A stretch of DNA of 56,820 nucleotides from Verrucomicrobiia bacterium (lineage in GTDB: Bacteria > Verrucomicrobiota > Verrucomicrobiia > Limisphaerales > Fontisphaeraceae), in contig JAOAIT010000001.1 of NCBI GenBank assembly GCA_026414565.1, positions 1-56,820 of the forward strand, read 5' to 3'. The translations under genes and the position numbers were made by a program. The notes beneath the pieces are model-generated. The model searched no databases, had not been told where the DNA came from, and worked only from the letters and a program-made list of their open reading frames with translations. Of this stretch, positions 1-56,820 are shown in pieces (the stretch's first letter is position 1; every line of letters begins with the position of its first letter).

Positions 1-139
1 ACGCAACCAGGGGTCGCCGCGCCCACCAGAGGTGGAGCGTGGAGATGTGCCCCTTGCGGACAGATTTTTCCCGCGAGGCTTCCTCGCTGATGGCCTCGAT
101 GGGCAGGTAGTCCTCAATTAGTCGTTTGTCGTCGGTCAT
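1..139 (-). CDS. DUF1156 DNA methyltransferase, N-terminal fragment
   Basis: Reading the minus strand from the ATG at 139 gives a protein that begins [18 protein letters not shown] and, some 35 residues on, reads HLWWARRPL before leaving the window. The [13 protein letters not shown] start followed by [15 protein letters not shown] is the hallmark of the DUF1156 family, predicted site-specific DNA methyltransferases found in defence islands, often with DUF499 ATPases and SNF2 helicases. Its ATG overlaps the stop codon of the upstream UvrD-type gene (ATGA), so it is the next gene of the same operon. Only 46 codons are visible; the catalytic methylase motifs lie outside the window. The family call is strong, while a defence role is inferred from context. 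Confidence 0.85.
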
Positions 140-2205
140 AGATTATTGATCTCGGCTACGATTGACTGAGCCTCGGAGGCCGTGAGGGGGCCAGACCTCT
201 TAACCGTTGGCACAGACATTTCATTTAAGAATTGAGAGCGGCCCAACCTGAGAACGGGCTTATTGGCGACGGCCTGAGCCTGAAATCCCGTCCGGGTGCC
301 GTTGTGCGTGATGATGCAGCACGCCTTCGTGCGCGTTGCCGACACGTAAAAGAGCCGACGCTGCTCGATCAGCAGCCCGGTGGCTTTAAGGGCCTTGAAA
401 TTTGGAATGATTCCTTGCTCAGCGGCTGGAATAAAGACCACGCTCCCGCTCAGCCCCTTCGCACCGTGCATCGTTAGAATGCGGACTTTCTTTGGCGTGG
501 GCGTTGGAGTGGGAGTCGGACTACTGCCTGCCACGCGCTCGGCAACCGCCTTCAAGATGGCTTCCTGCTCTGATTCGTTACCGGCTCCGAGAAACAGACA
601 CAGTTCATCGAGCGTCATGTCACCCGGAAGACCTCCTGCCAGGGTTGTCCACACCCCCACATGCGTTGTGGCTTTTGCTCCAGAGCTGAATACCTGGGCT
701 GCCAGGATCGCCTCGATGTCCTTGGCGTGGGCCGAGACCGAATCGTCCATTGCCCACCCACTGATGGCTGAGCACACCTGGATAACACGATTGACGGCAG
801 TTGCCCCACGGCTCGCAAGCCAAGCTGGAGGCGCGGCCAGATAGAACATTTCGCGGAAGTTTTGATTATTGGTGATGCACGCATCGCCGATGTCCTTCGC
901 GGTCTTCTGGCCAACCCCCGACAATAGACCCAGCAGGTCGCGGTAGGCGGGGTAGTCCTCCTCCCCGGACTTTTGGTCACGGAGGATTCGGAGGACGGAA
1001 TAGACGGCTCTGATAGCCTCGTGTTCGTCAACAAAGCTCAGCGCCTTGGGAGGTTCAAAGGGCACTTTGTTGTCCCTGAGCGCCTTGGTGATGAGGTCGA
1101 GTTGGAGCTTGCGGTTGCAGATCAGCACCAGGATTTCATCCTCGCGGTTCGCCATACCCGCATTGATGAGCTCGCGGCAGCTCAGCGCGATGAACTGCGC
1201 CTCCTGCTGGGGTGACGGGAGTTGCCACACGTGAACACGACCTTGCACAGGTGGTGAAGCGTTCGCGTAGAGGGGCACCATCGTTTTTGCGATTCTGGCC
1301 GGGTTGCGCTGAATGAGCCGATCCGCCGCAGAGAGAATCGCAGGGGTGCAGCGAAAACAATCCGTGAGCACATGGGTCTTGGAGTTTGGATACGTGCTAT
1401 CGAACGTCACGATCCCATCGGGGTTGGCGTGGCGGAAGGAGTAAATGCTCTGGTCGTCATCACCAGCGATGAAAAGGACTGTTTGCCCCTGGCAAAGTAG
1501 CCGGATGAACTCCTGGTCGCAGGAGTTCAGGTCTTGGTATTCGTCAACGATCAAATGGCTGATCGTGGGCAACGAGGTCACTTGGAGTGAGCCTTGCCTA
1601 AGCGCATCCACGCATTTGAAAATGACTTCACCTGGGAGCACGCAGCTATAGAGATTCGTCCGCGAAGCGTGGAAGCTGATGAAGCCTTGGATTTCCGCAG
1701 GAGTGATCTTTGCCTGCGCAATAGACTGCGGATTGAGTGTTTGCCATTGCGCGTCATGGGCCAGCCGGATTTCGCCAGCCCTGCTTGGCGAACAACCGAG
1801 CACAAATGCCAACTCCTGATCGTAAACGATTCTCTGTTCCCATTCGTCCAACAGCATGGGATTGCCGGGGTAGCTGTTGAGTAGGTTGGCCCGCCGAAGG
1901 ATTGACAGAGCCAGGGAATGCATCGTGGACACCCTCACTTTCTCCGCCAGAGCCGCGCAGGGCTGGGTCGAGCAAAACTTCACGATCCGCAGTCTGAGTT
2001 CGGCACAGGTCGCTCTTGTGAAGGAGATCACAAAAACAGTTTCGGGGGCGACGCCGTGGTTCAAGAGGTTCGCAACTCGCTTTTCGATGGTGCCTGTCTT
2101 CCCCGTGCCCGGCCCCGCAACCAACCGCACCTGCGGGGCCGTGTCCTGAGCCGCCGTCCACTGCTTTTGGTCTGCCGCTTGTCTTTGTGCTGGGGTTATG
2201 GGCAT
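136..2205 (-). CDS. UvrD/Rep-type superfamily 1 DNA helicase
   Basis: This 689-residue protein carries the helicase signatures of superfamily 1A. They are a Walker A GPGTGKT at residues 31-37, [10 protein letters not shown] (motif Ia) at about 61-70, DEYQD (Walker B) at 221-225, [11 protein letters not shown] (motif III) at 248-258, TMHGAKG (motif V) near 578 and YVSATR (motif VI) near 620. A Pro-Thr repeat of about ten residues (near 562) precedes the last motor motifs. The protein should be a 3'-5' ATP-dependent DNA translocase. It has no obvious nuclease domain, unlike AddA or RecB. It lies 10 bases downstream of the SNF2 gene and overlaps the DUF1156 start by ATGA, so it is in the middle of the predicted defence operon rather than being a housekeeping uvrD. 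Confidence 0.9.
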
Positions 2206-2215
2206 AGGTGGTCGG

Positions 2216-5200
2216 TCAGTTGCATTTCTTTGCCGCTTGCTCGATGGCGTCGGCGGGGATGTCGAAATACCGCGCCGCCACGACCTCCTTTTTCGCGTGG
2301 TCGAGATGTTTCGCCGGGTTCTGGATGCAGAGCGGGGTCGGGTCGGGATTGTTCAGCGGGTTCCAGACCACGTAGAGCCAGTAGCTATCGCCGAGCTGCA
2401 ACGCCCGATACCACTCGTTGACCGTGAGGCGGATCGTCGCGCCCTTCCGGCGTCCCTTGACCTCGATCCTGCGGATGCCCTTGACCGGATCACGGTAGCC
2501 GGTCTGCGGATCGGCGGGACCGTGGCTGCGGATGTCAAAGCCGATCTTCAGGTGCCCGACCCGCTCGCATTCCCAGCCGCGTGATTGCTCGAAGGCGACC
2601 ACCACGTCCTCAGCAGCCAGCTCACTTTTGCGGTTCAGCTCCGGCTCCAGTTCGTCCGTGAAATCTGCCGGTGCCCCCGTCTCGGTCGCGGGAACCACCA
2701 GGGCGGTTGCGATGTGGCGCACGGGGCCGGTGCGAGCAATGGCCAGCCGTTCCAGACCGGCCATGCGCTCCTGGCGGGTGCGCTTCAAGTCGGCCAGGTC
2801 GTTCTCGGCGCGTTGCCGGGCGATGGCGACCTCCGTTGATCCCAACTGCTCCCGCTGGCGTAGAGTCATCACTCGATCCTGGGCGGCACGGATGCGGGCA
2901 TCGAAGGACTTTTGCAGGTAGTCCCGGCAGACCTGGACAAAATGGAGGCGCTCCTCCTGACAGAGCTGGCGGCGCTCGCTCTGATAGGTGCTCTTGATGA
3001 AATCCATCGCCGCGCCGGGATCCACGGGCGTGACGGTCACAGGGGGTTTAGGGTGGGCTGGCAGGTCGAGAAGGCAGTCGGCAGGCACAACTGCGAACCG
3101 GTCGGCTGCTTCACCCGTGAAGTCCTCCCGGACGGCCACGACTTCGCCGTAAAGATTGAGACTGTCGCCCTTGGTGTTCTGGCCGCGAACCGTGATCTCG
3201 AAAAAGTGCAGGCAGTAGGGCACCGGGGCCGTGGCGTCCACATAGACCGCGGTCCCGCCTGCAAGGCCAGCCAGCTTTTCGTTTAGTTTTTCGTCCACGA
3301 CCGCGTAGAGCGGATGGCCGGGGCCGAGCAGGACGGCATCCACATGCTGGTCGAGGTCGAGATGATCCTTGTGGAACGTGATCTTCCGGTAGGTGGTATC
3401 GGGCTTCCCCAACCGTCGAACGGCTGCCAGGCGGTCGGAGCGGAGATCGGCCAGGACGTGCTCGATCCGCCAGAGGCCATCAGCCCGTGGCTCGATTTTG
3501 AGGCCGACTTCCTTGCAGGACTTCACGAATTGATCCTCGACGTAGCGCGGCATCAACCGGCGCTCCTCGGCCTCGACGTTGGCCTTCTGGAAGCCGGAGA
3601 AATCCACGTTGGCGCGAGCCAGGGCGATGCCCGTGGCCTTCTCGTATTGGAGCAGTTTCTGCGGATCGACCTTCTCGATCTGGTCCAGGTATTCCTCCAG
3701 TCGGCGCGGATCGTGAGCCGCTTCGCGCAGGATTTCCGGCAGGTTGACATCATTGAGCGACAGAACTTCGCCTACCACATCGAAGATGCGGTCGGCCAGC
3801 ACTGCTCGCATCTGCTCCATTTTCTCCAGCAGGCGTTGCAGAATGCGACCCTCGATCACCGGCTGGCCTTCCTCGGACTCCGAGGCCACGAAGTTGAAAG
3901 CGTGGACATCGCGCTCCTGGCCGATGCGATGGATGCGGCCCAGGCGCTGCTCCAACCGCGTCGGATTCCAGGGCAGGTCGTAGTTCACCATCAGCCGGCA
4001 GAACTGCAAGTTGATGCCTTCGCCAGCGGCCTCGGTTGCGACGCAGACCTGGCGCGACGTGCGGAAGTCTTCCTGGGCGCGTTTACGCTCGTGGGGGTTC
4101 ATGCCGCCGTGGATTTCACAGGTGGTGTAGCCCCACTTTTTCAAATGCTCGCACAGGTGGTTCAGTGTGTCCCGGTGCTCGGTGAAGATCAGCAGCTTGC
4201 CCCGGCCATCGGCCAGCTCGCCGAACTCCGCTCGTTTCAGGCACTCGTGGAGGGCGGTCAGCTTGGAGTCCGCCGCCAGCTCTTTCACGCGCCGGGCACG
4301 GGACAGGAGTTCCTGTAGGGCGGCGATCTCGCTCCGTAGCTGGTCGAGTTCCACGGCGGATGTAAACTCGTCCACGAGGAGATCGCGCTCGGCATCGTCC
4401 AGGTCGTCTTCGTCCTGCTCGGCGTCTGTCAAACGCCCCTGGAGCTGGGCCAGGCGCTTGGCGCGTTGAGCCGGGGGCAGGTTTTCGAGTTCTTCGAGTA
4501 ACTCCTGCTGCTTCTGGAGGCGGCGGCGGATGGACTCGTAGATCGCCATCGTCGAGCTGGCCAGCCGCCGTTGGAGCACTGTCCGGGCGAGCGCCACGCT
4601 CTGCTTCTTCTTGCCCGTGGCTTGGGGCAGGAAGTCGTTGATGTAGGCGGTAACCGCTTTGTAGAGGTCGTATTCGTCGCGGTTCAACCGGAACGTAATC
4701 GTGTGCGCGTGGCGGTCGGGGAACAGGCGGCGGCCGTCGAGGTCTTTCAGGTCTTCTTTTAACCGCCGCAATGCCCACGGGCAGTCCGGCCCCAGTCGAA
4801 GGATGTCGCGGCGGATTTCACCGGCCTTGTCCGCAAGCCGGTGGGGTTCCGGGAACAGATCGGGATCAAGCAGCCGGACGAAGTGGGCGAAGCGATCATC
4901 GTCGCCGTGGTGCGGCGTGGCGGTCAGGAGCACAACGTGGTCGGCCTCGGCGGTCAGCTTCTCCGCGAGCTGGTAGCGTTTGGTTTTTTCGGCTTCGTCA
5001 CCCCGCGAGGACGACCGCTTCGTGTAGGCCGAGCACTTGTGCGCCTCATCAATGATGACCAAATCCCAGTGCTGCTGCCAGACCCGCTCCCGAACTTCGT
5101 CTTGTTTGGCGTAGTCCAGCGAGGCGACCACCTGCGACGACCGTTGCCACGGATTGGTGAGCTGCTGCTGGTCAACGGCGGAGAAGATGATGTCGAACGA

Positions 5201-5725
5201 CTCACCGAACCACCGGAGCATTTCGTCCTGCCACTGGATGGTCAGCGGCGACGGACACAGGATGAGGATGCGCTCAATGGCCTCCCGGAGCTTCATCTCC
5301 TTGATGAGCAGCCCGGCCATGATCGTCTTGCCCGCGCCGGGATCATCTGCGAGCAGGAACCGCAGCCGGGGCTGCGGCAGCATTTTAATGTAAACAGCTT
5401 CGATCTGGTGCGGTAGCGTGCGGATGCCGGACAGGCTGACGGCGAAATGTTTGTCGTGGGCGTAGGCGAGCCGGATGCGGGCGGATTCGACCAGCAGGCG
5501 CAACTGCTCGGCATTGACGGTCGCCGCCTTGGCCTCGACCGGCGCGGCTGCCCCGGCCAGCGCAGCGGCTTCCTCGGCGGTGATGACGGCCTCGTCCAGG
5601 GAACCATCAGGTAGCCGCACGCGGCACTCGAATCCTTTGCCCAGAGGACGCGCCGCCTCCAGGATCACCGGAACATCGAAGTGACCCGGCAGGCTGATTT
5701 GTTTTCCGATGGGCAACTCGGTCAT
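2216..5725 (-). CDS. SNF2-family helicase with C-terminal DUF3883 domain (defence-associated)
   Basis: This 1169-residue protein has a SNF2/superfamily 2 motor. Motif I is DDPGAGKT at 127-134, motif II is DEAH at 226-229, motif III is TATPHH, and the second RecA lobe carries TEAAGEGINLQF and EQRLGRIHRIGQ. The last 130 or so residues (GFDIRSH, IEVKGR, LYVVWN) match DUF3883, a domain with restriction-endonuclease-like features that is common in defence helicases. An in-frame ATG 15 codons upstream is possible, but the ATG at 5725 overlaps the stop of the upstream AbiEi-like gene (ATGA), so I chose it. It resembles the large SNF2 helicases (DrmD-like and relatives) that accompany DNA methylases in DISARM and DUF499/DUF1156-type loci. 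Which subtype it belongs to cannot be settled without a profile search. Confidence 0.88.
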   Translation of the reverse strand: MTELPIGKQISLPGHFDVPVILEAARPLGKGFECRVRLPDGSLDEAVITAEEAAALAGAAAPVEAKAATVNAEQLRLLVESARIRLAYAHDKHFAVSLSGIRTLPHQIEAVYIKMLPQPRLRFLLADDPGAGKTIMAGLLIKEMKLREAIERILILCPSPLTIQWQDEMLRWFGESFDIIFSAVDQQQLTNPWQRSSQVVASLDYAKQDEVRERVWQQHWDLVIIDEAHKCSAYTKRSSSRGDEAEKTKRYQLAEKLTAEADHVVLLTATPHHGDDDRFAHFVRLLDPDLFPEPHRLADKAGEIRRDILRLGPDCPWALRRLKEDLKDLDGRRLFPDRHAHTITFRLNRDEYDLYKAVTAYINDFLPQATGKKKQSVALARTVLQRRLASSTMAIYESIRRRLQKQQELLEELENLPPAQRAKRLAQLQGRLTDAEQDEDDLDDAERDLLVDEFTSAVELDQLRSEIAALQELLSRARRVKELAADSKLTALHECLKRAEFGELADGRGKLLIFTEHRDTLNHLCEHLKKWGYTTCEIHGGMNPHERKRAQEDFRTSRQVCVATEAAGEGINLQFCRLMVNYDLPWNPTRLEQRLGRIHRIGQERDVHAFNFVASESEEGQPVIEGRILQRLLEKMEQMRAVLADRIFDVVGEVLSLNDVNLPEILREAAHDPRRLEEYLDQIEKVDPQKLLQYEKATGIALARANVDFSGFQKANVEAEERRLMPRYVEDQFVKSCKEVGLKIEPRADGLWRIEHVLADLRSDRLAAVRRLGKPDTTYRKITFHKDHLDLDQHVDAVLLGPGHPLYAVVDEKLNEKLAGLAGGTAVYVDATAPVPYCLHFFEITVRGQNTKGDSLNLYGEVVAVREDFTGEAADRFAVVPADCLLDLPAHPKPPVTVTPVDPGAAMDFIKSTYQSERRQLCQEERLHFVQVCRDYLQKSFDARIRAAQDRVMTLRQREQLGSTEVAIARQRAENDLADLKRTRQERMAGLERLAIARTGPVRHIATALVVPATETGAPADFTDELEPELNRKSELAAEDVVVAFEQSRGWECERVGHLKIGFDIRSHGPADPQTGYRDPVKGIRRIEVKGRRKGATIRLTVNEWYRALQLGDSYWLYVVWNPLNNPDPTPLCIQNPAKHLDHAKKEVVAARYFDIPADAIEQAAKKCN

Positions 5726-6327
5726 GCAAGGGCCTCCAGGTAGCGCCGGATGACGCTCTCGACTCGGCACACTTTGGCGTATTTCAGAATGTCATCGACT
5801 GGGCATTTCCGCCGCCGCAAGCATTCGCGCAGCGCATCCAGGGCCACGTCCAGGCCGATCTTGCTGCGATACTTAACGCAATCGACGACCGTTTTGACGG
5901 GGTTGGTGATCGGAACGCTGACGCCCTCGATCACATGCCGATCCAAACCTGTTTTGAGTGAAACATCCGGGAATCGGACTACACGAAGCGGCAGACCTTC
6001 GATGGTCGGTCGCCGGGCTTTCCTGTCAACTGCTACCCAGACGAGGTCGGGCGCTTCGGGCAGCAACCCATGAAAATTCAGCGCCGAGATCAGGCAGATG
6101 ATGCCGTTCGGGATCAACTTGGAAACCGTGGCCAGGTCGTGGTGAACGCTGGGTTTGCGATTGGGGAGCCGGTAAACACCCCGTGCCGACTGGACGAGCC
6201 GACCTTGATCGAGAAGGCGGCGCAGGTAAACCGGGGCAATCCCGTGCCCAGCGAGGTCTTTGGGCCGCACGACCCCGATCTGCTCTACGAGCTTCAAAGC
6301 TGCTTCGGTTTTGGTCATCGCCTTCAT
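5722..6327 (-). CDS. AbiEi-family winged-helix protein (type IV antitoxin-like regulator)
   Basis: The 201-residue product has an N-terminal winged helix (about residues 8-55, including RPKDLAGHGIAPVYLRRLLDQGRLV and GVYRL) and the typical AbiEi middle section with LISALNFHGLLPE and an NPVKTVVDCVKYR stretch. AbiEi proteins are antitoxins that repress their own operon; the partner toxin AbiEii is a nucleotidyltransferase. No AbiEii gene follows here. The gene instead heads an operon with the SNF2 helicase, so regulation of the defence genes is the more likely job. ATG at 6327 is used; an in-frame ATG at 6318 is an alternative with a slightly better purine tract. A strong promoter and an inverted repeat lie just upstream. 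Confidence 0.8.
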   Translation of the reverse strand: MKAMTKTEAALKLVEQIGVVRPKDLAGHGIAPVYLRRLLDQGRLVQSARGVYRLPNRKPSVHHDLATVSKLIPNGIICLISALNFHGLLPEAPDLVWVAVDRKARRPTIEGLPLRVVRFPDVSLKTGLDRHVIEGVSVPITNPVKTVVDCVKYRSKIGLDVALDALRECLRRRKCPVDDILKYAKVCRVESVIRRYLEALA

Positions 6328-6340
6328 CTGTTACAATGTA

Positions 6341-6363
6341 TCGGCGGCAAGCGCATCCGCCGA
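6341..6363. promoter_or_regulatory. 23-bp inverted repeat, candidate operator
   Basis: TCGGCGG at 6341-6347 and its exact complement CCGCCGA at 6357-6363 are separated by 9 bases. The repeat starts about 4 bases downstream of the -10 hexamer of the promoter driving the AbiEi-like gene, so it covers the expected transcription start. AbiEi antitoxins are known to bind inverted repeats in their own promoters, which makes autoregulation here plausible. A leader RNA hairpin is the alternative. Confidence 0.5.
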
Positions 6364-6366
6364 CGA

Positions 6367-6395
6367 TTTATAGCGATTCCAGAAGGCATGGTCAA
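6367..6395 (-). promoter_or_regulatory. sigma-70-type promoter of the defence operon
   Basis: On the minus strand a -35 box TTGACC (6390-6395) is followed by exactly 17 bases and a -10 box TATAAA (6367-6372). The expected start site falls near 6360, about 33 bases before the ATG of the AbiEi-like gene. This is the best match to a housekeeping promoter that I found in the island. Confidence 0.65.
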
Positions 6396-6520
6396 TCACG
6401 GATCGGAGGTTTTTCTGCTCGCGCTGAACGGCTTAACCGCAGGCGAACGCGAGGGCGGTGGGTGTCGATGGAAAGGGCAGTGCTCCGCGAAACCGACACC
6501 GCGTTTACAATTTTGGTTCT

Positions 6521-6832
6521 ATGTGGACCGAAACTATGATCTGGCGAAGAAGACGAACGACACCAACCGTCACGGAGCTGAACCCTGTCCAAAGGGCACT
6601 TGACCGCGACCCCGCCCTGAGTCGGCTGCTGGGGCCGAAGACCGTGACCATCCGTAAACGAACTGGCGAACCGGTCTCTTTCTCGCCCCAAACCGTATCC
6701 GTCGCCGAGGCGATGATGGCCACCAAATTGAACCCGCAGCGAGCGGCACAGTGGGAGGTTTTGGCTGCGGCTGGCCGGGTGCTGGGTTTCCTCCGCAAGC
6801 CCAGCTCGGACATCGCCTTGCCGGGCGCGTAG
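6521..6832 (+). CDS. hypothetical protein of the island
   Basis: This reading frame begins MWTETMIWRRRR and encodes 103 residues with a balanced composition, for example ALDRDPALSRLLG followed by VTIRKRTGEPVSF and later AAQWEVLAAAGRVLGFLRK. I recognise no family. It is divergent from the AbiEi operon. No good ribosome-binding site precedes the ATG at 6521; ATG 6536 is in frame. A long open frame also exists on the opposite strand, but its composition looks non-coding. This is possibly a small DNA-binding or accessory protein; coding status is uncertain. Confidence 0.35.
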   Translation: MWTETMIWRRRRTTPTVTELNPVQRALDRDPALSRLLGPKTVTIRKRTGEPVSFSPQTVSVAEAMMATKLNPQRAAQWEVLAAAGRVLGFLRKPSSDIALPGA

Positions 6833-7033
6833 GTAGATCGTGGCCCGGTTGTTGGCCGCGACATCTAAGATCCTCATTGAACCAACAGTTGCGTATGTCA
6901 GGCGGACACAGCCATTCACCCCGCCGCCGTTGCCTGTGGCGCTCAGCGCCAGGGAGATCACGGCGGGTTCAATGTTGAACGTGTCCCGCAGCCGCCTGCC
7001 GATGACGAACTGCGGGAGCTGATACTTGAAATT

Positions 7034-7288
7034 TTGAACTTTGAGGGCGACTATCCGACCAGAATAGTTGATGTCGTCAATCGGGTTGGAGCGTGGACGC
7101 CCGCTCTAAGCAGACGCGACCGCGAGCGGGCCAAGCTCGCCGCGTTTCGGAGGATTGGCCGGATGATTCGGAACAAAGCACTACGGCGCGTCTCCAGGAA
7201 CTTCGTTCAGATCGAACCCAAAAGAGAGCAGCCACAAACCCCAGCACCGCTTCTCGATCCCGCCGATCTGCCGGAGCCGCGAGTCTGA
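7034..7288 (+). CDS. small winged-helix-like protein, start unresolved
   Basis: The C-terminal 84 residues read from a TTG at 7034 and look genuinely coding. They contain VDVVNRVGAWTPALSRRDR and then KLAAFRRIGRMIRNKALRRV, like a winged helix with a recognition helix and wing. The same frame stays open back to 6881 and encodes DDELRELILEIL just before 7034, so the natural start is probably upstream, but there is no ATG or GTG in that stretch. Either an unusual start codon is used or the 5' end was lost to a mutation. It is plus strand, inside the island, and I assign no function beyond possible DNA binding. Confidence 0.4.
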   Translation: MNFEGDYPTRIVDVVNRVGAWTPALSRRDRERAKLAAFRRIGRMIRNKALRRVSRNFVQIEPKREQPQTPAPLLDPADLPEPRV

Positions 7289-7629
7289 TCGTTGTCCACG
7301 TCCTCGCGCCGGGAGGGCGTTTGGGAACGCGACTACGCACCGATACGCTGCCACCACCGCAAGTCCATGCCGATGAACTTGACATGAGCCGTAACGCTGC
7401 GTGCCTCGGTTCACCGTGTCCGCGAAGCGCGTCAAGGGTTCTGTTCTCGAATACGCCGGTGGGTTTTTCTACCAGAGAGCAGCGGGGCCATAGCGGCGCC
7501 CTGGTCAATCGCAGGCATTCAGGTGGGACTCAGCCTCCGTCTGCTGCGTTCGGCTCGTCCAGGGGCAATTACGCGCAAAGGAAGGGCGCTCTTGATTATG
7601 GTCGGACTGGTGGTAGCTCCTGTTCCGGC
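7289..7629. other. gene-free stretch inside the island
   Basis: This stretch separates the plus-strand winged-helix-like gene from the 3' end of the minus-strand replication initiator gene. Open frames exist on both strands, but all have the arginine/serine-rich composition of non-coding frames, and none has a recognisable motif or ribosome-binding site. I see no hairpin with a T-run. Confidence 0.4.
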
Positions 7630-8754
7630 TCAACACGGCAATATGCGCCCGGAAGATACGTCGTTGCTGTGGCGCTCACCATCTCCAGACTCTAGCTCCA
7701 AGGGGCTGCCGAGGTCTTCGCCGATGACCGTGAACAATCGCTCGTCCAGGAACTCCTCCAGCTTGTTCAGGATCATACGCCGATGGCGCTCGGTTTGGCG
7801 CTCCTTTTTGGGCACCCCGATAAAGTCCTTCCGGGCGTGGTGGGCACTACCGAAATAGTCGTGTTGGAATCGCTTGTGGGTAAAAACCCGATACCCAGCG
7901 ATGAGCTGATCCACACACCCGTTGAACAGCCCTGCAACCTGCTCACGGTCGTCTTTGCAGAACTTGTCCCACTCGGTGAAATACCGCTTTGAGAAGTCGA
8001 TGGGCTTCGTCTGGTAGTCCAAGATGCGAGCGAAGTCGGCCTCGGTTTTGATGCCGAACGTGCGCGTGGATGGTTCCAGGAGTGGTCTCTCCGCCATGCT
8101 GTCCGGCCCAAGGGCCTGCCACGCCTGCTGACGCTGGTCTATGAGGCTCTGCCGCACGAGTCCGATGATCTCCTGGATGTGTCCTTGGTTAAAGTTGTCA
8201 GCGACAACCACGGCGTGAGCGTGTGCTTGGGCCTGCGGGGCGGGAAAGTATGAAATTACCTCGAACTCCTCCAAATAGATAACCGCATCGAAGACACCCA
8301 TTTCGACCATCTGTCTGAGGGCGTGGCGGCACGCCTGCCAGTAGTGGGACAGGACATCGGAAACCCCGTCGCCGAGCTGGTGGTGACCGTGGAAACTGAT
8401 CGTCTCGAACCACCACCGGTGCCGGAAGAACGCTGGCAGGAACTTCCCCAGGATGTCCATTCGGGTGATATGGGCGCAATACGGACACACACGCCAATAC
8501 CGGCACCGATGCCGTGCAAACCCGCACCAGAAGAAGTATGACCCTTTCCCCGAAAACGGTGACAACAGCAGGATGTTCGCGTTCTCCGCGTAGTGCTGGT
8601 CTGCCCTGTCGAATCGCTGAGGGTAACGCTCGATCCTGCTCTCCGTTACCTCCGCCCATGACTTGAGCGGACGGGGGAACAGGTGCCGGTGCTGACGCAT
8701 TTCGTCGAGGTCACAGCGGTTCAGGTCGCATAGGTCGGTGAGAGGGGGATGCAC
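7630..8754 (-). CDS. HUH-type rolling-circle replication initiator (Rep)
   Basis: The 374-residue protein shows the layout of plasmid Rep_1-type initiators. A cysteine cluster comes first (C77, C84, C90, C93 in CGFARHRC and RVCPYC). A motif 1-like strand follows (WWFETISFHGHH), then an HUH motif HAHAVVVAD (His178, His180) and a YxxK motif Y247-Q-T-K250 followed by PIDFSKRYF. In this family the Tyr of YxxK nicks the origin and stays bound to the DNA 5' end. The GTG at 8754 is preceded by GGAAGGG nine bases upstream, so I prefer it; ATG 8700 is an alternative. Together with the integrase and excisionase remnants it suggests an integrative element that could replicate after excision. The family call rests on motifs only. 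Confidence 0.6.
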   Translation of the reverse strand: MHPPLTDLCDLNRCDLDEMRQHRHLFPRPLKSWAEVTESRIERYPQRFDRADQHYAENANILLLSPFSGKGSYFFWCGFARHRCRYWRVCPYCAHITRMDILGKFLPAFFRHRWWFETISFHGHHQLGDGVSDVLSHYWQACRHALRQMVEMGVFDAVIYLEEFEVISYFPAPQAQAHAHAVVVADNFNQGHIQEIIGLVRQSLIDQRQQAWQALGPDSMAERPLLEPSTRTFGIKTEADFARILDYQTKPIDFSKRYFTEWDKFCKDDREQVAGLFNGCVDQLIAGYRVFTHKRFQHDYFGSAHHARKDFIGVPKKERQTERHRRMILNKLEEFLDERLFTVIGEDLGSPLELESGDGERHSNDVSSGRILPC

Positions 8755-8773
8755 GCACTGATACCCTTCCTTA

Positions 8774-8817
8774 CTCTATTATCGAGGCGGGGTTCCCGTC
8801 CCAGGGAGGTCTGGGAC
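8774..8817 (-). other. candidate double-strand origin (hairpin plus nick-like sequence)
   Basis: A perfect 7-bp inverted repeat, GTCCCAG-N6-CTGGGAC (8798-8817), lies about 45 bases upstream of the rep start. On the minus strand it is followed, toward rep, by CTCGATAATAGAG (about 8774-8786). That resembles the CTTGATAATAAG nick region known from pC194/pUB110-type rolling-circle plasmids, whose initiators carry the same HUH/YxxK motifs. Placement just upstream of rep is typical of such origins. The match is short, so this is a suggestion rather than an identification. Confidence 0.35.
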
Positions 8818-9046
8818 ATTTGGAACCTGCCGGGGATTGGCCGCGCTTCGGCGGTGCCGGAGAAAGGGGTGCGTGCTCCCCATCGCCCATGCCTGAGCTT
8901 GTGGCACGCACCGAAGCGCGAAAACTGATGATCCGCACGCATGTTTCTTCTCTCCGTCAGGCCCACGGACACGATGCCCATGAGCCTCACTAACTACGGA
9001 GAAGAACGGCACGGCGAGCGATACTGCGGCTGTGACGGCGGGAAGT

Positions 9047-9060
9047 TTTTGTAAACAAAA
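9047..9060. repeat. TTTTGTAAACAAAA palindromic site, copy 1
   Basis: This copy is TTTTGT-AA-ACAAAA, an uninterrupted 6-bp inverted repeat around a central AA. Related copies occur at 9385-9398 and, as a tandem pair, at 9948-9980. It lies upstream of rep on the minus strand and may be an operator or initiator site of the element. Confidence 0.5.
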
Positions 9061-9384
9061 CCTGTCGTGCGCGACAGGGGTGTGGCTGCCAAACCGCAAC
9101 CCGGATCAAAGCGTTTGACTGAACCACTCAACGTCGAAGTTCCTGGTGCGCCCGGCGCGTCCCGACCGGCGCGAGGGCCTGGATGTCAGGGGATGAGCAC
9201 CGAATTGTGCCTCACTGCCTCCGGGCCACGAACAGGCTCAAGGGCGGGCTGGCGTCGGTTGCGAGTTGGTCAAGGGTGAGGCTCCGCAAATGCCGACGAG
9301 TTGCGACCCGGTGTGACCCGGCACGGCACATCGACCGTGCATGACAGAGGGAGATGCACGCGGAAAGACCTCCTCGAATGAGAG

Positions 9385-9398
9385 TTTTGTAAACAATT
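9385..9398. repeat. TTTTGTAAACAATT site, copy 2
   Basis: This copy shares TTTTGTAAACAA exactly with copy 1 and diverges only in the last two bases. It is placed just upstream (minus strand) of the diverged rep-leader look-alike, between the excisionase-like gene and rep. Confidence 0.5.
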
Positions 9399-9691
9399 TC
9401 GCCCACGCACCACGGCGGATAGGGAGTCCAACGCGCCCGCGTCCGTGGCTGCGAGATGTGCCGCCGTGGGCCGGAGTGCCTGAAATACAGCGCGGACGAT
9501 CTGGCCTACACCGGGGAACGGCAACGGGTGCCTAGGGAGTGCCATGCCTCGTCGAGTTCGGCGGTGGAGCTGCATCCCTCCTGCCCGGTCAGCGCCGAAG
9601 GGAGCGGCATGTGGTGGTGGTCGTTGCGAAGTTGCACGCCATTGCTCTGATGGGCGTCATGGTCGATCTCAGGGGGATCGTCCCGTGAGGC

Positions 9692-9898
9692 TCAACCTCT
9701 CACGACGCGGCGTTTGCCCTCCAGAAAGTCTATTACATCCTGTGGCTTGAAGCGCACGACATTGCCGATCTTGTAGTCCGGCAATCCCTCGCGCAGCATC
9801 CAGTTCTCCACCGTCCGCGTCCCGACACCACAGAAGCTCGCCACATCATCTTTTCACCAATCCAGCTTATCGTTGCCGTTCTGAACGTGCTCAGACAT
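9692..9898 (-). pseudogene. excisionase-like HTH gene interrupted by an in-frame TGA
   Basis: From the ATG at 9898 the minus strand encodes MSEHVQNGNDKLDW, a TGA at 9856-9854, and then KDDVASFCGVGTRTVENWM and later GLPDYKIGNVVRFKPQDVIDFL to a stop at 9692. The second part is a typical MerR-like helix-turn-helix of the excisionase/HTH_17 type. These proteins direct excision together with a tyrosine integrase or regulate element genes. The TGA removes the start of helix 1; a GTG four codons later could still give a shortened product. It sits between the integrase and rep in the same orientation, the classic int-xis-rep order. A sequencing error cannot be excluded. Confidence 0.6.
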
Positions 9899-9947
9899 GT
9901 AAGAACGAACGAGATTGCCGTGGGACGTTTGGGAATGGCGTCACCTT

Positions 9948-9980
9948 CTTTTTCTAAACAAGTTTTTCGTAAACAAGTTT
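9948..9980. repeat. tandem pair of TTT(C/G)TAAACAAGTTT sites
   Basis: CTTTTTCTAAACAAGTTT and TTTTTCGTAAACAAGTTT lie in tandem with about a 16-base period. They are 50-80 bases upstream of the excisionase-like ATG on the minus strand. They share the TAAACAA core with the sites at 9047 and 9385 and fall where a promoter or operator for that gene would be. Confidence 0.45.
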
Positions 9981-10067
9981 GCGTTGCTTGCTAAAGCACC
10001 GATCCTGGGAATGAAAAACCACGCCAGGGGCGGGGTTGGAGTCCGGTGTAGTCGTCCACTTGGGCAC

Positions 10068-11329
10068 TTAGCTGTTGATTGCCTCCTCCGGTTGCTCCTC
10101 GATGATCGGATTCCAGTTTTTCGGAGGGCGGATGGCGAACCACTTCTTCGCCATCGCCTTGGTCACGCATTTCAGGTAGTTGCTCTTGATGATGTCCACG
10201 GAGTTCCCACTTTCCAGAGCAACGAGATTTATGTCGCCGGTGTAGGCGACGCGGTAGCTGATGCCGCTGTCCCCAAGCACATTCTTGGACCATTCGACAC
10301 CGACGCGATCCGCGAATTTGTTCCACTGGTTTCCCAAGCGTGCGAATGGGGAGACTGGACCGGTTTCTTTTTGGAACGGCTTCAACCACTGCTTCAGGTT
10401 CGGGGAGATGGGAGGCAACCGCCGCACTTTCTTCTTGGCCGTGCGTGCGAGGATTTCAATGTAGCCCTCCCAAAGGTTGATGCGGCTCCAGTCGAGGCGC
10501 TCGATCTCGGCGGTGCGGATGGCCGTGAACCCACCGATTGCCAACAGCGGAACCAGTCGCGCTGGCACGGAGGTCAGCAGCTTCTCAAACTCCTCCGGCG
10601 TGAAGACCCGGACTTCTCGCGGGATCAAGTTTGGTTTGCTGATGGCTGCCACGCCATCATGGTCTTTGGGGACATAGCCGCGCTTTCGGGCGAAGTTGAA
10701 TAGAGTGCCAATGGCGTCCCGGATGTTCTTCCGGTAGTGGCCGTGTGCGCCAGTGGCGTCGAGGTAGGCTTCGATGTCTCTGGTTCTCAAGGAGGCTATC
10801 GGACATTTGAAAGCCTCGGCGAATTTCCCAGTCGATTCCGTAAGTCCCGGATGTAAGGGGCGGAACGACCATTCTTAATGCGGTCATTGACCAGTTCCTC
10901 GACAACCTCCGCCACGAGCTTGGAGATCACGTTGGCCGAATGCTCAACATAAGACCTTGCGGCTTCTGCCAGGGAAACGCCTTTCAATGTCGTGCGGGCT
11001 GTTACCGCGTCCATGACGAGGATGTCGAGATCGAGGCCAGTGGGCCGCGCCGCCTCCAAGGCCCGTTCATAGATCAGGCGCTCCCGACCATTCACCATCA
11101 GGCCGGGCAGCTCGCGTTTCTCGAACTTCTTGGCCAGCTTCTCGGCTTCGGCTTCTGCTGTTTGCCGGTCGGGGAACATCGGGCGCTGGCGTCGTCCTTC
11201 CTCGTCATAGTAGCTGACGGTGTAGTAGTCGCGCCCAGAGTTCGGGGTGTGGTAAACCCTGACCGAGGGCTTCGGCGTGATCTCTAGTTTTGTAAACTTT
11301 TCTTCGTTGCTGACGTTTGTATTTTCCAT
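10068..11329 (-). pseudogene. tyrosine recombinase/integrase, frameshifted and catalytically degenerate
   Basis: Two abutting frames make one integrase. The N-terminal part starts MENTNVSNEEKFTK (ATG 11329) and runs to YIRDLRNRLG. The remainder continues as FAEAFKCPIASLRTRDIEAYL in the next frame. A one-base loss in an A-run (plus-strand TTT at 10824-10826) explains the shift. The core-binding part and the catalytic domain are recognisable: TAIRTAEIERLDW contains Arg I and the terminal LESGNS...NYLK contains the Tyr. The box II region, normally HxLRHS, reads KNVLGDSGISYR, so the His, the Arg and the next His are replaced. The protein would be inactive even if the frame were restored. It lies on the 3' side of tRNA-Gly, the usual place for an island integrase. 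Confidence 0.85.
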
Positions 11330-11391
11330 GCCGGACAGAACCGATTTCGCGGCGGTCTTCCGGCTGTCTTGCCCGGCAATCTGGCCGGGAT

Positions 11392-11411
11392 TTGTCAGCA
11401 AGTTGTCAGCA
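11392..11411. repeat. two direct TTGTCAGCA repeats, possible integrase arm sites
   Basis: TTGTCAGCA occurs at 11392-11400 and again at 11403-11411, an 11-base period (about one helical turn). The pair lies between the integrase start and the tRNA-Gly 3' end. Short direct repeats in this position often bind the N-terminal arm domain of tyrosine integrases. The function is inferred from position only. Confidence 0.35.
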
Positions 11412-11469
11412 GGCTTTTATCACCCGCATTGAAACTCGCGTAAGTTATTGGAAATGAAGAAGAAGGAAT

Positions 11470-11543
11470 TGGAGCGGGTGAAGGGAATCGAACCCTCGTC
11501 TCAGGCTTGGGAAGCCCGCGTTCTACCATTGAACCACACCCGC
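11470..11543 (-). tRNA. tRNA-Gly(CCC)
   Basis: The minus strand folds as a cloverleaf. The acceptor pairs GCGGGTG with CACCCGC, the anticodon stem-loop is CGGGC-TTCCCAA-GCCTG with anticodon CCC, and the T arm loop is TTCGATT. The discriminator is T, and CCA is encoded at 11472-11470. Its 3' end faces the integrase remnant, so it is the likely integration target of the island to the left. Confidence 0.93.
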
Positions 11544-11680
11544 GTGGTCAAGGGTTATGTATAAGGCAAGTGGCGGGGGTTGACAAGGGTTTATTCAGGG
11601 GGGATGTTTTGGGGAGCGGGAAGCGGGGGCAGGGCGGCGGCTGCCGGAATCCGGCGCGGGGCGTGGCCGGGAGGGCAGGC

Positions 11681-12373
11681 TCAGGCGGGGGCGGTGGGGA
11701 GGGTGCGGGTGTCCAGCCCGGCGGCGTCGGCGCCGAAGCTGAGGGCGCGGTAGCGGCTGGCGCGGAAGGTGTTGCTCCAGTGGTCGGGGCTCAGGCCGGC
11801 TTTGCGTTTGAGCTGGCGGAGGAAGTCGTGTTTGTCAGGGAGGGTTTCCCAAACGGAGGGGAGGAAGGTGGCATGGGCAAAGCCGTCTTCGATGAGGAGG
11901 CCGTCCACGCCCGGTTCGAGCTGGGCGAGCAGTTCGGCTTCGGCCTGGCAGGGCAACGGCACGGGGGGGCTGAGGATGGAGAGGTGGAGGTGGAGGCCGG
12001 GCAGTTCTTTTTCTTCGAGCGGGGCAAAGCGGGTGTCGTGAAAGGCGGCATGCCAGGCAAAGCGGGCGGTGGCGGCGACCAGGGGATGGGAGGGTTCGAG
12101 GGTGCCGATGCAGCCGCGCAGATGGTTTTCATGGTGCAAGGTGACAAAGACGGCCCACGGTTCGCGCAAGGGCGGGGGATAGGCGCGGGGTTCGACGGCG
12201 AGGGGGCGGCCGTGCCGAAGGCCGGATTCGATGGAGGCCTTGGCCACGGTGAGCAGCAGGCGTTGCTCGGCCGGGGTGAGTGTGGGCAGGCGCACGGAAG
12301 GGGGGCCGCAGTTTTCCGGCGCGGGCGGGAGTGGCTCCCGGTCGTTGGGCGAGGCGTCAGGGGCGGGGTGCAT
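11681..12373 (-). CDS. amrA: AMMECR1-domain protein (AmmeMemoRadiSam system protein A)
   Basis: The 230-residue protein has the AMMECR1 fold signature LRGCIGTLEPSHPL near the middle, preceded by PWAVFVTLHHENH and followed by LHLHLSILSPP, GLLIEDGFAHATFLPSVWETL and HDFLRQLKRKAGL. AMMECR1 proteins are conserved from archaea to humans, and in many prokaryotes they are encoded beside MEMO and a radical SAM enzyme. Their biochemical role is unsettled. The ATG at 12373 lies inside the end of the MEMO gene (17-base overlap), the third gene of a translationally coupled unit. The frame extends much farther upstream, but that part only mirrors the MEMO gene in another frame, so I reject the longer start. 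Confidence 0.9.
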   Translation of the reverse strand: MHPAPDASPNDREPLPPAPENCGPPSVRLPTLTPAEQRLLLTVAKASIESGLRHGRPLAVEPRAYPPPLREPWAVFVTLHHENHLRGCIGTLEPSHPLVAATARFAWHAAFHDTRFAPLEEKELPGLHLHLSILSPPVPLPCQAEAELLAQLEPGVDGLLIEDGFAHATFLPSVWETLPDKHDFLRQLKRKAGLSPDHWSNTFRASRYRALSFGADAAGLDTRTLPTAPA

Positions 12374-13199
12374 CAGGGGGAGGCGGGGGGCAGAAGGCAA
12401 AGGCGCCGTAGCCGACCACGCGGTCTTTGCGGCCGGCGGTGTCGCCGGAGTTGCGCAGGTCGAGGGTGAGGGGGTGGAGGTGTTGGTCGTCCGCCACCTG
12501 GAGCAGCCCTTGAATGGCCAGGCGGCCGCAGGCCTGGGTGGGATGAATCTGGCCGGGGGCCAGGTCTTCGATGGCCTCGGCGGTGGCGCGGTCGAGTTTT
12601 TGGGCGGTGCGGTAATCGTAGTAGTGGCTGAGGTCGCTGCTGACGACAAGGCGGGTTTCAGGCCCGCCCCAGACGGTGGCCAGCGCTTCGGCCACGGTGT
12701 CATCGTCCACTTCCCCGGTGAGGATGGGCACGATTTTCACGGGGCCGAGGGTGGCGTGGACAAAGGCCAGTTCAACTTCCAGGGCGTGTTCCTCGCGATG
12801 GGCGTCGGCGGAGAAATGGACGCCGGGCAGGCGGGCCAGTTGCTCGATGGCTTCGGCGTCCACGATGAAACGGCCGGCCGGGGTGTCCCATTGGCCGTGG
12901 GGGCTGAGGGCGAGGCCCTGGAAGTAACAGTGATGGGAAGGGCCGATGAGGATGACGCGCTGGACCTGGCCACGCAGGGGGCGCCAGGGTTTGAAGGCGG
13001 AGCCGGCGATGGGGCCGGAGTAGAGGTAGCCGGCATGGGGCGCGATGATGGCTTTGGGGGGCGGGGTCGGGTCGCCGAGGCCGGCGTCCACATGTTGTTG
13101 CACCTCCTGGGCCAAGGCCCGGGGTTGGGCGGGATAAAACATGCCGGCCACCGCGGGCTCGCGCACGGCGTGGGGGTCGAAAGCGGGGTGATTTTTCAT
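12357..13199 (-). CDS. amrB: MEMO1-family protein (AmmeMemoRadiSam system protein B)
   Basis: This 280-residue protein has VAGMFYPAQP near the start, IIAPHAGYLYSG (His55), IGPSHHCYF and SSDLSHYYDY. These are the conserved His-containing motifs of MEMO proteins, which resemble class III non-haem iron dioxygenases and bind metal in the human protein. In prokaryotes the family pairs with AMMECR1 and a radical SAM protein. ATG 13199 overlaps the stop of the radical SAM gene as ATGA. The 3' end overlaps the AMMECR1 gene. Coupled translation suggests that the three proteins act together on an unknown substrate. Confidence 0.92.
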   Translation of the reverse strand: MKNHPAFDPHAVREPAVAGMFYPAQPRALAQEVQQHVDAGLGDPTPPPKAIIAPHAGYLYSGPIAGSAFKPWRPLRGQVQRVILIGPSHHCYFQGLALSPHGQWDTPAGRFIVDAEAIEQLARLPGVHFSADAHREEHALEVELAFVHATLGPVKIVPILTGEVDDDTVAEALATVWGGPETRLVVSSDLSHYYDYRTAQKLDRATAEAIEDLAPGQIHPTQACGRLAIQGLLQVADDQHLHPLTLDLRNSGDTAGRKDRVVGYGAFAFCPPPPPDAPRP

Positions 13200-14362
13200 G
13201 AGCCGGACAGGTGGATGGGGCGTGGCACGCGCCAGCCCCCGGGCTGAGGGGCGGCGGCCCCGCCGTTGGCGCGCCACAGGCCGGGGAGGCGGGTCTGGCA
13301 TTCGGGACAGGCGCCCTCGGCGGTGAGGCGGTTGGCGAGGACGGTGAAGCCGCAGCGGGCGATGACGGTGGCCTTGCAATGCGGGCAGCGGGTGTTTTCC
13401 CATTCGCCGGTGCGGCCGGGCAGGTTGCCGGCGTACACGTAGCGCAGGCCGGCCTCGGCGCCGATTTCCGCGGCGCGGAGCAAATCCGCCGCGGCGGTGC
13501 GGCGTCGGTCCGTCATCTTGTAATCGGGGTGGAAGGCGGTGACATGCCAGGGGATGTCGCGGCTGAGGCCGGCCAGGAAGCGCGTCAGCTCGCGCAGTTC
13601 CTGCGGTGAATCATTGAAGCCCGGCACCAGGAGCGTGACCACCTCGAGCCACAGGCCGCGCTGGCACAACTGTTCAAGTGTCGTGAGGACACTTTTCAAG
13701 GGGCAGCCCAGCGAGCGATAGGCGCGGTCATTGAAGCCTTTGAGGTCCACCTTATAGGCCGCCAGATGGGGTTGCAGGAAATCCAGCACCTCCGGCGTGG
13801 CGTTGCCGTTGGAGACAAAGGCGCAGAGCAGGCCGGCCTGGCGGGCGGCGGCAAACACCGCGGCGGCCCATTCGGCGGTGATGAGCGGCTCGTTGTAACT
13901 GGACACCACCACCTGGGCGCCTTCGCGGCGGGCGGCGTGGACGAGCTGCGCGGGCGTCACCTCCTGCACCGGCGCGCCGGCGGCCGGATCGCGCAGGGCC
14001 TGGCTGGTGAGCCAGTTTTGGCAGTAGCTGCAGTGGAGATCACAGCCCAACATGCCGAAGGTGAGGGCATCAGCCCCGGGCAGGACGTGGAAGAACGGTT
14101 TTTTTTCAATGGGATCACACGCCACGCCGGCCACATAACCAAAGGGCACCCGCAGCTCGCCCCCCCGGTTGAAGCGCACCTTGCAAATGCCGCGGCGTCC
14201 GGCGGGGATGCGGCAGCGATGGCCGCAGGCGAGGCAGCGCACCACGTCCCCCTCCTTCAGATACAGGCGGCCGGGGGCCGTCAGGCGGTCCAGCCGCCCG
14301 CCCAGGGTTTGCTCCTGCTCGTCCGGCAAGGCCGGTTCGGCCTGGTGAAAGGGAGCGGTCAT
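13196..14362 (-). CDS. amrS: AmmeMemoRadiSam system radical SAM enzyme
   Basis: The 388-residue enzyme carries the radical SAM cluster motif C107-DLH-C111-SY-C114. An N-terminal cysteine set (CLACGHRC and GIC, C43/C46/C50/C60) and a C-terminal CPHC...CPEC pair may bind zinc or further clusters. GMLGCDLHCSYCQN and SYNEPLI match the PflA-like AmrS family, formerly called AmmeMemoRadiSam system radical SAM. The iron-sulfur cluster would cleave S-adenosylmethionine, but the target is unknown. It is the first gene of the three-gene unit and overlaps the MEMO gene by ATGA. A candidate promoter lies upstream at 14376-14408. Confidence 0.92.
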   Translation of the reverse strand: MTAPFHQAEPALPDEQEQTLGGRLDRLTAPGRLYLKEGDVVRCLACGHRCRIPAGRRGICKVRFNRGGELRVPFGYVAGVACDPIEKKPFFHVLPGADALTFGMLGCDLHCSYCQNWLTSQALRDPAAGAPVQEVTPAQLVHAARREGAQVVVSSYNEPLITAEWAAAVFAAARQAGLLCAFVSNGNATPEVLDFLQPHLAAYKVDLKGFNDRAYRSLGCPLKSVLTTLEQLCQRGLWLEVVTLLVPGFNDSPQELRELTRFLAGLSRDIPWHVTAFHPDYKMTDRRRTAAADLLRAAEIGAEAGLRYVYAGNLPGRTGEWENTRCPHCKATVIARCGFTVLANRLTAEGACPECQTRLPGLWRANGGAAAPQPGGWRVPRPIHLSGS

Positions 14363-14375
14363 GGATGTACGCTGC

Positions 14376-14408
14376 TATACAGTACCCCCAAACCCCGCCC
14401 CAAGTCAA
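14376..14408 (-). promoter_or_regulatory. candidate promoter of the AmrS-MEMO-AMMECR1 unit
   Basis: On the minus strand TTGACT (14403-14408) is followed, after a G-rich spacer of about 18 bases, by TACTGTATA (14376-14384). This sits 14 bases before the radical SAM start codon, so the leader would be very short. The -10 match is imperfect. Confidence 0.3.
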
Positions 14409-14459
14409 AGGGGGTGGGGGGGCGCGCCGTGAGCCTGGACAGGGGCCGGGTGCGGGGGC

Positions 14460-15284
14460 TTACACAGCGCCCTCCTGCTGGCGGTGTTGTTCGCGCCAGC
14501 GGCGGGGCGTTTCGCCAAAGTGCTTTTTGAAGACGGCGTTGAAAAGGCCCAGATGCCGGAAGCCCGTGGCCACCGCCACTCCCGCCACCGTGGACTGGCT
14601 GAGGAGCAGCAATTCCCGGGCTTTGCGGAGGCGCAGCTCGGTCAGTTTCTCCCGCACCGAGCAGCCAAAATGCGCATGAAAGAGGCGGGCAAAATGGCGG
14701 GGGCTGCAGCCACAACGCGCGGCCAGCTCGCGTGGGGTGTAACGCAGCAGCTCCGGTTCGGAGAGGCTGGCCATAAGCTCATGGAAGCGTTTTTCCGCCT
14801 GGCCATTGGCGGCAAGGGCGGGCAGGGGGCCCAGATGCGGCTGCAAGGCGGCGGCAAAGAGGTGCAGCAGGCGGCAACGCTGAACCAGCGGGGTGACGCT
14901 GGCGGCGGTATCGCAGATGCGCCCCAATTCCACCGCCAGGCTGTGGCGGGCCGGCAGATGCAGCGGCAGCCCCGCCGCCTGGTTTTGGCGGGCTTGAATC
15001 AGATGGCGCTCGGCGAGGGTCAGCAAGCCGCCCAATAAATCGGGGTTGACCGTGTAATAGACCACGGTCACTTCATTGATTTGGCTGGCCCGGAGCACCC
15101 CGGGTGTGCGGTTGCTCACCACCAGGGCATCCCCCTGCGCCAGTTCCAGTGGAGCTGCGGGGGAGATCCAGTAGGCCAGCCCTTGCTCCAAACGCAGCAC
15201 CACCCAGGGCGCCGGGGGATGATTCCACTCGTCGGCCGGAGCGACCACCGCCTGATGGAGCAACAAATGCCCTTTTGCCGCCAT
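14460..15284 (-). CDS. AraC-family transcriptional regulator
   Basis: The 274-residue protein has a divergent cupin-like N-terminal sensor half and two C-terminal helix-turn-helix units (about residues 180-270). They read YTPRELAARCGCSPRHFARLF and TVAGVAVATGFRHLGLFNAVFKKHFGETPRRWR; the GF...F..F..GETP pattern is the AraC signature. It should bind DNA as a sugar- or metabolite-responsive regulator. It is divergent from the secreted caspase-like gene with 171 bases between the start codons, so it may control that gene. It is also 97 bases upstream of the radical SAM gene on the same strand. The ligand is unknown. Confidence 0.9.
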   Translation of the reverse strand: MAAKGHLLLHQAVVAPADEWNHPPAPWVVLRLEQGLAYWISPAAPLELAQGDALVVSNRTPGVLRASQINEVTVVYYTVNPDLLGGLLTLAERHLIQARQNQAAGLPLHLPARHSLAVELGRICDTAASVTPLVQRCRLLHLFAAALQPHLGPLPALAANGQAEKRFHELMASLSEPELLRYTPRELAARCGCSPRHFARLFHAHFGCSVREKLTELRLRKARELLLLSQSTVAGVAVATGFRHLGLFNAVFKKHFGETPRRWREQHRQQEGAV

Positions 15285-15455
15285 CGCAGCAGGCAGTTTG
15301 GCGGCGGGAGTTGGCAGATAGGTTACAGTTTGGTGACTTTACGCGAACATTTGACTGCCGCCGGCGGGGCTGGAGGGCGCCGGAAAGCCTGCTGCCGGCA
15401 GGCCGGGGGGCATTCCGAGGTTGATTATGGTTGCGGCGGGGCTAGTCTAAGGGGC

Positions 15456-16907
15456 ATGAAATCTTCACTTACCTGCCGCATTGGGGTGGCGCTGGTCCTG
15501 GCCCTGCTGGCCCACCCGGCCTGGCCCGCGACCCCCAAGGCCCACTACACCATCGTGGTTTCCCAATCCACCCAGGCTGACGCCGGCTGGAAAAAAGTGG
15601 TGGAGGCGCTCAAGGCCAAACACCAGGCCAGTGTCGTCACCTATGAACGGGAGGTGACGGAGGCGCTGCTCAAATTGCGGGCCGGCCCCTACTCGCGGTA
15701 TGTCTGTTTTGTGGCGCGGCCGGAGGAGGCCACGCGCAAGCTGGTGGGGCAGGTGCATCGGATGATGCGGCAGTTGGACGAGGATCCCTACACCGATGGC
15801 TTCTGGGGCATATTGACGGGCTATGATGCCACCAACGCGCTCCGCATTGCCCAATATCGCAAGCCGCTGACGGTGCGCAAGGTGGCCTCGGGCACGGAGA
15901 TTGCCCTGGAGCAATGCGAGGAAGGTTTCTGGTACGACGAGCTGGTGAAGAACAAGCATGTGCGCAAGGACAAGGGCGGCCCCGTGCGGGTGTTGCAGGG
16001 GCCGGATGACACCACCGAGGCGCTGGTGAAAAGCCTCAACGAGTACCAGCCTGATTTGTTTGTCACCTCCGGCCACGCCACCGAGCGGGATTGGATGATC
16101 GGCTTCCGGTATCAGAACGGCTTTTTCAAGTGCGCCCAGGGGCAGTTGTACGGCGAGGATACCCGGAAACAAAAGCATCCCATCCACTCACCCAATCCCA
16201 AAGTGTATCTGCCGATTGGGAACTGTCTGATGGGGCATATTGATTCGCGCGAGGCCATGGCGCTGGCGTGGATGAACAGCGCCGGGGTGATGCAAATGAT
16301 CGGGTACACCGTGCCCACCTGGTACGGCTATGCCGGCTGGGGCTGTCTGGATTATTTTGTGGAGCAGCCCGGGCGTTACACGTTCACGGAGGCCTTTTTT
16401 GCCAACCAGCACGCGCTGATTCACCGCTTGAAAACCTATTTCCCCGGCACCGAGCGCTTCGACCCCGACACCGCCGGGAGCAACAGCCCGCCCGTGGTGG
16501 TGACCGAGCAGGCCAAGGCGGCCGGGCTGAGCGCCAATGATGCGCGGGGGTTGTTTTTTGACCGGGACGTGGTGGCGTTTTACGGGGACCCGGCCTGGGT
16601 GGCGCGCATGGCGGAGGGGCCGCGGGCCTACGAGCAGACGCTGGAGGTGAAGAAGGACCGGTGGACGCTGACGCTCAAGTTGAACCGCGGCGAGCGCTCG
16701 TTTGCGCCCGTCAACACCAACGGCTCGCAGCGCGGCGGGCGGCCGATTGTGGCGTTTCTGCCGGTGCGGGTGCGGGATGTGCGCGTGGAGGAGGGCGCGG
16801 ATTTGCAGCCGGAGATCGCGGATGATTTTATTTTAATCCCCAACCCGCGGCAGGCTGATCCGCATCGGGTGTATCGCGTGGTGTTTCGCGCCACGCCCCT
16901 CCCGTAA
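15456..16907 (+). CDS. secreted caspase/gingipain-like (clan CD-like) protein
   Basis: ATG 15456 starts a 483-residue protein with a Sec signal peptide (KSSLTCRIGVALVLALLAHPAWPA). No recognised family name applies with certainty. The central part has DLFVTSGHATERDW (His207) followed about 45 residues later by VYLPIGNCLMGHID (Cys257) and MALAWMNSAGVMQMIGYT. A His at the end of one strand and a Cys at the end of the next is the arrangement of clan CD peptidases such as gingipains (C25) and caspases. The C-terminal 100 residues are beta-rich, like the Ig-like end of gingipains. It is divergent from an AraC regulator. Proteolytic activity is inference; the homologue could be inactive. Confidence 0.6.
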   Translation: MKSSLTCRIGVALVLALLAHPAWPATPKAHYTIVVSQSTQADAGWKKVVEALKAKHQASVVTYEREVTEALLKLRAGPYSRYVCFVARPEEATRKLVGQVHRMMRQLDEDPYTDGFWGILTGYDATNALRIAQYRKPLTVRKVASGTEIALEQCEEGFWYDELVKNKHVRKDKGGPVRVLQGPDDTTEALVKSLNEYQPDLFVTSGHATERDWMIGFRYQNGFFKCAQGQLYGEDTRKQKHPIHSPNPKVYLPIGNCLMGHIDSREAMALAWMNSAGVMQMIGYTVPTWYGYAGWGCLDYFVEQPGRYTFTEAFFANQHALIHRLKTYFPGTERFDPDTAGSNSPPVVVTEQAKAAGLSANDARGLFFDRDVVAFYGDPAWVARMAEGPRAYEQTLEVKKDRWTLTLKLNRGERSFAPVNTNGSQRGGRPIVAFLPVRVRDVRVEEGADLQPEIADDFILIPNPRQADPHRVYRVVFRATPLP

Positions 16908-16914
16908 AGGCGCC

Positions 16915-17709
16915 TTAGACGGCAATCGGCGCCTTGATGGGCGGATGCGGATCGTAGCCCTCCAGGGTGAAATCCTCGTATTTGAAGTCGTGGATGTTTT
17001 TGACTGCGGGATTCAGGCGCATGCGCGGCAGGGGCCGGGGCTCGCGGGTGAGCTGCAGTTTGGCCTGCTCCAGGTGATTGGCGTAAAGGTGCAGATCGCC
17101 GAAGGTGTGGATGAACTCGCCCGGCTTCAGGCCGGTGACCTGCGCCACCATGAGCGTCAGGAGGGAGTAGGAGGCGATGTTAAAGGGCACCCCCAGAAAG
17201 AGATCGGCGCTGCGCTGGTACATCTGGCAGCTTAGTTCGCCGTCCATCACAAAGAATTGAAACAGGGCGTGGCAGGGCGGCAGGGCCATCTGGTCCAGCT
17301 CGCCGGGATTCCAGGCCGAGACGATGAGGCGGCGGCTGTGGGGGCGGGTGCGGATTTCTTCAATGACCTGGTCAATTTGATTCACCGAGGTGCCGTCGGG
17401 GCGGCGCCAGTCGCACCACTGGGCGCCGTAAATACGCCCCAGGCTGCCATCGGGCGCGGCCCATTCATCCCAGATCGTCACGCCCCGCTCCTGCAGCCAG
17501 CGCACATTGGTGTCGCCCCGCAGAAACCACAGCAGCTCGTAGATGATGGATTTGATGTGGAGCTTTTTGGTGGTCAGCAGGGGAAAACCCTCGCGCAAAT
17601 CAAAGCGGGCCTGCGCGCCGAACACGGCGTAGGTGCCCACACCTGTGCGGTCGGGGCGGAATTTGCCCTTTTCCAGGACCAGTCGGAGCAAATCCAGGTA
17701 TTGTTTCAT
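16915..17709 (-). CDS. thyA: thymidylate synthase
   Basis: The 264-residue enzyme makes dTMP from dUMP with methylene-tetrahydrofolate. Visible motifs are DRTGVGT near the start, the catalytic Cys in [13 protein letters not shown], the phosphate-binding [17 protein letters not shown] and the C-terminal [10 protein letters not shown]. Length and ending match the E. coli enzyme exactly. ATG 17709 overlaps the stop of the upstream glycosyl hydrolase/transferase fusion gene (ATGA), so it is cotranscribed with it, an unusual partner. It ends 7 bases from the convergent caspase-like gene. Confidence 0.98.
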
Positions 17710-20300
17710 GGGGCCGGAGGGGAGTTGGCGGGGGCGGCGGGCGCGGCCGGCGGATGGAGCGGCTGGCCGGTGGTGGCCTTTAACTTGATCATGCCAAACT
17801 GCCGGGCCACTTCATCCAAAAAGGCATGGACCAGACATTGGAGGTTGCGCTGCTCCTGGGCAAAAAACCAGCCCAGCGCGGGCAGGGTGAGCAACAACAG
17901 CCAGATCCAGGGGAAATAGGGGCGGGTGAATCCAATGACCAGAATCTCAAAGGCGGCCGCCGCCCCAAAGGCCACCCGCGCCGGCAGGGACCACATGCTG
18001 CGCAGGCGGCAGCGGAAGAGTTGCCGCCCGCCGGGGAACAGCTCGGCCACGGTGGTGAGCTGGACGCGGCTCCAGCGGCTGCCGTAAATTTCCACGTCAT
18101 ACTCGCTCCAGCCGTTGTCGGGCTTGTGCTGCCAGCCTTCGTCCTCCAGGCGGCGCAAAATGCCTTTGAGGAACTCCACGCGGTCCACCCAGCGCTCGGC
18201 CCAGTAGGCCGCCAGATCCAGCGGCTCGCCGCTGTCGCGCAAGGCCATGGAATCGAGTTTTTCCAGGGCGTTGACGGGGGTGGGACGGTAGGTGAGCCGC
18301 TGCCGGTAGCGCGCCCAGCCCCGCACCAGCGGCTGCAGCAGATACAACAGGGCCACCAGCGGGCGGCTCCACCACACCTGCCGGTTGGGCGGCAGCTCCG
18401 CCTGCCACGCCGCGGCCACGCAGATGCCCAGCGTGGCCAGCAGGGAAGTGGCGGCGACGGGCAGCAGGAAACCAAAAGGCACTGAGAGCAGCAGCAGCGG
18501 CAGCGTCACCACCAGGTGGTACTCGAAACTGGTCATGAGCATCAGGGTGAACGCCGGCCGGGGCGTGTACAGCGTTTGAAACTGGCCGGTGCCAAAGATG
18601 CCGTGATACACGATTTCGCGCTTGGCCAGCACGCCCAGCTTGGCCGCCGTGTAGATGCGGCCGGCCCAGAGGCTTCCGCCCAGGGCGTTGAAGTACTCCG
18701 GATGCTTGCGGATGAGCAGCGCCTCGGCCTCGCCGTAACCCTGTTGCTGGCGCAAGTAGGCCTCCACGGTGGAGCGCCGGTAATGCCACACAAAGCCCGC
18801 CGGGCTGAAGCCGATCCACAGCCCCTGCTGCTGCAGGCGCCAGCAGATGTCCACATCATCGCCCGCCTTGCGAAACACCGGATCAAACCACCCCACCGCG
18901 TCCAGCGCCCATTTCCAGAAGGCCATGTTGCAGCCCGGGATATGCTCGGCAATCCGGTCCGTCAACATCACGTGCGCCGGCCCGCCCGGCGACACCATGA
19001 CCGCCGCCGCCACCAGCGAGTCCTCCGGCGGCAGGAAGTTGTGGCCGCCGATGCCGGCGTACTGGCCGCGCAACAAATCGCCCACCAGATAATATAGCCA
19101 GTCTTCATCCGCCCGGCAGTCCGAGTCGGTGAACGCCACGATTTCCCCCGTGGCGGCGGCAATGCCGGTGTTGCGGGCGGCGCTGAGGCCCTGATTGCTC
19201 TGCCGGATGTAAAGCACCGAGGGATATTGCGCCGCCAAATGGGGCGTGGTGTCGGTGGAGCCGTCGTCCACCAGGATGACTTCGTAGTTGGGATAGTGCA
19301 GCGTTTGGAGCGAATCCAGACAGGCCTTGAGGGTGCGCGCCCCGTTGTAACTGGCCACGACCACGGAGACCTTGGGGGTTTGCGGCAGGGGGTAATACGG
19401 CGCCTGGCGAAAGGCCGCCTGCACCGCGGCAAACGAAGGCTTGGGCTGGCGGTCGCGGGTGGTCAACCCCATCGCCCAATCCTCCACCGGCTGCCCGGCC
19501 CGCCACCAGTCATCGGTGAAACTGAACACCACCGCGCCGGCCAGGCCGTTGCGGAAGGCTGTTTCAATCTGCCAGGTGAGCATTTCGCATTTTTGCTCCT
19601 CGCCTTCCCGCAGCGAGTCCACGCCAAACTCGCCCAGCACCAGCGGCTTTTGATCGGCCATCATCTGCAGCCGCGCCAGGTAATTGTCCAACGCCCGGCG
19701 CTGATGCAGATAGACATTGAAACAAAGGAAATCCAGGTTGCGCGGCCGCAGGTACTCCGTGGGCGGGAAATTGGTGAAGGTGCACAGGCAGCCGGGATCG
19801 GCCGCCTTGGCCACGTCCACCAGCTCCTCCAAAAACGCCGCCACCCGCCGCTGCCCCAGCCAGCGCACAATGTCCGGCGGGATTTCATTGGCCACACTGT
19901 AGGCCAGAATGGCCGGATGCCCCGCCAGGCCGGCCACCGTCTGGCGCACGGCATCGCGGGCCTCCTGCAGGCGCTGGGGCGAATCCAGGAAACAGAGATG
20001 ATGGCTCCAGGGAATGTCCACCAGCAGGCGCAGCCCGAACTCCTGCGCCAGATCCGCCAGCCAGCGCGGCGGCGGATGGTACACGCGGAGGGTGTTGGCC
20101 CCCAGGGTCCGGATCAGCTCAAAGTCCCGCGCCGCCTGCACCTGGCTGGGGAAATGGCTGCCGTCGGGTCCCGGCGCAAACGGCCCATAAGTCACGCCCT
20201 TGAGGTAGAACTTCTCCTCTCCGGCGCGGAAAAACTTGCCATCCACCCGGATTCGTGTCCGGGTGCCTGAGCCTGCCGCGATGGTTGCCTCGGTCGCCAT
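17706..20300 (-). CDS. fusion of a GH2-like TIM-barrel domain and a family 2 glycosyltransferase
   Basis: The 864-residue protein has two enzyme halves. Residues about 20-300 resemble the catalytic barrel of GH2-type glycosidases, with [20 protein letters not shown] (acid/base candidate Glu139) and VLGEFGVDS (nucleophile candidate Glu224). From about 308 a GT2 glycosyltransferase follows: [20 protein letters not shown] (345-350), DSD (392-394) and DDVD (481-484). Two or more hydrophobic segments near the C-terminus ([24 protein letters not shown] and further on) suggest membrane anchoring. ATG 20300 begins the conserved part; upstream codons in frame look non-coding. The protein probably makes or remodels a surface polysaccharide. 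It is coupled to thyA by an ATGA overlap. Confidence 0.82.
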
Positions 20301-20412
20301 GGTCCCTGCCCGCGTGAACGCCTGCCGTTGTGCCGCGCTGCCAGCGGGGCGTGGATCAGCCCTGCCGCCGTTCAACCTTACGTGGCGGCGGGGTGGTCCG
20401 CAAGCCCTCCCG

Positions 20413-21225
20413 TCAGATCGTCTGCGCCAGGAAGCCGCCGTCCACCCGGAGATCGGCGCCGGTGACAAAGGAGCTGGCCGCCGGACTGGCCAGGAAGATG
20501 GCCGCCCCCACCAGCTCGTGGGCTTCACCAAAGCGATTCATCGGCGTGTGGCTCCAAATCTGCCGGGTGCGCTCGGTGGGCGTGTTGTCCTCGTTGAACA
20601 GCAGCCGCCGGTTTTGATCCGCCGGGAAGAACCCGGGCGTGATGGAATTCACCCGCACCCCATAGGGCGCCCATTCGCGCGCCAGAAACCGCGTCAGATT
20701 CAACACCGCCGCCTTGGAGGCGGAGTAGGAAACCACGCGGGAGAGGGGAATATGCGCCGAGACCGAGGCGATGTTGATGATGCTGCCCTTGCGCCGCGCC
20801 ACCATGCCCGGCCCAAAGACTTGGCAGGGAAAGAGCGCGCCCGCCACCAGGTTCAAATCGAAATTGCGCCGCCAGTTTTCAATCGGGATGTTTTCAAACG
20901 GATTGTCCGGCGTCACTGTCACCTTGGGATCATTGCCCCCGGCGGCATTGAGCAGGATGGTGGCCGGGCCGAGCGCCGCCTCGAGGGCCTGCCGGGCCTG
21001 CTCCAGGCTTTCCTTCTCCATGGCGTTGGCGGCAAAGGCCTGGGCCACGCCGCCCTTTTGTTGAATGCGCTGCGCGCACGCCTGCGCGGCCTCCAGCCGC
21101 AAATCCAGCACCGCCACCCTGGCCCCGGCCAGGGCAAAACCCTCGGCGATGGCTCCCGCCAGCACGCCGCCGGCGCCAATCGCCACCGCCACTTCGCCCT
21201 TTAGTGAAAATAAATCCGTGCTCAT
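20413..21225 (-). CDS. SDR-family oxidoreductase, D-mannonate oxidoreductase-like
   Basis: The 270-residue short-chain dehydrogenase has a Rossmann glycine motif (GAGGVLAGAIAEGFA), NAAGGND, the catalytic SVSAHIPLSRVVSYSASK with YxxxK, and GVRVNSITPGFF. The overall pattern, with the insert between strands 4 and 5 and the FFPADQNRRLL stretch, is like the SDR-type fructuronate reductases/mannonate oxidoreductases (YjmF/UxuB-like). They interconvert fructuronate and mannonate in hexuronate metabolism. No other hexuronate gene is nearby, so the substrate stays uncertain. It is 112 bases upstream of the GH-GT fusion gene on the same strand. Confidence 0.82.
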   Translation of the reverse strand: MSTDLFSLKGEVAVAIGAGGVLAGAIAEGFALAGARVAVLDLRLEAAQACAQRIQQKGGVAQAFAANAMEKESLEQARQALEAALGPATILLNAAGGNDPKVTVTPDNPFENIPIENWRRNFDLNLVAGALFPCQVFGPGMVARRKGSIINIASVSAHIPLSRVVSYSASKAAVLNLTRFLAREWAPYGVRVNSITPGFFPADQNRRLLFNEDNTPTERTRQIWSHTPMNRFGEAHELVGAAIFLASPAASSFVTGADLRVDGGFLAQTI

Positions 21226-21364
21226 AAGGTTGTGTGATTGCTCGGCGGGCCGGGGTCATCTTGGGCGATGCCAGGCCCGCCTCCACCGCCCCAGTCTGCC
21301 AGACCCCGCCCGCTTTGCCAGCAGAAATGAACCCCCGCACCGAATACCCGCCACGCTGCGCCGG

Positions 21365-23140
21365 TCAGGCGTTGGGGGAAGGCGCGCCTTTGGGCGGCGG
21401 CGTCTTTTCGTTCTCCCCCGCCGGGCGCACGGCGGGATCGTCGGGATGATGTTTCTCCAGCCAGCGCCGGGGCACCCGGCCATCCCACCAGGCGAGATTC
21501 ATGGGATAGACCTCCGGATCAAAAATCACGTGATAAAAATGCCAGACCACGATGGCCAGGCAGGCCAGAATGGCCTCGTAATAATGGATGGTGGTGGCCA
21601 CTTCAATCACCCAGCGCGGCACCCAATGGGTCGTTTCCACTTTGAACCAGATCGCCAGGCCGGTCACCCCCATGATGATCGTCCCCCAAATGACGGCCCA
21701 ATATTCGATTTTTTCCACGTAACTGAAGCGGCCGGCCTTGGGGCCGGCCCCGCGGCCGGTTAGCGCATGGCGCAGGGCGGCCAAGCAGGCGCGCCAGTCG
21801 CCGCCCCGCCAGAGCAGATCGCGCCAGAGCTGGCGGCCTTTGGGGGTGGCGGCCAGATAAACCAGATGCCACACCCCCACCCCCAGGAGCACCACCCCGG
21901 CCACGCGATGCACCCAGCGCCGGATCTCCTCGTCCGCCCCAAACAACCAGGCCAGGCGGGACTCGGGAAACTTGAGGGCAAACCCGCTGACGGCCAGCAC
22001 GATGAAGCTCAGGAGCAGCAGGCCGTGCTGCCAGCGTTGATGGCGGTCCATGCGCTCAACCAAGGGGCCGGCGTGCTGGCGCCAGTGCAGGAGATGACGC
22101 CACCACAACAGCGCATTGTGCAGCAGCATGGCCCCCACGATCCCGAAAATCAGCGCCAGATAAATGCGGCGCACCCAGAAATTGATGCGGGCCGCCAGGT
22201 CCGAAGTTTCACCCGCGTCCACGTGGATTTTGCCCTCGGCAAATTTGGCCGTGGCGCCGGGATGACATTTGCCGCAGGTTTCCGGCAGATGCAGGGGATG
22301 GATGGTGGAGCGGGGATCGGTGGAGGGCAGAATGCGGTGGTAGCCGTGGCAGCTTGAACAGTTGGCGGCCCGCGCGTACCCGCCCTGTACCGCCAGCCCG
22401 TGATAACTCTCGTAAAAGGTTTTCACCCGGTTGGCCGGCAGGCGGAATTTGGCGTTGATGCGCTCGGAGGCGTGGCACTTGCCGCAAACATCGCCGGAGA
22501 CTTTCAGCCCGGCGCTGCCTTTGAGGGTTTCGATGCGGTGCTCGCTGTGGCAGTCGGTGCAGGTGGCGGCTTCGCGCACGCCCCGCGCCACGGCCTGCCC
22601 GTGGACACTGTCTTTGACCTCCGCCGCGGCCTCGGGATGGCATTCGCCGCAGGTCTGGCCGAGGCGTGACCAGTGCAGGGGGGAATCAATCACGGTGGGG
22701 CGCAGAATGTCATGCCGGCCGTGGCAATCGGCGCAGGTGGGGGCGGCGTCCTTGCCCTGTTGCAGGGCCAGCCCGTGCACGCTGGCGCCGTAACTGGCCG
22801 TCTGGGCGGCGTGGCAGGTGTCGCAGCGGGCGGGCTTGGCGGCCACGCCGTCATCAGGGTGTTTGTCGGTGATGTCCCCGTGGCACGACACGCACCAGTT
22901 GGTGCGGTGCACCGAGCGGGCCAGCACCGCCGCATCCACGTACAAGGAGATGGCGCGGCCCTGGGCATTGGTCTTGGAAAGCTCCTTGTCTTCGTGACAA
23001 TCCAGACAATCCTTGTTGGGCCGCGGCGCGGCGGTCAGGCCGCTGGCCAGCAGGCCGATGAGCCACAACAGGGCCAGCCACCAGGAATGGCGCCAAACCC
23101 ACACCGGCGGGATCAACCGCCCTCTTTGCCAGCGAGGCAT
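21365..23140 (-). CDS. nine-haem cytochrome c fused to a cytochrome b561-like membrane domain
   Basis: The 591-residue protein starts with a signal/anchor helix (WWLALLWLIGLLASGLTA). Its periplasmic part has nine CxxCH haem-binding motifs (CLDCH, CVSCH, CDTCH, CADCH, CGECH, CTDCH, CGKCH, CSSCH, CGKCH). From about residue 320 there are five membrane segments with paired histidines, like the cytochrome b subunits of hydrogenases and formate dehydrogenases. One chain therefore combines a quinone-facing diheme b domain with a multihaem c domain. This fits a quinol dehydrogenase that passes electrons to periplasmic acceptors. It sits upstream of no obvious reductase gene. Confidence 0.88.
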   Translation of the reverse strand: MPRWQRGRLIPPVWVWRHSWWLALLWLIGLLASGLTAAPRPNKDCLDCHEDKELSKTNAQGRAISLYVDAAVLARSVHRTNWCVSCHGDITDKHPDDGVAAKPARCDTCHAAQTASYGASVHGLALQQGKDAAPTCADCHGRHDILRPTVIDSPLHWSRLGQTCGECHPEAAAEVKDSVHGQAVARGVREAATCTDCHSEHRIETLKGSAGLKVSGDVCGKCHASERINAKFRLPANRVKTFYESYHGLAVQGGYARAANCSSCHGYHRILPSTDPRSTIHPLHLPETCGKCHPGATAKFAEGKIHVDAGETSDLAARINFWVRRIYLALIFGIVGAMLLHNALLWWRHLLHWRQHAGPLVERMDRHQRWQHGLLLLSFIVLAVSGFALKFPESRLAWLFGADEEIRRWVHRVAGVVLLGVGVWHLVYLAATPKGRQLWRDLLWRGGDWRACLAALRHALTGRGAGPKAGRFSYVEKIEYWAVIWGTIIMGVTGLAIWFKVETTHWVPRWVIEVATTIHYYEAILACLAIVVWHFYHVIFDPEVYPMNLAWWDGRVPRRWLEKHHPDDPAVRPAGENEKTPPPKGAPSPNA

Positions 23141-23224
23141 GATATTAAAACCTAGGCCCCCGGCGGGCGGTTGACTTGCCGGATTTTGCCAAAGTTTTAA
23201 CTTTTGCCGTCGTCCCGCCCCTTT

Positions 23225-24763
23225 TCAACGGGCTGGGCGCCAGCGGCGCAGGGCCTGCACCAGGCCCTCAATGGTATGTTCCCGGGCCTCGATGGTGGGG
23301 GTGACGTTCAGCCGCTGCAGGGCCTTGGAAGTCTCCGGCCCGATGCTGGCGGTTTTGAGGCGGGGGAATTGCGCCAGGCGCGCCGGCAGATCAAAGCGCG
23401 CATGAAAATGCTCGACGGTGGAGCTGCTGGTGAAGGTGATCCAGTCGGCCCCCTCCTCCTTGAACCGCTCGGCGGCGCCGGTGACATCCTCCGTTTCCGC
23501 CACCGTGCGGTAGCAGGCCACATCATCCACAATCGCGCCCATTTCGGTGAGCAGGCGGGGCAGCTCCGGGTTGGCGGTCTCGGCGCGGAGGAGGAGGATT
23601 TTGAGATTTTCCACGCTGCCATGCTCGCGGATGGCGCTGGCCACCTGGGCCGCCAGATACTGGCGCGGCATGGCATCCACGCGCAAATGGAGTTCCTGCA
23701 GTTTGGCCGCCGTGGCCGGCCCGATGGCGGCCAGGCGCACGTTGCCCAGGGCGCGCACGTCGCCGAAGGCCTTGAAGAAATAATCAAAAAAGGCGGTGAC
23801 CCCGTTGGGGCTGGTGAAGACGAGCCAGTCGTAGCAACCGATGCCCTCCAGGGCGTCCTTCAAGTCCTCGAGCTGGCGGCGATCCGTCAGGGGCGCGATC
23901 TTGATGGTGGGGATTTCCAGCACATCGGCCCCCAATTCCAGCAGTTGCCGCGAGAGCTGGCTGGCCTGCTCGCGGGTGCGGGTCACCACCACCCGCTGGC
24001 CAAACAGGGGCCGGTGCTCAAACCAGTTCAACCGCTCGCGCAGATTCACCACCTCCCCGATCACCGTGACCGCCGGGGCGGTGAAACCCCGCTGGGCGGC
24101 CAGCTCGCCGATGGTGGCCAGCGTGCCCACCAGGGACTCCTGCCGCCCGGTGGTGCCCCACCGCACCATGCCCACCGGCGTGGCGCCGTCCAGGCCATGC
24201 CGCATCAGCTCCCCCGCAATTTCCTTGATGCGCTCCACGCCCATCAAAATGACCTTGGTGCCCGGCGTGCGCGCCAGTTGCGCGTAATCCAGGGCCGTCT
24301 CCCCCTTGGTGGGATCCTCATGGCCGGTGAACACGGTGAAGGACGAGCAGCAGCTCCGGTGCGTCAGCGGAATGCCGGCATAATTGGGCGCGGCGTAGAT
24401 GGAGGAAATGCCCGGGACCACTTCAAAGGGAATCCCGGCGGCCGCCAGCTCTTCGGCCTCCTCGCCGCCCCGGCCGAAAAGGTAGGGGTCGCCGCCCTTG
24501 AGGCGCACGACGGTTTTGCCTTCGCGGGCTTTTTGCACCAGCAGGGCGTTGAGCTGGTCCTGCGGGATGGCGTGCGCCTTGGCCCGCTTGCCGCCATAGA
24601 TGATCTCCGCCGTGGGCGGGGCCAGCCGCAGCAGCTCCGGATTCACCAGCGCATCATAAACCACCACCTCCGCGCGTCCCAGCAGCTCCGCGCCACGCAG
24701 GGTCAGCAGGCCGGCGTCGCCGGGGCCTGCGCCCACCAGATAAACTGTGCCCACCGCTTTCAC
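23225..24763 (-). CDS. uroporphyrinogen-III C-methyltransferase/synthase fusion (CobA-HemD)
   Basis: Residues 1-250 or so are a SAM-dependent uroporphyrinogen-III methyltransferase with VYLVGAGPGDAGLLTLRG, RLKGGDPYLFGRGGEE, EVVPGISS and GIPLTHR. Residues about 255-512 are a uroporphyrinogen-III synthase (VVVTRTREQASQLSRQL, WLVFTSPNGV, TSSSTVEHF). Together they close the tetrapyrrole ring and make precorrin-2/sirohydrochlorin precursors; such fusions are common in Gram-positive bacteria and Verrucomicrobia. It is 84 bases upstream of the multihaem cytochrome gene on the same strand, a sensible neighbour for a haem-demanding protein. Confidence 0.95.
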   Translation of the reverse strand: MKAVGTVYLVGAGPGDAGLLTLRGAELLGRAEVVVYDALVNPELLRLAPPTAEIIYGGKRAKAHAIPQDQLNALLVQKAREGKTVVRLKGGDPYLFGRGGEEAEELAAAGIPFEVVPGISSIYAAPNYAGIPLTHRSCCSSFTVFTGHEDPTKGETALDYAQLARTPGTKVILMGVERIKEIAGELMRHGLDGATPVGMVRWGTTGRQESLVGTLATIGELAAQRGFTAPAVTVIGEVVNLRERLNWFEHRPLFGQRVVVTRTREQASQLSRQLLELGADVLEIPTIKIAPLTDRRQLEDLKDALEGIGCYDWLVFTSPNGVTAFFDYFFKAFGDVRALGNVRLAAIGPATAAKLQELHLRVDAMPRQYLAAQVASAIREHGSVENLKILLLRAETANPELPRLLTEMGAIVDDVACYRTVAETEDVTGAAERFKEEGADWITFTSSSTVEHFHARFDLPARLAQFPRLKTASIGPETSKALQRLNVTPTIEAREHTIEGLVQALRRWRPAR

Positions 24764-24872
24764 GCCTCCAGTCTAGGCGCTGAACCGGCAACACGCAACG
24801 CCGGCCTTTGGCCGGCCCGGCCGGTGATTTTGCGCGTGACATCCGCCGCCGCGCATGGTGTAACGCGGGGCC

Positions 24873-25505
24873 ATGACGCTGGCAACCGATTGGGTCCCCG
24901 CCGCCGAGCGCGACTCGCGCTGGCTGATGGTGGTGCTGCACGGGCTGGGCGACAGCCTGGAAGGCTACCGCTGGCTGCCCGAGGAAATGGGCCTGCCCTG
25001 GTTGAACTACCTGCTGGTCAACGCGCCCGATCCCTATTTCACCGGCTATTCCTGGTTTGATTTTCCCGGGGACCCCATGCCGGGCGTGCGTCGCAGTTAC
25101 CGGCTGCTGGCCGGGCTGCTGGACGCCCAACGCGCGGCGGGTTATCCCACCGCCCAGACGTACCTGTTTGGCTTCAGCCAGGGCTGCCTCATGACGTGGG
25201 TCACCGGCGTCAAATATCCCCATCGCCTGGCCGGCTGCGTGGGCATCAGCGGTTTTCTGCCCGACCCGGAGGCCCTGCTGCGGGAAAAATCGCCCGTGGC
25301 GCACACCCAGCGATTTTTGATCACCCACGGCACGCTGGATCCGCTCCTGCCCTTTGCCGCGGCCCGGGCCCAGGCCCTGCAGATGAAGGCGGCGGGCCTG
25401 CAGGTGGAATGGCATGAGTTTGCCAAGGCCCACACCATCGCCGGGGAGGCGGAAATGGCCGTCATCCGCCGTTTTGTCGAGCGCTGCCGCCAGCCCGCCG
25501 CCTGA
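24873..25505 (+). CDS. carboxylesterase/phospholipase-type alpha/beta hydrolase
   Basis: The 210-residue protein has the alpha/beta hydrolase landmarks of the LYPLA/YpfH family. They are MVVLHGLGDSLEGY (oxyanion region), the nucleophile elbow GFSQGC, the acid Asp in THGTLDPLLPF and the His in KAHTIAGE. It should hydrolyse short esters in the cytoplasm, since no signal peptide is present. It is the first of three same-strand genes with fabI and a radical SAM gene, but 120 bases separate it from fabI. The substrate is unknown. Confidence 0.88.
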   Translation: MTLATDWVPAAERDSRWLMVVLHGLGDSLEGYRWLPEEMGLPWLNYLLVNAPDPYFTGYSWFDFPGDPMPGVRRSYRLLAGLLDAQRAAGYPTAQTYLFGFSQGCLMTWVTGVKYPHRLAGCVGISGFLPDPEALLREKSPVAHTQRFLITHGTLDPLLPFAAARAQALQMKAAGLQVEWHEFAKAHTIAGEAEMAVIRRFVERCRQPAA

Positions 25506-25624
25506 ACCGGGGCTTGCGGGAATGGCGGAAGCCGGTATGTTGGGGCCGGGGAGGCGCCCGGAGCGCGCTGGTCAAGCGGCGGCCCTTGGCGTATGCTGCC
25601 CCGCATTATCACGATTATTAGAAC

Positions 25625-26416
25625 ATGGAATCATTATCGGGAAAAACCGGGATCGTCTTTGGTGTGGCCAACAAACGCTCCATCGCCTGGGCCATTGCCC
25701 AGGCGTGGCATCGCGCCGGCGCGCGGCTGGCGTTCACCTATCAGGGGGAGCGGCTCAAGGACAACGTGACCGAGCTGGCCGGCTCGCTGGGCGCGGAGAC
25801 GCTGGTGCTGCCGTGCGATGTGACCCGCGATGAGGAAATCCAGCAGGTGTTTGCCGCCGTGGAAAAACAGTGGGGCCGCCTGGATTTGCTGCTGCACTCC
25901 ATTGCCTATGCGCCCAAGGACGCGCTCGAAGGGCAGTTTGTAAACACCTCGCGCGAGGCCTTCCGCATCGCCCACGAGGTGAGCGCCTACTCGCTGGTGG
26001 CGCTGGCGCGGGCCGCGGCGCCCCTGATGCAAGAGGGGGGGAGCATTGTGGCGCTGAGTTATTACGGGGCGGAAAAGGTGGTGCCCCACTACAACGTCAT
26101 GGGCGTGGCCAAGGCCGCCCTGGAGGCCTGCACGCGCTACCTGGCGTATGACCTCGGCCCGCAGAAAATCCGGGTCAACTGCATCAGCGCCGGACCGGTC
26201 AACACCCTGGCCGCCCGCGGCATTGGCGGGTTCACCGACATGCTGAAACATTACGAGGCCAACGCCCCGCTGCGCCGCAATGTGACGCTGGAGGAGCTGG
26301 GCGCCACCGGCCTGTTTCTGGCCAGCGACGGCGCGGCGGCCATCACCGGCCAGGTCATTTACGTGGATTGCGGCTATTGCATCATGGGCATGCAGACCGC
26401 CGCGCCCGGCACATGA
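25625..26416 (+). CDS. fabI: enoyl-[acyl-carrier-protein] reductase (NADH)
   Basis: This 263-residue protein begins MESLSGKTGIVFGVANKRSIAWAIA, the divergent glycine motif of FabI. The catalytic Tyr and Lys are in HYNVMGVAKAALEA (YX6K), and INYVDCGYC-like residues (VIYVDCGYCIMGM) close the fold. It catalyses the last step of each fatty acid elongation round. The gene starts with ATG 25625 and ends in an ATGA overlap with the following radical SAM gene, so the two are translationally coupled. Confidence 0.95.
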   Translation: MESLSGKTGIVFGVANKRSIAWAIAQAWHRAGARLAFTYQGERLKDNVTELAGSLGAETLVLPCDVTRDEEIQQVFAAVEKQWGRLDLLLHSIAYAPKDALEGQFVNTSREAFRIAHEVSAYSLVALARAAAPLMQEGGSIVALSYYGAEKVVPHYNVMGVAKAALEACTRYLAYDLGPQKIRVNCISAGPVNTLAARGIGGFTDMLKHYEANAPLRRNVTLEELGATGLFLASDGAAAITGQVIYVDCGYCIMGMQTAAPGT

Positions 26417-27288
26417 ACGCAAACGCGCCCAACCTGTCGCAGCTTCGGGTCGTGCGCGATCACAATCGCGCCTTTGCGGAATATCTCTACGTCTATCCCG
26501 TCATTTCCCGGCGTTCGCGCGGGCTTTCCCTGGGCGTCAATCTGAATCCGGACAAGCGCTGCAATTTCGATTGCATTTACTGCGAGGTGGATCGCCGCAC
26601 CCCGCCGCGCACCACCGTGCTGGACGTGCCCCGGATGCGCGCGGAATTGCGCGACCTGATCGGCCGGGTCAAACGCGGCGAGCTGGCGGGTCTGGGCAAG
26701 TTTGCCGAGGCGCCCGAACTCACGCAGGACATCAAGGACATCGCCTTCAGCGGTGACGGCGAGCCAACGATGATCCCCAATTTCTCGGAGTGCGTGCAGG
26801 CGGTGGTGGAGGTGAAACTGGCCGAGGGCCTCACCCGCACCAAGATCGTGCTCATCACCGATGCCGCCGGCCTCGACAAGGCGGACGTGCGCCGCGGCCT
26901 GGCATTGATGGATCAGCACCAGGGCGAAGTCTGGGGCAAGCTCGACGCCGGCACCGAGGCCTATTACCGGCTAATCAACCGCTCGCCGGTGGCCTTCGCG
27001 CGCATTCTCAAAAACCTGGGCGAAACGGCGCGCGTGCGGCCCATCGTGATTCAGAGTCTTTTCCTGCGCGTGCACGGGCAGGTGATGCCGCCGGCCGAGC
27101 TGGAGGCGTATTGCGAGCGGTTGAACGAGCTGGTGCGGCAGGGGGCGCAGCTCAAGGAGGTCCACGCCTACACCGTGGCCCGCCCCACGCCGGAGCCGTT
27201 TGCCGCCGCCCTCACCGCCGCCGAACTGGAGGCCATCGCCCAGACCATCCGGCAGCGCACCGGCCTGGTGGTGCACAGCTTCCCCTGA
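26413..27288 (+). CDS. radical SAM protein of unknown function
   Basis: The 291-residue protein has the cluster motif CNFDCIYC near residue 50, preceded by SRGLSLGVNLNPDKR and followed by FSGDGEPTMIPNF, the GGEP-like motif of radical SAM enzymes. It is in the COG0731-like group, whose only well-known members are archaeal wyosine enzymes; the bacterial members are uncharacterised. ATG 26413 shares bases with the fabI stop codon. The coupling to fabI may reflect a role in lipid metabolism, but that is only inference. Confidence 0.85.
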   Translation: MNANAPNLSQLRVVRDHNRAFAEYLYVYPVISRRSRGLSLGVNLNPDKRCNFDCIYCEVDRRTPPRTTVLDVPRMRAELRDLIGRVKRGELAGLGKFAEAPELTQDIKDIAFSGDGEPTMIPNFSECVQAVVEVKLAEGLTRTKIVLITDAAGLDKADVRRGLALMDQHQGEVWGKLDAGTEAYYRLINRSPVAFARILKNLGETARVRPIVIQSLFLRVHGQVMPPAELEAYCERLNELVRQGAQLKEVHAYTVARPTPEPFAAALTAAELEAIAQTIRQRTGLVVHSFP

Positions 27289-27289
27289 A

Positions 27290-29016
<1,727 letters not shown>

Positions 29017-29020
<4 letters not shown>

Positions 29021-31605
29021 GGCGTTTCGGGAGGGTAAGGGGAGAGACGTCCCGGCGCCAGGGGCGTGCCATCCGGCTTCACCAGCCGCGCACAAAAGCC
29101 CCAGCCCGAGGTCCACTGCGTGACTTTCAGGAGAATCTGATTCCACCCGGGTTGCAGGGCAACTTCCGCCTTGAATTCGCCCGGTTGCACATCGCCGCCG
29201 CGATTGGCGGCGAGCACCACCCGGCCGTTGAACCAGACTTTCAGGCCGTCGTCCGCCCCCAGTTCCAACCGTGCCGGCTGGGCGGTGTCACTGTGCACCC
29301 ACACCCGCGCGTAGGCCACGCGATGGTCACCCGCAAAAAGACCGGCCAGATTCACCTGCCAGGGCCGCTCTTTCAGCGTGCCCACCGGCGCCAGTTGCCA
29401 GGCCACTCCCGCAGGCACGGGGTTTTGCTCCGGCGGAAACACGGTGTCAAACAGGGCCTGACCGTCCTTGCCTTCGGCGGTGAACGGGCCGGCCACCTGC
29501 CAGCCCAGCAGGAAGCCTCCCGCCTGGTCCAGCGTTTCCAACAGCCCCCGGGCCGCCGGCCCGGCGGCGGGAGAGGCCGCCAATTTGTTGAGCAGGCGGC
29601 GGGCGGCTTCGGGCCAGGCGCCAGCCAGGCGGGGCGCCAGGCGCAGGGCGGCCTGCTCGGCTTCATTGCGCACGGCCGGGTTGTCCAGCAGCGGCTCGAG
29701 CAGGCGCAAGGCCATTTCATGTTGCAGACCGGACATGGCGCTGATGATGAGTTTCTTTTCGGCGTCAGTCCGCGCCAGCGCCATGGCCTTTTCGAATTGG
29801 GCCGCCGCCTGGGCCGGCGGGCTGCCGCCCTGGCTCAACAACCGCGCCACGCCGCGCAGGGCCAGCACGCGCTCGGTGTTTTGCGCGGCCTGCTGTGCTT
29901 CGGCGAGCAGCACGTCCACCGCCGCGGCCTCGGGCCATTCGGCCAGGGCGCGCAGGGCGGCATCCCGCAGCGCCGGCTGCTCCTGGCGGCGCTCGGCCTG
30001 CAAGAGCGCCAGGGCTTCGCGGCCACCGCAGGCCGGCAGCAGCCGCAGCAGCGAAACCCGGCTCGTCACGTCCGCCGGGGCGCGCTGCAGGGCCTCCCGC
30101 ACCACCGCCACCCGCCGGGCGGCATCCGGCTCGCGCTCCAAAATCTTGATCACCGTGCTCTCGGCGTCCTCGCGGGCCGCCGCGGCGCGGACCTGGGTCA
30201 AGCCGTCCACCAGCGCCGGCAAATCCGCCGGTGTGGCCAGGCGGCCCAGCGCGCGGAAAGCGGCGCGGGCCAGGGCCAGATTCTCGCTGGAGGCGGCCTT
30301 CAGCAGCACGGGCACGGCGGCCTTGACGCCACGGCGGCCGGCGGCGTTCATCAGCCCCGGCAGGGCCGCCGGGGGACTGGTTTGCAGCGCCTGCACCAGG
30401 GCCTCATCCACGGCCGCGCCGCCGGGGAGGCTGGCCAGGGCCATTTCCACCGTCTGCTGCTCCGCCGCCGTGGTGTAGGACACCAGCGCCTTGACCAAAA
30501 CCGGCACCGCGGAGGCATCGCCGACCTGCGCCAGCGCCTTCACCGCCGCCTGCCGCACCGCCGCCGCCGGCGCCTGGGTGGCGTCTTTGAGCGCCTGCAG
30601 GGCGTCGGCATCCTTGCGCGCCGCCAGGGAGTCCAGCAGCAACACCTGCTCGGCCGTGGCCAGGCGGGGCAGCTCGGCGGCAAACACGGCGGAGACCCCG
30701 CGGCCGGGGATGTGGCGCACATGGTAGAGGGCGGAGGGTTTCAACGCAGAATCAGGGCCGCGCAACACCGCCAGGGCGCGCTGCTGGCCGCCGTCGGCAT
30801 CCAGGCGCAACAACCCCTCCAAGGCCGCCCGCCGCACATACACCGGCTGGGCCGAATCCAGCAATTCCTCATAAATGGCGGCGGCCGCGCGGGCATTGCG
30901 CGCTCGCGCCACGGCATCGGCGGCGGCCAGGGAGGCCTGCACCGCGGCGCGCGCCGTGCCCGCATCCGGGCTGCGCCGCAGCCCGGCCAGCGCTTCCAGC
31001 GCGGGCGGCGAGGCAATTTTGCCCAGCGCCACCATGGCCGCCGTGCGCAGGGCGGGCGAGGTGTCGCGGGTCAGGGGCAGCAAGGCTTTCACCGCCGCGG
31101 GCGCCCGGCGGTCGCCCAGGGTCACCACGATCTGCTCGCGGGCTTCGGGCGGGGCGGTGTCCAGCGCCTTGAGGAGCAGGTCGGTGACTTTGGCCGAAGG
31201 GTTGGACGCCAGCGCCAGACAGGCGATGCCGGCGGTCTCCGGTTGTTGGAGCATTTCCCCCAGCGCGCCGAGGGCGGAATCACCGCCCAGAATGGCCAGT
31301 TGGGTGCAGGCAAAGCGCCGCGCTTCAAACGTTGCCTGCGGTGACAGCAGGCGCACCAGGGCCTGCTCCACCGCCGCGCGGCGCGCGCGGTTGGCCACCG
31401 CCTCGCGCACGGCGGCCTCAATCTGCCGCAACGGCTCGGCGCTGCGGCCGGATTGATATTGCATGGCCTCGCCGACGGCCCGATCCAAATCCGCCACCGG
31501 CGCCGGCGCCGCCGCCAGCGTGAGACCCATGAGGGGAATGATGGCCCAGCGCAGCGCCTGGCCGGCCGCGCGCGGACCTCCTGGAGTTGTCCCTGAAACG
31601 CACAT
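29017..31605 (-). CDS. exported HEAT-repeat protein with a C-terminal sugar-binding-like domain
   Basis: From ATG 31605 the 862-residue protein has a signal peptide ending near TLAAAPAP. A long array of about 30-residue alpha-helical HEAT/PBS-lyase-like repeats follows, rich in Ala and Leu (patterns such as AVRQAAVKALAQVGDASAVPVLVKAL). The last 160 residues change to a beta-rich domain (GWQVAGPF, DDGLKVWFNGRVV, LQPGWNQILLKVTQW), like the jelly-roll domains attached to verrucomicrobial and planctomycetal surface proteins. It is probably a periplasmic scaffold or carbohydrate-binding protein. It is coupled to the phosphohexomutase. A longer start in frame is open but lacks coding character. Confidence 0.78.
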
Positions 31606-31663
31606 AAATCGTGAATCGTCCAAACCTGCTGGTGTTAAAATTGTTGGATTTCGTTCCCGCCCG

Positions 31664-32968
31664 TCACACCCGCCACGGGGCGCGCGGCTGCCGGTACAAC
31701 ATGCGGTTGGCGGCCTCGTCATCGAACACCTCTTTCACCGGGTCCCAGCGCAGCTTCCGGCCCAGGCGCGCGCTGATGGTTGTGGCCTCGCAGATGGTCT
31801 GCGCCCGGTGCGCCACCTCCGGATGGCAGAGCGGCTGCTGCCGGCTCTTGATGCAATCGAGAAAATTCCGCACATGCGCCCCGGCGTTGGCCCAGCTCAC
31901 CCAGCCGGAGGTCTTGGCCTCCAGAATGGAGGCGGGATGCGCGGTGACCACGTCCGTTTCGTCGTCCACCTGAATCCAGCCCTCGTCGCCGATGTAGCGG
32001 ATGTAGCGGTCCTTGAACGCTCCGCGCTGGTACAAAATCCCCTGCACGCCGTTGGCGTACTTGAACTTGAACGTCCCCGAAATGGCGGTTTCGCTCATGA
32101 ACTTTTTGGGATCCGGCCACACCAGGTCCGTGGCCTCCACCTCCACCGGCCCGGTGTCATCGGTGCCCAGCACCCATTGCATCTGGTCGGTGTAGTGCGT
32201 GCCCATGTCGGTGTGCATGCCCTCGCCGGTATCCCAGAAATAGGCCCACCCATGCACCCGTCCCGGGACAAACGGCCGCCACTGCACCGGCCCCAGCCAC
32301 ATATCATAGTCCCACCCCGGCGGCACCGGCTTGGGTTCCTCGTGCGGCACGGTGCCCCCCGTCCACACCTGCATCTCCACCGTGTGCACCCGGCCAATGC
32401 GTCCCTGGCGCACCATTTCGCGGGCAAACTGATACGACTCGGTGGAGCGCCGCTGCGTGCCGGCCTGGTAGATGGTCCCATACTGCCGGCACATGGTCAC
32501 CAGCTCGCGCCCTTCGCGGATGGTGAGGCTGATGGGTTTTTCGCAGTAGATGTCCTTGCCCGCCCGCGCGGCAAACATCGAGGCCGTGGCATGCCAGCGG
32601 TTGCCGGTGGCAATGAGCACCGCGTCAATGTCCCGCCGCGCCAGCAAATCCCGGAAGTCCGGCAGGTCCGCGCAGTCCTGGTTGCCGTAAAACTGGTCAA
32701 TGTGCGTCTTGGCCAGCTTGCGCCGGTCCGCGCGGGCGTCGGATACGGCCACAAACTGCACATCGGGAAAGTTCAGGAAGTTGGGCAGAATGAACATGGC
32801 CCGGTTGCCCATGCCGATGCCGCCAAAGACGATGCGGTTGCTGGGCGCCACGGCCCCGTTAAGCCCCAGCACCGAGCCGGGCAGGATCAACGGCGCCGCC
32901 AGCGCGCCAAGGCTGGACAAAAAACCGCGCCGGGTGCACTTGGTTGTCTGAGATGAGGTTGACGTCAT
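31664..32968 (-). CDS. Tat-exported Gfo/Idh/MocA-family oxidoreductase
   Basis: The 434-residue protein begins with a twin-arginine signal (CTRRGFLSSLGALAAPLILPG). A Rossmann NAD(P)-binding domain follows, with GGIGMGNRAM, AVSDARADRR and the EKPISLT motif (CEKPISLTIREGR). The C-terminal half carries GGTVPHEEPKPVPPGWDYD and WAYFWDTGEGMHTDMGTHYTDQM, typical of the large exported Gfo/Idh/MocA family in Verrucomicrobia, Planctomycetes and Lentisphaerae. The cofactor is usually bound in the cytoplasm before folded export. The substrate is probably a sugar or polyol, unknown here. It is 58 bases upstream of the HEAT-repeat gene on the same strand. Confidence 0.92.
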   Translation of the reverse strand: MTSTSSQTTKCTRRGFLSSLGALAAPLILPGSVLGLNGAVAPSNRIVFGGIGMGNRAMFILPNFLNFPDVQFVAVSDARADRRKLAKTHIDQFYGNQDCADLPDFRDLLARRDIDAVLIATGNRWHATASMFAARAGKDIYCEKPISLTIREGRELVTMCRQYGTIYQAGTQRRSTESYQFAREMVRQGRIGRVHTVEMQVWTGGTVPHEEPKPVPPGWDYDMWLGPVQWRPFVPGRVHGWAYFWDTGEGMHTDMGTHYTDQMQWVLGTDDTGPVEVEATDLVWPDPKKFMSETAISGTFKFKYANGVQGILYQRGAFKDRYIRYIGDEGWIQVDDETDVVTAHPASILEAKTSGWVSWANAGAHVRNFLDCIKSRQQPLCHPEVAHRAQTICEATTISARLGRKLRWDPVKEVFDDEAANRMLYRQPRAPWRV

Positions 32969-33041
32969 AAAGCTGGTTTGCGCGTCCGTTCCAGGGAACT
33001 TTGGCTGCTGTCTTTATCCTCTTTGCGCCGCCGCCGGTCAA

Positions 33042-33057
33042 GCCCGCATCCGCGGGC
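33042..33057 (-). terminator. GC hairpin after the WbuC-type cupin gene
   Basis: A perfect GCCCGC-N4-GCGGGC hairpin lies seven bases past the cupin stop codon. There is no T-run after it, so it would be a weak or factor-assisted terminator, or an mRNA 3'-end stabiliser. Confidence 0.3.
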
Positions 33058-33063
33058 CCGGCT

Positions 33064-33606
33064 TCAACGGGCCGCCTCGGCCGCCTGCGCCCGCTGATAG
33101 AGGCCGTCCAGAAAAGCCGCCACCTCGGGCGCGCCCTCGGCCGGCGCCCAGGGGGCAAAGTCCTTGTCGCTGATCCGTTCGTAAGGGCCGGCCTTGGCCT
33201 CCAACAGGATGGTGTCCGGCTCCAGGGCCACAAAGGTGTGGATCACCCCCGGCTCAATATCCACCCCGAAACGCGGGCCGCCCGCCCGCAGGATCTCGCA
33301 CCGCTGCGGCTCGCCCCCGGCCGCAAATTCAAAAAAGGCTATCGCCCCCTGCCACACCAGCAACGTTTCCGCCTTGGGCGGCGAGGCGTGCCGGTGCGGG
33401 CGCAGGTAGCTGCGGGGCTGGACCACGTTGAACATGCGCTGCAACGGCGCGCCGTGATCCTTGTGCAGGGGCAAAATCATGCGCCGCCGCGGGCTTTGGC
33501 GCGAGGCCGCCACCGCCGCCTGCAACAGTTCACGGCTCAAGACGGTCACCGGCTCCGCCGGCGGCGGCAGGGACACGGGAAAAGGAGTCACAACACTTGA
33601 GTTCAT
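33064..33606 (-). CDS. WbuC-family cupin metalloprotein
   Basis: The 180-residue protein has a cupin beta-barrel with the metal-site histidines in YLRPHRHASPPKAE and later PGVIHTFVAL. SPRRRMILPLHKDH and PLQRMFNVVQP match the WbuC family. WbuC genes occur in O-antigen and surface polysaccharide loci, and their exact reaction is unknown. ATG 33606 overlaps the stop of the preceding 645-residue unknown protein (ATGA), suggesting a joint function. The frame is open further upstream but without coding character. Confidence 0.88.
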   Translation of the reverse strand: MNSSVVTPFPVSLPPPAEPVTVLSRELLQAAVAASRQSPRRRMILPLHKDHGAPLQRMFNVVQPRSYLRPHRHASPPKAETLLVWQGAIAFFEFAAGGEPQRCEILRAGGPRFGVDIEPGVIHTFVALEPDTILLEAKAGPYERISDKDFAPWAPAEGAPEVAAFLDGLYQRAQAAEAAR

Positions 33607-35540
33607 GCGGCCACCCCCGGGGCTGCGGCCGCGCCCGGCAGGACGCGCGCCCGGGCGGCCAGCAGCAACGGCTCCAGCCGGCGGAGGACGGCCTCGTAAA
33701 TGGTTTCCAATCCCTCCGGCGGCACGCCCCCATAATCCTGGCACAAGCTGTCCGGCCCCATGGCTGGCAGCATCTCCACCATCAGCGCCACCAGCTCCCA
33801 CCATAAATTGGGGGGCACCGCCGCAAACGCCTGGTCCGGCGTCAGGGAATCCGCGACCAGATTGTGCGGGCCGAAGGCCTTGAGCCAGACGCTGCTTTCC
33901 GCCAGCAGGGACTGAATCCTGGCCATGACCGGCAGGCCGGCCTGATGGCGCATGGCCACGGCGCGGGCCAGGCTCAACACGTCATCCACCGCCTCCTGGA
34001 ATCCCACCTCGCGGGGCGTCAAAAACGTGCGCACGGCCAGCACGGCCAGACTGTGCATGTCCACCGCCGAGCTGAGCATGGGAATGACCTCAAACGGCGC
34101 GGGGGGCAGGTTGAACTGGCCCACCGCCGTCTGCAACTGCTCCTCGTCCTCCTCCTCCAACGCCAGGGGCCAGGTGCGGAACGGCAAATCCAGCCGGCTC
34201 AGCGCCTCCTCGGGATAGACATGCCCAAAAAAGTCAAAGGATCCCCCCGCCACGGTGAGCCGCAGCCAGAGGATGTCCGAGGCCGAAACATTCACCGGCT
34301 GCCGGAGCACCAAGGTGCCGCGCACCACCGTTTTATCCTGCTCCTTCACCACCCCGCGCAGCCGCACCTCGCCCAGGCCGGAGGCCATCTGGCCCACCTT
34401 GGCCGGCAGGTAGATGCTCTGCGCCGGCCCGCCCAGACGCATGAAAAACCGCTGGCCGGCGTCGCGCGCGCGCAAGGCGACCGCCTGGCCCGGCAGGAGC
34501 AGGTTGCAGCGCGCACACCAGCCCAGCGGCAGCGCGCCGTGGGGTGATTCAAAACGCACCCGGAAACTCTCGCCGCCCAGGTTGAGCAGCGGCAACTGCG
34601 TGCGGCGCGTGATCTGCCACACCCAGCGCACCGCCTGGCAGAAAAGATGCAGCTTCAAGTAAAACACCTCCGCCAGCCGTTGCTCCAGCGTCGTGGCCGC
34701 CAGAAACACCGCCGGTTGCGCCCCCGCCAGTTCCGCCAGCGCCGGCCAGGATTCATTCACCTCCACCAACTGCCCCTGCCGCCGGATGCCGCGCCAGGAG
34801 TGGCCGGACAACACGTCCACATAATCTTCATAGCCGAGGGGATGAAACCGCCGCACCTCCATCAAGCCGCAGGCCGGGTTGAACGGCACCAGATGCGCCC
34901 CCGGAGGCAGGGCATCCGCCAGCTCCACGGTATTTTCATTGATCACCGAGTTTTTGGTGGCCGGCAGGAAGCCGTTGGCCGCCGCCTCCGGCTGCCGTAG
35001 ATAGCGTGCCAGGGATGAGCTGTAAGGCGGCAGTCCCGCCTGCACCAGCGCGGCGTCATCCCGGCAAAGCTGCCAGGGGCCCTGGGCGTTGCCCAAGGGG
35101 ACCATCCGCCCCTGGGCGGGGTCGTAATACCAGGCCGGCGGCGGCTCCAGCTCATACCCGCACACCACCACCTCATCCGGTTGCAGCTCCCGCAGTCCCT
35201 GGCAGCGCTGCGCCCAGCGGGCGTCCAGGATGTGATTATTGAGAATCTCCCGGAAGGCCGTGGGGGTGTTGGAGAGGCCCTCATGGTGTTGCACCGCAAT
35301 CTCCACCCATTCCAGCCAGCGGCCCGCGCGGTCCACCAGACAACCCAGGTAAAAATGCGCCTCCAGCGTCGCCCGGAGCAGGACGAAGGGCTCCTGCCCC
35401 GGCGCGGGTTGCGCCAAGGTCAGCACGCACAACCGCACCACCGCCTGCTCGCTTCCTTCATCCACCGGCACCGCGCGGTAACCCGCCGGGATGCGCGTGG
35501 TCATGCCCGTTTTGCGGAAGGTTGTTGCTGGCCCGGCCAT
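33603..35540 (-). CDS. uncharacterised 645-residue protein
   Basis: I do not recognise a family. The protein is soluble in appearance, has no signal peptide or membrane segments, and mixes alpha and beta. Recognisable stretches are AHFYLGCLVDRAGRWLEW near residue 65, the long central FESPHGALPLGWCARCNLLLPGQ with a CxxC at about 340, and EEEDEEQ near 475. It has a purely acidic and hydrophobic C-terminal third. It is translationally coupled (ATGA) to the WbuC-type cupin gene. An alternative start is the in-frame ATG 12 codons in (MTTRIPAGYRAV). I infer only that it works with the cupin protein. Confidence 0.75.
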   Translation of the reverse strand: MAGPATTFRKTGMTTRIPAGYRAVPVDEGSEQAVVRLCVLTLAQPAPGQEPFVLLRATLEAHFYLGCLVDRAGRWLEWVEIAVQHHEGLSNTPTAFREILNNHILDARWAQRCQGLRELQPDEVVVCGYELEPPPAWYYDPAQGRMVPLGNAQGPWQLCRDDAALVQAGLPPYSSSLARYLRQPEAAANGFLPATKNSVINENTVELADALPPGAHLVPFNPACGLMEVRRFHPLGYEDYVDVLSGHSWRGIRRQGQLVEVNESWPALAELAGAQPAVFLAATTLEQRLAEVFYLKLHLFCQAVRWVWQITRRTQLPLLNLGGESFRVRFESPHGALPLGWCARCNLLLPGQAVALRARDAGQRFFMRLGGPAQSIYLPAKVGQMASGLGEVRLRGVVKEQDKTVVRGTLVLRQPVNVSASDILWLRLTVAGGSFDFFGHVYPEEALSRLDLPFRTWPLALEEEDEEQLQTAVGQFNLPPAPFEVIPMLSSAVDMHSLAVLAVRTFLTPREVGFQEAVDDVLSLARAVAMRHQAGLPVMARIQSLLAESSVWLKAFGPHNLVADSLTPDQAFAAVPPNLWWELVALMVEMLPAMGPDSLCQDYGGVPPEGLETIYEAVLRRLEPLLLAARARVLPGAAAAPGVAA

Positions 35541-35647
35541 GGCTCATTTATGGGGCAAAGCCGGCAGGGTATCAAAATAAAAACGTGACGGCCGGCGGCT
35601 GGCCCGCCAGGCGTGCCCCGGGGAAACTGCGGCCCCCCGCCCCAGGC

Positions 35648-36121
35648 TCAGCGTTTTTCCTCCAACAGCGTGATCATGATGAACCACGCCGTCTCGTTCT
35701 TGTCCTCTCCCGCCAGCACAAAATATTCGCCCTTGGCCAGTTGCTTGACGGATTTGTTGATCAACTTGCCTTCGCCGTAAAGTTTGACCTCCACCGAGGA
35801 TCCCTCCAGCTCCGTGATTTCAATGTCGCATTTGGGGCTGACGCGAATTTTTTTGGTCCCGCGGTTGGGGATGGTTTCGTTGATTTTGTTGACCTCAAAG
35901 TAATGCTTCCACTTGAAGACCTTGCTCAACCGCTTGGCCATTTCGCCGGTCAGCGGCTTGTGCGTGGGATCGGGGGATTTCTCCTCGTTGGAGCCCCAGA
36001 TCAGGACAATTTCCAGCTTCAGCTCCGCCGCCTGAACCGTCAACAGGCTGCCCAGCAAAGCCAGCACCAGCAACCCGCGGCACCAGGCGCCCCACCCCAT
36101 AAGCTGTACCGCCATTTTCAT
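35648..36121 (-). CDS. small exported protein of the ECF sigma operon
   Basis: The 157-residue protein starts at ATG 36121 (MKMAVQLMGWGAWCRGLLVLALLGSLLTVQA), which is a clear Sec signal peptide. The mature part reads LKLEIVLIWGSNEEKSPDP, SKVFKWKHYFEVNKI and CDIEITELEGSSVEVKLYGEGK and is a beta-rich domain without a name that I know. Because it ends the sigma/anti-sigma operon and overlaps the anti-sigma gene by ATGA, a role in sensing or envelope stress is likely. Longer starts in frame read through the anti-sigma gene and are not credible. Confidence 0.8.
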   Translation of the reverse strand: MKMAVQLMGWGAWCRGLLVLALLGSLLTVQAAELKLEIVLIWGSNEEKSPDPTHKPLTGEMAKRLSKVFKWKHYFEVNKINETIPNRGTKKIRVSPKCDIEITELEGSSVEVKLYGEGKLINKSVKQLAKGEYFVLAGEDKNETAWFIMITLLEEKR

Positions 36122-36657
36122 TGGTAAAATTCCTCCCAGTCGCTTTCCTCCACCGCCGGCGCTGCCACTGCGGCGGGAGGGGCATTGCGGCTTAACCACA
36201 CCACAAACATTTTCTCCGAGGGACTGCGGAAAGAGGAGACGTGGATGTCGGTGGAGTAATTGATGATCTCGACGTAATGCCGGGCCGGGTTGTCCGCCAG
36301 AAACCGGCCCACGCCGATGGCCAGCAGGGCCACCGCCGCCACCGCGGCCGCAGGCGCCAGATAACGCTGCAGCCAGGCCAGCCAGCGCTGGGCCGGGCTT
36401 TCCACCGGCCGCGGCTGCGCCGCCTCCGCCTGTTCAATGGCCCGGGCGATGCCGCTCCAATACAACTCATGCGGCACGGGCAGCTTGACCTCCGGTTCAT
36501 TGTCCCGCAGGGCATCCCGGGTGCATCGCAGCTCGCTCAGGAGACCCCGCAACTCGGCGTCCTGCGCCAGCCAGGCCTCCACCTGACGGGCCTCCGTATC
36601 GGGAAGCTCGCCGTCCAGGTAGGCCTGCACCTTGAGTTGGGCGTTGTAGTCTTTCAT
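36118..36657 (-). CDS. membrane-anchored anti-sigma factor-like protein
   Basis: The 179-residue protein has an N-terminal helical region (QAYLDGELPDTEARQVEAWLAQDAELRGLLSEL) typical of anti-sigma domains, a single membrane helix (YLAPAAAVAAVALLAIGVGRFLA) at about 92-114, and an acidic C-terminal tail. The zinc-binding HxxxCxxC of the ZAS subfamily is absent, so it may be a non-zinc member. It would hold the ECF sigma factor at the membrane until a signal arrives. Its ATG overlaps the sigma gene stop codon (ATGA), and it overlaps the following exported-protein gene the same way. Confidence 0.85.
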   Translation of the reverse strand: MKDYNAQLKVQAYLDGELPDTEARQVEAWLAQDAELRGLLSELRCTRDALRDNEPEVKLPVPHELYWSGIARAIEQAEAAQPRPVESPAQRWLAWLQRYLAPAAAVAAVALLAIGVGRFLADNPARHYVEIINYSTDIHVSSFRSPSEKMFVVWLSRNAPPAAVAAPAVEESDWEEFYQ

Positions 36658-37256
36658 CGCAGCTCATCCAGTTTTTGCCCCGCCAGCAGCGCCGCCAGCT
36701 TGCGCCGGGCGTAGAACAGGCGGGACATTACCGTGCCAATCGAGCAGCCAACCCGCTTGGCGATTTCTTTGTATTCCAATTCTTCAAATTCATGCAACAC
36801 CAGCACTGCCCGGTGGGCGGGGGAAAGCTGGGCCAAAGCCCGGTCAATTCTGGCCCGCAGTTCCGCCCGCTCCAACCCCTCGGTGGGATTGGGCGTCACC
36901 ACGGGGATTTGACGCTCCACGCCCCCGATTTCTTCATCCAATTCTTCAATGCTCTCGGTGCGGTGCCGTTTTTGTTTGCGCAGGTGGTCCAGGCATTGAT
37001 TGATCACAATCCGCGTGATCCACGTCGCAAAACTGGAGTCCCCCTGAAACTGCCCCAGCCGCTGCCAGCCCCGCACCCAGGCTTCCTGAGAAAGATCCAG
37101 CGCCTCGTCCTCATTGCGCACCATGCTGTACGCCCGCGCATATACCTTCTCCCCATGCCGGACCACCAGCTCCTCAAACGCCTCGCGATCGCCCTTCTTG
37201 GCGCGCTTCACTAAAGCGTTGTCGTCGAGCAACTTGTAGTCCGTGCGCTTGTTCAT
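36654..37256 (-). CDS. ECF-type RNA polymerase sigma factor
   Basis: The 200-residue sigma factor has region 2 (AFEELVVRHGEKVYARAYSMVRNEDEALDLSQEAWVRGW, then FATWITRIVINQCLDHLRK) and region 4 (LSPAHRAVLVLHEFEELEYKEIAKRVGCSIGTVMSRLFYARRKLAALL). It recruits RNA polymerase to a set of promoters under control of the anti-sigma factor encoded next. Three coupled genes, sigma, anti-sigma and exported protein, form the operon. ECF operons are usually autoregulated; a promoter upstream of 37256 is not obvious to me. Confidence 0.95.
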   Translation of the reverse strand: MNKRTDYKLLDDNALVKRAKKGDREAFEELVVRHGEKVYARAYSMVRNEDEALDLSQEAWVRGWQRLGQFQGDSSFATWITRIVINQCLDHLRKQKRHRTESIEELDEEIGGVERQIPVVTPNPTEGLERAELRARIDRALAQLSPAHRAVLVLHEFEELEYKEIAKRVGCSIGTVMSRLFYARRKLAALLAGQKLDELR

Positions 37257-37351
37257 GAATTGGACGTCCGCCGCGGCCGCTCTATTCAGCCGCCGGGCGC
37301 AAAATTGCCAACGTTTTCCGGGTCATGGGACGGCTGGGGCGGCATCTTCCC

Positions 37352-38014
37352 TTATAACCGGCCTTTCGTCGAGGGGATTTGCCCCGCAATGCGCGGATCC
37401 CGCTGGCAGGCGGCATCCACTGCCCGGGCAAACGCCTTGAACAGGGCCTCGACAATGTGATGCGGCTCCTGCCCATACAGCAACTCGAGGTGCAGGTTGC
37501 ACCGGCCCTCATTGGCAAAGGCCTGGAAAAACTCCCGCGCCAGCCCAAACCGGAAAGCACAGGCCATGTCCTGCTCCCGCTCGGGGCGGGTGACCTGCTT
37601 GTAATCCAGATTCTTCACCCCTCGAAACACCAGATACGGCCGCCCGCTGAAATCAATCACGCACCGGGCCAGGCACTCGTCCATGGGCACATACGCCTCC
37701 CCCCAGAGGGGATTGCGCGGGTCAAACCCGGTGCCGTACCGGCGGATGCCCTGCTTGTCGCCGAGCGCCTGCACAAAGGCCTGCCCCAGCACCAGCCCGC
37801 AATCCTCCACGGTGTGATGGGCGTCCACCGCCAGATCCCCCCGGCAACGCAGCTTCAAATCCACCACCGCATGCCGCGCAAACAGGGTCAGCATGTGGTC
37901 AAAAAAGGGTATCCCCGTGCGAATATCCGCCCGCCCCGTGCCGTCCACCACCAGCCGCGCTTCGATGCGCGTCTCCTGGGTGACCCGTTGGATGTGCGCC
38001 TGCCGTATGCTCAT
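37352..38014 (-). CDS. hisB: imidazoleglycerol-phosphate dehydratase
   Basis: The 220-residue enzyme performs the sixth step of histidine synthesis. The metal-binding HH pairs are visible in DAHHTVEDCGLVLGQA and GQEPHHIVEALFKAFARA, and it ends in IPSTKGRL like other bacterial HisB proteins. It is monofunctional, without the phosphatase domain of enterobacterial HisB. It ends the dapF-dapA-dapB-folK-hisB series, an amino acid and folate cluster, with 69 bases to folK. Confidence 0.97.
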   Translation of the reverse strand: MSIRQAHIQRVTQETRIEARLVVDGTGRADIRTGIPFFDHMLTLFARHAVVDLKLRCRGDLAVDAHHTVEDCGLVLGQAFVQALGDKQGIRRYGTGFDPRNPLWGEAYVPMDECLARCVIDFSGRPYLVFRGVKNLDYKQVTRPEREQDMACAFRFGLAREFFQAFANEGRCNLHLELLYGQEPHHIVEALFKAFARAVDAACQRDPRIAGQIPSTKGRL

Positions 38015-38083
38015 CGCCGCTTATTTAACCTGTTAACCCCGAAAAACCAAATAGTTTCGCCGTCCCCCCCGGCCCGTCGCGCC

Positions 38084-38554
38084 TCACTCCGGCCACACAA
38101 AGTCCGGCGCAATCTCCCGCAGAGGCTCCAGCACAAAGGCCCGCTGCCGGGCGCGCGGGTGGGGCAGCGTCAACTGCGGCGTATGGCGTTTTTCCCCGCC
38201 AAAGGCAATCAAATCCAAATCCAGCGGGCGGGGTTCATTGTGCATTTTTTTGGGCTGCCGGCCAAAGCGGCGCTCCAGCGCCTGCAGTTTGGGCAGCAAG
38301 GTTTCCGGGGTTTCGCCCGGCAGCGGCTCAAACACGGCCACAGCATTGAGAAAGGGGGGCGAACCGGGCGGACAATCCACCGGCTCCGTGCGGTAAAAGG
38401 AGGACAATTTGAAGCCGCCGGCGGCCAGGGCCTGCAACTCGCGCGCGGCGGCGCGCAGGATGGCTTCGGAATCGCCCAGATTGGATCCCAGGGCCACCAC
38501 CACCCGCAGGGGCGGCTCCGGCCCGGGCGGCAACGGGGGAGAAACGGCAGACAT
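38084..38554 (-). CDS. folK: 2-amino-4-hydroxy-6-hydroxymethyldihydropteridine pyrophosphokinase
   Basis: The 156-residue enzyme adds pyrophosphate to the folate precursor. ALGSNLGDSEAILRAA near the start, RPLDLDLIAFGG in the middle, and LPHPRARQRAFVLEPL are family motifs. The starting Met is MSAVSPPLPPGPEPPLRVV. It lies 26 bases downstream of dapB in the same orientation. Confidence 0.95.
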   Translation of the reverse strand: MSAVSPPLPPGPEPPLRVVVALGSNLGDSEAILRAAARELQALAAGGFKLSSFYRTEPVDCPPGSPPFLNAVAVFEPLPGETPETLLPKLQALERRFGRQPKKMHNEPRPLDLDLIAFGGEKRHTPQLTLPHPRARQRAFVLEPLREIAPDFVWPE

Positions 38555-38580
38555 GGCGAGAACACCCCGGCGCGGCGGGG

Positions 38581-39315
38581 CTACTTCAGCCCCAGCACAT
38601 CCTGCATGTCATACACGCCCGGCGGGCGCCCGATGAGCCACTGGGCCGCCCGCAACGCGCCCTGGGCAAAGGTTTCCCGGCTGCTGGCCTTGTGGGTCAG
38701 CTCCAGCCGCTCGCCCGGCGTGGCAAAGATCACGGTATGATCCCCCACCACATCCCCGCCCCGCACGGCGTGCATGCCAATTTCCGCGGGGGCGCGCTCG
38801 CCCACCAGCCCCGCCCGGCCGTGGCGCACGGCGTCCTCATATTGAAGCTGCCGCACCTGGGCCAAAATCTCGCCCAGCGCCCGGGCCGTGCCGCTGGGGG
38901 CGTCCTTTTTGTGGCGGTGGTGCATCTCCACGATTTCCAGATCATAGCCCGGCCCCAGGATTTCGGCCGCCTTGCGCGTCAGCCAGAACAGGGTGTTGAC
39001 GCCGGTGGAAAAGTTGGCCGTCCACACCATCGGAATGACTTGGGCGTGCTGGCGGATGGCCTGGCGTTCTTCGGCCGTGTGCCCGGTGGTGCCGATGACC
39101 AGCGGTTTGCGATGCTGCGCGCAGAGCGCGGCCACGCCGGGGGTCACGTGATGGGCGCTGAATTCGATGACCACGTCCCCCTGCGCCACCACCGCCGCCA
39201 AATCATCGCCCAAATCAATGGCGGCAATCACCTGCAGCTCCGGCAGGCGGCTGGCACACGTCTGCAGGGCCTGGCCCATGCGCCCGCGGGCGCCGTTGAT
39301 GATGATTTTCAACAT
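38581..39315 (-). CDS. dapB: 4-hydroxy-tetrahydrodipicolinate reductase
   Basis: The 244-residue enzyme reduces the dapA product with NAD(P)H in diaminopimelate and lysine synthesis. The start MLKIIINGARGRMGQAL gives the nucleotide-binding GxxGxxG, and the catalytic motif is EMHHRHKKDAPSGTA. ATG 39315 is chosen because MLKIIINGARGRMG is the conserved N-terminus; the frame upstream only mirrors dapA. It starts 17 bases after the dapA stop codon. Confidence 0.97.
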   Translation of the reverse strand: MLKIIINGARGRMGQALQTCASRLPELQVIAAIDLGDDLAAVVAQGDVVIEFSAHHVTPGVAALCAQHRKPLVIGTTGHTAEERQAIRQHAQVIPMVWTANFSTGVNTLFWLTRKAAEILGPGYDLEIVEMHHRHKKDAPSGTARALGEILAQVRQLQYEDAVRHGRAGLVGERAPAEIGMHAVRGGDVVGDHTVIFATPGERLELTHKASSRETFAQGALRAAQWLIGRPPGVYDMQDVLGLK

Positions 39316-39332
39316 GGGGAGTGCACGAGGGG

Positions 39333-40232
39333 TTACCGGGCCAGCAGGCCGCATTTCACCAGGGTTTGCCGGAGGACTTCGCGGTTTTTGGCGCTCAGGC
39401 CCACCAGCGGCAGGCGCACCTCCTCCTGGATCAGCCCCAGCATGGCCAGCGCCGTTTTCACCGGCACCGGGTTGGTTTCGATGAACAAATCCTTGAACAA
39501 GGGATAATAGCGCTGGTGGAGGAGCTGGGCTTTGAGCAAATCCCCGTTGAGAAAGGCCCGCACCATTTGCGCCACCTGTTTGGGGATGAGATTGGAGGCC
39601 ACACTGACCACCCCCGCCGCCCCCACCGCCATGAAGGGCAGCGTGAGGGAATCGTCCCCGCTCAGGATCACGAATTCTTTGGGCACCACGGAGCGCAACT
39701 GGCTGACGCGGTCCGCATTGCCGCCGGCCTCCTTGATGCCCATGATGTTGGAGCAATCCTGGGCCAGACGGGCGACGGTCTCCACCCCGATTTCCACCCC
39801 GCAACGCCCGGGGATGCTGTACAGGATGATGGGCAGGCGGGTGGCTTCGGCCACTTTGCGGAAATGCTGGTACAACCCCTCCTGCGTGGGCTTGTTGTAA
39901 TAGGGCGCCACCTGCAACGAAGCGTCGGCGCCCCGTTTTTCCGCCTCGCAGGTCAGGTACACGGCCTCCTTGGTGGAATTGGCCCCCGTGCCGGCCACCA
40001 CCTTCACCTTGCCGCGGGCGTGCTGCACGGCCAGCTCAATGACCTTCAGATGCTCCTCATAATCCAGGGTGGGCGACTCCCCCGTGGTGCCCACCGGCAC
40101 GATGCCCTCCCCCCCCGCCTTGATTTGCAGGCGGATGAGTTGCGCAAAAGCGGCTTCGTCCACCTTGCCGTTCCGGAAGGGGGTTACCAACGCGGTGTAC
40201 GTGCCGTAATAAGATTGCTTGAGCAGCGACAT
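39333..40232 (-). CDS. dapA: 4-hydroxy-tetrahydrodipicolinate synthase
   Basis: The 299-residue enzyme condenses pyruvate with aspartate semialdehyde. GTTGES, ILYSIPGRCGVEI (catalytic Tyr) and the Schiff-base Lys in IMGIKEAGGN are present, as is the ALVTPF start region. It sits between dapF and dapB on the same strand, which makes this a compact diaminopimelate synthesis operon. Confidence 0.98.
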   Translation of the reverse strand: MSLLKQSYYGTYTALVTPFRNGKVDEAAFAQLIRLQIKAGGEGIVPVGTTGESPTLDYEEHLKVIELAVQHARGKVKVVAGTGANSTKEAVYLTCEAEKRGADASLQVAPYYNKPTQEGLYQHFRKVAEATRLPIILYSIPGRCGVEIGVETVARLAQDCSNIMGIKEAGGNADRVSQLRSVVPKEFVILSGDDSLTLPFMAVGAAGVVSVASNLIPKQVAQMVRAFLNGDLLKAQLLHQRYYPLFKDLFIETNPVPVKTALAMLGLIQEEVRLPLVGLSAKNREVLRQTLVKCGLLAR

Positions 40233-40273
40233 AATGTGTCCGTTCAGTCACTATACCCCGGCGCTCCGCCGGA

Positions 40274-41083
40274 TTAAAGCTCTATTGTGCCCTCAAAGAC
40301 AAAGTCGGCCGGGCCGGTCAGGGTCACGTCGGTGAACTGGCCGTTTTCCTCGCGAAAATCCACCTCCAGCACATCCCCGCCCTGCACGCGCACCTGGATG
40401 GGCGGGGGGAAATGATGCAGCCGCGCCGCAATCAGGGCCGAGGCCGTGACGCCCGTGCCGCAGGCCAGGGTCTCGCCCTCGACGCCGCGCTCGTACGTGC
40501 GCACGCGGATGCGCCCCGGGCCAAGGGTCTGCACGAAATTGACATTGGTGCCCCGGGGCGCATAGGCGGGGTGATAACGGATTTGCCGCCCCAGCTCACT
40601 CACCCGCGCCTGATCCGCATCCGGCACAAAGATCACCGCATGCGGCACGCCGGTGTTGACCGAGTGACACACCACCCGGCCCCCCGGCGTGTCCAGCGCC
40701 TGATGCAGTTGCAGCCCCTGCGGCGACGTCAGGCCGATGGTGACCTGCTCGCCCCGGAAACGGGCCGTGATGATCCCCGCCAGCGTTTCAAACGTGAGCG
40801 TGCCCTGCGCGCCGGTCAGGCGTTGCACAAATCGCGCGAAACAGCGGGCGCCATTGCCGCACATCTCCGCCACGCTGCCGTCACTGTTCCAAAACTGCCA
40901 CGCCCAATCCGCGCGGCCGGAGGCGCAGGGCGTCAGCAAAATCACCCCGTCGGCGCCAATCCCCCGCTGCCGATGGCACAGGCGCGCGACGTGCTGGGGC
41001 GTCAACTGAATTTCCTGCCGCCGGTTGTCGGCCAGCACGAAATCATTGCCCGCCCCGTTCATCTTCCAAAAGTGCAACCGCAT
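40274..41083 (-). CDS. dapF: diaminopimelate epimerase
   Basis: The 269-residue enzyme interconverts LL- and meso-diaminopimelate with two cysteines, here in EMCGNGARC and LACGTGVTASA. The start MRLHFWKMNGAGNDFVLAD is the usual N-terminus, so ATG 41083 is used although the frame is open further upstream. It is the first gene of the operon that continues with dapA and dapB; 91 bases separate it from the divergent DUF4149 gene. Confidence 0.97.
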   Translation of the reverse strand: MRLHFWKMNGAGNDFVLADNRRQEIQLTPQHVARLCHRQRGIGADGVILLTPCASGRADWAWQFWNSDGSVAEMCGNGARCFARFVQRLTGAQGTLTFETLAGIITARFRGEQVTIGLTSPQGLQLHQALDTPGGRVVCHSVNTGVPHAVIFVPDADQARVSELGRQIRYHPAYAPRGTNVNFVQTLGPGRIRVRTYERGVEGETLACGTGVTASALIAARLHHFPPPIQVRVQGGDVLEVDFREENGQFTDVTLTGPADFVFEGTIEL

Positions 41084-41174
41084 GGCGGGTGAGATAAACC
41101 AAGGGCCGCCCCCGTGCAATGCAAAAACCAGTAAAGGTTGAGCCGCGGGCGGAAACGGCGTACACTCCCCGCTT

Positions 41175-41726
41175 GTGCTGGGCATTTTGAGATTGTTGGG
41201 GCTGCTCAATGCGGCCGCCTGGTTGGGCGCTGTGCTGTTTTTTACCATCGCAGTGGCCCCGGCTTTCTTTCAGGACACCATGCTCAACCTTTTTGGGGGC
41301 GTGAACGCCCCCTTCAGCCGGGCCCGCGCCGGCCTGGCGGCCATTTATATGATGGAACGCTATTTTGTGTGGCTGCAGGTGTGCGGCGCCATTGCCGTGG
41401 TGCAGGCCCTGGCCGAGTCCGCCTACCAGGGCCTGCCATGGCGTCAGGCGCGCAACCTGCTGGCCATGGGACTGCTGGCGTTGTGCCTGGCCGGCGCCTG
41501 GGGGGTGCATCCCATCCTCAAGAAATTGCATGCCGCCCGTTACGATCCCCGCGCCAAACCGGAGCAGGTGGAGCTGGCCGCCCGCAGCTTCCGCCTCTGG
41601 CATGGCCTCAGCCAGGGCGCCAATCTGCTGCTCGCCGCCGGCCTGGTGGTGTTTTTCTGGAAAACCGCCCACCCCCGGCCCCGCTCGTTGCACACGCCGC
41701 CCAACCCATTTCAATACCGCGACTGA
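41175..41726 (+). CDS. DUF4149-type integral membrane protein
   Basis: The 183-residue protein starts with GTG at 41175 (MLGILRLLGLLNAAAWLGAVLFFTIAVAPAFF) and has about four membrane helices: residues 5-30, 60-80, 90-110 and 145-165. AWLGAVLFFTIAVAPAFF and the C-terminal FRLWHGLSQGANLLLAAGLVVFFW resemble DUF4149 (TMEM205-like) proteins, which have no established function. It is divergent from dapF and lies 94 bases upstream of tRNA-Ser. Confidence 0.8.
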   Translation: MLGILRLLGLLNAAAWLGAVLFFTIAVAPAFFQDTMLNLFGGVNAPFSRARAGLAAIYMMERYFVWLQVCGAIAVVQALAESAYQGLPWRQARNLLAMGLLALCLAGAWGVHPILKKLHAARYDPRAKPEQVELAARSFRLWHGLSQGANLLLAAGLVVFFWKTAHPRPRSLHTPPNPFQYRD

Positions 41727-41820
41727 ATTGAGGCTTGACGCAGCCGCAAGCTGTGCCAGTCTTCTCGCGTGCCCGTGGGCAAGGCCTTTCCGGCCCTGCG
41801 CTTTCACGGGCGCCAACGGT

Positions 41821-41914
<94 letters not shown>

Positions 41915-42105
41915 CTTGTTTCTGCCACAATCCCTCCGCCCACCGCGGCCGGTAATCTGCCCTCGCGCTTGCCCTTGCAAGGCGTCCAGTTCCATGCTGC
42001 CCGCTGATGTTAATTGATGGGAAGCAGCCCCAGGAAAAAGCGGTCATCTCCTTTTCTCCCGCCGGCTGCCGCCGCGGGGATGGGCTTAAGCAGGGTTTCC
42101 GCGTA

Positions 42106-42738
42106 CTATTGCCCAAACAGGTGGGACGGTCTGACACTATAGACTGCTGCCAGAAGGCATAGACTGGTCGCCAGCAACAACTCTCCGTCCGGCTCAGGCA
42201 CAGGCAATACGGCCACATTATCAAGCAGGGGTCCATAAGCATCGTTTTGCTGGCTTTTGAACCACAGGGTTGCGCTGGAGCCTGAGGCAACAAACTGGAA
42301 GCTGATGGGGATCCAGTCCAAGTTATAACGCGTTTGGCCCGCACTGTTCACCTCATAATCATGCTGGAAGGAGTCCACGGACACGCGCACTTGTTTGTAC
42401 TGGGGTGGGCCCTCCGGATTGCCGGCCAGATTGAAGGTCACGGCATAAGTCATTCCGGGAATGGTGGAAAAAGTTTGCTGGACTCCTCCCGCATCATAAC
42501 CACTCAAATCCAAGCATCGGTTTCCGTCAAAGGCGTCCCACGGGGGCCCCAACACCTCGACCGAGTGCCCCGTCACTATCCAACCGTTGATGTCAGTGCT
42601 CCCTCCGCCCACGAAAACTGCATCACCCACGATCGGAGGGCCTAATTCGAAACTGCCGTTGATAATTGCGCCCCACCCAAAAGGGACGGCGGCCCCTACT
42701 AAAGAAATCCATGCCACAAAAAGAAGAGACTTTTTCAT
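42106..42738 (-). CDS. exported choice-of-anchor protein with PEP-CTERM-like end
   Basis: ATG 42738 is preceded by AAGGAGC at the right distance. The 210-residue protein has a signal peptide (KKSLLFVAWISLVGAAVPFGWG). A beta-rich body with ATINGSFELGP-like start (IINGSFELGPP), YDAGGVQQTFSTIPGMTYAVTFNLAGN and a closing LLDNVAVLPVPEP follow. A hydrophobic helix and a basic tail (VRPSHLFGQ) come last. NGSFE and the 'VPEP-helix-basic' end match choice-of-anchor C proteins sorted by the PEP-CTERM/exosortase system. Base composition is more AT-rich than the neighbours, suggesting acquisition. It stands alone downstream of tRNA-Ser. Confidence 0.75.
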   Translation of the reverse strand: MKKSLLFVAWISLVGAAVPFGWGAIINGSFELGPPIVGDAVFVGGGSTDINGWIVTGHSVEVLGPPWDAFDGNRCLDLSGYDAGGVQQTFSTIPGMTYAVTFNLAGNPEGPPQYKQVRVSVDSFQHDYEVNSAGQTRYNLDWIPISFQFVASGSSATLWFKSQQNDAYGPLLDNVAVLPVPEPDGELLLATSLCLLAAVYSVRPSHLFGQ

Positions 42739-43195
42739 AGCATGCTCCTTTCCGTTGATGAACTTCATCGGCCTATTTTGGCAACGAACATGGTTGCTGA
42801 TCTATGCGGATTACCGATCGGTATACGATAAAAATATTATTATGTTGACACGTCAAGCATTTTTTTGCAGTAATCACATCGTTGGTCATCCCTTCAAGCC
42901 CTCCCCCACTTCAACAAAATGGCCACGCTCCGTGGGGCAGAAGATGCAGCGGTTGGCCGAAAGAAATCGATCTTGGCCGCGAAACATCGCCAGGCCGTCT
43001 GCGTGCCCTGAGTACCCGAAATCCATGCCTCATGGAGATGGGCAGTAGGGCGAACGAGCCGCTGCTTTTTTTAACCAACTCGCCTGCCCGGCTGCTTTGC
43101 TGAGCCTTGGCCAGCCGGAATCATTTACGGGTTTGAGCGGGTGGCGGGGCAGGTCCTCGTCCGGCCCGCTGTCCCCGCCATGCCGCTTCGGCGCT
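42739..43195. other. AT-richer non-coding stretch
   Basis: No gene is supported between the anchor-protein start and the proS stop. It holds a perfect 12-bp palindrome TACCGATCGGTA at 42812-42823. About 30 bases further, a minus-strand TTGACG (near 42855-42860) lies within an inverted repeat TTGAC-GT-GTCAA and could be the -35 box of the anchor-protein gene. The -10 box is unclear. The rest shows no structure that I can name. Confidence 0.4.
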
Positions 43196-44953
43196 TCAGC
43201 CGGCGCTGGCTTTTTCGGCGGCCTGTTGGAGGGCGGCCTGGGCCGCCTGAAGCTGCGCGCACACGGCTTCCACCGCGGCTTCCACCTTCAGGGCCTGCAC
43301 GGCGCCGCCGCGCGGTTTCAACTCGATTTCCCCTTTGGCCAGCGAGCGTTCGCCCACGCTCAGGCGCAGGGGGATGCCGATGAGATCGGCATCTTTGAAT
43401 TTCACGCCGGGACGTTCGTCGCGGTCATCCAGCAGCACTTCGACGCCGCGGGCGGCGAGGGCGGCATAGATTTTTTCCGCGGTTTGCATGACGGGGCTGT
43501 CCGGCGCCACGGCCAGCGGGGTGATCAACACCTGGTAGGGCGCCACGGAGACAGGCCAGCGGATGCCGTCGGCGTCGTAGCATTGCTCGATGACGGCCTG
43601 CAGGGTGCGCGTGACCCCGATGCCGTAACAGCCCATGATGCAGGGATGACGCTGGCCGGCGTCGTCGAGGTAACACGCGCCCAGGCGCTCGCTGTACTTG
43701 GTGCCCAGCTTGAAGACGTGGCCCACCTCGATGGCGCGGCGGATTTTGAGCGGCTGGCCGGAGAGGGTGCAGAGTTCGCCGGCCTTGACGGTGCGCAAAT
43801 CGGCCCAGTGTTTGACCGGGATGTCCCGCTCGAGGTCCACATGGCGCAGGTGGAAGCCGTCTTCATTGGCGCCGGTGGTCATCCCTTTGGCGCCGCGCAG
43901 CGCCAGGTCGGCGTAGATGGGGAACCGGCTGACGCCCACGCCGCCGAGGCTGCCGGGATGCGCCCCCAGGGCGGCAAAGACCTCCTCGGGGGTGGCGGGC
44001 CGGAATTCGTTGGTGCCCACCACCCCGGTGAACTTGGCCTCATTGAGCTGGTCATCACCCCGCAACAGGATTAGGACAATCTGGCTGGCCACCAGATACA
44101 CGAGGGTTTTGATCTGGCGCTCGGCGGCCACCCCGTAGGGCGGCTGGCTCAGCGCCTCGATGGTCACCACGCCCGGCGTGGGGAATTTCTCCGGGGCCGC
44201 CCCGGTGGACACCGCGGGGGTGGGCGTGAGCGGGCCGCGGCTGGTGGCTTTTTCGATGTTGGCGGCGTAGGCGCCGGTTTCGCAATAGACCACCTCGTTC
44301 TCGCCGGTCTCGGCCGGCACCATGAACTCATGGCTGAACTTGCCGCCGATCACGCCGGTGTCGGCCTCCACGGGATAGGCCTGCAGGCCGCAGCGGGCAA
44401 AGATGCGGGCGTAGGCCTGGTACATTTTCTGATAGCTGAGCTGCGCCGCCTCGTCGCTCACATCAAAGCTGTAGGCGTCCTTCATGATGAACTCGCGCGC
44501 GCGCATCAGGCCGAAGCGCGGGCGGATTTCATCGCGGAACTTGACCTGAATCTGGTAGAAATTTTTGGGCAACTGGCGGTGGGACTGGATTTCCGCGGCG
44601 GCCAGCGAGGTGATGACCTCTTCATGGGTGGGGCCGAGCAGCCATTCCTTGTCGGCGCGATCTTTGACCTTGTAAAGCACTTCGCGGGCGGTTTCATAGC
44701 GCCCGCTTTGTTTCCAGATGTCGGGCGGCTGCAGGGCGGGCATGAGCACCTCAAGGGCGCCGGCGCGGTCCATTTCCTCGCGCACGATCTGCTCGACCTT
44801 GCGCAGGGCGCGCAGACCCAGCGGCAGGAAGGTGTACAGGCCGCCGGCCAGTTTGCGGGCCAGGCCGGCGCGCAACAGCAGTTTATGGGAGGGGATTTCG
44901 GCTTCCGCCGGGCTTTCTTTGAGGGTGGGGATGAAGGTTTGAGTCCAACGCAT
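43196..44953 (-). CDS. proS: prolyl-tRNA synthetase (bacterial type with editing domain)
   Basis: The 585-residue enzyme has class II motifs (motif 2 FRDEIRPRFGLMRAREFIMKDAYSF; WLLGPTHEEVIT) and an inserted YbaK-like editing domain between about residues 230 and 400 (LVASQIVLILLRGDDQLNEAKF). An anticodon-binding C-terminal domain includes VLLDDRDERPGVKFKDADLIGIPLRL. It charges tRNA-Pro. Start ATG 44953; a TTG two codons upstream is also possible. Confidence 0.97.
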   Translation of the reverse strand: MRWTQTFIPTLKESPAEAEIPSHKLLLRAGLARKLAGGLYTFLPLGLRALRKVEQIVREEMDRAGALEVLMPALQPPDIWKQSGRYETAREVLYKVKDRADKEWLLGPTHEEVITSLAAAEIQSHRQLPKNFYQIQVKFRDEIRPRFGLMRAREFIMKDAYSFDVSDEAAQLSYQKMYQAYARIFARCGLQAYPVEADTGVIGGKFSHEFMVPAETGENEVVYCETGAYAANIEKATSRGPLTPTPAVSTGAAPEKFPTPGVVTIEALSQPPYGVAAERQIKTLVYLVASQIVLILLRGDDQLNEAKFTGVVGTNEFRPATPEEVFAALGAHPGSLGGVGVSRFPIYADLALRGAKGMTTGANEDGFHLRHVDLERDIPVKHWADLRTVKAGELCTLSGQPLKIRRAIEVGHVFKLGTKYSERLGACYLDDAGQRHPCIMGCYGIGVTRTLQAVIEQCYDADGIRWPVSVAPYQVLITPLAVAPDSPVMQTAEKIYAALAARGVEVLLDDRDERPGVKFKDADLIGIPLRLSVGERSLAKGEIELKPRGGAVQALKVEAAVEAVCAQLQAAQAALQQAAEKASAG

Positions 44954-45055
44954 AAGCAATCTAGTGCATCATGTTCCGTGAAACCAGGAGGGCGGGGCGG
45001 CGGTACCGCCCGGGCGCGGGGCCGGGGCGGCGTGAGGAGGGCACGCTGCCGCCGC

Positions 45056-45811
45056 TCATTTGACCGAGTTGACCAGCGGCGCCAGGCCCTGGATGCGCAC
45101 CTCCAGGCGGTCGCCGGAGGCGATGGGGCCGACGCCCGCCGGGGTGCCGGTTAAAATCACGTCTCCCGGCAGGAGGGTCATGTTGGTGGAGATGAAGCTG
45201 ACCAGGTGAAAGCAGTTGAAGATGAGCTGGCTGGTGTTGGAGTTCTGCCGCAACTGGCCGTTCTGAAACAATTGGATGTTCAAATCATGCGGATCAATTT
45301 TGGTTTCGATGAACGGCCCCAGCGGGGTGAAGGTGTCGAAGGACTTGCACCGGCACCACTGGCTTTCGGAGTTTTGGATGGTGCGATCGCTGATGTCCTG
45401 CGCCGCGGTGTAGCCGAAGATGTAGCGGGCCGCGGCGGCCGGGGTGACGTTGCGCACGCGGCGGCCGATGATGATGGCCAGCTCGGCCTCGTAATCGGTG
45501 CGATGGTGCGGAAAGGGGATTTCAATTTTGCCGCCATCAGGCAGCAGGGAGGTGGGCGCTTTGAACCAGAACAACGGCTCCTTGGGCAAGGGCTTGCCGG
45601 ACTCCCGGGCGTGATCGGCATAGTTCAGGCCCACCGCGATGATCTTGGAAGGCACCACCGGCACCAGCGTGCGCACGCCCTTCTGGGGCATGGGCTTCTT
45701 GTCAAAGGACGGCGAGCCAAAAACGTCTCCGCGGAGGCGGAACAGTTCGCCATCCACCACTTTGGCGAAGAAAATCTCATCGCCCTTCTGGAATCGGCCT
45801 ATGGCAGCCAT
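45056..45811 (-). CDS. fumarylacetoacetate hydrolase-family protein
   Basis: The 251-residue protein has the family motifs KIIAVGLNYADHARE, a metal-binding DYEAELAIIIGRRVRN and the end LTGTPAGVGPIASGDRLEV. Such enzymes hydrolyse or decarboxylate beta-diketo acids (2-hydroxyhepta-2,4-diene-1,7-dioate isomerase, fumarylpyruvate hydrolase and others). The substrate cannot be fixed without catabolic neighbours, and none is here. It lies downstream of proS on the same strand with 102 bases between. Confidence 0.9.
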   Translation of the reverse strand: MAAIGRFQKGDEIFFAKVVDGELFRLRGDVFGSPSFDKKPMPQKGVRTLVPVVPSKIIAVGLNYADHARESGKPLPKEPLFWFKAPTSLLPDGGKIEIPFPHHRTDYEAELAIIIGRRVRNVTPAAAARYIFGYTAAQDISDRTIQNSESQWCRCKSFDTFTPLGPFIETKIDPHDLNIQLFQNGQLRQNSNTSQLIFNCFHLVSFISTNMTLLPGDVILTGTPAGVGPIASGDRLEVRIQGLAPLVNSVK

Positions 45812-45924
45812 AGTAACTTTAACAGATTAACAAAATAGATTACGTCCCGGCAAGCGCGAAAGAAAACGGGGGGCAAAAGCCGGGCAGATTATGCCCCACC
45901 GGCTGCCGCTCCACGCGATGCGCC

Positions 45925-45944
45925 CCCGCCGCAGCGGGTTTTTT
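45925..45944 (+). terminator. hairpin plus six T, possible pgi leader attenuator
   Basis: CCCGC-CGCA-GCGGG is followed directly by TTTTTT on the plus strand, the form of an intrinsic terminator. No plus-strand gene ends nearby; it lies 77 bases upstream of the pgi start. It may stop readthrough from further upstream or act in the pgi leader if transcription begins before it. Confidence 0.4.
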
Positions 45945-46021
45945 CCCGCCGGCGGGCGGGCGGAGTCGCGCAGATATTTTGTTTTCGCGGGCCTTTTTTT
46001 CTGGCAGGCTGGGGGGTGGTT

Positions 46022-47659
46022 ATGAATGGGAAACAAGCAAGTTTGTGGCAGCGTTTTCAGCAGTATTACACGGAATACCCGGAGCTGGGCCTGGCGGTGG
46101 ACCTGAGCCGCATGGCGTTTTCGCCGGATTTCCTGGTGAAACTGGAGCCCGCCCTGCAGCGGGCCTATCAGGAAATGCAGGCCCTCGAGCAGGGCGCCCT
46201 GGCCAATGCGGATGAGCAGCGCATGGTGGGCCATTACTGGCTGCGCGCCCCGCATCTAATCCCCAAAAAACACCGCGCGCTGGCGCGGGAAATCACCCAG
46301 ACCATCGCCGACATCAAGGCCTTTGCCCGCGACGTGCACGAGGGCCGGGTGGCCGGTGCGCGCGGGCCCTTCAAAAATCTGCTGGTCATCGGCATTGGCG
46401 GCTCGGCCCTGGGGCCGCAGTTCCTCGCCCATGCGCTGGGGCATCCGCTGACCGACAAGCTGAATCTGTACTTCTTCGACAACACCGATCCCGACGGCAT
46501 GGACCGCGTGCTGGCGCCGCTGCTCATGGAGCTGGGGCAGACGTTGTGCCTGGTGATCTCCAAATCCGGCGGCACCAAGGAAACCCGCAACGGCATGGTG
46601 GAGGCCGCCGCCGCCTATGCCCGGGCCGGGCTGTGCTTTGGCGCACATGCGGTGGCCATCACGGCGCGCGGCCTGAACAGCCAGTTGGAGAAGCTGGCCC
46701 AGGAGGAAAAATGGCTGCGCATCTTCCCCATGTGGGACTGGGTGGGCGGCCGCACCAGTGTCACCTCGGCGGTGGGGCTGCTGCCGGCGGCGTTGCAGGG
46801 GCTGGACATTGACGCCCTGCTGGCCGGGGCGCAGGCCTGCGATGAAGTGACCCGCGAGCCCAACACGTCCCGCAATCCCGCCGCGCAACTGGCGGCCATG
46901 TGGTACTATGCCGGCCAGGGGCGCGGGGCGCGCGACATGGTGGTGCTGCCGTACAAGGACCGCCTGGAGCTGTTCTCCAAGTATCTGCAGCAGCTCGTCA
47001 TGGAATCGCTGGGCAAGGAGCTGGATCGCCAGGGCCGGCTCGTCTGCCAGGGGCTGACGGTGTACGGCAACAAAGGCTCCACCGACCAGCACGCCTACGT
47101 GCAGCAGTTGCGCGACGGCCTCAACAACTTTTTTGTGACGTTCATTGAGGTGCTGCGCGACCGCCAGGGCGCGAGCATCGCCGTGGAAGGCTCCGCCACC
47201 ACGGGCGATTTTCTCCAGGGCTTTTTGTTGGGCACGCGCCAGGCGTTGTGGGAAAACGGGCGCGAGTCCATCACCTTGACGCTGCGGGAGGTCTCGCCGT
47301 TCACCGTGGGCGTGCTGATTGCCTTGTTTGAGCGGGCGGTGGGCCTGTACGCCTCGCTGGTCAATCTCAACGCCTATCATCAACCCGGGGTGGAGGCCGG
47401 CAAAAAGGCGGCCGGGCAGGTGCTGGCCCTGCAGGAAAAGGTGCTGCAACACCTGGCGCGCCGGCCGGGCCGGCCGCAGAAACTGGCCGCGCTGGCCCGC
47501 GACTTGCAGGCGGAGGAGCACATCGAAACGCTGTTCAAGATTTGCGAGCACCTGGCGGCCAACCCGGAGCGCGGCGTTAGCAAGCAGGCGGGGCCTTCCC
47601 TGCCGGAGACCGCCTACGCCCTGGCCGGCCAGGGCCGCTCGCGCAAGGCCAAGGCTTGA
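46022..47659 (+). CDS. pgi: glucose-6-phosphate isomerase
   Basis: The 545-residue enzyme converts glucose 6-phosphate to fructose 6-phosphate. [15 protein letters not shown], the signature [17 protein letters not shown], and the C-terminal [15 protein letters not shown] are visible. The ATG at 46022 is preceded by a G-rich tract; a GTG two codons upstream is an alternative start. The gene stands alone, with the lone T-run hairpin 77 bases upstream. Confidence 0.96.
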
Positions 47660-47729
47660 CCGGGCGACGGGCGGCCTCGGCTCCGGTGGGGGGACGGAAG
47701 CGCATGGTGCGCGGAAAGGTCAAACGGGC

Positions 47730-48869
47730 ATGACGCTGGCGGTGTGGATATTTGCCGGTCTGGCGGGCGTGAGCCTGGGGCTGCTGCTCTGGCAATGGAT
47801 CGCCGCCTGGCGGTTTCCCCTGCATCAGCGCATTGCCCGGCCCGGCTTTGCCCCGGCGGTCACGCTGTTCAAGCCGCTCAAAGGTTGCGATGCCGAGACG
47901 CGCGCCTGTCTGGAGAGCTGGCTCACCCAGGATTACGGCGGCCCGGTGCAGGTGTTGTTTGGGGTGGCGTCCGAACTGGATCCGGTGGTGGCCGTGGTGC
48001 GCGAGCTGCTGGCCGCCCATCCCCGGAGCGACGCCCAGCTCATGATCTGCCCGGAATCCCGGGGCGCCAACGCCAAAGTATCCACGCTTCTGCAACTGGC
48101 CCCCGCCGCGCGGCATGAGTTGTGGATCATCAGTGATGCCGATGTGCGCGTGCCGCGGGATTTTCTGGCCAACGTGGTGGCGCCTTTTCACATGCGTGAA
48201 ACGGGGCTGGTGACCTGTTTTTATGCGCTGGCCAATCCCACCACGCTGGCCATGCGCTGCGAGGCGGTGGCGGTGAATGGGGACTTCTGGAGCCAGGTGT
48301 TGCAGGCCAACTCGCTGCGCCCGATGCAGTTTGCCCTGGGCGCCGTCATGGCCGTCCGCCGCCGCGCCTTGCAGGAGGCCGGGGGCTTTGAGGCGCTCAA
48401 AGATTTGCTGGCCGATGATTACCACCTCGGCCGCCGCGTGGCCGGGCGCGGCTGGCGCATCGAGCTGTGCCCGGTGGTGGTGGGCTGCTGGGAGGCGCCG
48501 CAGGGATGGGCGCAGGTCTTCCGGCATCAACTGCGCTGGGCGCGCACCATCCGCGCCTGCCAGCCCGTGCCCTATTTTTTCAGCCTCTTGAGCAACGGCA
48601 CGCTGTGGCCCGCGCTGATGATGCTCGCCGGCTGGAGTCTGCCCTGGACGGGGGCGGGGTGTTTGCTGATTGCCGTGCGCGCCGCCGCCAGTCTGTGGCT
48701 GCAACACCGGCTCACCCGGCAGCGCGGGCATTTGTTCTACGATTTTCTGGTCGTGGTCAAAGACTTCATGCAGGCCGCCGTGTGGCTGCTGGCCTTCACC
48801 GGCAACACCATCGAATGGCGCGGACAAAAAGCGCGCGTCACCCGCGACGGACAACTGATTGCCCCTTGA
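47730..48869 (+). CDS. GT21-type (ceramide glucosyltransferase/HpnI-like) glycosyltransferase
   Basis: The 379-residue enzyme starts with a membrane helix (AVWIFAGLAGVSLGLLLWQWIAA) and has the GT21 features. VTLFKPLKGCD, IISDADVRVP (D136/D138), LADDYHLGRRV and the Q/RxxRW-like HQLRWART are all present. It ends in one or two more hydrophobic helices. Bacterial members act on ceramide-like or hopanoid lipids. The true start ATG 47730 is well downstream of the pgi stop; the frame further upstream only mirrors pgi. The acceptor lipid is not determined by sequence. Confidence 0.85.
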   Translation: MTLAVWIFAGLAGVSLGLLLWQWIAAWRFPLHQRIARPGFAPAVTLFKPLKGCDAETRACLESWLTQDYGGPVQVLFGVASELDPVVAVVRELLAAHPRSDAQLMICPESRGANAKVSTLLQLAPAARHELWIISDADVRVPRDFLANVVAPFHMRETGLVTCFYALANPTTLAMRCEAVAVNGDFWSQVLQANSLRPMQFALGAVMAVRRRALQEAGGFEALKDLLADDYHLGRRVAGRGWRIELCPVVVGCWEAPQGWAQVFRHQLRWARTIRACQPVPYFFSLLSNGTLWPALMMLAGWSLPWTGAGCLLIAVRAAASLWLQHRLTRQRGHLFYDFLVVVKDFMQAAVWLLAFTGNTIEWRGQKARVTRDGQLIAP

Positions 48870-48900
48870 CGCTCCCGCCCGGCCAACGCAAGTTAGCCGC

Positions 48901-50472
48901 ATGCAAAGCACCGCCCGCCCGCCTGGTCCCCCCTCCCGCCGCGTGTTTGTTGCGCGTGTCCTGCAAACCGGCGCCTTGGCGCTGGCGGGGCCGGGATTTT
49001 TGCGGGCCGCCGCCGGGCCGGCGGTGCTCACCCCGGGGCGCCCCGTCCTCACCCACGGCATCGCCAGCGGCGATGTGACCGCCGACACCGCTGTGATCTG
49101 GAGCCGCACCGACCGCCCCGCGCGCATGTACGTGGAATGGAGCACGGTGGAATCCCTCGCCCAAAGCCGCAAGGTGGTGGGGCCGCTGGCGCTCGCCTAT
49201 TCCGATTTCACCGCCAAGACCCTGCTGACCGGCCTGCCGCCCGGCCAGCGGATTTTTTACCAGGTGCAGTTCGTCACGCCGGAGGGGGCAGCCAGCGAGC
49301 CGTTGCGCGGCACGCTGGTCACCGCTCCGCAGGATCGGCGCTCGGTCCGGCTGGCGTGGTCGGGCGACACCTGCGGCCAGGGCTACGGCATTGATGAAAC
49401 GCGCGGCGGCTTTCTCGCCTACCGCACGCTGTTGCATCTGCGCCCGGACGTGTTCATCCACAGCGGCGACTGGATTTACGCGGACAACCCCCTGGAGCCG
49501 CAACGCAAGCTGCCCGGCGGGGGCGTCTGGCGCAATCTCGTGGCCGAGGGCAAGGAAAAGGTGGCTGAAACACTGGACGAATTCCGCGGCAACTACCGCT
49601 ACAATCTCCTGGACCGTCACTACCGCGCCTTTCACGCCGCCGTGGCCACGCTGGGACAGTGGGATGATCATGAAGTGCGCAACAACTGGTATCCCGGCCA
49701 GGTGCTTGATGATAAACGCTACACCGAGAAGGATGTGGACCGGCTCTTCCGCCGCGCCCAGCGGGCGTTTTGGGAATATGTGCCCCTGCGGCCGGATCCG
49801 CAGTTGCGGATTTACCGGCACATCCCCCGCGGCCCCTTGTGCGATGTTTTCCTCCTCGACTGCCGCACCTACCGCGGCCCCAACGGCCCCAACCGCCAGA
49901 CTGAACGCGGGCCGGAGACCGCCTTCCTGGGCGAGGCCCAACTGGAATGGCTCAAGCGCGCCCTGCAGGCCAGCCGCGCCACGTGGAAAATCATCGCCAA
50001 TGACATGCCCATCGGCATGTTGATTCCCGACACGCGCGGCACGTTTGAAAACTGCTCCAACGGCAACGGCCCCCCGCTGGGGCGGGAGCTGGAGTTTGCC
50101 GAATTGTTGTCCTTCATCAAGGCGCAGCGCCTCCGCAACGTGGTGTGGCTCACCGCCGATGTGCACCACGCCATCACCCACCATTACCATCCCGATCGCG
50201 CCGTGTTCAAAGACTTCGAGCCGTTTTGGGAATTTGTCAGCGGCCCCCTGCACGCCGGCACCTACGGGCCGGGGCAGTTGGACAACACCTTTGGGCCCCG
50301 CGTGGAATGGAACTCCCGCGCCCCGGGCGCGCCGGAGGCCGGGCCGTTCAATGACCAGCAGTTTATTGGCGTGGTGGACATCGAAGGCCCTTCCGGCCGC
50401 CTGACCGTCACGCACTACAACCGCGACGGCCAGGCCCTGGCCTCCACCACCCTGGAACCCGAGGCGGCCTGA
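48901..50472 (+). CDS. phoD: PhoD-family alkaline phosphatase/phosphodiesterase, Tat-exported
   Basis: The 523-residue protein begins with a twin-arginine signal (SRRVFVARVLQTGALALAGPGFLRAAA). The PhoD N-terminal Ig-like domain and the metallophosphatase core follow, with motifs GDTCGQGYG, HSGDWIYAD, QWDDHEVRNNW and TADVHHAITHHYHPD. The enzyme releases phosphate from organic phosphates or teichoic-acid-like esters outside the membrane. It follows the GT21 gene by 31 bases and may be cotranscribed with it. Confidence 0.92.
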   Translation: MQSTARPPGPPSRRVFVARVLQTGALALAGPGFLRAAAGPAVLTPGRPVLTHGIASGDVTADTAVIWSRTDRPARMYVEWSTVESLAQSRKVVGPLALAYSDFTAKTLLTGLPPGQRIFYQVQFVTPEGAASEPLRGTLVTAPQDRRSVRLAWSGDTCGQGYGIDETRGGFLAYRTLLHLRPDVFIHSGDWIYADNPLEPQRKLPGGGVWRNLVAEGKEKVAETLDEFRGNYRYNLLDRHYRAFHAAVATLGQWDDHEVRNNWYPGQVLDDKRYTEKDVDRLFRRAQRAFWEYVPLRPDPQLRIYRHIPRGPLCDVFLLDCRTYRGPNGPNRQTERGPETAFLGEAQLEWLKRALQASRATWKIIANDMPIGMLIPDTRGTFENCSNGNGPPLGRELEFAELLSFIKAQRLRNVVWLTADVHHAITHHYHPDRAVFKDFEPFWEFVSGPLHAGTYGPGQLDNTFGPRVEWNSRAPGAPEAGPFNDQQFIGVVDIEGPSGRLTVTHYNRDGQALASTTLEPEAA

Positions 50473-50492
50473 GGCCCCGCCCCCCTGCTCCC

Positions 50493-53400
50493 ATGAACAT
50501 CCGTTTCCTCCTCGGCCCGGCAGGCAGCGGCAAAACCTGGCAATGCGTCAAGGAAATCCGGGAGGAGCTGCTCCGCCGCCCGCTTGGCCCGCCCCTGATT
50601 TTGCTGGCGCCGCGCCAGGCCACCTTCCAACTGGAACGGCTCCTGCTCGCCGATGGAACCCTCCCGGGCTACACCCGGCTTTCCATACTCTCTTTTGCCC
50701 GCCTGGCCGACTATTTGCTGGCGGTTTTGGGCGGCGCCCGCCCCCGCATGTTGAGCGAGGAAGGCCGGGTGATGGTGCTGCGGGCCTTGCTGCAACAACA
50801 CGAGGATGACTTGAAGATTTTCAAATCCAGCGTCCGCCGGGCCGGTTTCGCGCCCGAACTCAGCCGCTGGCTGCGCGAGCTGCAACAACAGCAGGTGACG
50901 CCGGAGTGTCTGGCAAAGGCCGCCCAAGCCCTGGCTCAAAGCCCGGCCCTGGCGGACAAATTGAACGACACCGCCCGCCTGTTCCGGGCCTTCCAACAAT
51001 GGCTGCAGGACCACGCCCTGGTGGAAGCCGAAGGACTCCTGCCGCTGGCCGCCGCAAGGCTGCGCCAAGCGCACCGCCAGCAGCCGCCCCTGCACATCGC
51101 CGGTTTGTGGATGGACGGCTTTGCGGACCTCACGCCGCAGGAGGTGGATTTTTTGGCGGCGCTGGCGCCCCATTGCGCGCAGATGACGCTGGCCTTTTGT
51201 GCCGACAAACTGGCGGAAGAAGACCTGCCGCCGCTGCATCCGCAGGCGGTGGTGATGCGCACCGTGCGACGCTGCGCCGAGGCCCTGAGCGCGCTGGTCA
51301 ACGCGCACCCCAGTTACGCCACCTTGGGCCGCGCCTCCGGCCTCACCCGCTTTGCCGCCTCCCCGGCGCTGGCGCATCTCGAGCGCCACTGGGCCGACTC
51401 CCTGCCGCCGGCCTTTCCCGAGGCCACCCCGGCCCTGCGCCTGGTGGCCTGCGCCAACCCGGAGGCCGAGGTGATCTGTGCCGCGCGCGAAATCCTGCAA
51501 CACGTCAGGCGCGGCGGCCGCTTCCGGGAGCTGGCCGTGCTCACCCGCCGGCTGGATTCGCATGCGGCGTACCTGAAGCGCATCTTCCGCCGCTACGAAA
51601 TCCCCTTTTTCCTGGATCAACGCGAGCCGATGGCCCATCACCCCCTGGCCGAGCTGACCCGTTATGCCCTCCGCGTCGTGGCCTTCGGCTGGAAAAACGC
51701 CGACTGGCTGGGCGCGCTCAAATCCGGTTTGACGCCCATCGCCCCCGAGCAACTCGACGCCCTGGAAAATCTCGTCCTGGAGTTGGGGTTGGACGGCGAA
51801 CGCTGGCTGAACTCGTGGCAGAATGAGCCTTCCGAGGCGGCCAATTATGAATCCTGGCGCGCCAGGCTGGTGCCGCCCTTCCGCCAACTGCGCGAGACCC
51901 TTCGCCGCCATCCGGGCGGCGTCACGGGGGGCGACCTCGCCCGCGGCCTGCGGCAGCTCTACGAGGAGCTGGGAGTGGCGGAAACCCTGCAACGATGGGC
52001 GGAACAAACCACCCCCGGGCCGGCAGCCCTGCCTCCCGCCGCACATGCCACCGTCTGGCAGATGGTGGAGCAATGGCTGGAAACCGTGGAGCTGGCCTTG
52101 GGGGATCATCGGCTGCCGGTGGCGGAATGGCTGCCCATCCTTGAATCCGGCCTCAGCCAGCTCAGCGTGGGCATCATCCCGCCCGCCATGGACCAGGTGT
52201 TGGTGGGGGCGGTGGACCGCTCCCGCCAGCCGGAGATCAAAACGTTGATATTGCTGGGCCTCAATGAGGGCCTCTTTCCCGCGCCGCCGGAGCCGCCCCT
52301 CCTGCTCACCGAGGAGGAGCGCACCCAACTGGAGCAGCAAGGGAAGCTGCCCCTGGGGCTGAGCCTCCTGGGCCGGCAGGGCGCCGAGCGGTATCTGGCC
52401 TACATCGCCTGCACGCGGGCGGCGTCCCGTCTGGTGGTCACCCGCGCCCAGGCCGGCGCCGAGGGCCAGCCGCTGAATCCCTCGCTCTTTTATCTGCGCC
52501 TTCAACAGATGTTTCCCCAAGTCCAGGAAGAGCGCTTCACCGGCGAGGTGGAACCCCGGCACAGTCTGCATGCCTCCGAATTGCTGCCCGCCCTCCTGGC
52601 CGGGCGGGACTGGCCGGAGGCTCATCGGGACATCATCCCGGCGCCGCTGGAACAGCTCAAACATTATGCCCCGGATGAATGGCTCGGCCCCGCCATGCTC
52701 GAGCAGCTTTTCGGCCACACGCTGACCACCAGCATCAGCGCGCTGGAAACTTATGCCGCCTGCCCCTTCCGCTATTTCGTGGAGCGCATCCTCCGGGCCG
52801 GCGAGCGGCCCCTGTTTGCCATGGACGACATGCAGCGCGGCTCCTTCCTCCATGAAGTCCTGGCCCATTTCCACCACGCCGTTTGTCAGGCGGAAAAACA
52901 ATGGCGCGATTTGTCGCCCGCGGAAGCCGGGGAGTTGCTGCGAAAGGTGGCGCAGGAGGTGGCGGATCAGTTTAATTATGGCCTCATGCAGGCCGGTGTG
53001 CGCCATCAATTTCTGCGGGATTCCCTGGTGGAGCGCCTGGAGGCCTACGTGGCCCAGGCGGTCAGGTGGATGAGCGTTTATCAGTTGAATCCCTTCCGGG
53101 TGGAGCTGGCCTTCGGCATGCCCGAGGACGCCTCAGACAAGGCGGCTCTGCCCGCCTGGGAGCTGCCCCTCGAGGGCAACAAAACCCTGCGCTTGATGGG
53201 GCGCATTGACCGCGTGGATATTTATAAGCCGTCCGATGGCTCGCCGCCTCTGGCAGTGGTGCTGGATTACAAATCACGCGAAAAACAGATGGAAGATTTG
53301 CGGCTGCATCACGGGCTCGATTTGCAGCTCCTCGCCTACTTGAACGTGGTGCATCTCATGCCCGAAATGGCCGGCGCGGCGGGCGTGAACGCGCTGCAAC

Positions 53401-53861
53401 CGTTGGGCGCCTTTTACGTCAGCATGCTGGCCAGCCCGAAACCCGCCAGCAATCGGGCCAAGGCCCTGAAAGAAAAGATGGCCGAGGGCCCGGCTTTTCC
53501 GCACCACGGCCGCTTCGATGCAGCTCACTGGCGGCTCCTCAACGCCAAGCCTGAGCAGAACGGCCAATGCTCCGGGCCGGTGCGTTTCCAATTTAAAAAC
53601 GGTGGCCCCTCCGGCAAGGCTGTCATGGACTCATTGGCTTTCCAGGCCTTGTTGGAGCAAAACCTGCAGCACCTGCGCAACTTTGGCTCCCGCATTTTGA
53701 AGGGGGACATGCGGGTGGACCCCTGCGTCATCAAAGACACCTCGGCTTGTGATTACTGTCCCTGCAGCGCGGTGTGCCGCATTGATCCTTGGCGGCATGC
53801 ATTCCGGCGGCTCGCCGCCCCACCCAAGGCTGGCCAGACCGCTAACACAACGCCAGCATGA
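50493..53861 (+). CDS. addB: AddB-like helicase/nuclease subunit
   Basis: The 1122-residue protein has a Walker A GPAGSGKT at 8-15, a long superfamily 1-like helicase-inactive body, and a C-terminal RecB-family nuclease. The nuclease is seen as YAACPFRYF, GRIDRVD, VVLDYKS and the iron-sulfur cysteines in DPCVIKD and CDYCPCSAVC. AddB works with AddA to process double-strand DNA ends for recombination and to degrade phage DNA. No addA gene is in the window, whereas addA usually adjoins addB. ATG 50493 lies 20 bases after phoD; the end overlaps gluQ by ATGA. Confidence 0.88.
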   Translation: MNIRFLLGPAGSGKTWQCVKEIREELLRRPLGPPLILLAPRQATFQLERLLLADGTLPGYTRLSILSFARLADYLLAVLGGARPRMLSEEGRVMVLRALLQQHEDDLKIFKSSVRRAGFAPELSRWLRELQQQQVTPECLAKAAQALAQSPALADKLNDTARLFRAFQQWLQDHALVEAEGLLPLAAARLRQAHRQQPPLHIAGLWMDGFADLTPQEVDFLAALAPHCAQMTLAFCADKLAEEDLPPLHPQAVVMRTVRRCAEALSALVNAHPSYATLGRASGLTRFAASPALAHLERHWADSLPPAFPEATPALRLVACANPEAEVICAAREILQHVRRGGRFRELAVLTRRLDSHAAYLKRIFRRYEIPFFLDQREPMAHHPLAELTRYALRVVAFGWKNADWLGALKSGLTPIAPEQLDALENLVLELGLDGERWLNSWQNEPSEAANYESWRARLVPPFRQLRETLRRHPGGVTGGDLARGLRQLYEELGVAETLQRWAEQTTPGPAALPPAAHATVWQMVEQWLETVELALGDHRLPVAEWLPILESGLSQLSVGIIPPAMDQVLVGAVDRSRQPEIKTLILLGLNEGLFPAPPEPPLLLTEEERTQLEQQGKLPLGLSLLGRQGAERYLAYIACTRAASRLVVTRAQAGAEGQPLNPSLFYLRLQQMFPQVQEERFTGEVEPRHSLHASELLPALLAGRDWPEAHRDIIPAPLEQLKHYAPDEWLGPAMLEQLFGHTLTTSISALETYAACPFRYFVERILRAGERPLFAMDDMQRGSFLHEVLAHFHHAVCQAEKQWRDLSPAEAGELLRKVAQEVADQFNYGLMQAGVRHQFLRDSLVERLEAYVAQAVRWMSVYQLNPFRVELAFGMPEDASDKAALPAWELPLEGNKTLRLMGRIDRVDIYKPSDGSPPLAVVLDYKSREKQMEDLRLHHGLDLQLLAYLNVVHLMPEMAGAAGVNALQPLGAFYVSMLASPKPASNRAKALKEKMAEGPAFPHHGRFDAAHWRLLNAKPEQNGQCSGPVRFQFKNGGPSGKAVMDSLAFQALLEQNLQHLRNFGSRILKGDMRVDPCVIKDTSACDYCPCSAVCRIDPWRHAFRRLAAPPKAGQTANTTPA

Positions 53862-54763
53862 GCGGCGGGCTTCCTTATCGCGGACGACTGGCACCCTCGC
53901 CCACCGGTTACCTGCACCTGGGCCATGCGCGCACCTTTTGGGTGGCCTGGTGGCGCGCCCGCCAGCGCGGCGGGATCCTTGTCTTGCGCAACGAAGATTT
54001 GGACCGCGATCGCTGCCGCCCCCCGTTTGTCACCGCCATGCTCGAGGACTTGCGCTGGCTGGGCCTGGACTGGCAGGAAGGACCCGACTGCGGCGGGCCG
54101 CATGCGCCCTATGACCAGAGCCGCCGCCAAACCGCCTACGTCGCCGTGTTTGAACAATTGCGCGCCACCGGCCTGATCTACCCCTGCACCTGCTCGCGCA
54201 AGGAGGTCCTGCAGGCCCTGGGCGCCCCCCATGCCGGCGAGGAAGAACCCGTGTACCCCGGCACCTGCCGGCCGGAAAACCGCCCCGAGCCGATCCTCCT
54301 CGCCCGCCCCGCCCAGCTCCGGCACCGCGACGCCCGGGGCCGCCGCGTCAACTGGCGTTTCCGGGTCCCGGACGGCGAGCGCCTGGATTTTGTGGACGGC
54401 GCCGCCGGGCCGCAAAGCTTTGTGGCCGGCCGCGATTTTGGGGACTTTGTCGTGTGGCGGCATGATGATCTGCCATCTTACCAGCTTGCCGTCGTGGCAG
54501 ACGATCATGCCATGCGCATCACCGAGGTCGTGCGCGGCGCCGACCTCCTCCTCTCCACCGCCCGCCAGCTCCTCTTGTACCGGGCGCTGGGTTGGCCACC
54601 GCCCGCCTTCTTCCATGTCCCCCTCATGACCGACGCGCAAGGCCGGCGTCTGGCCAAACGGCACGATGCCCTGAGCCTGCGCGCCCTCCGCGCCGCGGGG
54701 GCCGCACCCGCCGCGTGGCACGAAGAATGGGCCGCCTGGCTGCAGCAGGCCCTTCCGGCGTGA
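53858..54763 (+). CDS. gluQ: glutamyl-Q tRNA(Asp) synthetase
   Basis: The 301-residue protein is a glutamyl-tRNA synthetase catalytic domain without the anticodon-binding part. RLAPSPTGYLHLGHA carries the HIGH motif, RRLAKRHDA the KMSKS equivalent, and CTCSR...YPGTC the zinc knuckle. It charges the queuosine of tRNA-Asp with glutamate. ATG 53858 overlaps the addB stop codon. Coupling with addB looks coincidental in function. Confidence 0.94.
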   Translation: MSGGLPYRGRLAPSPTGYLHLGHARTFWVAWWRARQRGGILVLRNEDLDRDRCRPPFVTAMLEDLRWLGLDWQEGPDCGGPHAPYDQSRRQTAYVAVFEQLRATGLIYPCTCSRKEVLQALGAPHAGEEEPVYPGTCRPENRPEPILLARPAQLRHRDARGRRVNWRFRVPDGERLDFVDGAAGPQSFVAGRDFGDFVVWRHDDLPSYQLAVVADDHAMRITEVVRGADLLLSTARQLLLYRALGWPPPAFFHVPLMTDAQGRRLAKRHDALSLRALRAAGAAPAAWHEEWAAWLQQALPA

Positions 54764-54938
54764 GTCCGGCCAATCCTCCACCCCGCCGGACAACCGGCCC
54801 CCTGGGAAGGCTTCGCTGCCCCTCCGGCAACCGCCCCGCGCCCGGCGCGATGCCAAACTGATGCCTGCCCCCGCCAGGTTTGCCTTCATGCGCATGTCTG
54901 CACTTGCGGGAGCCGCCCGGCTGAAGCATCATAGGGCC

Positions 54939-55229
54939 ATGGGTCTACCCCAACATCCGGTCACACTGACTCCGGAACAAATTGCGGATTTGAATCAGAA
55001 GCTTTCAGCCATGCGGCACAGCATCAACAATCATCTGGCGTTGTTTGCCGCCGCGGGCGAAATCTTGCAAATCAAGCCGGAGTCCGCGGGCCGGGTGGCC
55101 GGTTACCTGCAGGAGCGGCCCGCGCAAATCAGCCAGGAAATCCGGCGGTTTTCCGATGAATTCGAGCGGGTCTTCGGCATCACCCGCGAGCCTGAACGCG
55201 AGGCCGACGGAAAGCAGGCCCAATCTTAA
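54939..55229 (+). CDS. uncharacterised 96-residue protein with a histidine-box-like helix
   Basis: ATG 54939 starts MGLPQHPVTLTPEQ. The middle segment AMRHSINNHLALFAAAGEILQIKP resembles the H-box helix of histidine kinases (RHxINN pattern), and SQEIRRFSDEFERVF continues as a second helix, so a two-helix dimer such as an Hpt/DHp-like domain is possible. No ATPase domain is present. It overlaps the glutaredoxin gene by four bases, end to end on opposite strands. The function is unknown. Confidence 0.6.
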   Translation: MGLPQHPVTLTPEQIADLNQKLSAMRHSINNHLALFAAAGEILQIKPESAGRVAGYLQERPAQISQEIRRFSDEFERVFGITREPEREADGKQAQS

Positions 55230-55477
55230 TCCCATCCCTGCTGCCGCCACCACTGCTCCAGTTGCCCGGTGTCAAAATCGGCCAGCACCCGGCCATCCAC
55301 TTCAATCACCGGCGCCAGCGTCTGCCCGCTGAGCGCATACATCTGGGCGCGGTATTCGGGATGCCCAATCACATCCAGCGCCTCGTACGGCAGTCCCCGC
55401 GCCTTCAGCCAGGCCTCCGCCTGATGACACCACGGACAATATGGTTTGATAAACAAGCGAATCGTGCGGGGACGCAT
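55226..55477 (-). CDS. glutaredoxin-like protein
   Basis: The 83-residue protein has the active-site motif CPWC in IKPYCPWCHQAE, the cis-Pro region LAPVIEVDG and a helical C-terminus, with no signal peptide. Class I glutaredoxins usually have CPYC; CPWC is a minor variant. It probably reduces disulfides with glutathione or another thiol. It lies 5 bases after the cupin gene on the same strand. Confidence 0.9.
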   Translation of the reverse strand: MRPRTIRLFIKPYCPWCHQAEAWLKARGLPYEALDVIGHPEYRAQMYALSGQTLAPVIEVDGRVLADFDTGQLEQWWRQQGWD

Positions 55478-55482
55478 GGGCT

Positions 55483-55848
55483 TCAGCTCTCCGTCAAAAA
55501 GGTGTCCGCGTGCTCATACGCGGGCGCGCAACAACACAACAACCGCAGCCGCTCCCGGCCGGTATTCCACAACTTGTGCCGCCGCCCCGGCGGAATGGCA
55601 ATTGCATCCCCGGCCTGCACCCGCCGCTCCTCCCCCTCGATGCGCATCCGGCCCTCGCCCTCCAGAATCAAATAGATCTCCTCCGTCCGGGCGTGGTAAT
55701 GCTCCACCGTCGCGCCGCCCACCGGCAAACACGCCTCCGCCAGGCTTTGGTTTTGCAGCGATGAATTCCGCGGCGAGAGCGCCTCACGAATCTCAGAGCC
55801 GTCTTTGGTGATGAATACCGGCTGGGCGTGGAGATTGACAACTTCCAT
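55483..55848 (-). CDS. small single-domain cupin protein
   Basis: The 121-residue protein has the two cupin motifs: [30 protein letters not shown], and [16 protein letters not shown]. Three His and a Glu form a metal site. ATG 55848 is used, since the frame further upstream runs into tRNA-Ala. It likely binds a small organic ligand and may sense or isomerise it. Five bases separate it from the glutaredoxin gene, so the two form an operon. Confidence 0.85.
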
Positions 55849-55872
55849 AATCAGGCGGGCGGCCCTGGGGAC

Positions 55873-55948
55873 TGGTGGAGCCGAGGGGAGTCGAACCCCT
55901 GACCTTCTCATTGCGAACGAGACGCTCTACCAACTGAGCTACGACCCC
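55873..55948 (-). tRNA. tRNA-Ala(CGC)
   Basis: The cloverleaf is read on the minus strand. The acceptor pairs GGGGTCG with CGGCTCC, and the D arm is AGCTCAGTTGGTAGAGCG. The anticodon stem-loop is TCTCG-TTCGCAA-TGAGA with anticodon CGC, and the T loop is TTCGACT. CCA is encoded at 55875-55873. It lies 25 bases upstream of the cupin gene. Confidence 0.95.
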
Positions 55949-56508
55949 ACGTATGTCGTCCACGGGCGCCCTCCGGCGCAACAACCCTTTAACTATGCCT
56001 CCCCCTCGCCGCTTGGCAAGCCCCTTTTCACACCGCCGGGCAAAGCCTGCCAACCGTGCCCCCGTAATGCAACCCAACGGCAGGAGCCCCCGCCGTAATA
56101 ACGAGCTGCTCCATGCTCCACTGGCGGAATTGGAGTGGCGAATGGAACGCAGGCTGAACGCAATCGCACCGTCCCCCCCGCGGCGGTGGGGAAAACGATT
56201 TGCGTTCACGGTGCCAAACAACCGCGTGGAAACTCTCTACCAAAACGGAAAATGCAGAGGGGGAAATGCAAAATGCAAAGTGCAAAATGCAAAGTGCAAG
56301 GTGCAAAATGAAAAATGCAAAGCGGGAGAGTCGCAAGCGAAGGTGCAAAACGGTAGGCATCAGTCCTGATGGTTAATCCCTGCCGGATTGATATGGCTTC
56401 GGGGGGGACGAAGCCTGTTTGATGAAGTGAACACTTAGGAGACCTGCCGCGGGGGGCACTTAGAGCGAGCTGGTCGATTGGGGCTGGACGGTCGCCAACA
56501 TTCCCGTG
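55949..56508. other. gene-poor right end with repeats
   Basis: I see no credible gene here. It contains the heptamer microsatellite at 56264-56319. A hairpin GGCTTC-N9-GAAGCC lies at 56395-56415, followed by TGTTTG, which may be a weak terminator or the trace of a degraded element. Open frames on both strands read like repeat translation. Confidence 0.4.
56264..56319. repeat. heptamer microsatellite, (A/G)A(A/G)TGCA type
   Basis: Eight seven-base units in tandem: AAATGCA, AAATGCA, AAGTGCA, AAATGCA, AAGTGCA, AGGTGCA, AAATGAA, AAATGCA. Each differs from the consensus by at most two bases. In one minus-strand frame it reads as a Cys/Leu/His/Phe repeat, which explains a spurious-looking open frame. 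Confidence 0.85.
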
Positions 56509-56667
56509 ATGGCGTTGAAACCTGAGCAGCTCTGGGAATACGACCCTTACACCCCCAGCTACTACCTTGACTGGCACCGTGACCTCCCGCCCGAAATCAC
56601 GGCGGTCGTCCACCAGGCGGCGGCAGCCATTGCGGCTAAAGGGTCGGCAACCTCGGCGTCCAGGTGA
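56509..56667 (+). CDS. possible small or degraded protein
   Basis: ATG 56509 starts a 52-residue frame (MALKPEQLWEYDPYTPSYY, then LDWHRDLPPEI). The same frame stays open upstream to a stop at 56461-56463 (SELVDWGWTVANIPV), so it may be the remnant of a longer gene. The composition is aromatic-rich and looks coding, but I recognise no family. An opposite-strand frame overlaps it. Confidence 0.3.
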   Translation: MALKPEQLWEYDPYTPSYYLDWHRDLPPEITAVVHQAAAAIAAKGSATSASR

Positions 56668-56820
56668 GCGCCTTGGCCACGTCAAGTTCCAGCCAGTTCA
56701 GGTAACGCTGCTCTTGACGAAGCCAAAGAGCCGTCGTCCGCGATCACCCCGGCCTAATCCCATCTGCTCAGTTGAGCAAGAAGCGATCGCCGGGTTTTGC
56801 CTGGCATGGGCAACCCAGGT
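56668..56820. other. right-end tail
   Basis: I find no gene start, RNA gene or clear repeat in the last 153 bases. It may belong to a gene that begins outside the window. Confidence 0.3.

Follow-up and report, generated by a model that had tools for sequence, protein, structure and literature searches.

The window, a stretch of 56,820 nucleotides that is the whole of contig C1 (JAOAIT010000001.1) of a Verrucomicrobiia bacterium assembly (GCA_026414565.1), carries at 7630-8754 on the minus strand an intact ORF of 374 codons, designated rep, that has a GTG start, no internal stop codons and, 9 nt upstream of the GTG, the Shine-Dalgarno-like sequence AAGGAAGGG. Its 374-residue product is a candidate HUH-type replication initiator. 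The protein has a Cys cluster (C77, C84, C90 and C93; 8476-8526), a Glu (Glu163; 8266-8268) located 15 residues ahead of His178, the HUH motif His178-Ala-His180 (8215-8223), a candidate nucleophile motif, YxxKPI, that begins with Tyr247-x-x-Lys250 and reads Y247-Q-T-K250 (8005-8016), and a second Tyr (Tyr258; 7981-7983) 11 residues beyond Tyr247. An earlier interpretation, hereafter the sequence-only reading, had described a Cys cluster, an HAH motif and a YxxK motif in this order, and all of the residues it named are present in the intact ORF at the positions it gave.

Upstream of rep, also on the minus strand, are a xis-like gene encoding an HTH protein (9692-9898), a tyrosine integrase gene (int; 10068-11401) and a tRNA-Gly (CCC) gene (11470-11543) identified by ARAGORN and Rfam. 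The tRNA gene is the likely attachment site of an island that is cut at position 1 by the contig edge. The single-contig chromosome of a congener (G001) is 79.9% identical over 11469-14410 and, within the 39 kb compared, the homology breaks off where the tRNA gene reaches its 3′-end, the pattern that an insertion at this site would give. The next gene in G001 has an ortholog at C7:33904 in the genome that contains the window, near pheST-like genes; the region has therefore undergone rearrangement and cannot be taken as a clean empty site. No repeat of the tRNA end could be placed as a flanking att site in this genome or in the contigs of relatives, and the only other match to the tRNA end in this genome is a tRNA-Gly (TCC) gene. 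Two 12-nt matches to the tRNA end in G438 were considered as att sequences and judged, by their places, to be chance.

The available part of the island also encodes a UvrD-like helicase (136-2205), a SNF2 helicase (2216-5770) for which the best PADLOC match is HmaA (E 8.7e-194) and, adjoining the latter, an AbiEi-like protein (5722-6327). These are probably defence cargo, cut by the contig edge, and their position suggests that they belong to the same element as rep. Elsewhere in the window, a second tRNA gene (tRNA-Ser; 41821-41913) is located beside a dip in GC content (53.5% at 42001-43000), possibly another insertion.

The protein family of rep

The rep protein matched no family in Pfam, PHROGs or NCBIfam (hmmscan, E up to 1), and the window protein and two relatives had no match in Pfam at E values up to 10. 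Two weak and irrelevant matches (E 0.98 and 1.2) were obtained with PDB sequences. Nothing was found by tblastn of the window protein in 72,556 plasmid and 50,697 phage records, a peptide-pattern search of genome and viral contigs and a search of genomes of the host's taxonomic family with the window protein alone returned nothing real, and two viral scans that used profiles revealed no relative of rep. In 387 genomes of the phylum, the window protein matched its own genome and otherwise gave only weak matches (L002-L004) that, based on their reading frames, are due to chance.

Relatives were recovered with profiles. When the same 387 genomes were searched with PF01446 (Rep_1), 15 matched at E 0.01, six of them above the family cut-off; the genome containing the window had no match at this threshold. 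The window protein was aligned with five proteins from this search, and the resulting profile, A1, matched 14 of 384 genomes of the class. Among these matches was L036, which shares 30% identity with the window protein across 317 columns in a single pairwise comparison (BLASTP E 2e-39). This protein from another genome keeps every named residue, and the motifs thus exceed chance. A two-member rep profile then matched 5 of 196 genomes of the order, and a three-member profile matched 10 of 320, including the window's own, of which nine were judged real; G689 was rejected as the motifs are absent. The accepted genomes are G000, G419, G438, G835, G844 and G849, with incomplete copies in G701, G754 and G777. 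One relative, L039, is on CAMBHS010000090.1, a metagenome-assembled contig labelled Akkermansia muciniphila by its submitters; its apparent twin, G419, is in the same order as the host of the window but in a different family, and the submitters' label may be incorrect.

Identity between the window protein and its relatives is only 21-37%. When six long members and two fragments were aligned, with the split G754 copy excluded, C77, C84, C90 and C93 are kept in all seven sequences that reach them, as are E163, P171, H178, Y247, K250, P251, I252 and Y258. H180 is kept in six of seven, with Asn at this position in L073. The residue four positions before the Tyr, the site that corresponds to Glu210 of pC194, is R, N, E, S, S, A and N in the seven members. 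The rep protein belongs to a small, as yet unnamed family that is new to the copies of Pfam, PHROGs and NCBIfam that were used. The Cys cluster is likely to bind metal.

Integrase and tRNA genes beside the relatives

Flanking sequence on the integrase side is available for eight loci (the window, L037, L044, L045, L046, L077, L078 and L079), two G777 pieces starting at a contig edge. An integrase sequence, or a remnant of one in L046 and L077, lies upstream of rep in all eight, and the integrase reading frame is open in L037, L044, L045 and L078. In seven of the eight a tRNA gene adjoins the integrase (Gly, Thr, Gly, Asp, Asp, Ser and Ser, in the order listed from the window to L078); L079 has no tRNA gene within its 19 kb. 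The integrase is on the 3′-side of the tRNA in the window, L044, L045 and L046. It is on the 5′-side in L037 (1078-1152), L077 (6075-6163) and L078 (4427-4519), and the integrases of L037 and L078 are closer to each other than to the L044/L045 type. A further observation in L037, the island of G419, is a 668-residue protein encoded just upstream of rep (4356-6362) that has no Pfam match and, by eye, resembles a phage-type primase/helicase. The tRNA setting proposed in the sequence-only reading is supported by a genuine tRNA-Gly (CCC) gene in the window and by the recurrence in relatives of int and rep beside a tRNA gene.

L044 has the same order as the window, tRNA-Gly, int, xis and rep, with a truncated rep. 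The int-xis-rep order that had been proposed is thus found between the tRNA and rep, with xis present also in L044, but both int and xis are damaged in the window. There is a frameshift in int between about 10874 and 10826 and box II is VLGDSGISYR where L044 has ALRHSFISYR, with the Arg-His removed. The xis-like gene is interrupted by a TGA codon (9854-9856) that lies within the alignment, at 34% identity, with the L044 xis-like protein; a shortened product could possibly be made from a GTG at 9842-9844. With a frameshift and an altered box II in int and a stop codon inside xis, the island in the window has probably lost the ability to move by itself and is stranded with an intact rep. Excision of the present element on its own, as the sequence-only reading would have it, is therefore unlikely.

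Decay of this kind could extend to rep, with an HUH site that is no longer catalytic in a protein that regulates the island or its cargo, or that is the product of a decaying gene. The broken int and xis, the loss of His180 in L073 and the incompleteness of the G701 and G754 copies are consistent with this explanation, but the rep ORF in the window is intact and it is the residues of active-site type that stand out as conserved in the family, and we consider a non-catalytic rep very unlikely.

Resemblance to HUH initiators

The sequence-only reading had assigned rep to the pC194/pUB110 type. As membership this is not supported. The HMM search that had been suggested, against Rep_1 and other HUH families, left rep unmatched by the Pfam model; three members have no Pfam match at E values up to 10, and a Glu essential in the pC194 family is absent from six of seven. 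Tyr214, Glu142 and Glu210 of pC194 RepA are described as essential and universally conserved in the pC194 family (PMC5703833). Given the lack of a Pfam match and the retention of the general-base Glu in only one of seven members, rep was not filed under Rep_1 proper, though in our reading it would act like a Rep_1 protein. Glu163 may be the counterpart of the metal-binding Glu (Glu142 in pC194), as judged by its position.

A more distant relationship is suggested by profile comparisons. With hhalign, the three-member profile scored 42.6 against 11 Rep_1-like proteins that have no Cys cluster at the aligned place and 37.0 against four others. With the alignment cut to the columns filled in the window protein, the scores were 44.5 and 36.6, respectively, and none of 150 column shuffles reached either, the best shuffles scoring 19.9 and 23.7; in an earlier run that included gapped columns, 1 of 200 shuffles per comparison, scoring 133.5 and 136.9, beat the real score. 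Seven of the 11 proteins and one of the four (within L028-L035) were recovered with A1, a profile that includes the window protein. Because set members had been found in part through a window-protein profile, the comparison was repeated with only the Pfam-found proteins, four and three, respectively. The family profile then scored 36.2 and 42.5, again above all of 60 shuffles in each case (best 22.8 and 24.2). The window protein alone scored 20.0 and 20.6 against these sets, which 4 and 2 of 60 shuffles reached and which is not significant; the link to HUH initiators therefore rests on the family. The HUH motif is in register in all profile alignments. YxxKP is in register with the first set only, and the Tyr motif is unaligned with the second. 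The family as a profile thus resembles, and appears distantly related to, Rep_1-like HUH initiators. Together with the conservation of the motifs across the newly found family, this similarity upholds the HUH-type initiator of the sequence-only reading.

Structure predictions neither establish nor dismiss an HUH fold with His178, His180 and Tyr247 at one metal site, and the fold searches made with them are suggestive at most. AlphaFold models of rep have mean pLDDT values of 34.5 (single-sequence) and 35.7 (two-row). The two-row model has a strand, helix, strand, strand, helix succession over residues 115-215, with H178 and H180 on a strand, and places Tyr247 inside a predicted strand (245-251). 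This placement counts against the HUH assignment, the YxxK motif of HUH proteins being always helical according to a review (PMC5714925). A VIA-align comparison with the low-pLDDT model gave Z values of 6.6-7.3 for HUH transposases, tied with ribosomal and ACT folds and among ferredoxin-like folds; the top rows, a poly(A) polymerase and an adenoviral protein that we take from its entry title to be E4, had Z values of 8.1 and 8.2, respectively, and are not HUH proteins. A viral fold search with this model returned two rows below 1e-3, both unnamed or uncharacterised, and a few Rep proteins lower down. With Foldseek, the HUH transposase ISDra2 TnpA accounts for five of the top ten PDB rows and is the best of them (E 3.3e-3, with no PDB row at 1e-3 or below), mixed with many ferredoxin-like folds.

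The ISDra2 TnpA rows would be in line with rep being an HUH transposase, of the IS200/IS605 Y1 or the IS91 type, that has landed in islands, and a Cys cluster at the N-terminus together with an HxH motif is also a feature of IS91-type proteins. One of the loci examined, L012, presumably encodes an IS91-type protein. Against a transposase, none of the Foldseek E values for transposase rows is below 1e-3, rep has no Y1_Tnp or Y2_Tnp match in Pfam, the gene is located behind integrase sequence in all eight flanked loci, and there is a single match in the window's own genome. A transposase origin is, in our estimation, highly improbable.

Proposed replication and comparison with known systems

We consider it quite probable that the rep product is an HUH nickase and that it initiates the rolling-circle replication of an integrative element after excision, with the window copy a stranded remnant in which rep is intact. 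This is a known class of mechanism in a family that the libraries used do not contain. Following the general scheme of rolling-circle replication, Int and Xis would release the island from the tRNA gene in circular form, and Rep would bind an origin near its own gene. The two His residues, perhaps with Glu163, would hold a divalent metal ion, and Tyr247 would nick one strand and stay attached to the 5′-end. The host polymerase and a UvrD/PcrA-type helicase would then extend from the 3′-OH, and a second strand transfer would free the copied circle.

Candidates for the origin are five TTGTTTACAAAA-like repeats and two hairpins. The repeats, all on the minus strand between 9047 and 11299, are iteron-like copies at 9047-9058 and 9385-9396, two adjacent copies with one mismatch each (9950-9961 and 9965-9976) and a copy inside the int reading frame (11288-11299) with two mismatches in 12 positions, none of them in the core 10. 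With up to two mismatches there are nine such sites in the window, where 1.0 would be expected, one being the copy at 9047 read on the opposite strand; with up to one mismatch, GTTTACAAAA occurs six times, with 0.89 expected, and five of these sites are between 9047 and 11297. The TTGTTTACAAAA repeats are specific to the window and do not recur in the relatives; Rep, Int or Xis may bind to them. The hairpins, both upstream of rep on the minus strand and both weak candidates picked after a scan, are at 8789-8830 (z -3.55) and 8948-8992 (z -3.01); they rank within the best 2% and 0.8%, respectively, of the 45-nt stretches of the window and are not outstanding. The sequence CTTGATA, which we take to be the pC194-type nick motif, is absent from 1-11470.

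A nickase of this kind could instead be relaxase-like and start transfer, with a foreign conjugation apparatus mobilising the island, in place of vegetative replication or in addition to it. HUH nickases can serve in both roles, and the Rep proteins of pC194 and pUB110 act in ICEBs1-mediated transfer, as described in the same review (PMC5714925). The cargo behind rep in the L045 island, DNA methylases and a type I specificity subunit, was also counted in favour of this explanation. However, rep has no relaxase family match in Pfam, PHROGs or NCBIfam, and none of the eight window ORFs scanned, from an island cut by the contig edge, has a coupling-protein or FtsK-type match in Pfam, and we consider a role in transfer, alone or together with replication, unlikely.

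Returning to rep as a replication initiator, with the general-base Glu gone and Tyr258 conserved at i+11, termination might be achieved by two tyrosines or by two subunits. That the family is a separate group of HUH initiators of integrative islands, in which the Glu-based termination of pC194 has been replaced, is an extension that we regard as unlikely on present evidence. If true, such termination would yield closed circles with no need for hydrolysis by the Glu. Natural variants without a residue regarded as essential in the pC194 family make the chemistry of rolling-circle termination testable and, if rep is an initiator, the tRNA, int and rep arrangement is a recurring and recognisable replication module of a bacterial order that the family libraries used have missed. 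The best open-access matches, in their titles and the openings of their abstracts, mention no elements of this kind in this phylum.

In common with Rep_1 (PF01446; RepA of pC194 and RepU of pUB110), the rep family has the order Cys cluster, HUH and YxxK, and at the profile level it resembles Rep_1-like proteins from the same phylum; the Cys cluster, visible in L005, is presumably a general Rep_1 feature. Unlike Rep_1, the rep family is unmatched by the Pfam model, lacks the Glu at Tyr -4 in six of seven members, has Pro-Ile conserved directly behind YxxK as well as a further conserved Tyr at +11, and resides in integrated islands. Five Rep_1-like proteins of the same class (L007, L008, L009, L011 and L028), with open frames of 426-665 codons, share HxHxH, YxxKP and the motif register with the rep family but have the reverse pattern, with no Cys cluster at the aligned place and the Glu at -4 in all five. 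Rep-Arvir of archaeal viruses and plasmids is similarly a recently recognised initiator of partly integrated elements but is archaeal and is described as having a TBP-like fold, as in Rep_trans, rather than an HUH fold (PMC13107129).

The actinomycete ICEs (pSAM2 and related elements), with their RepSA initiators, provide a further comparison. Unlike in these elements, no FtsK-type Tra match was obtained in Pfam for the eight ORFs scanned in an island that is cut by the contig edge, and the L037, L077 and L078 islands, unlike the window's, adjoin the tRNA at its 5′-side. As in the actinomycete ICEs, the islands of the window, L044, L045 and L046 adjoin the tRNA at its 3′-side, and the window and L044 also have the order typical of such elements, with int next to the tRNA and followed by xis and rep.
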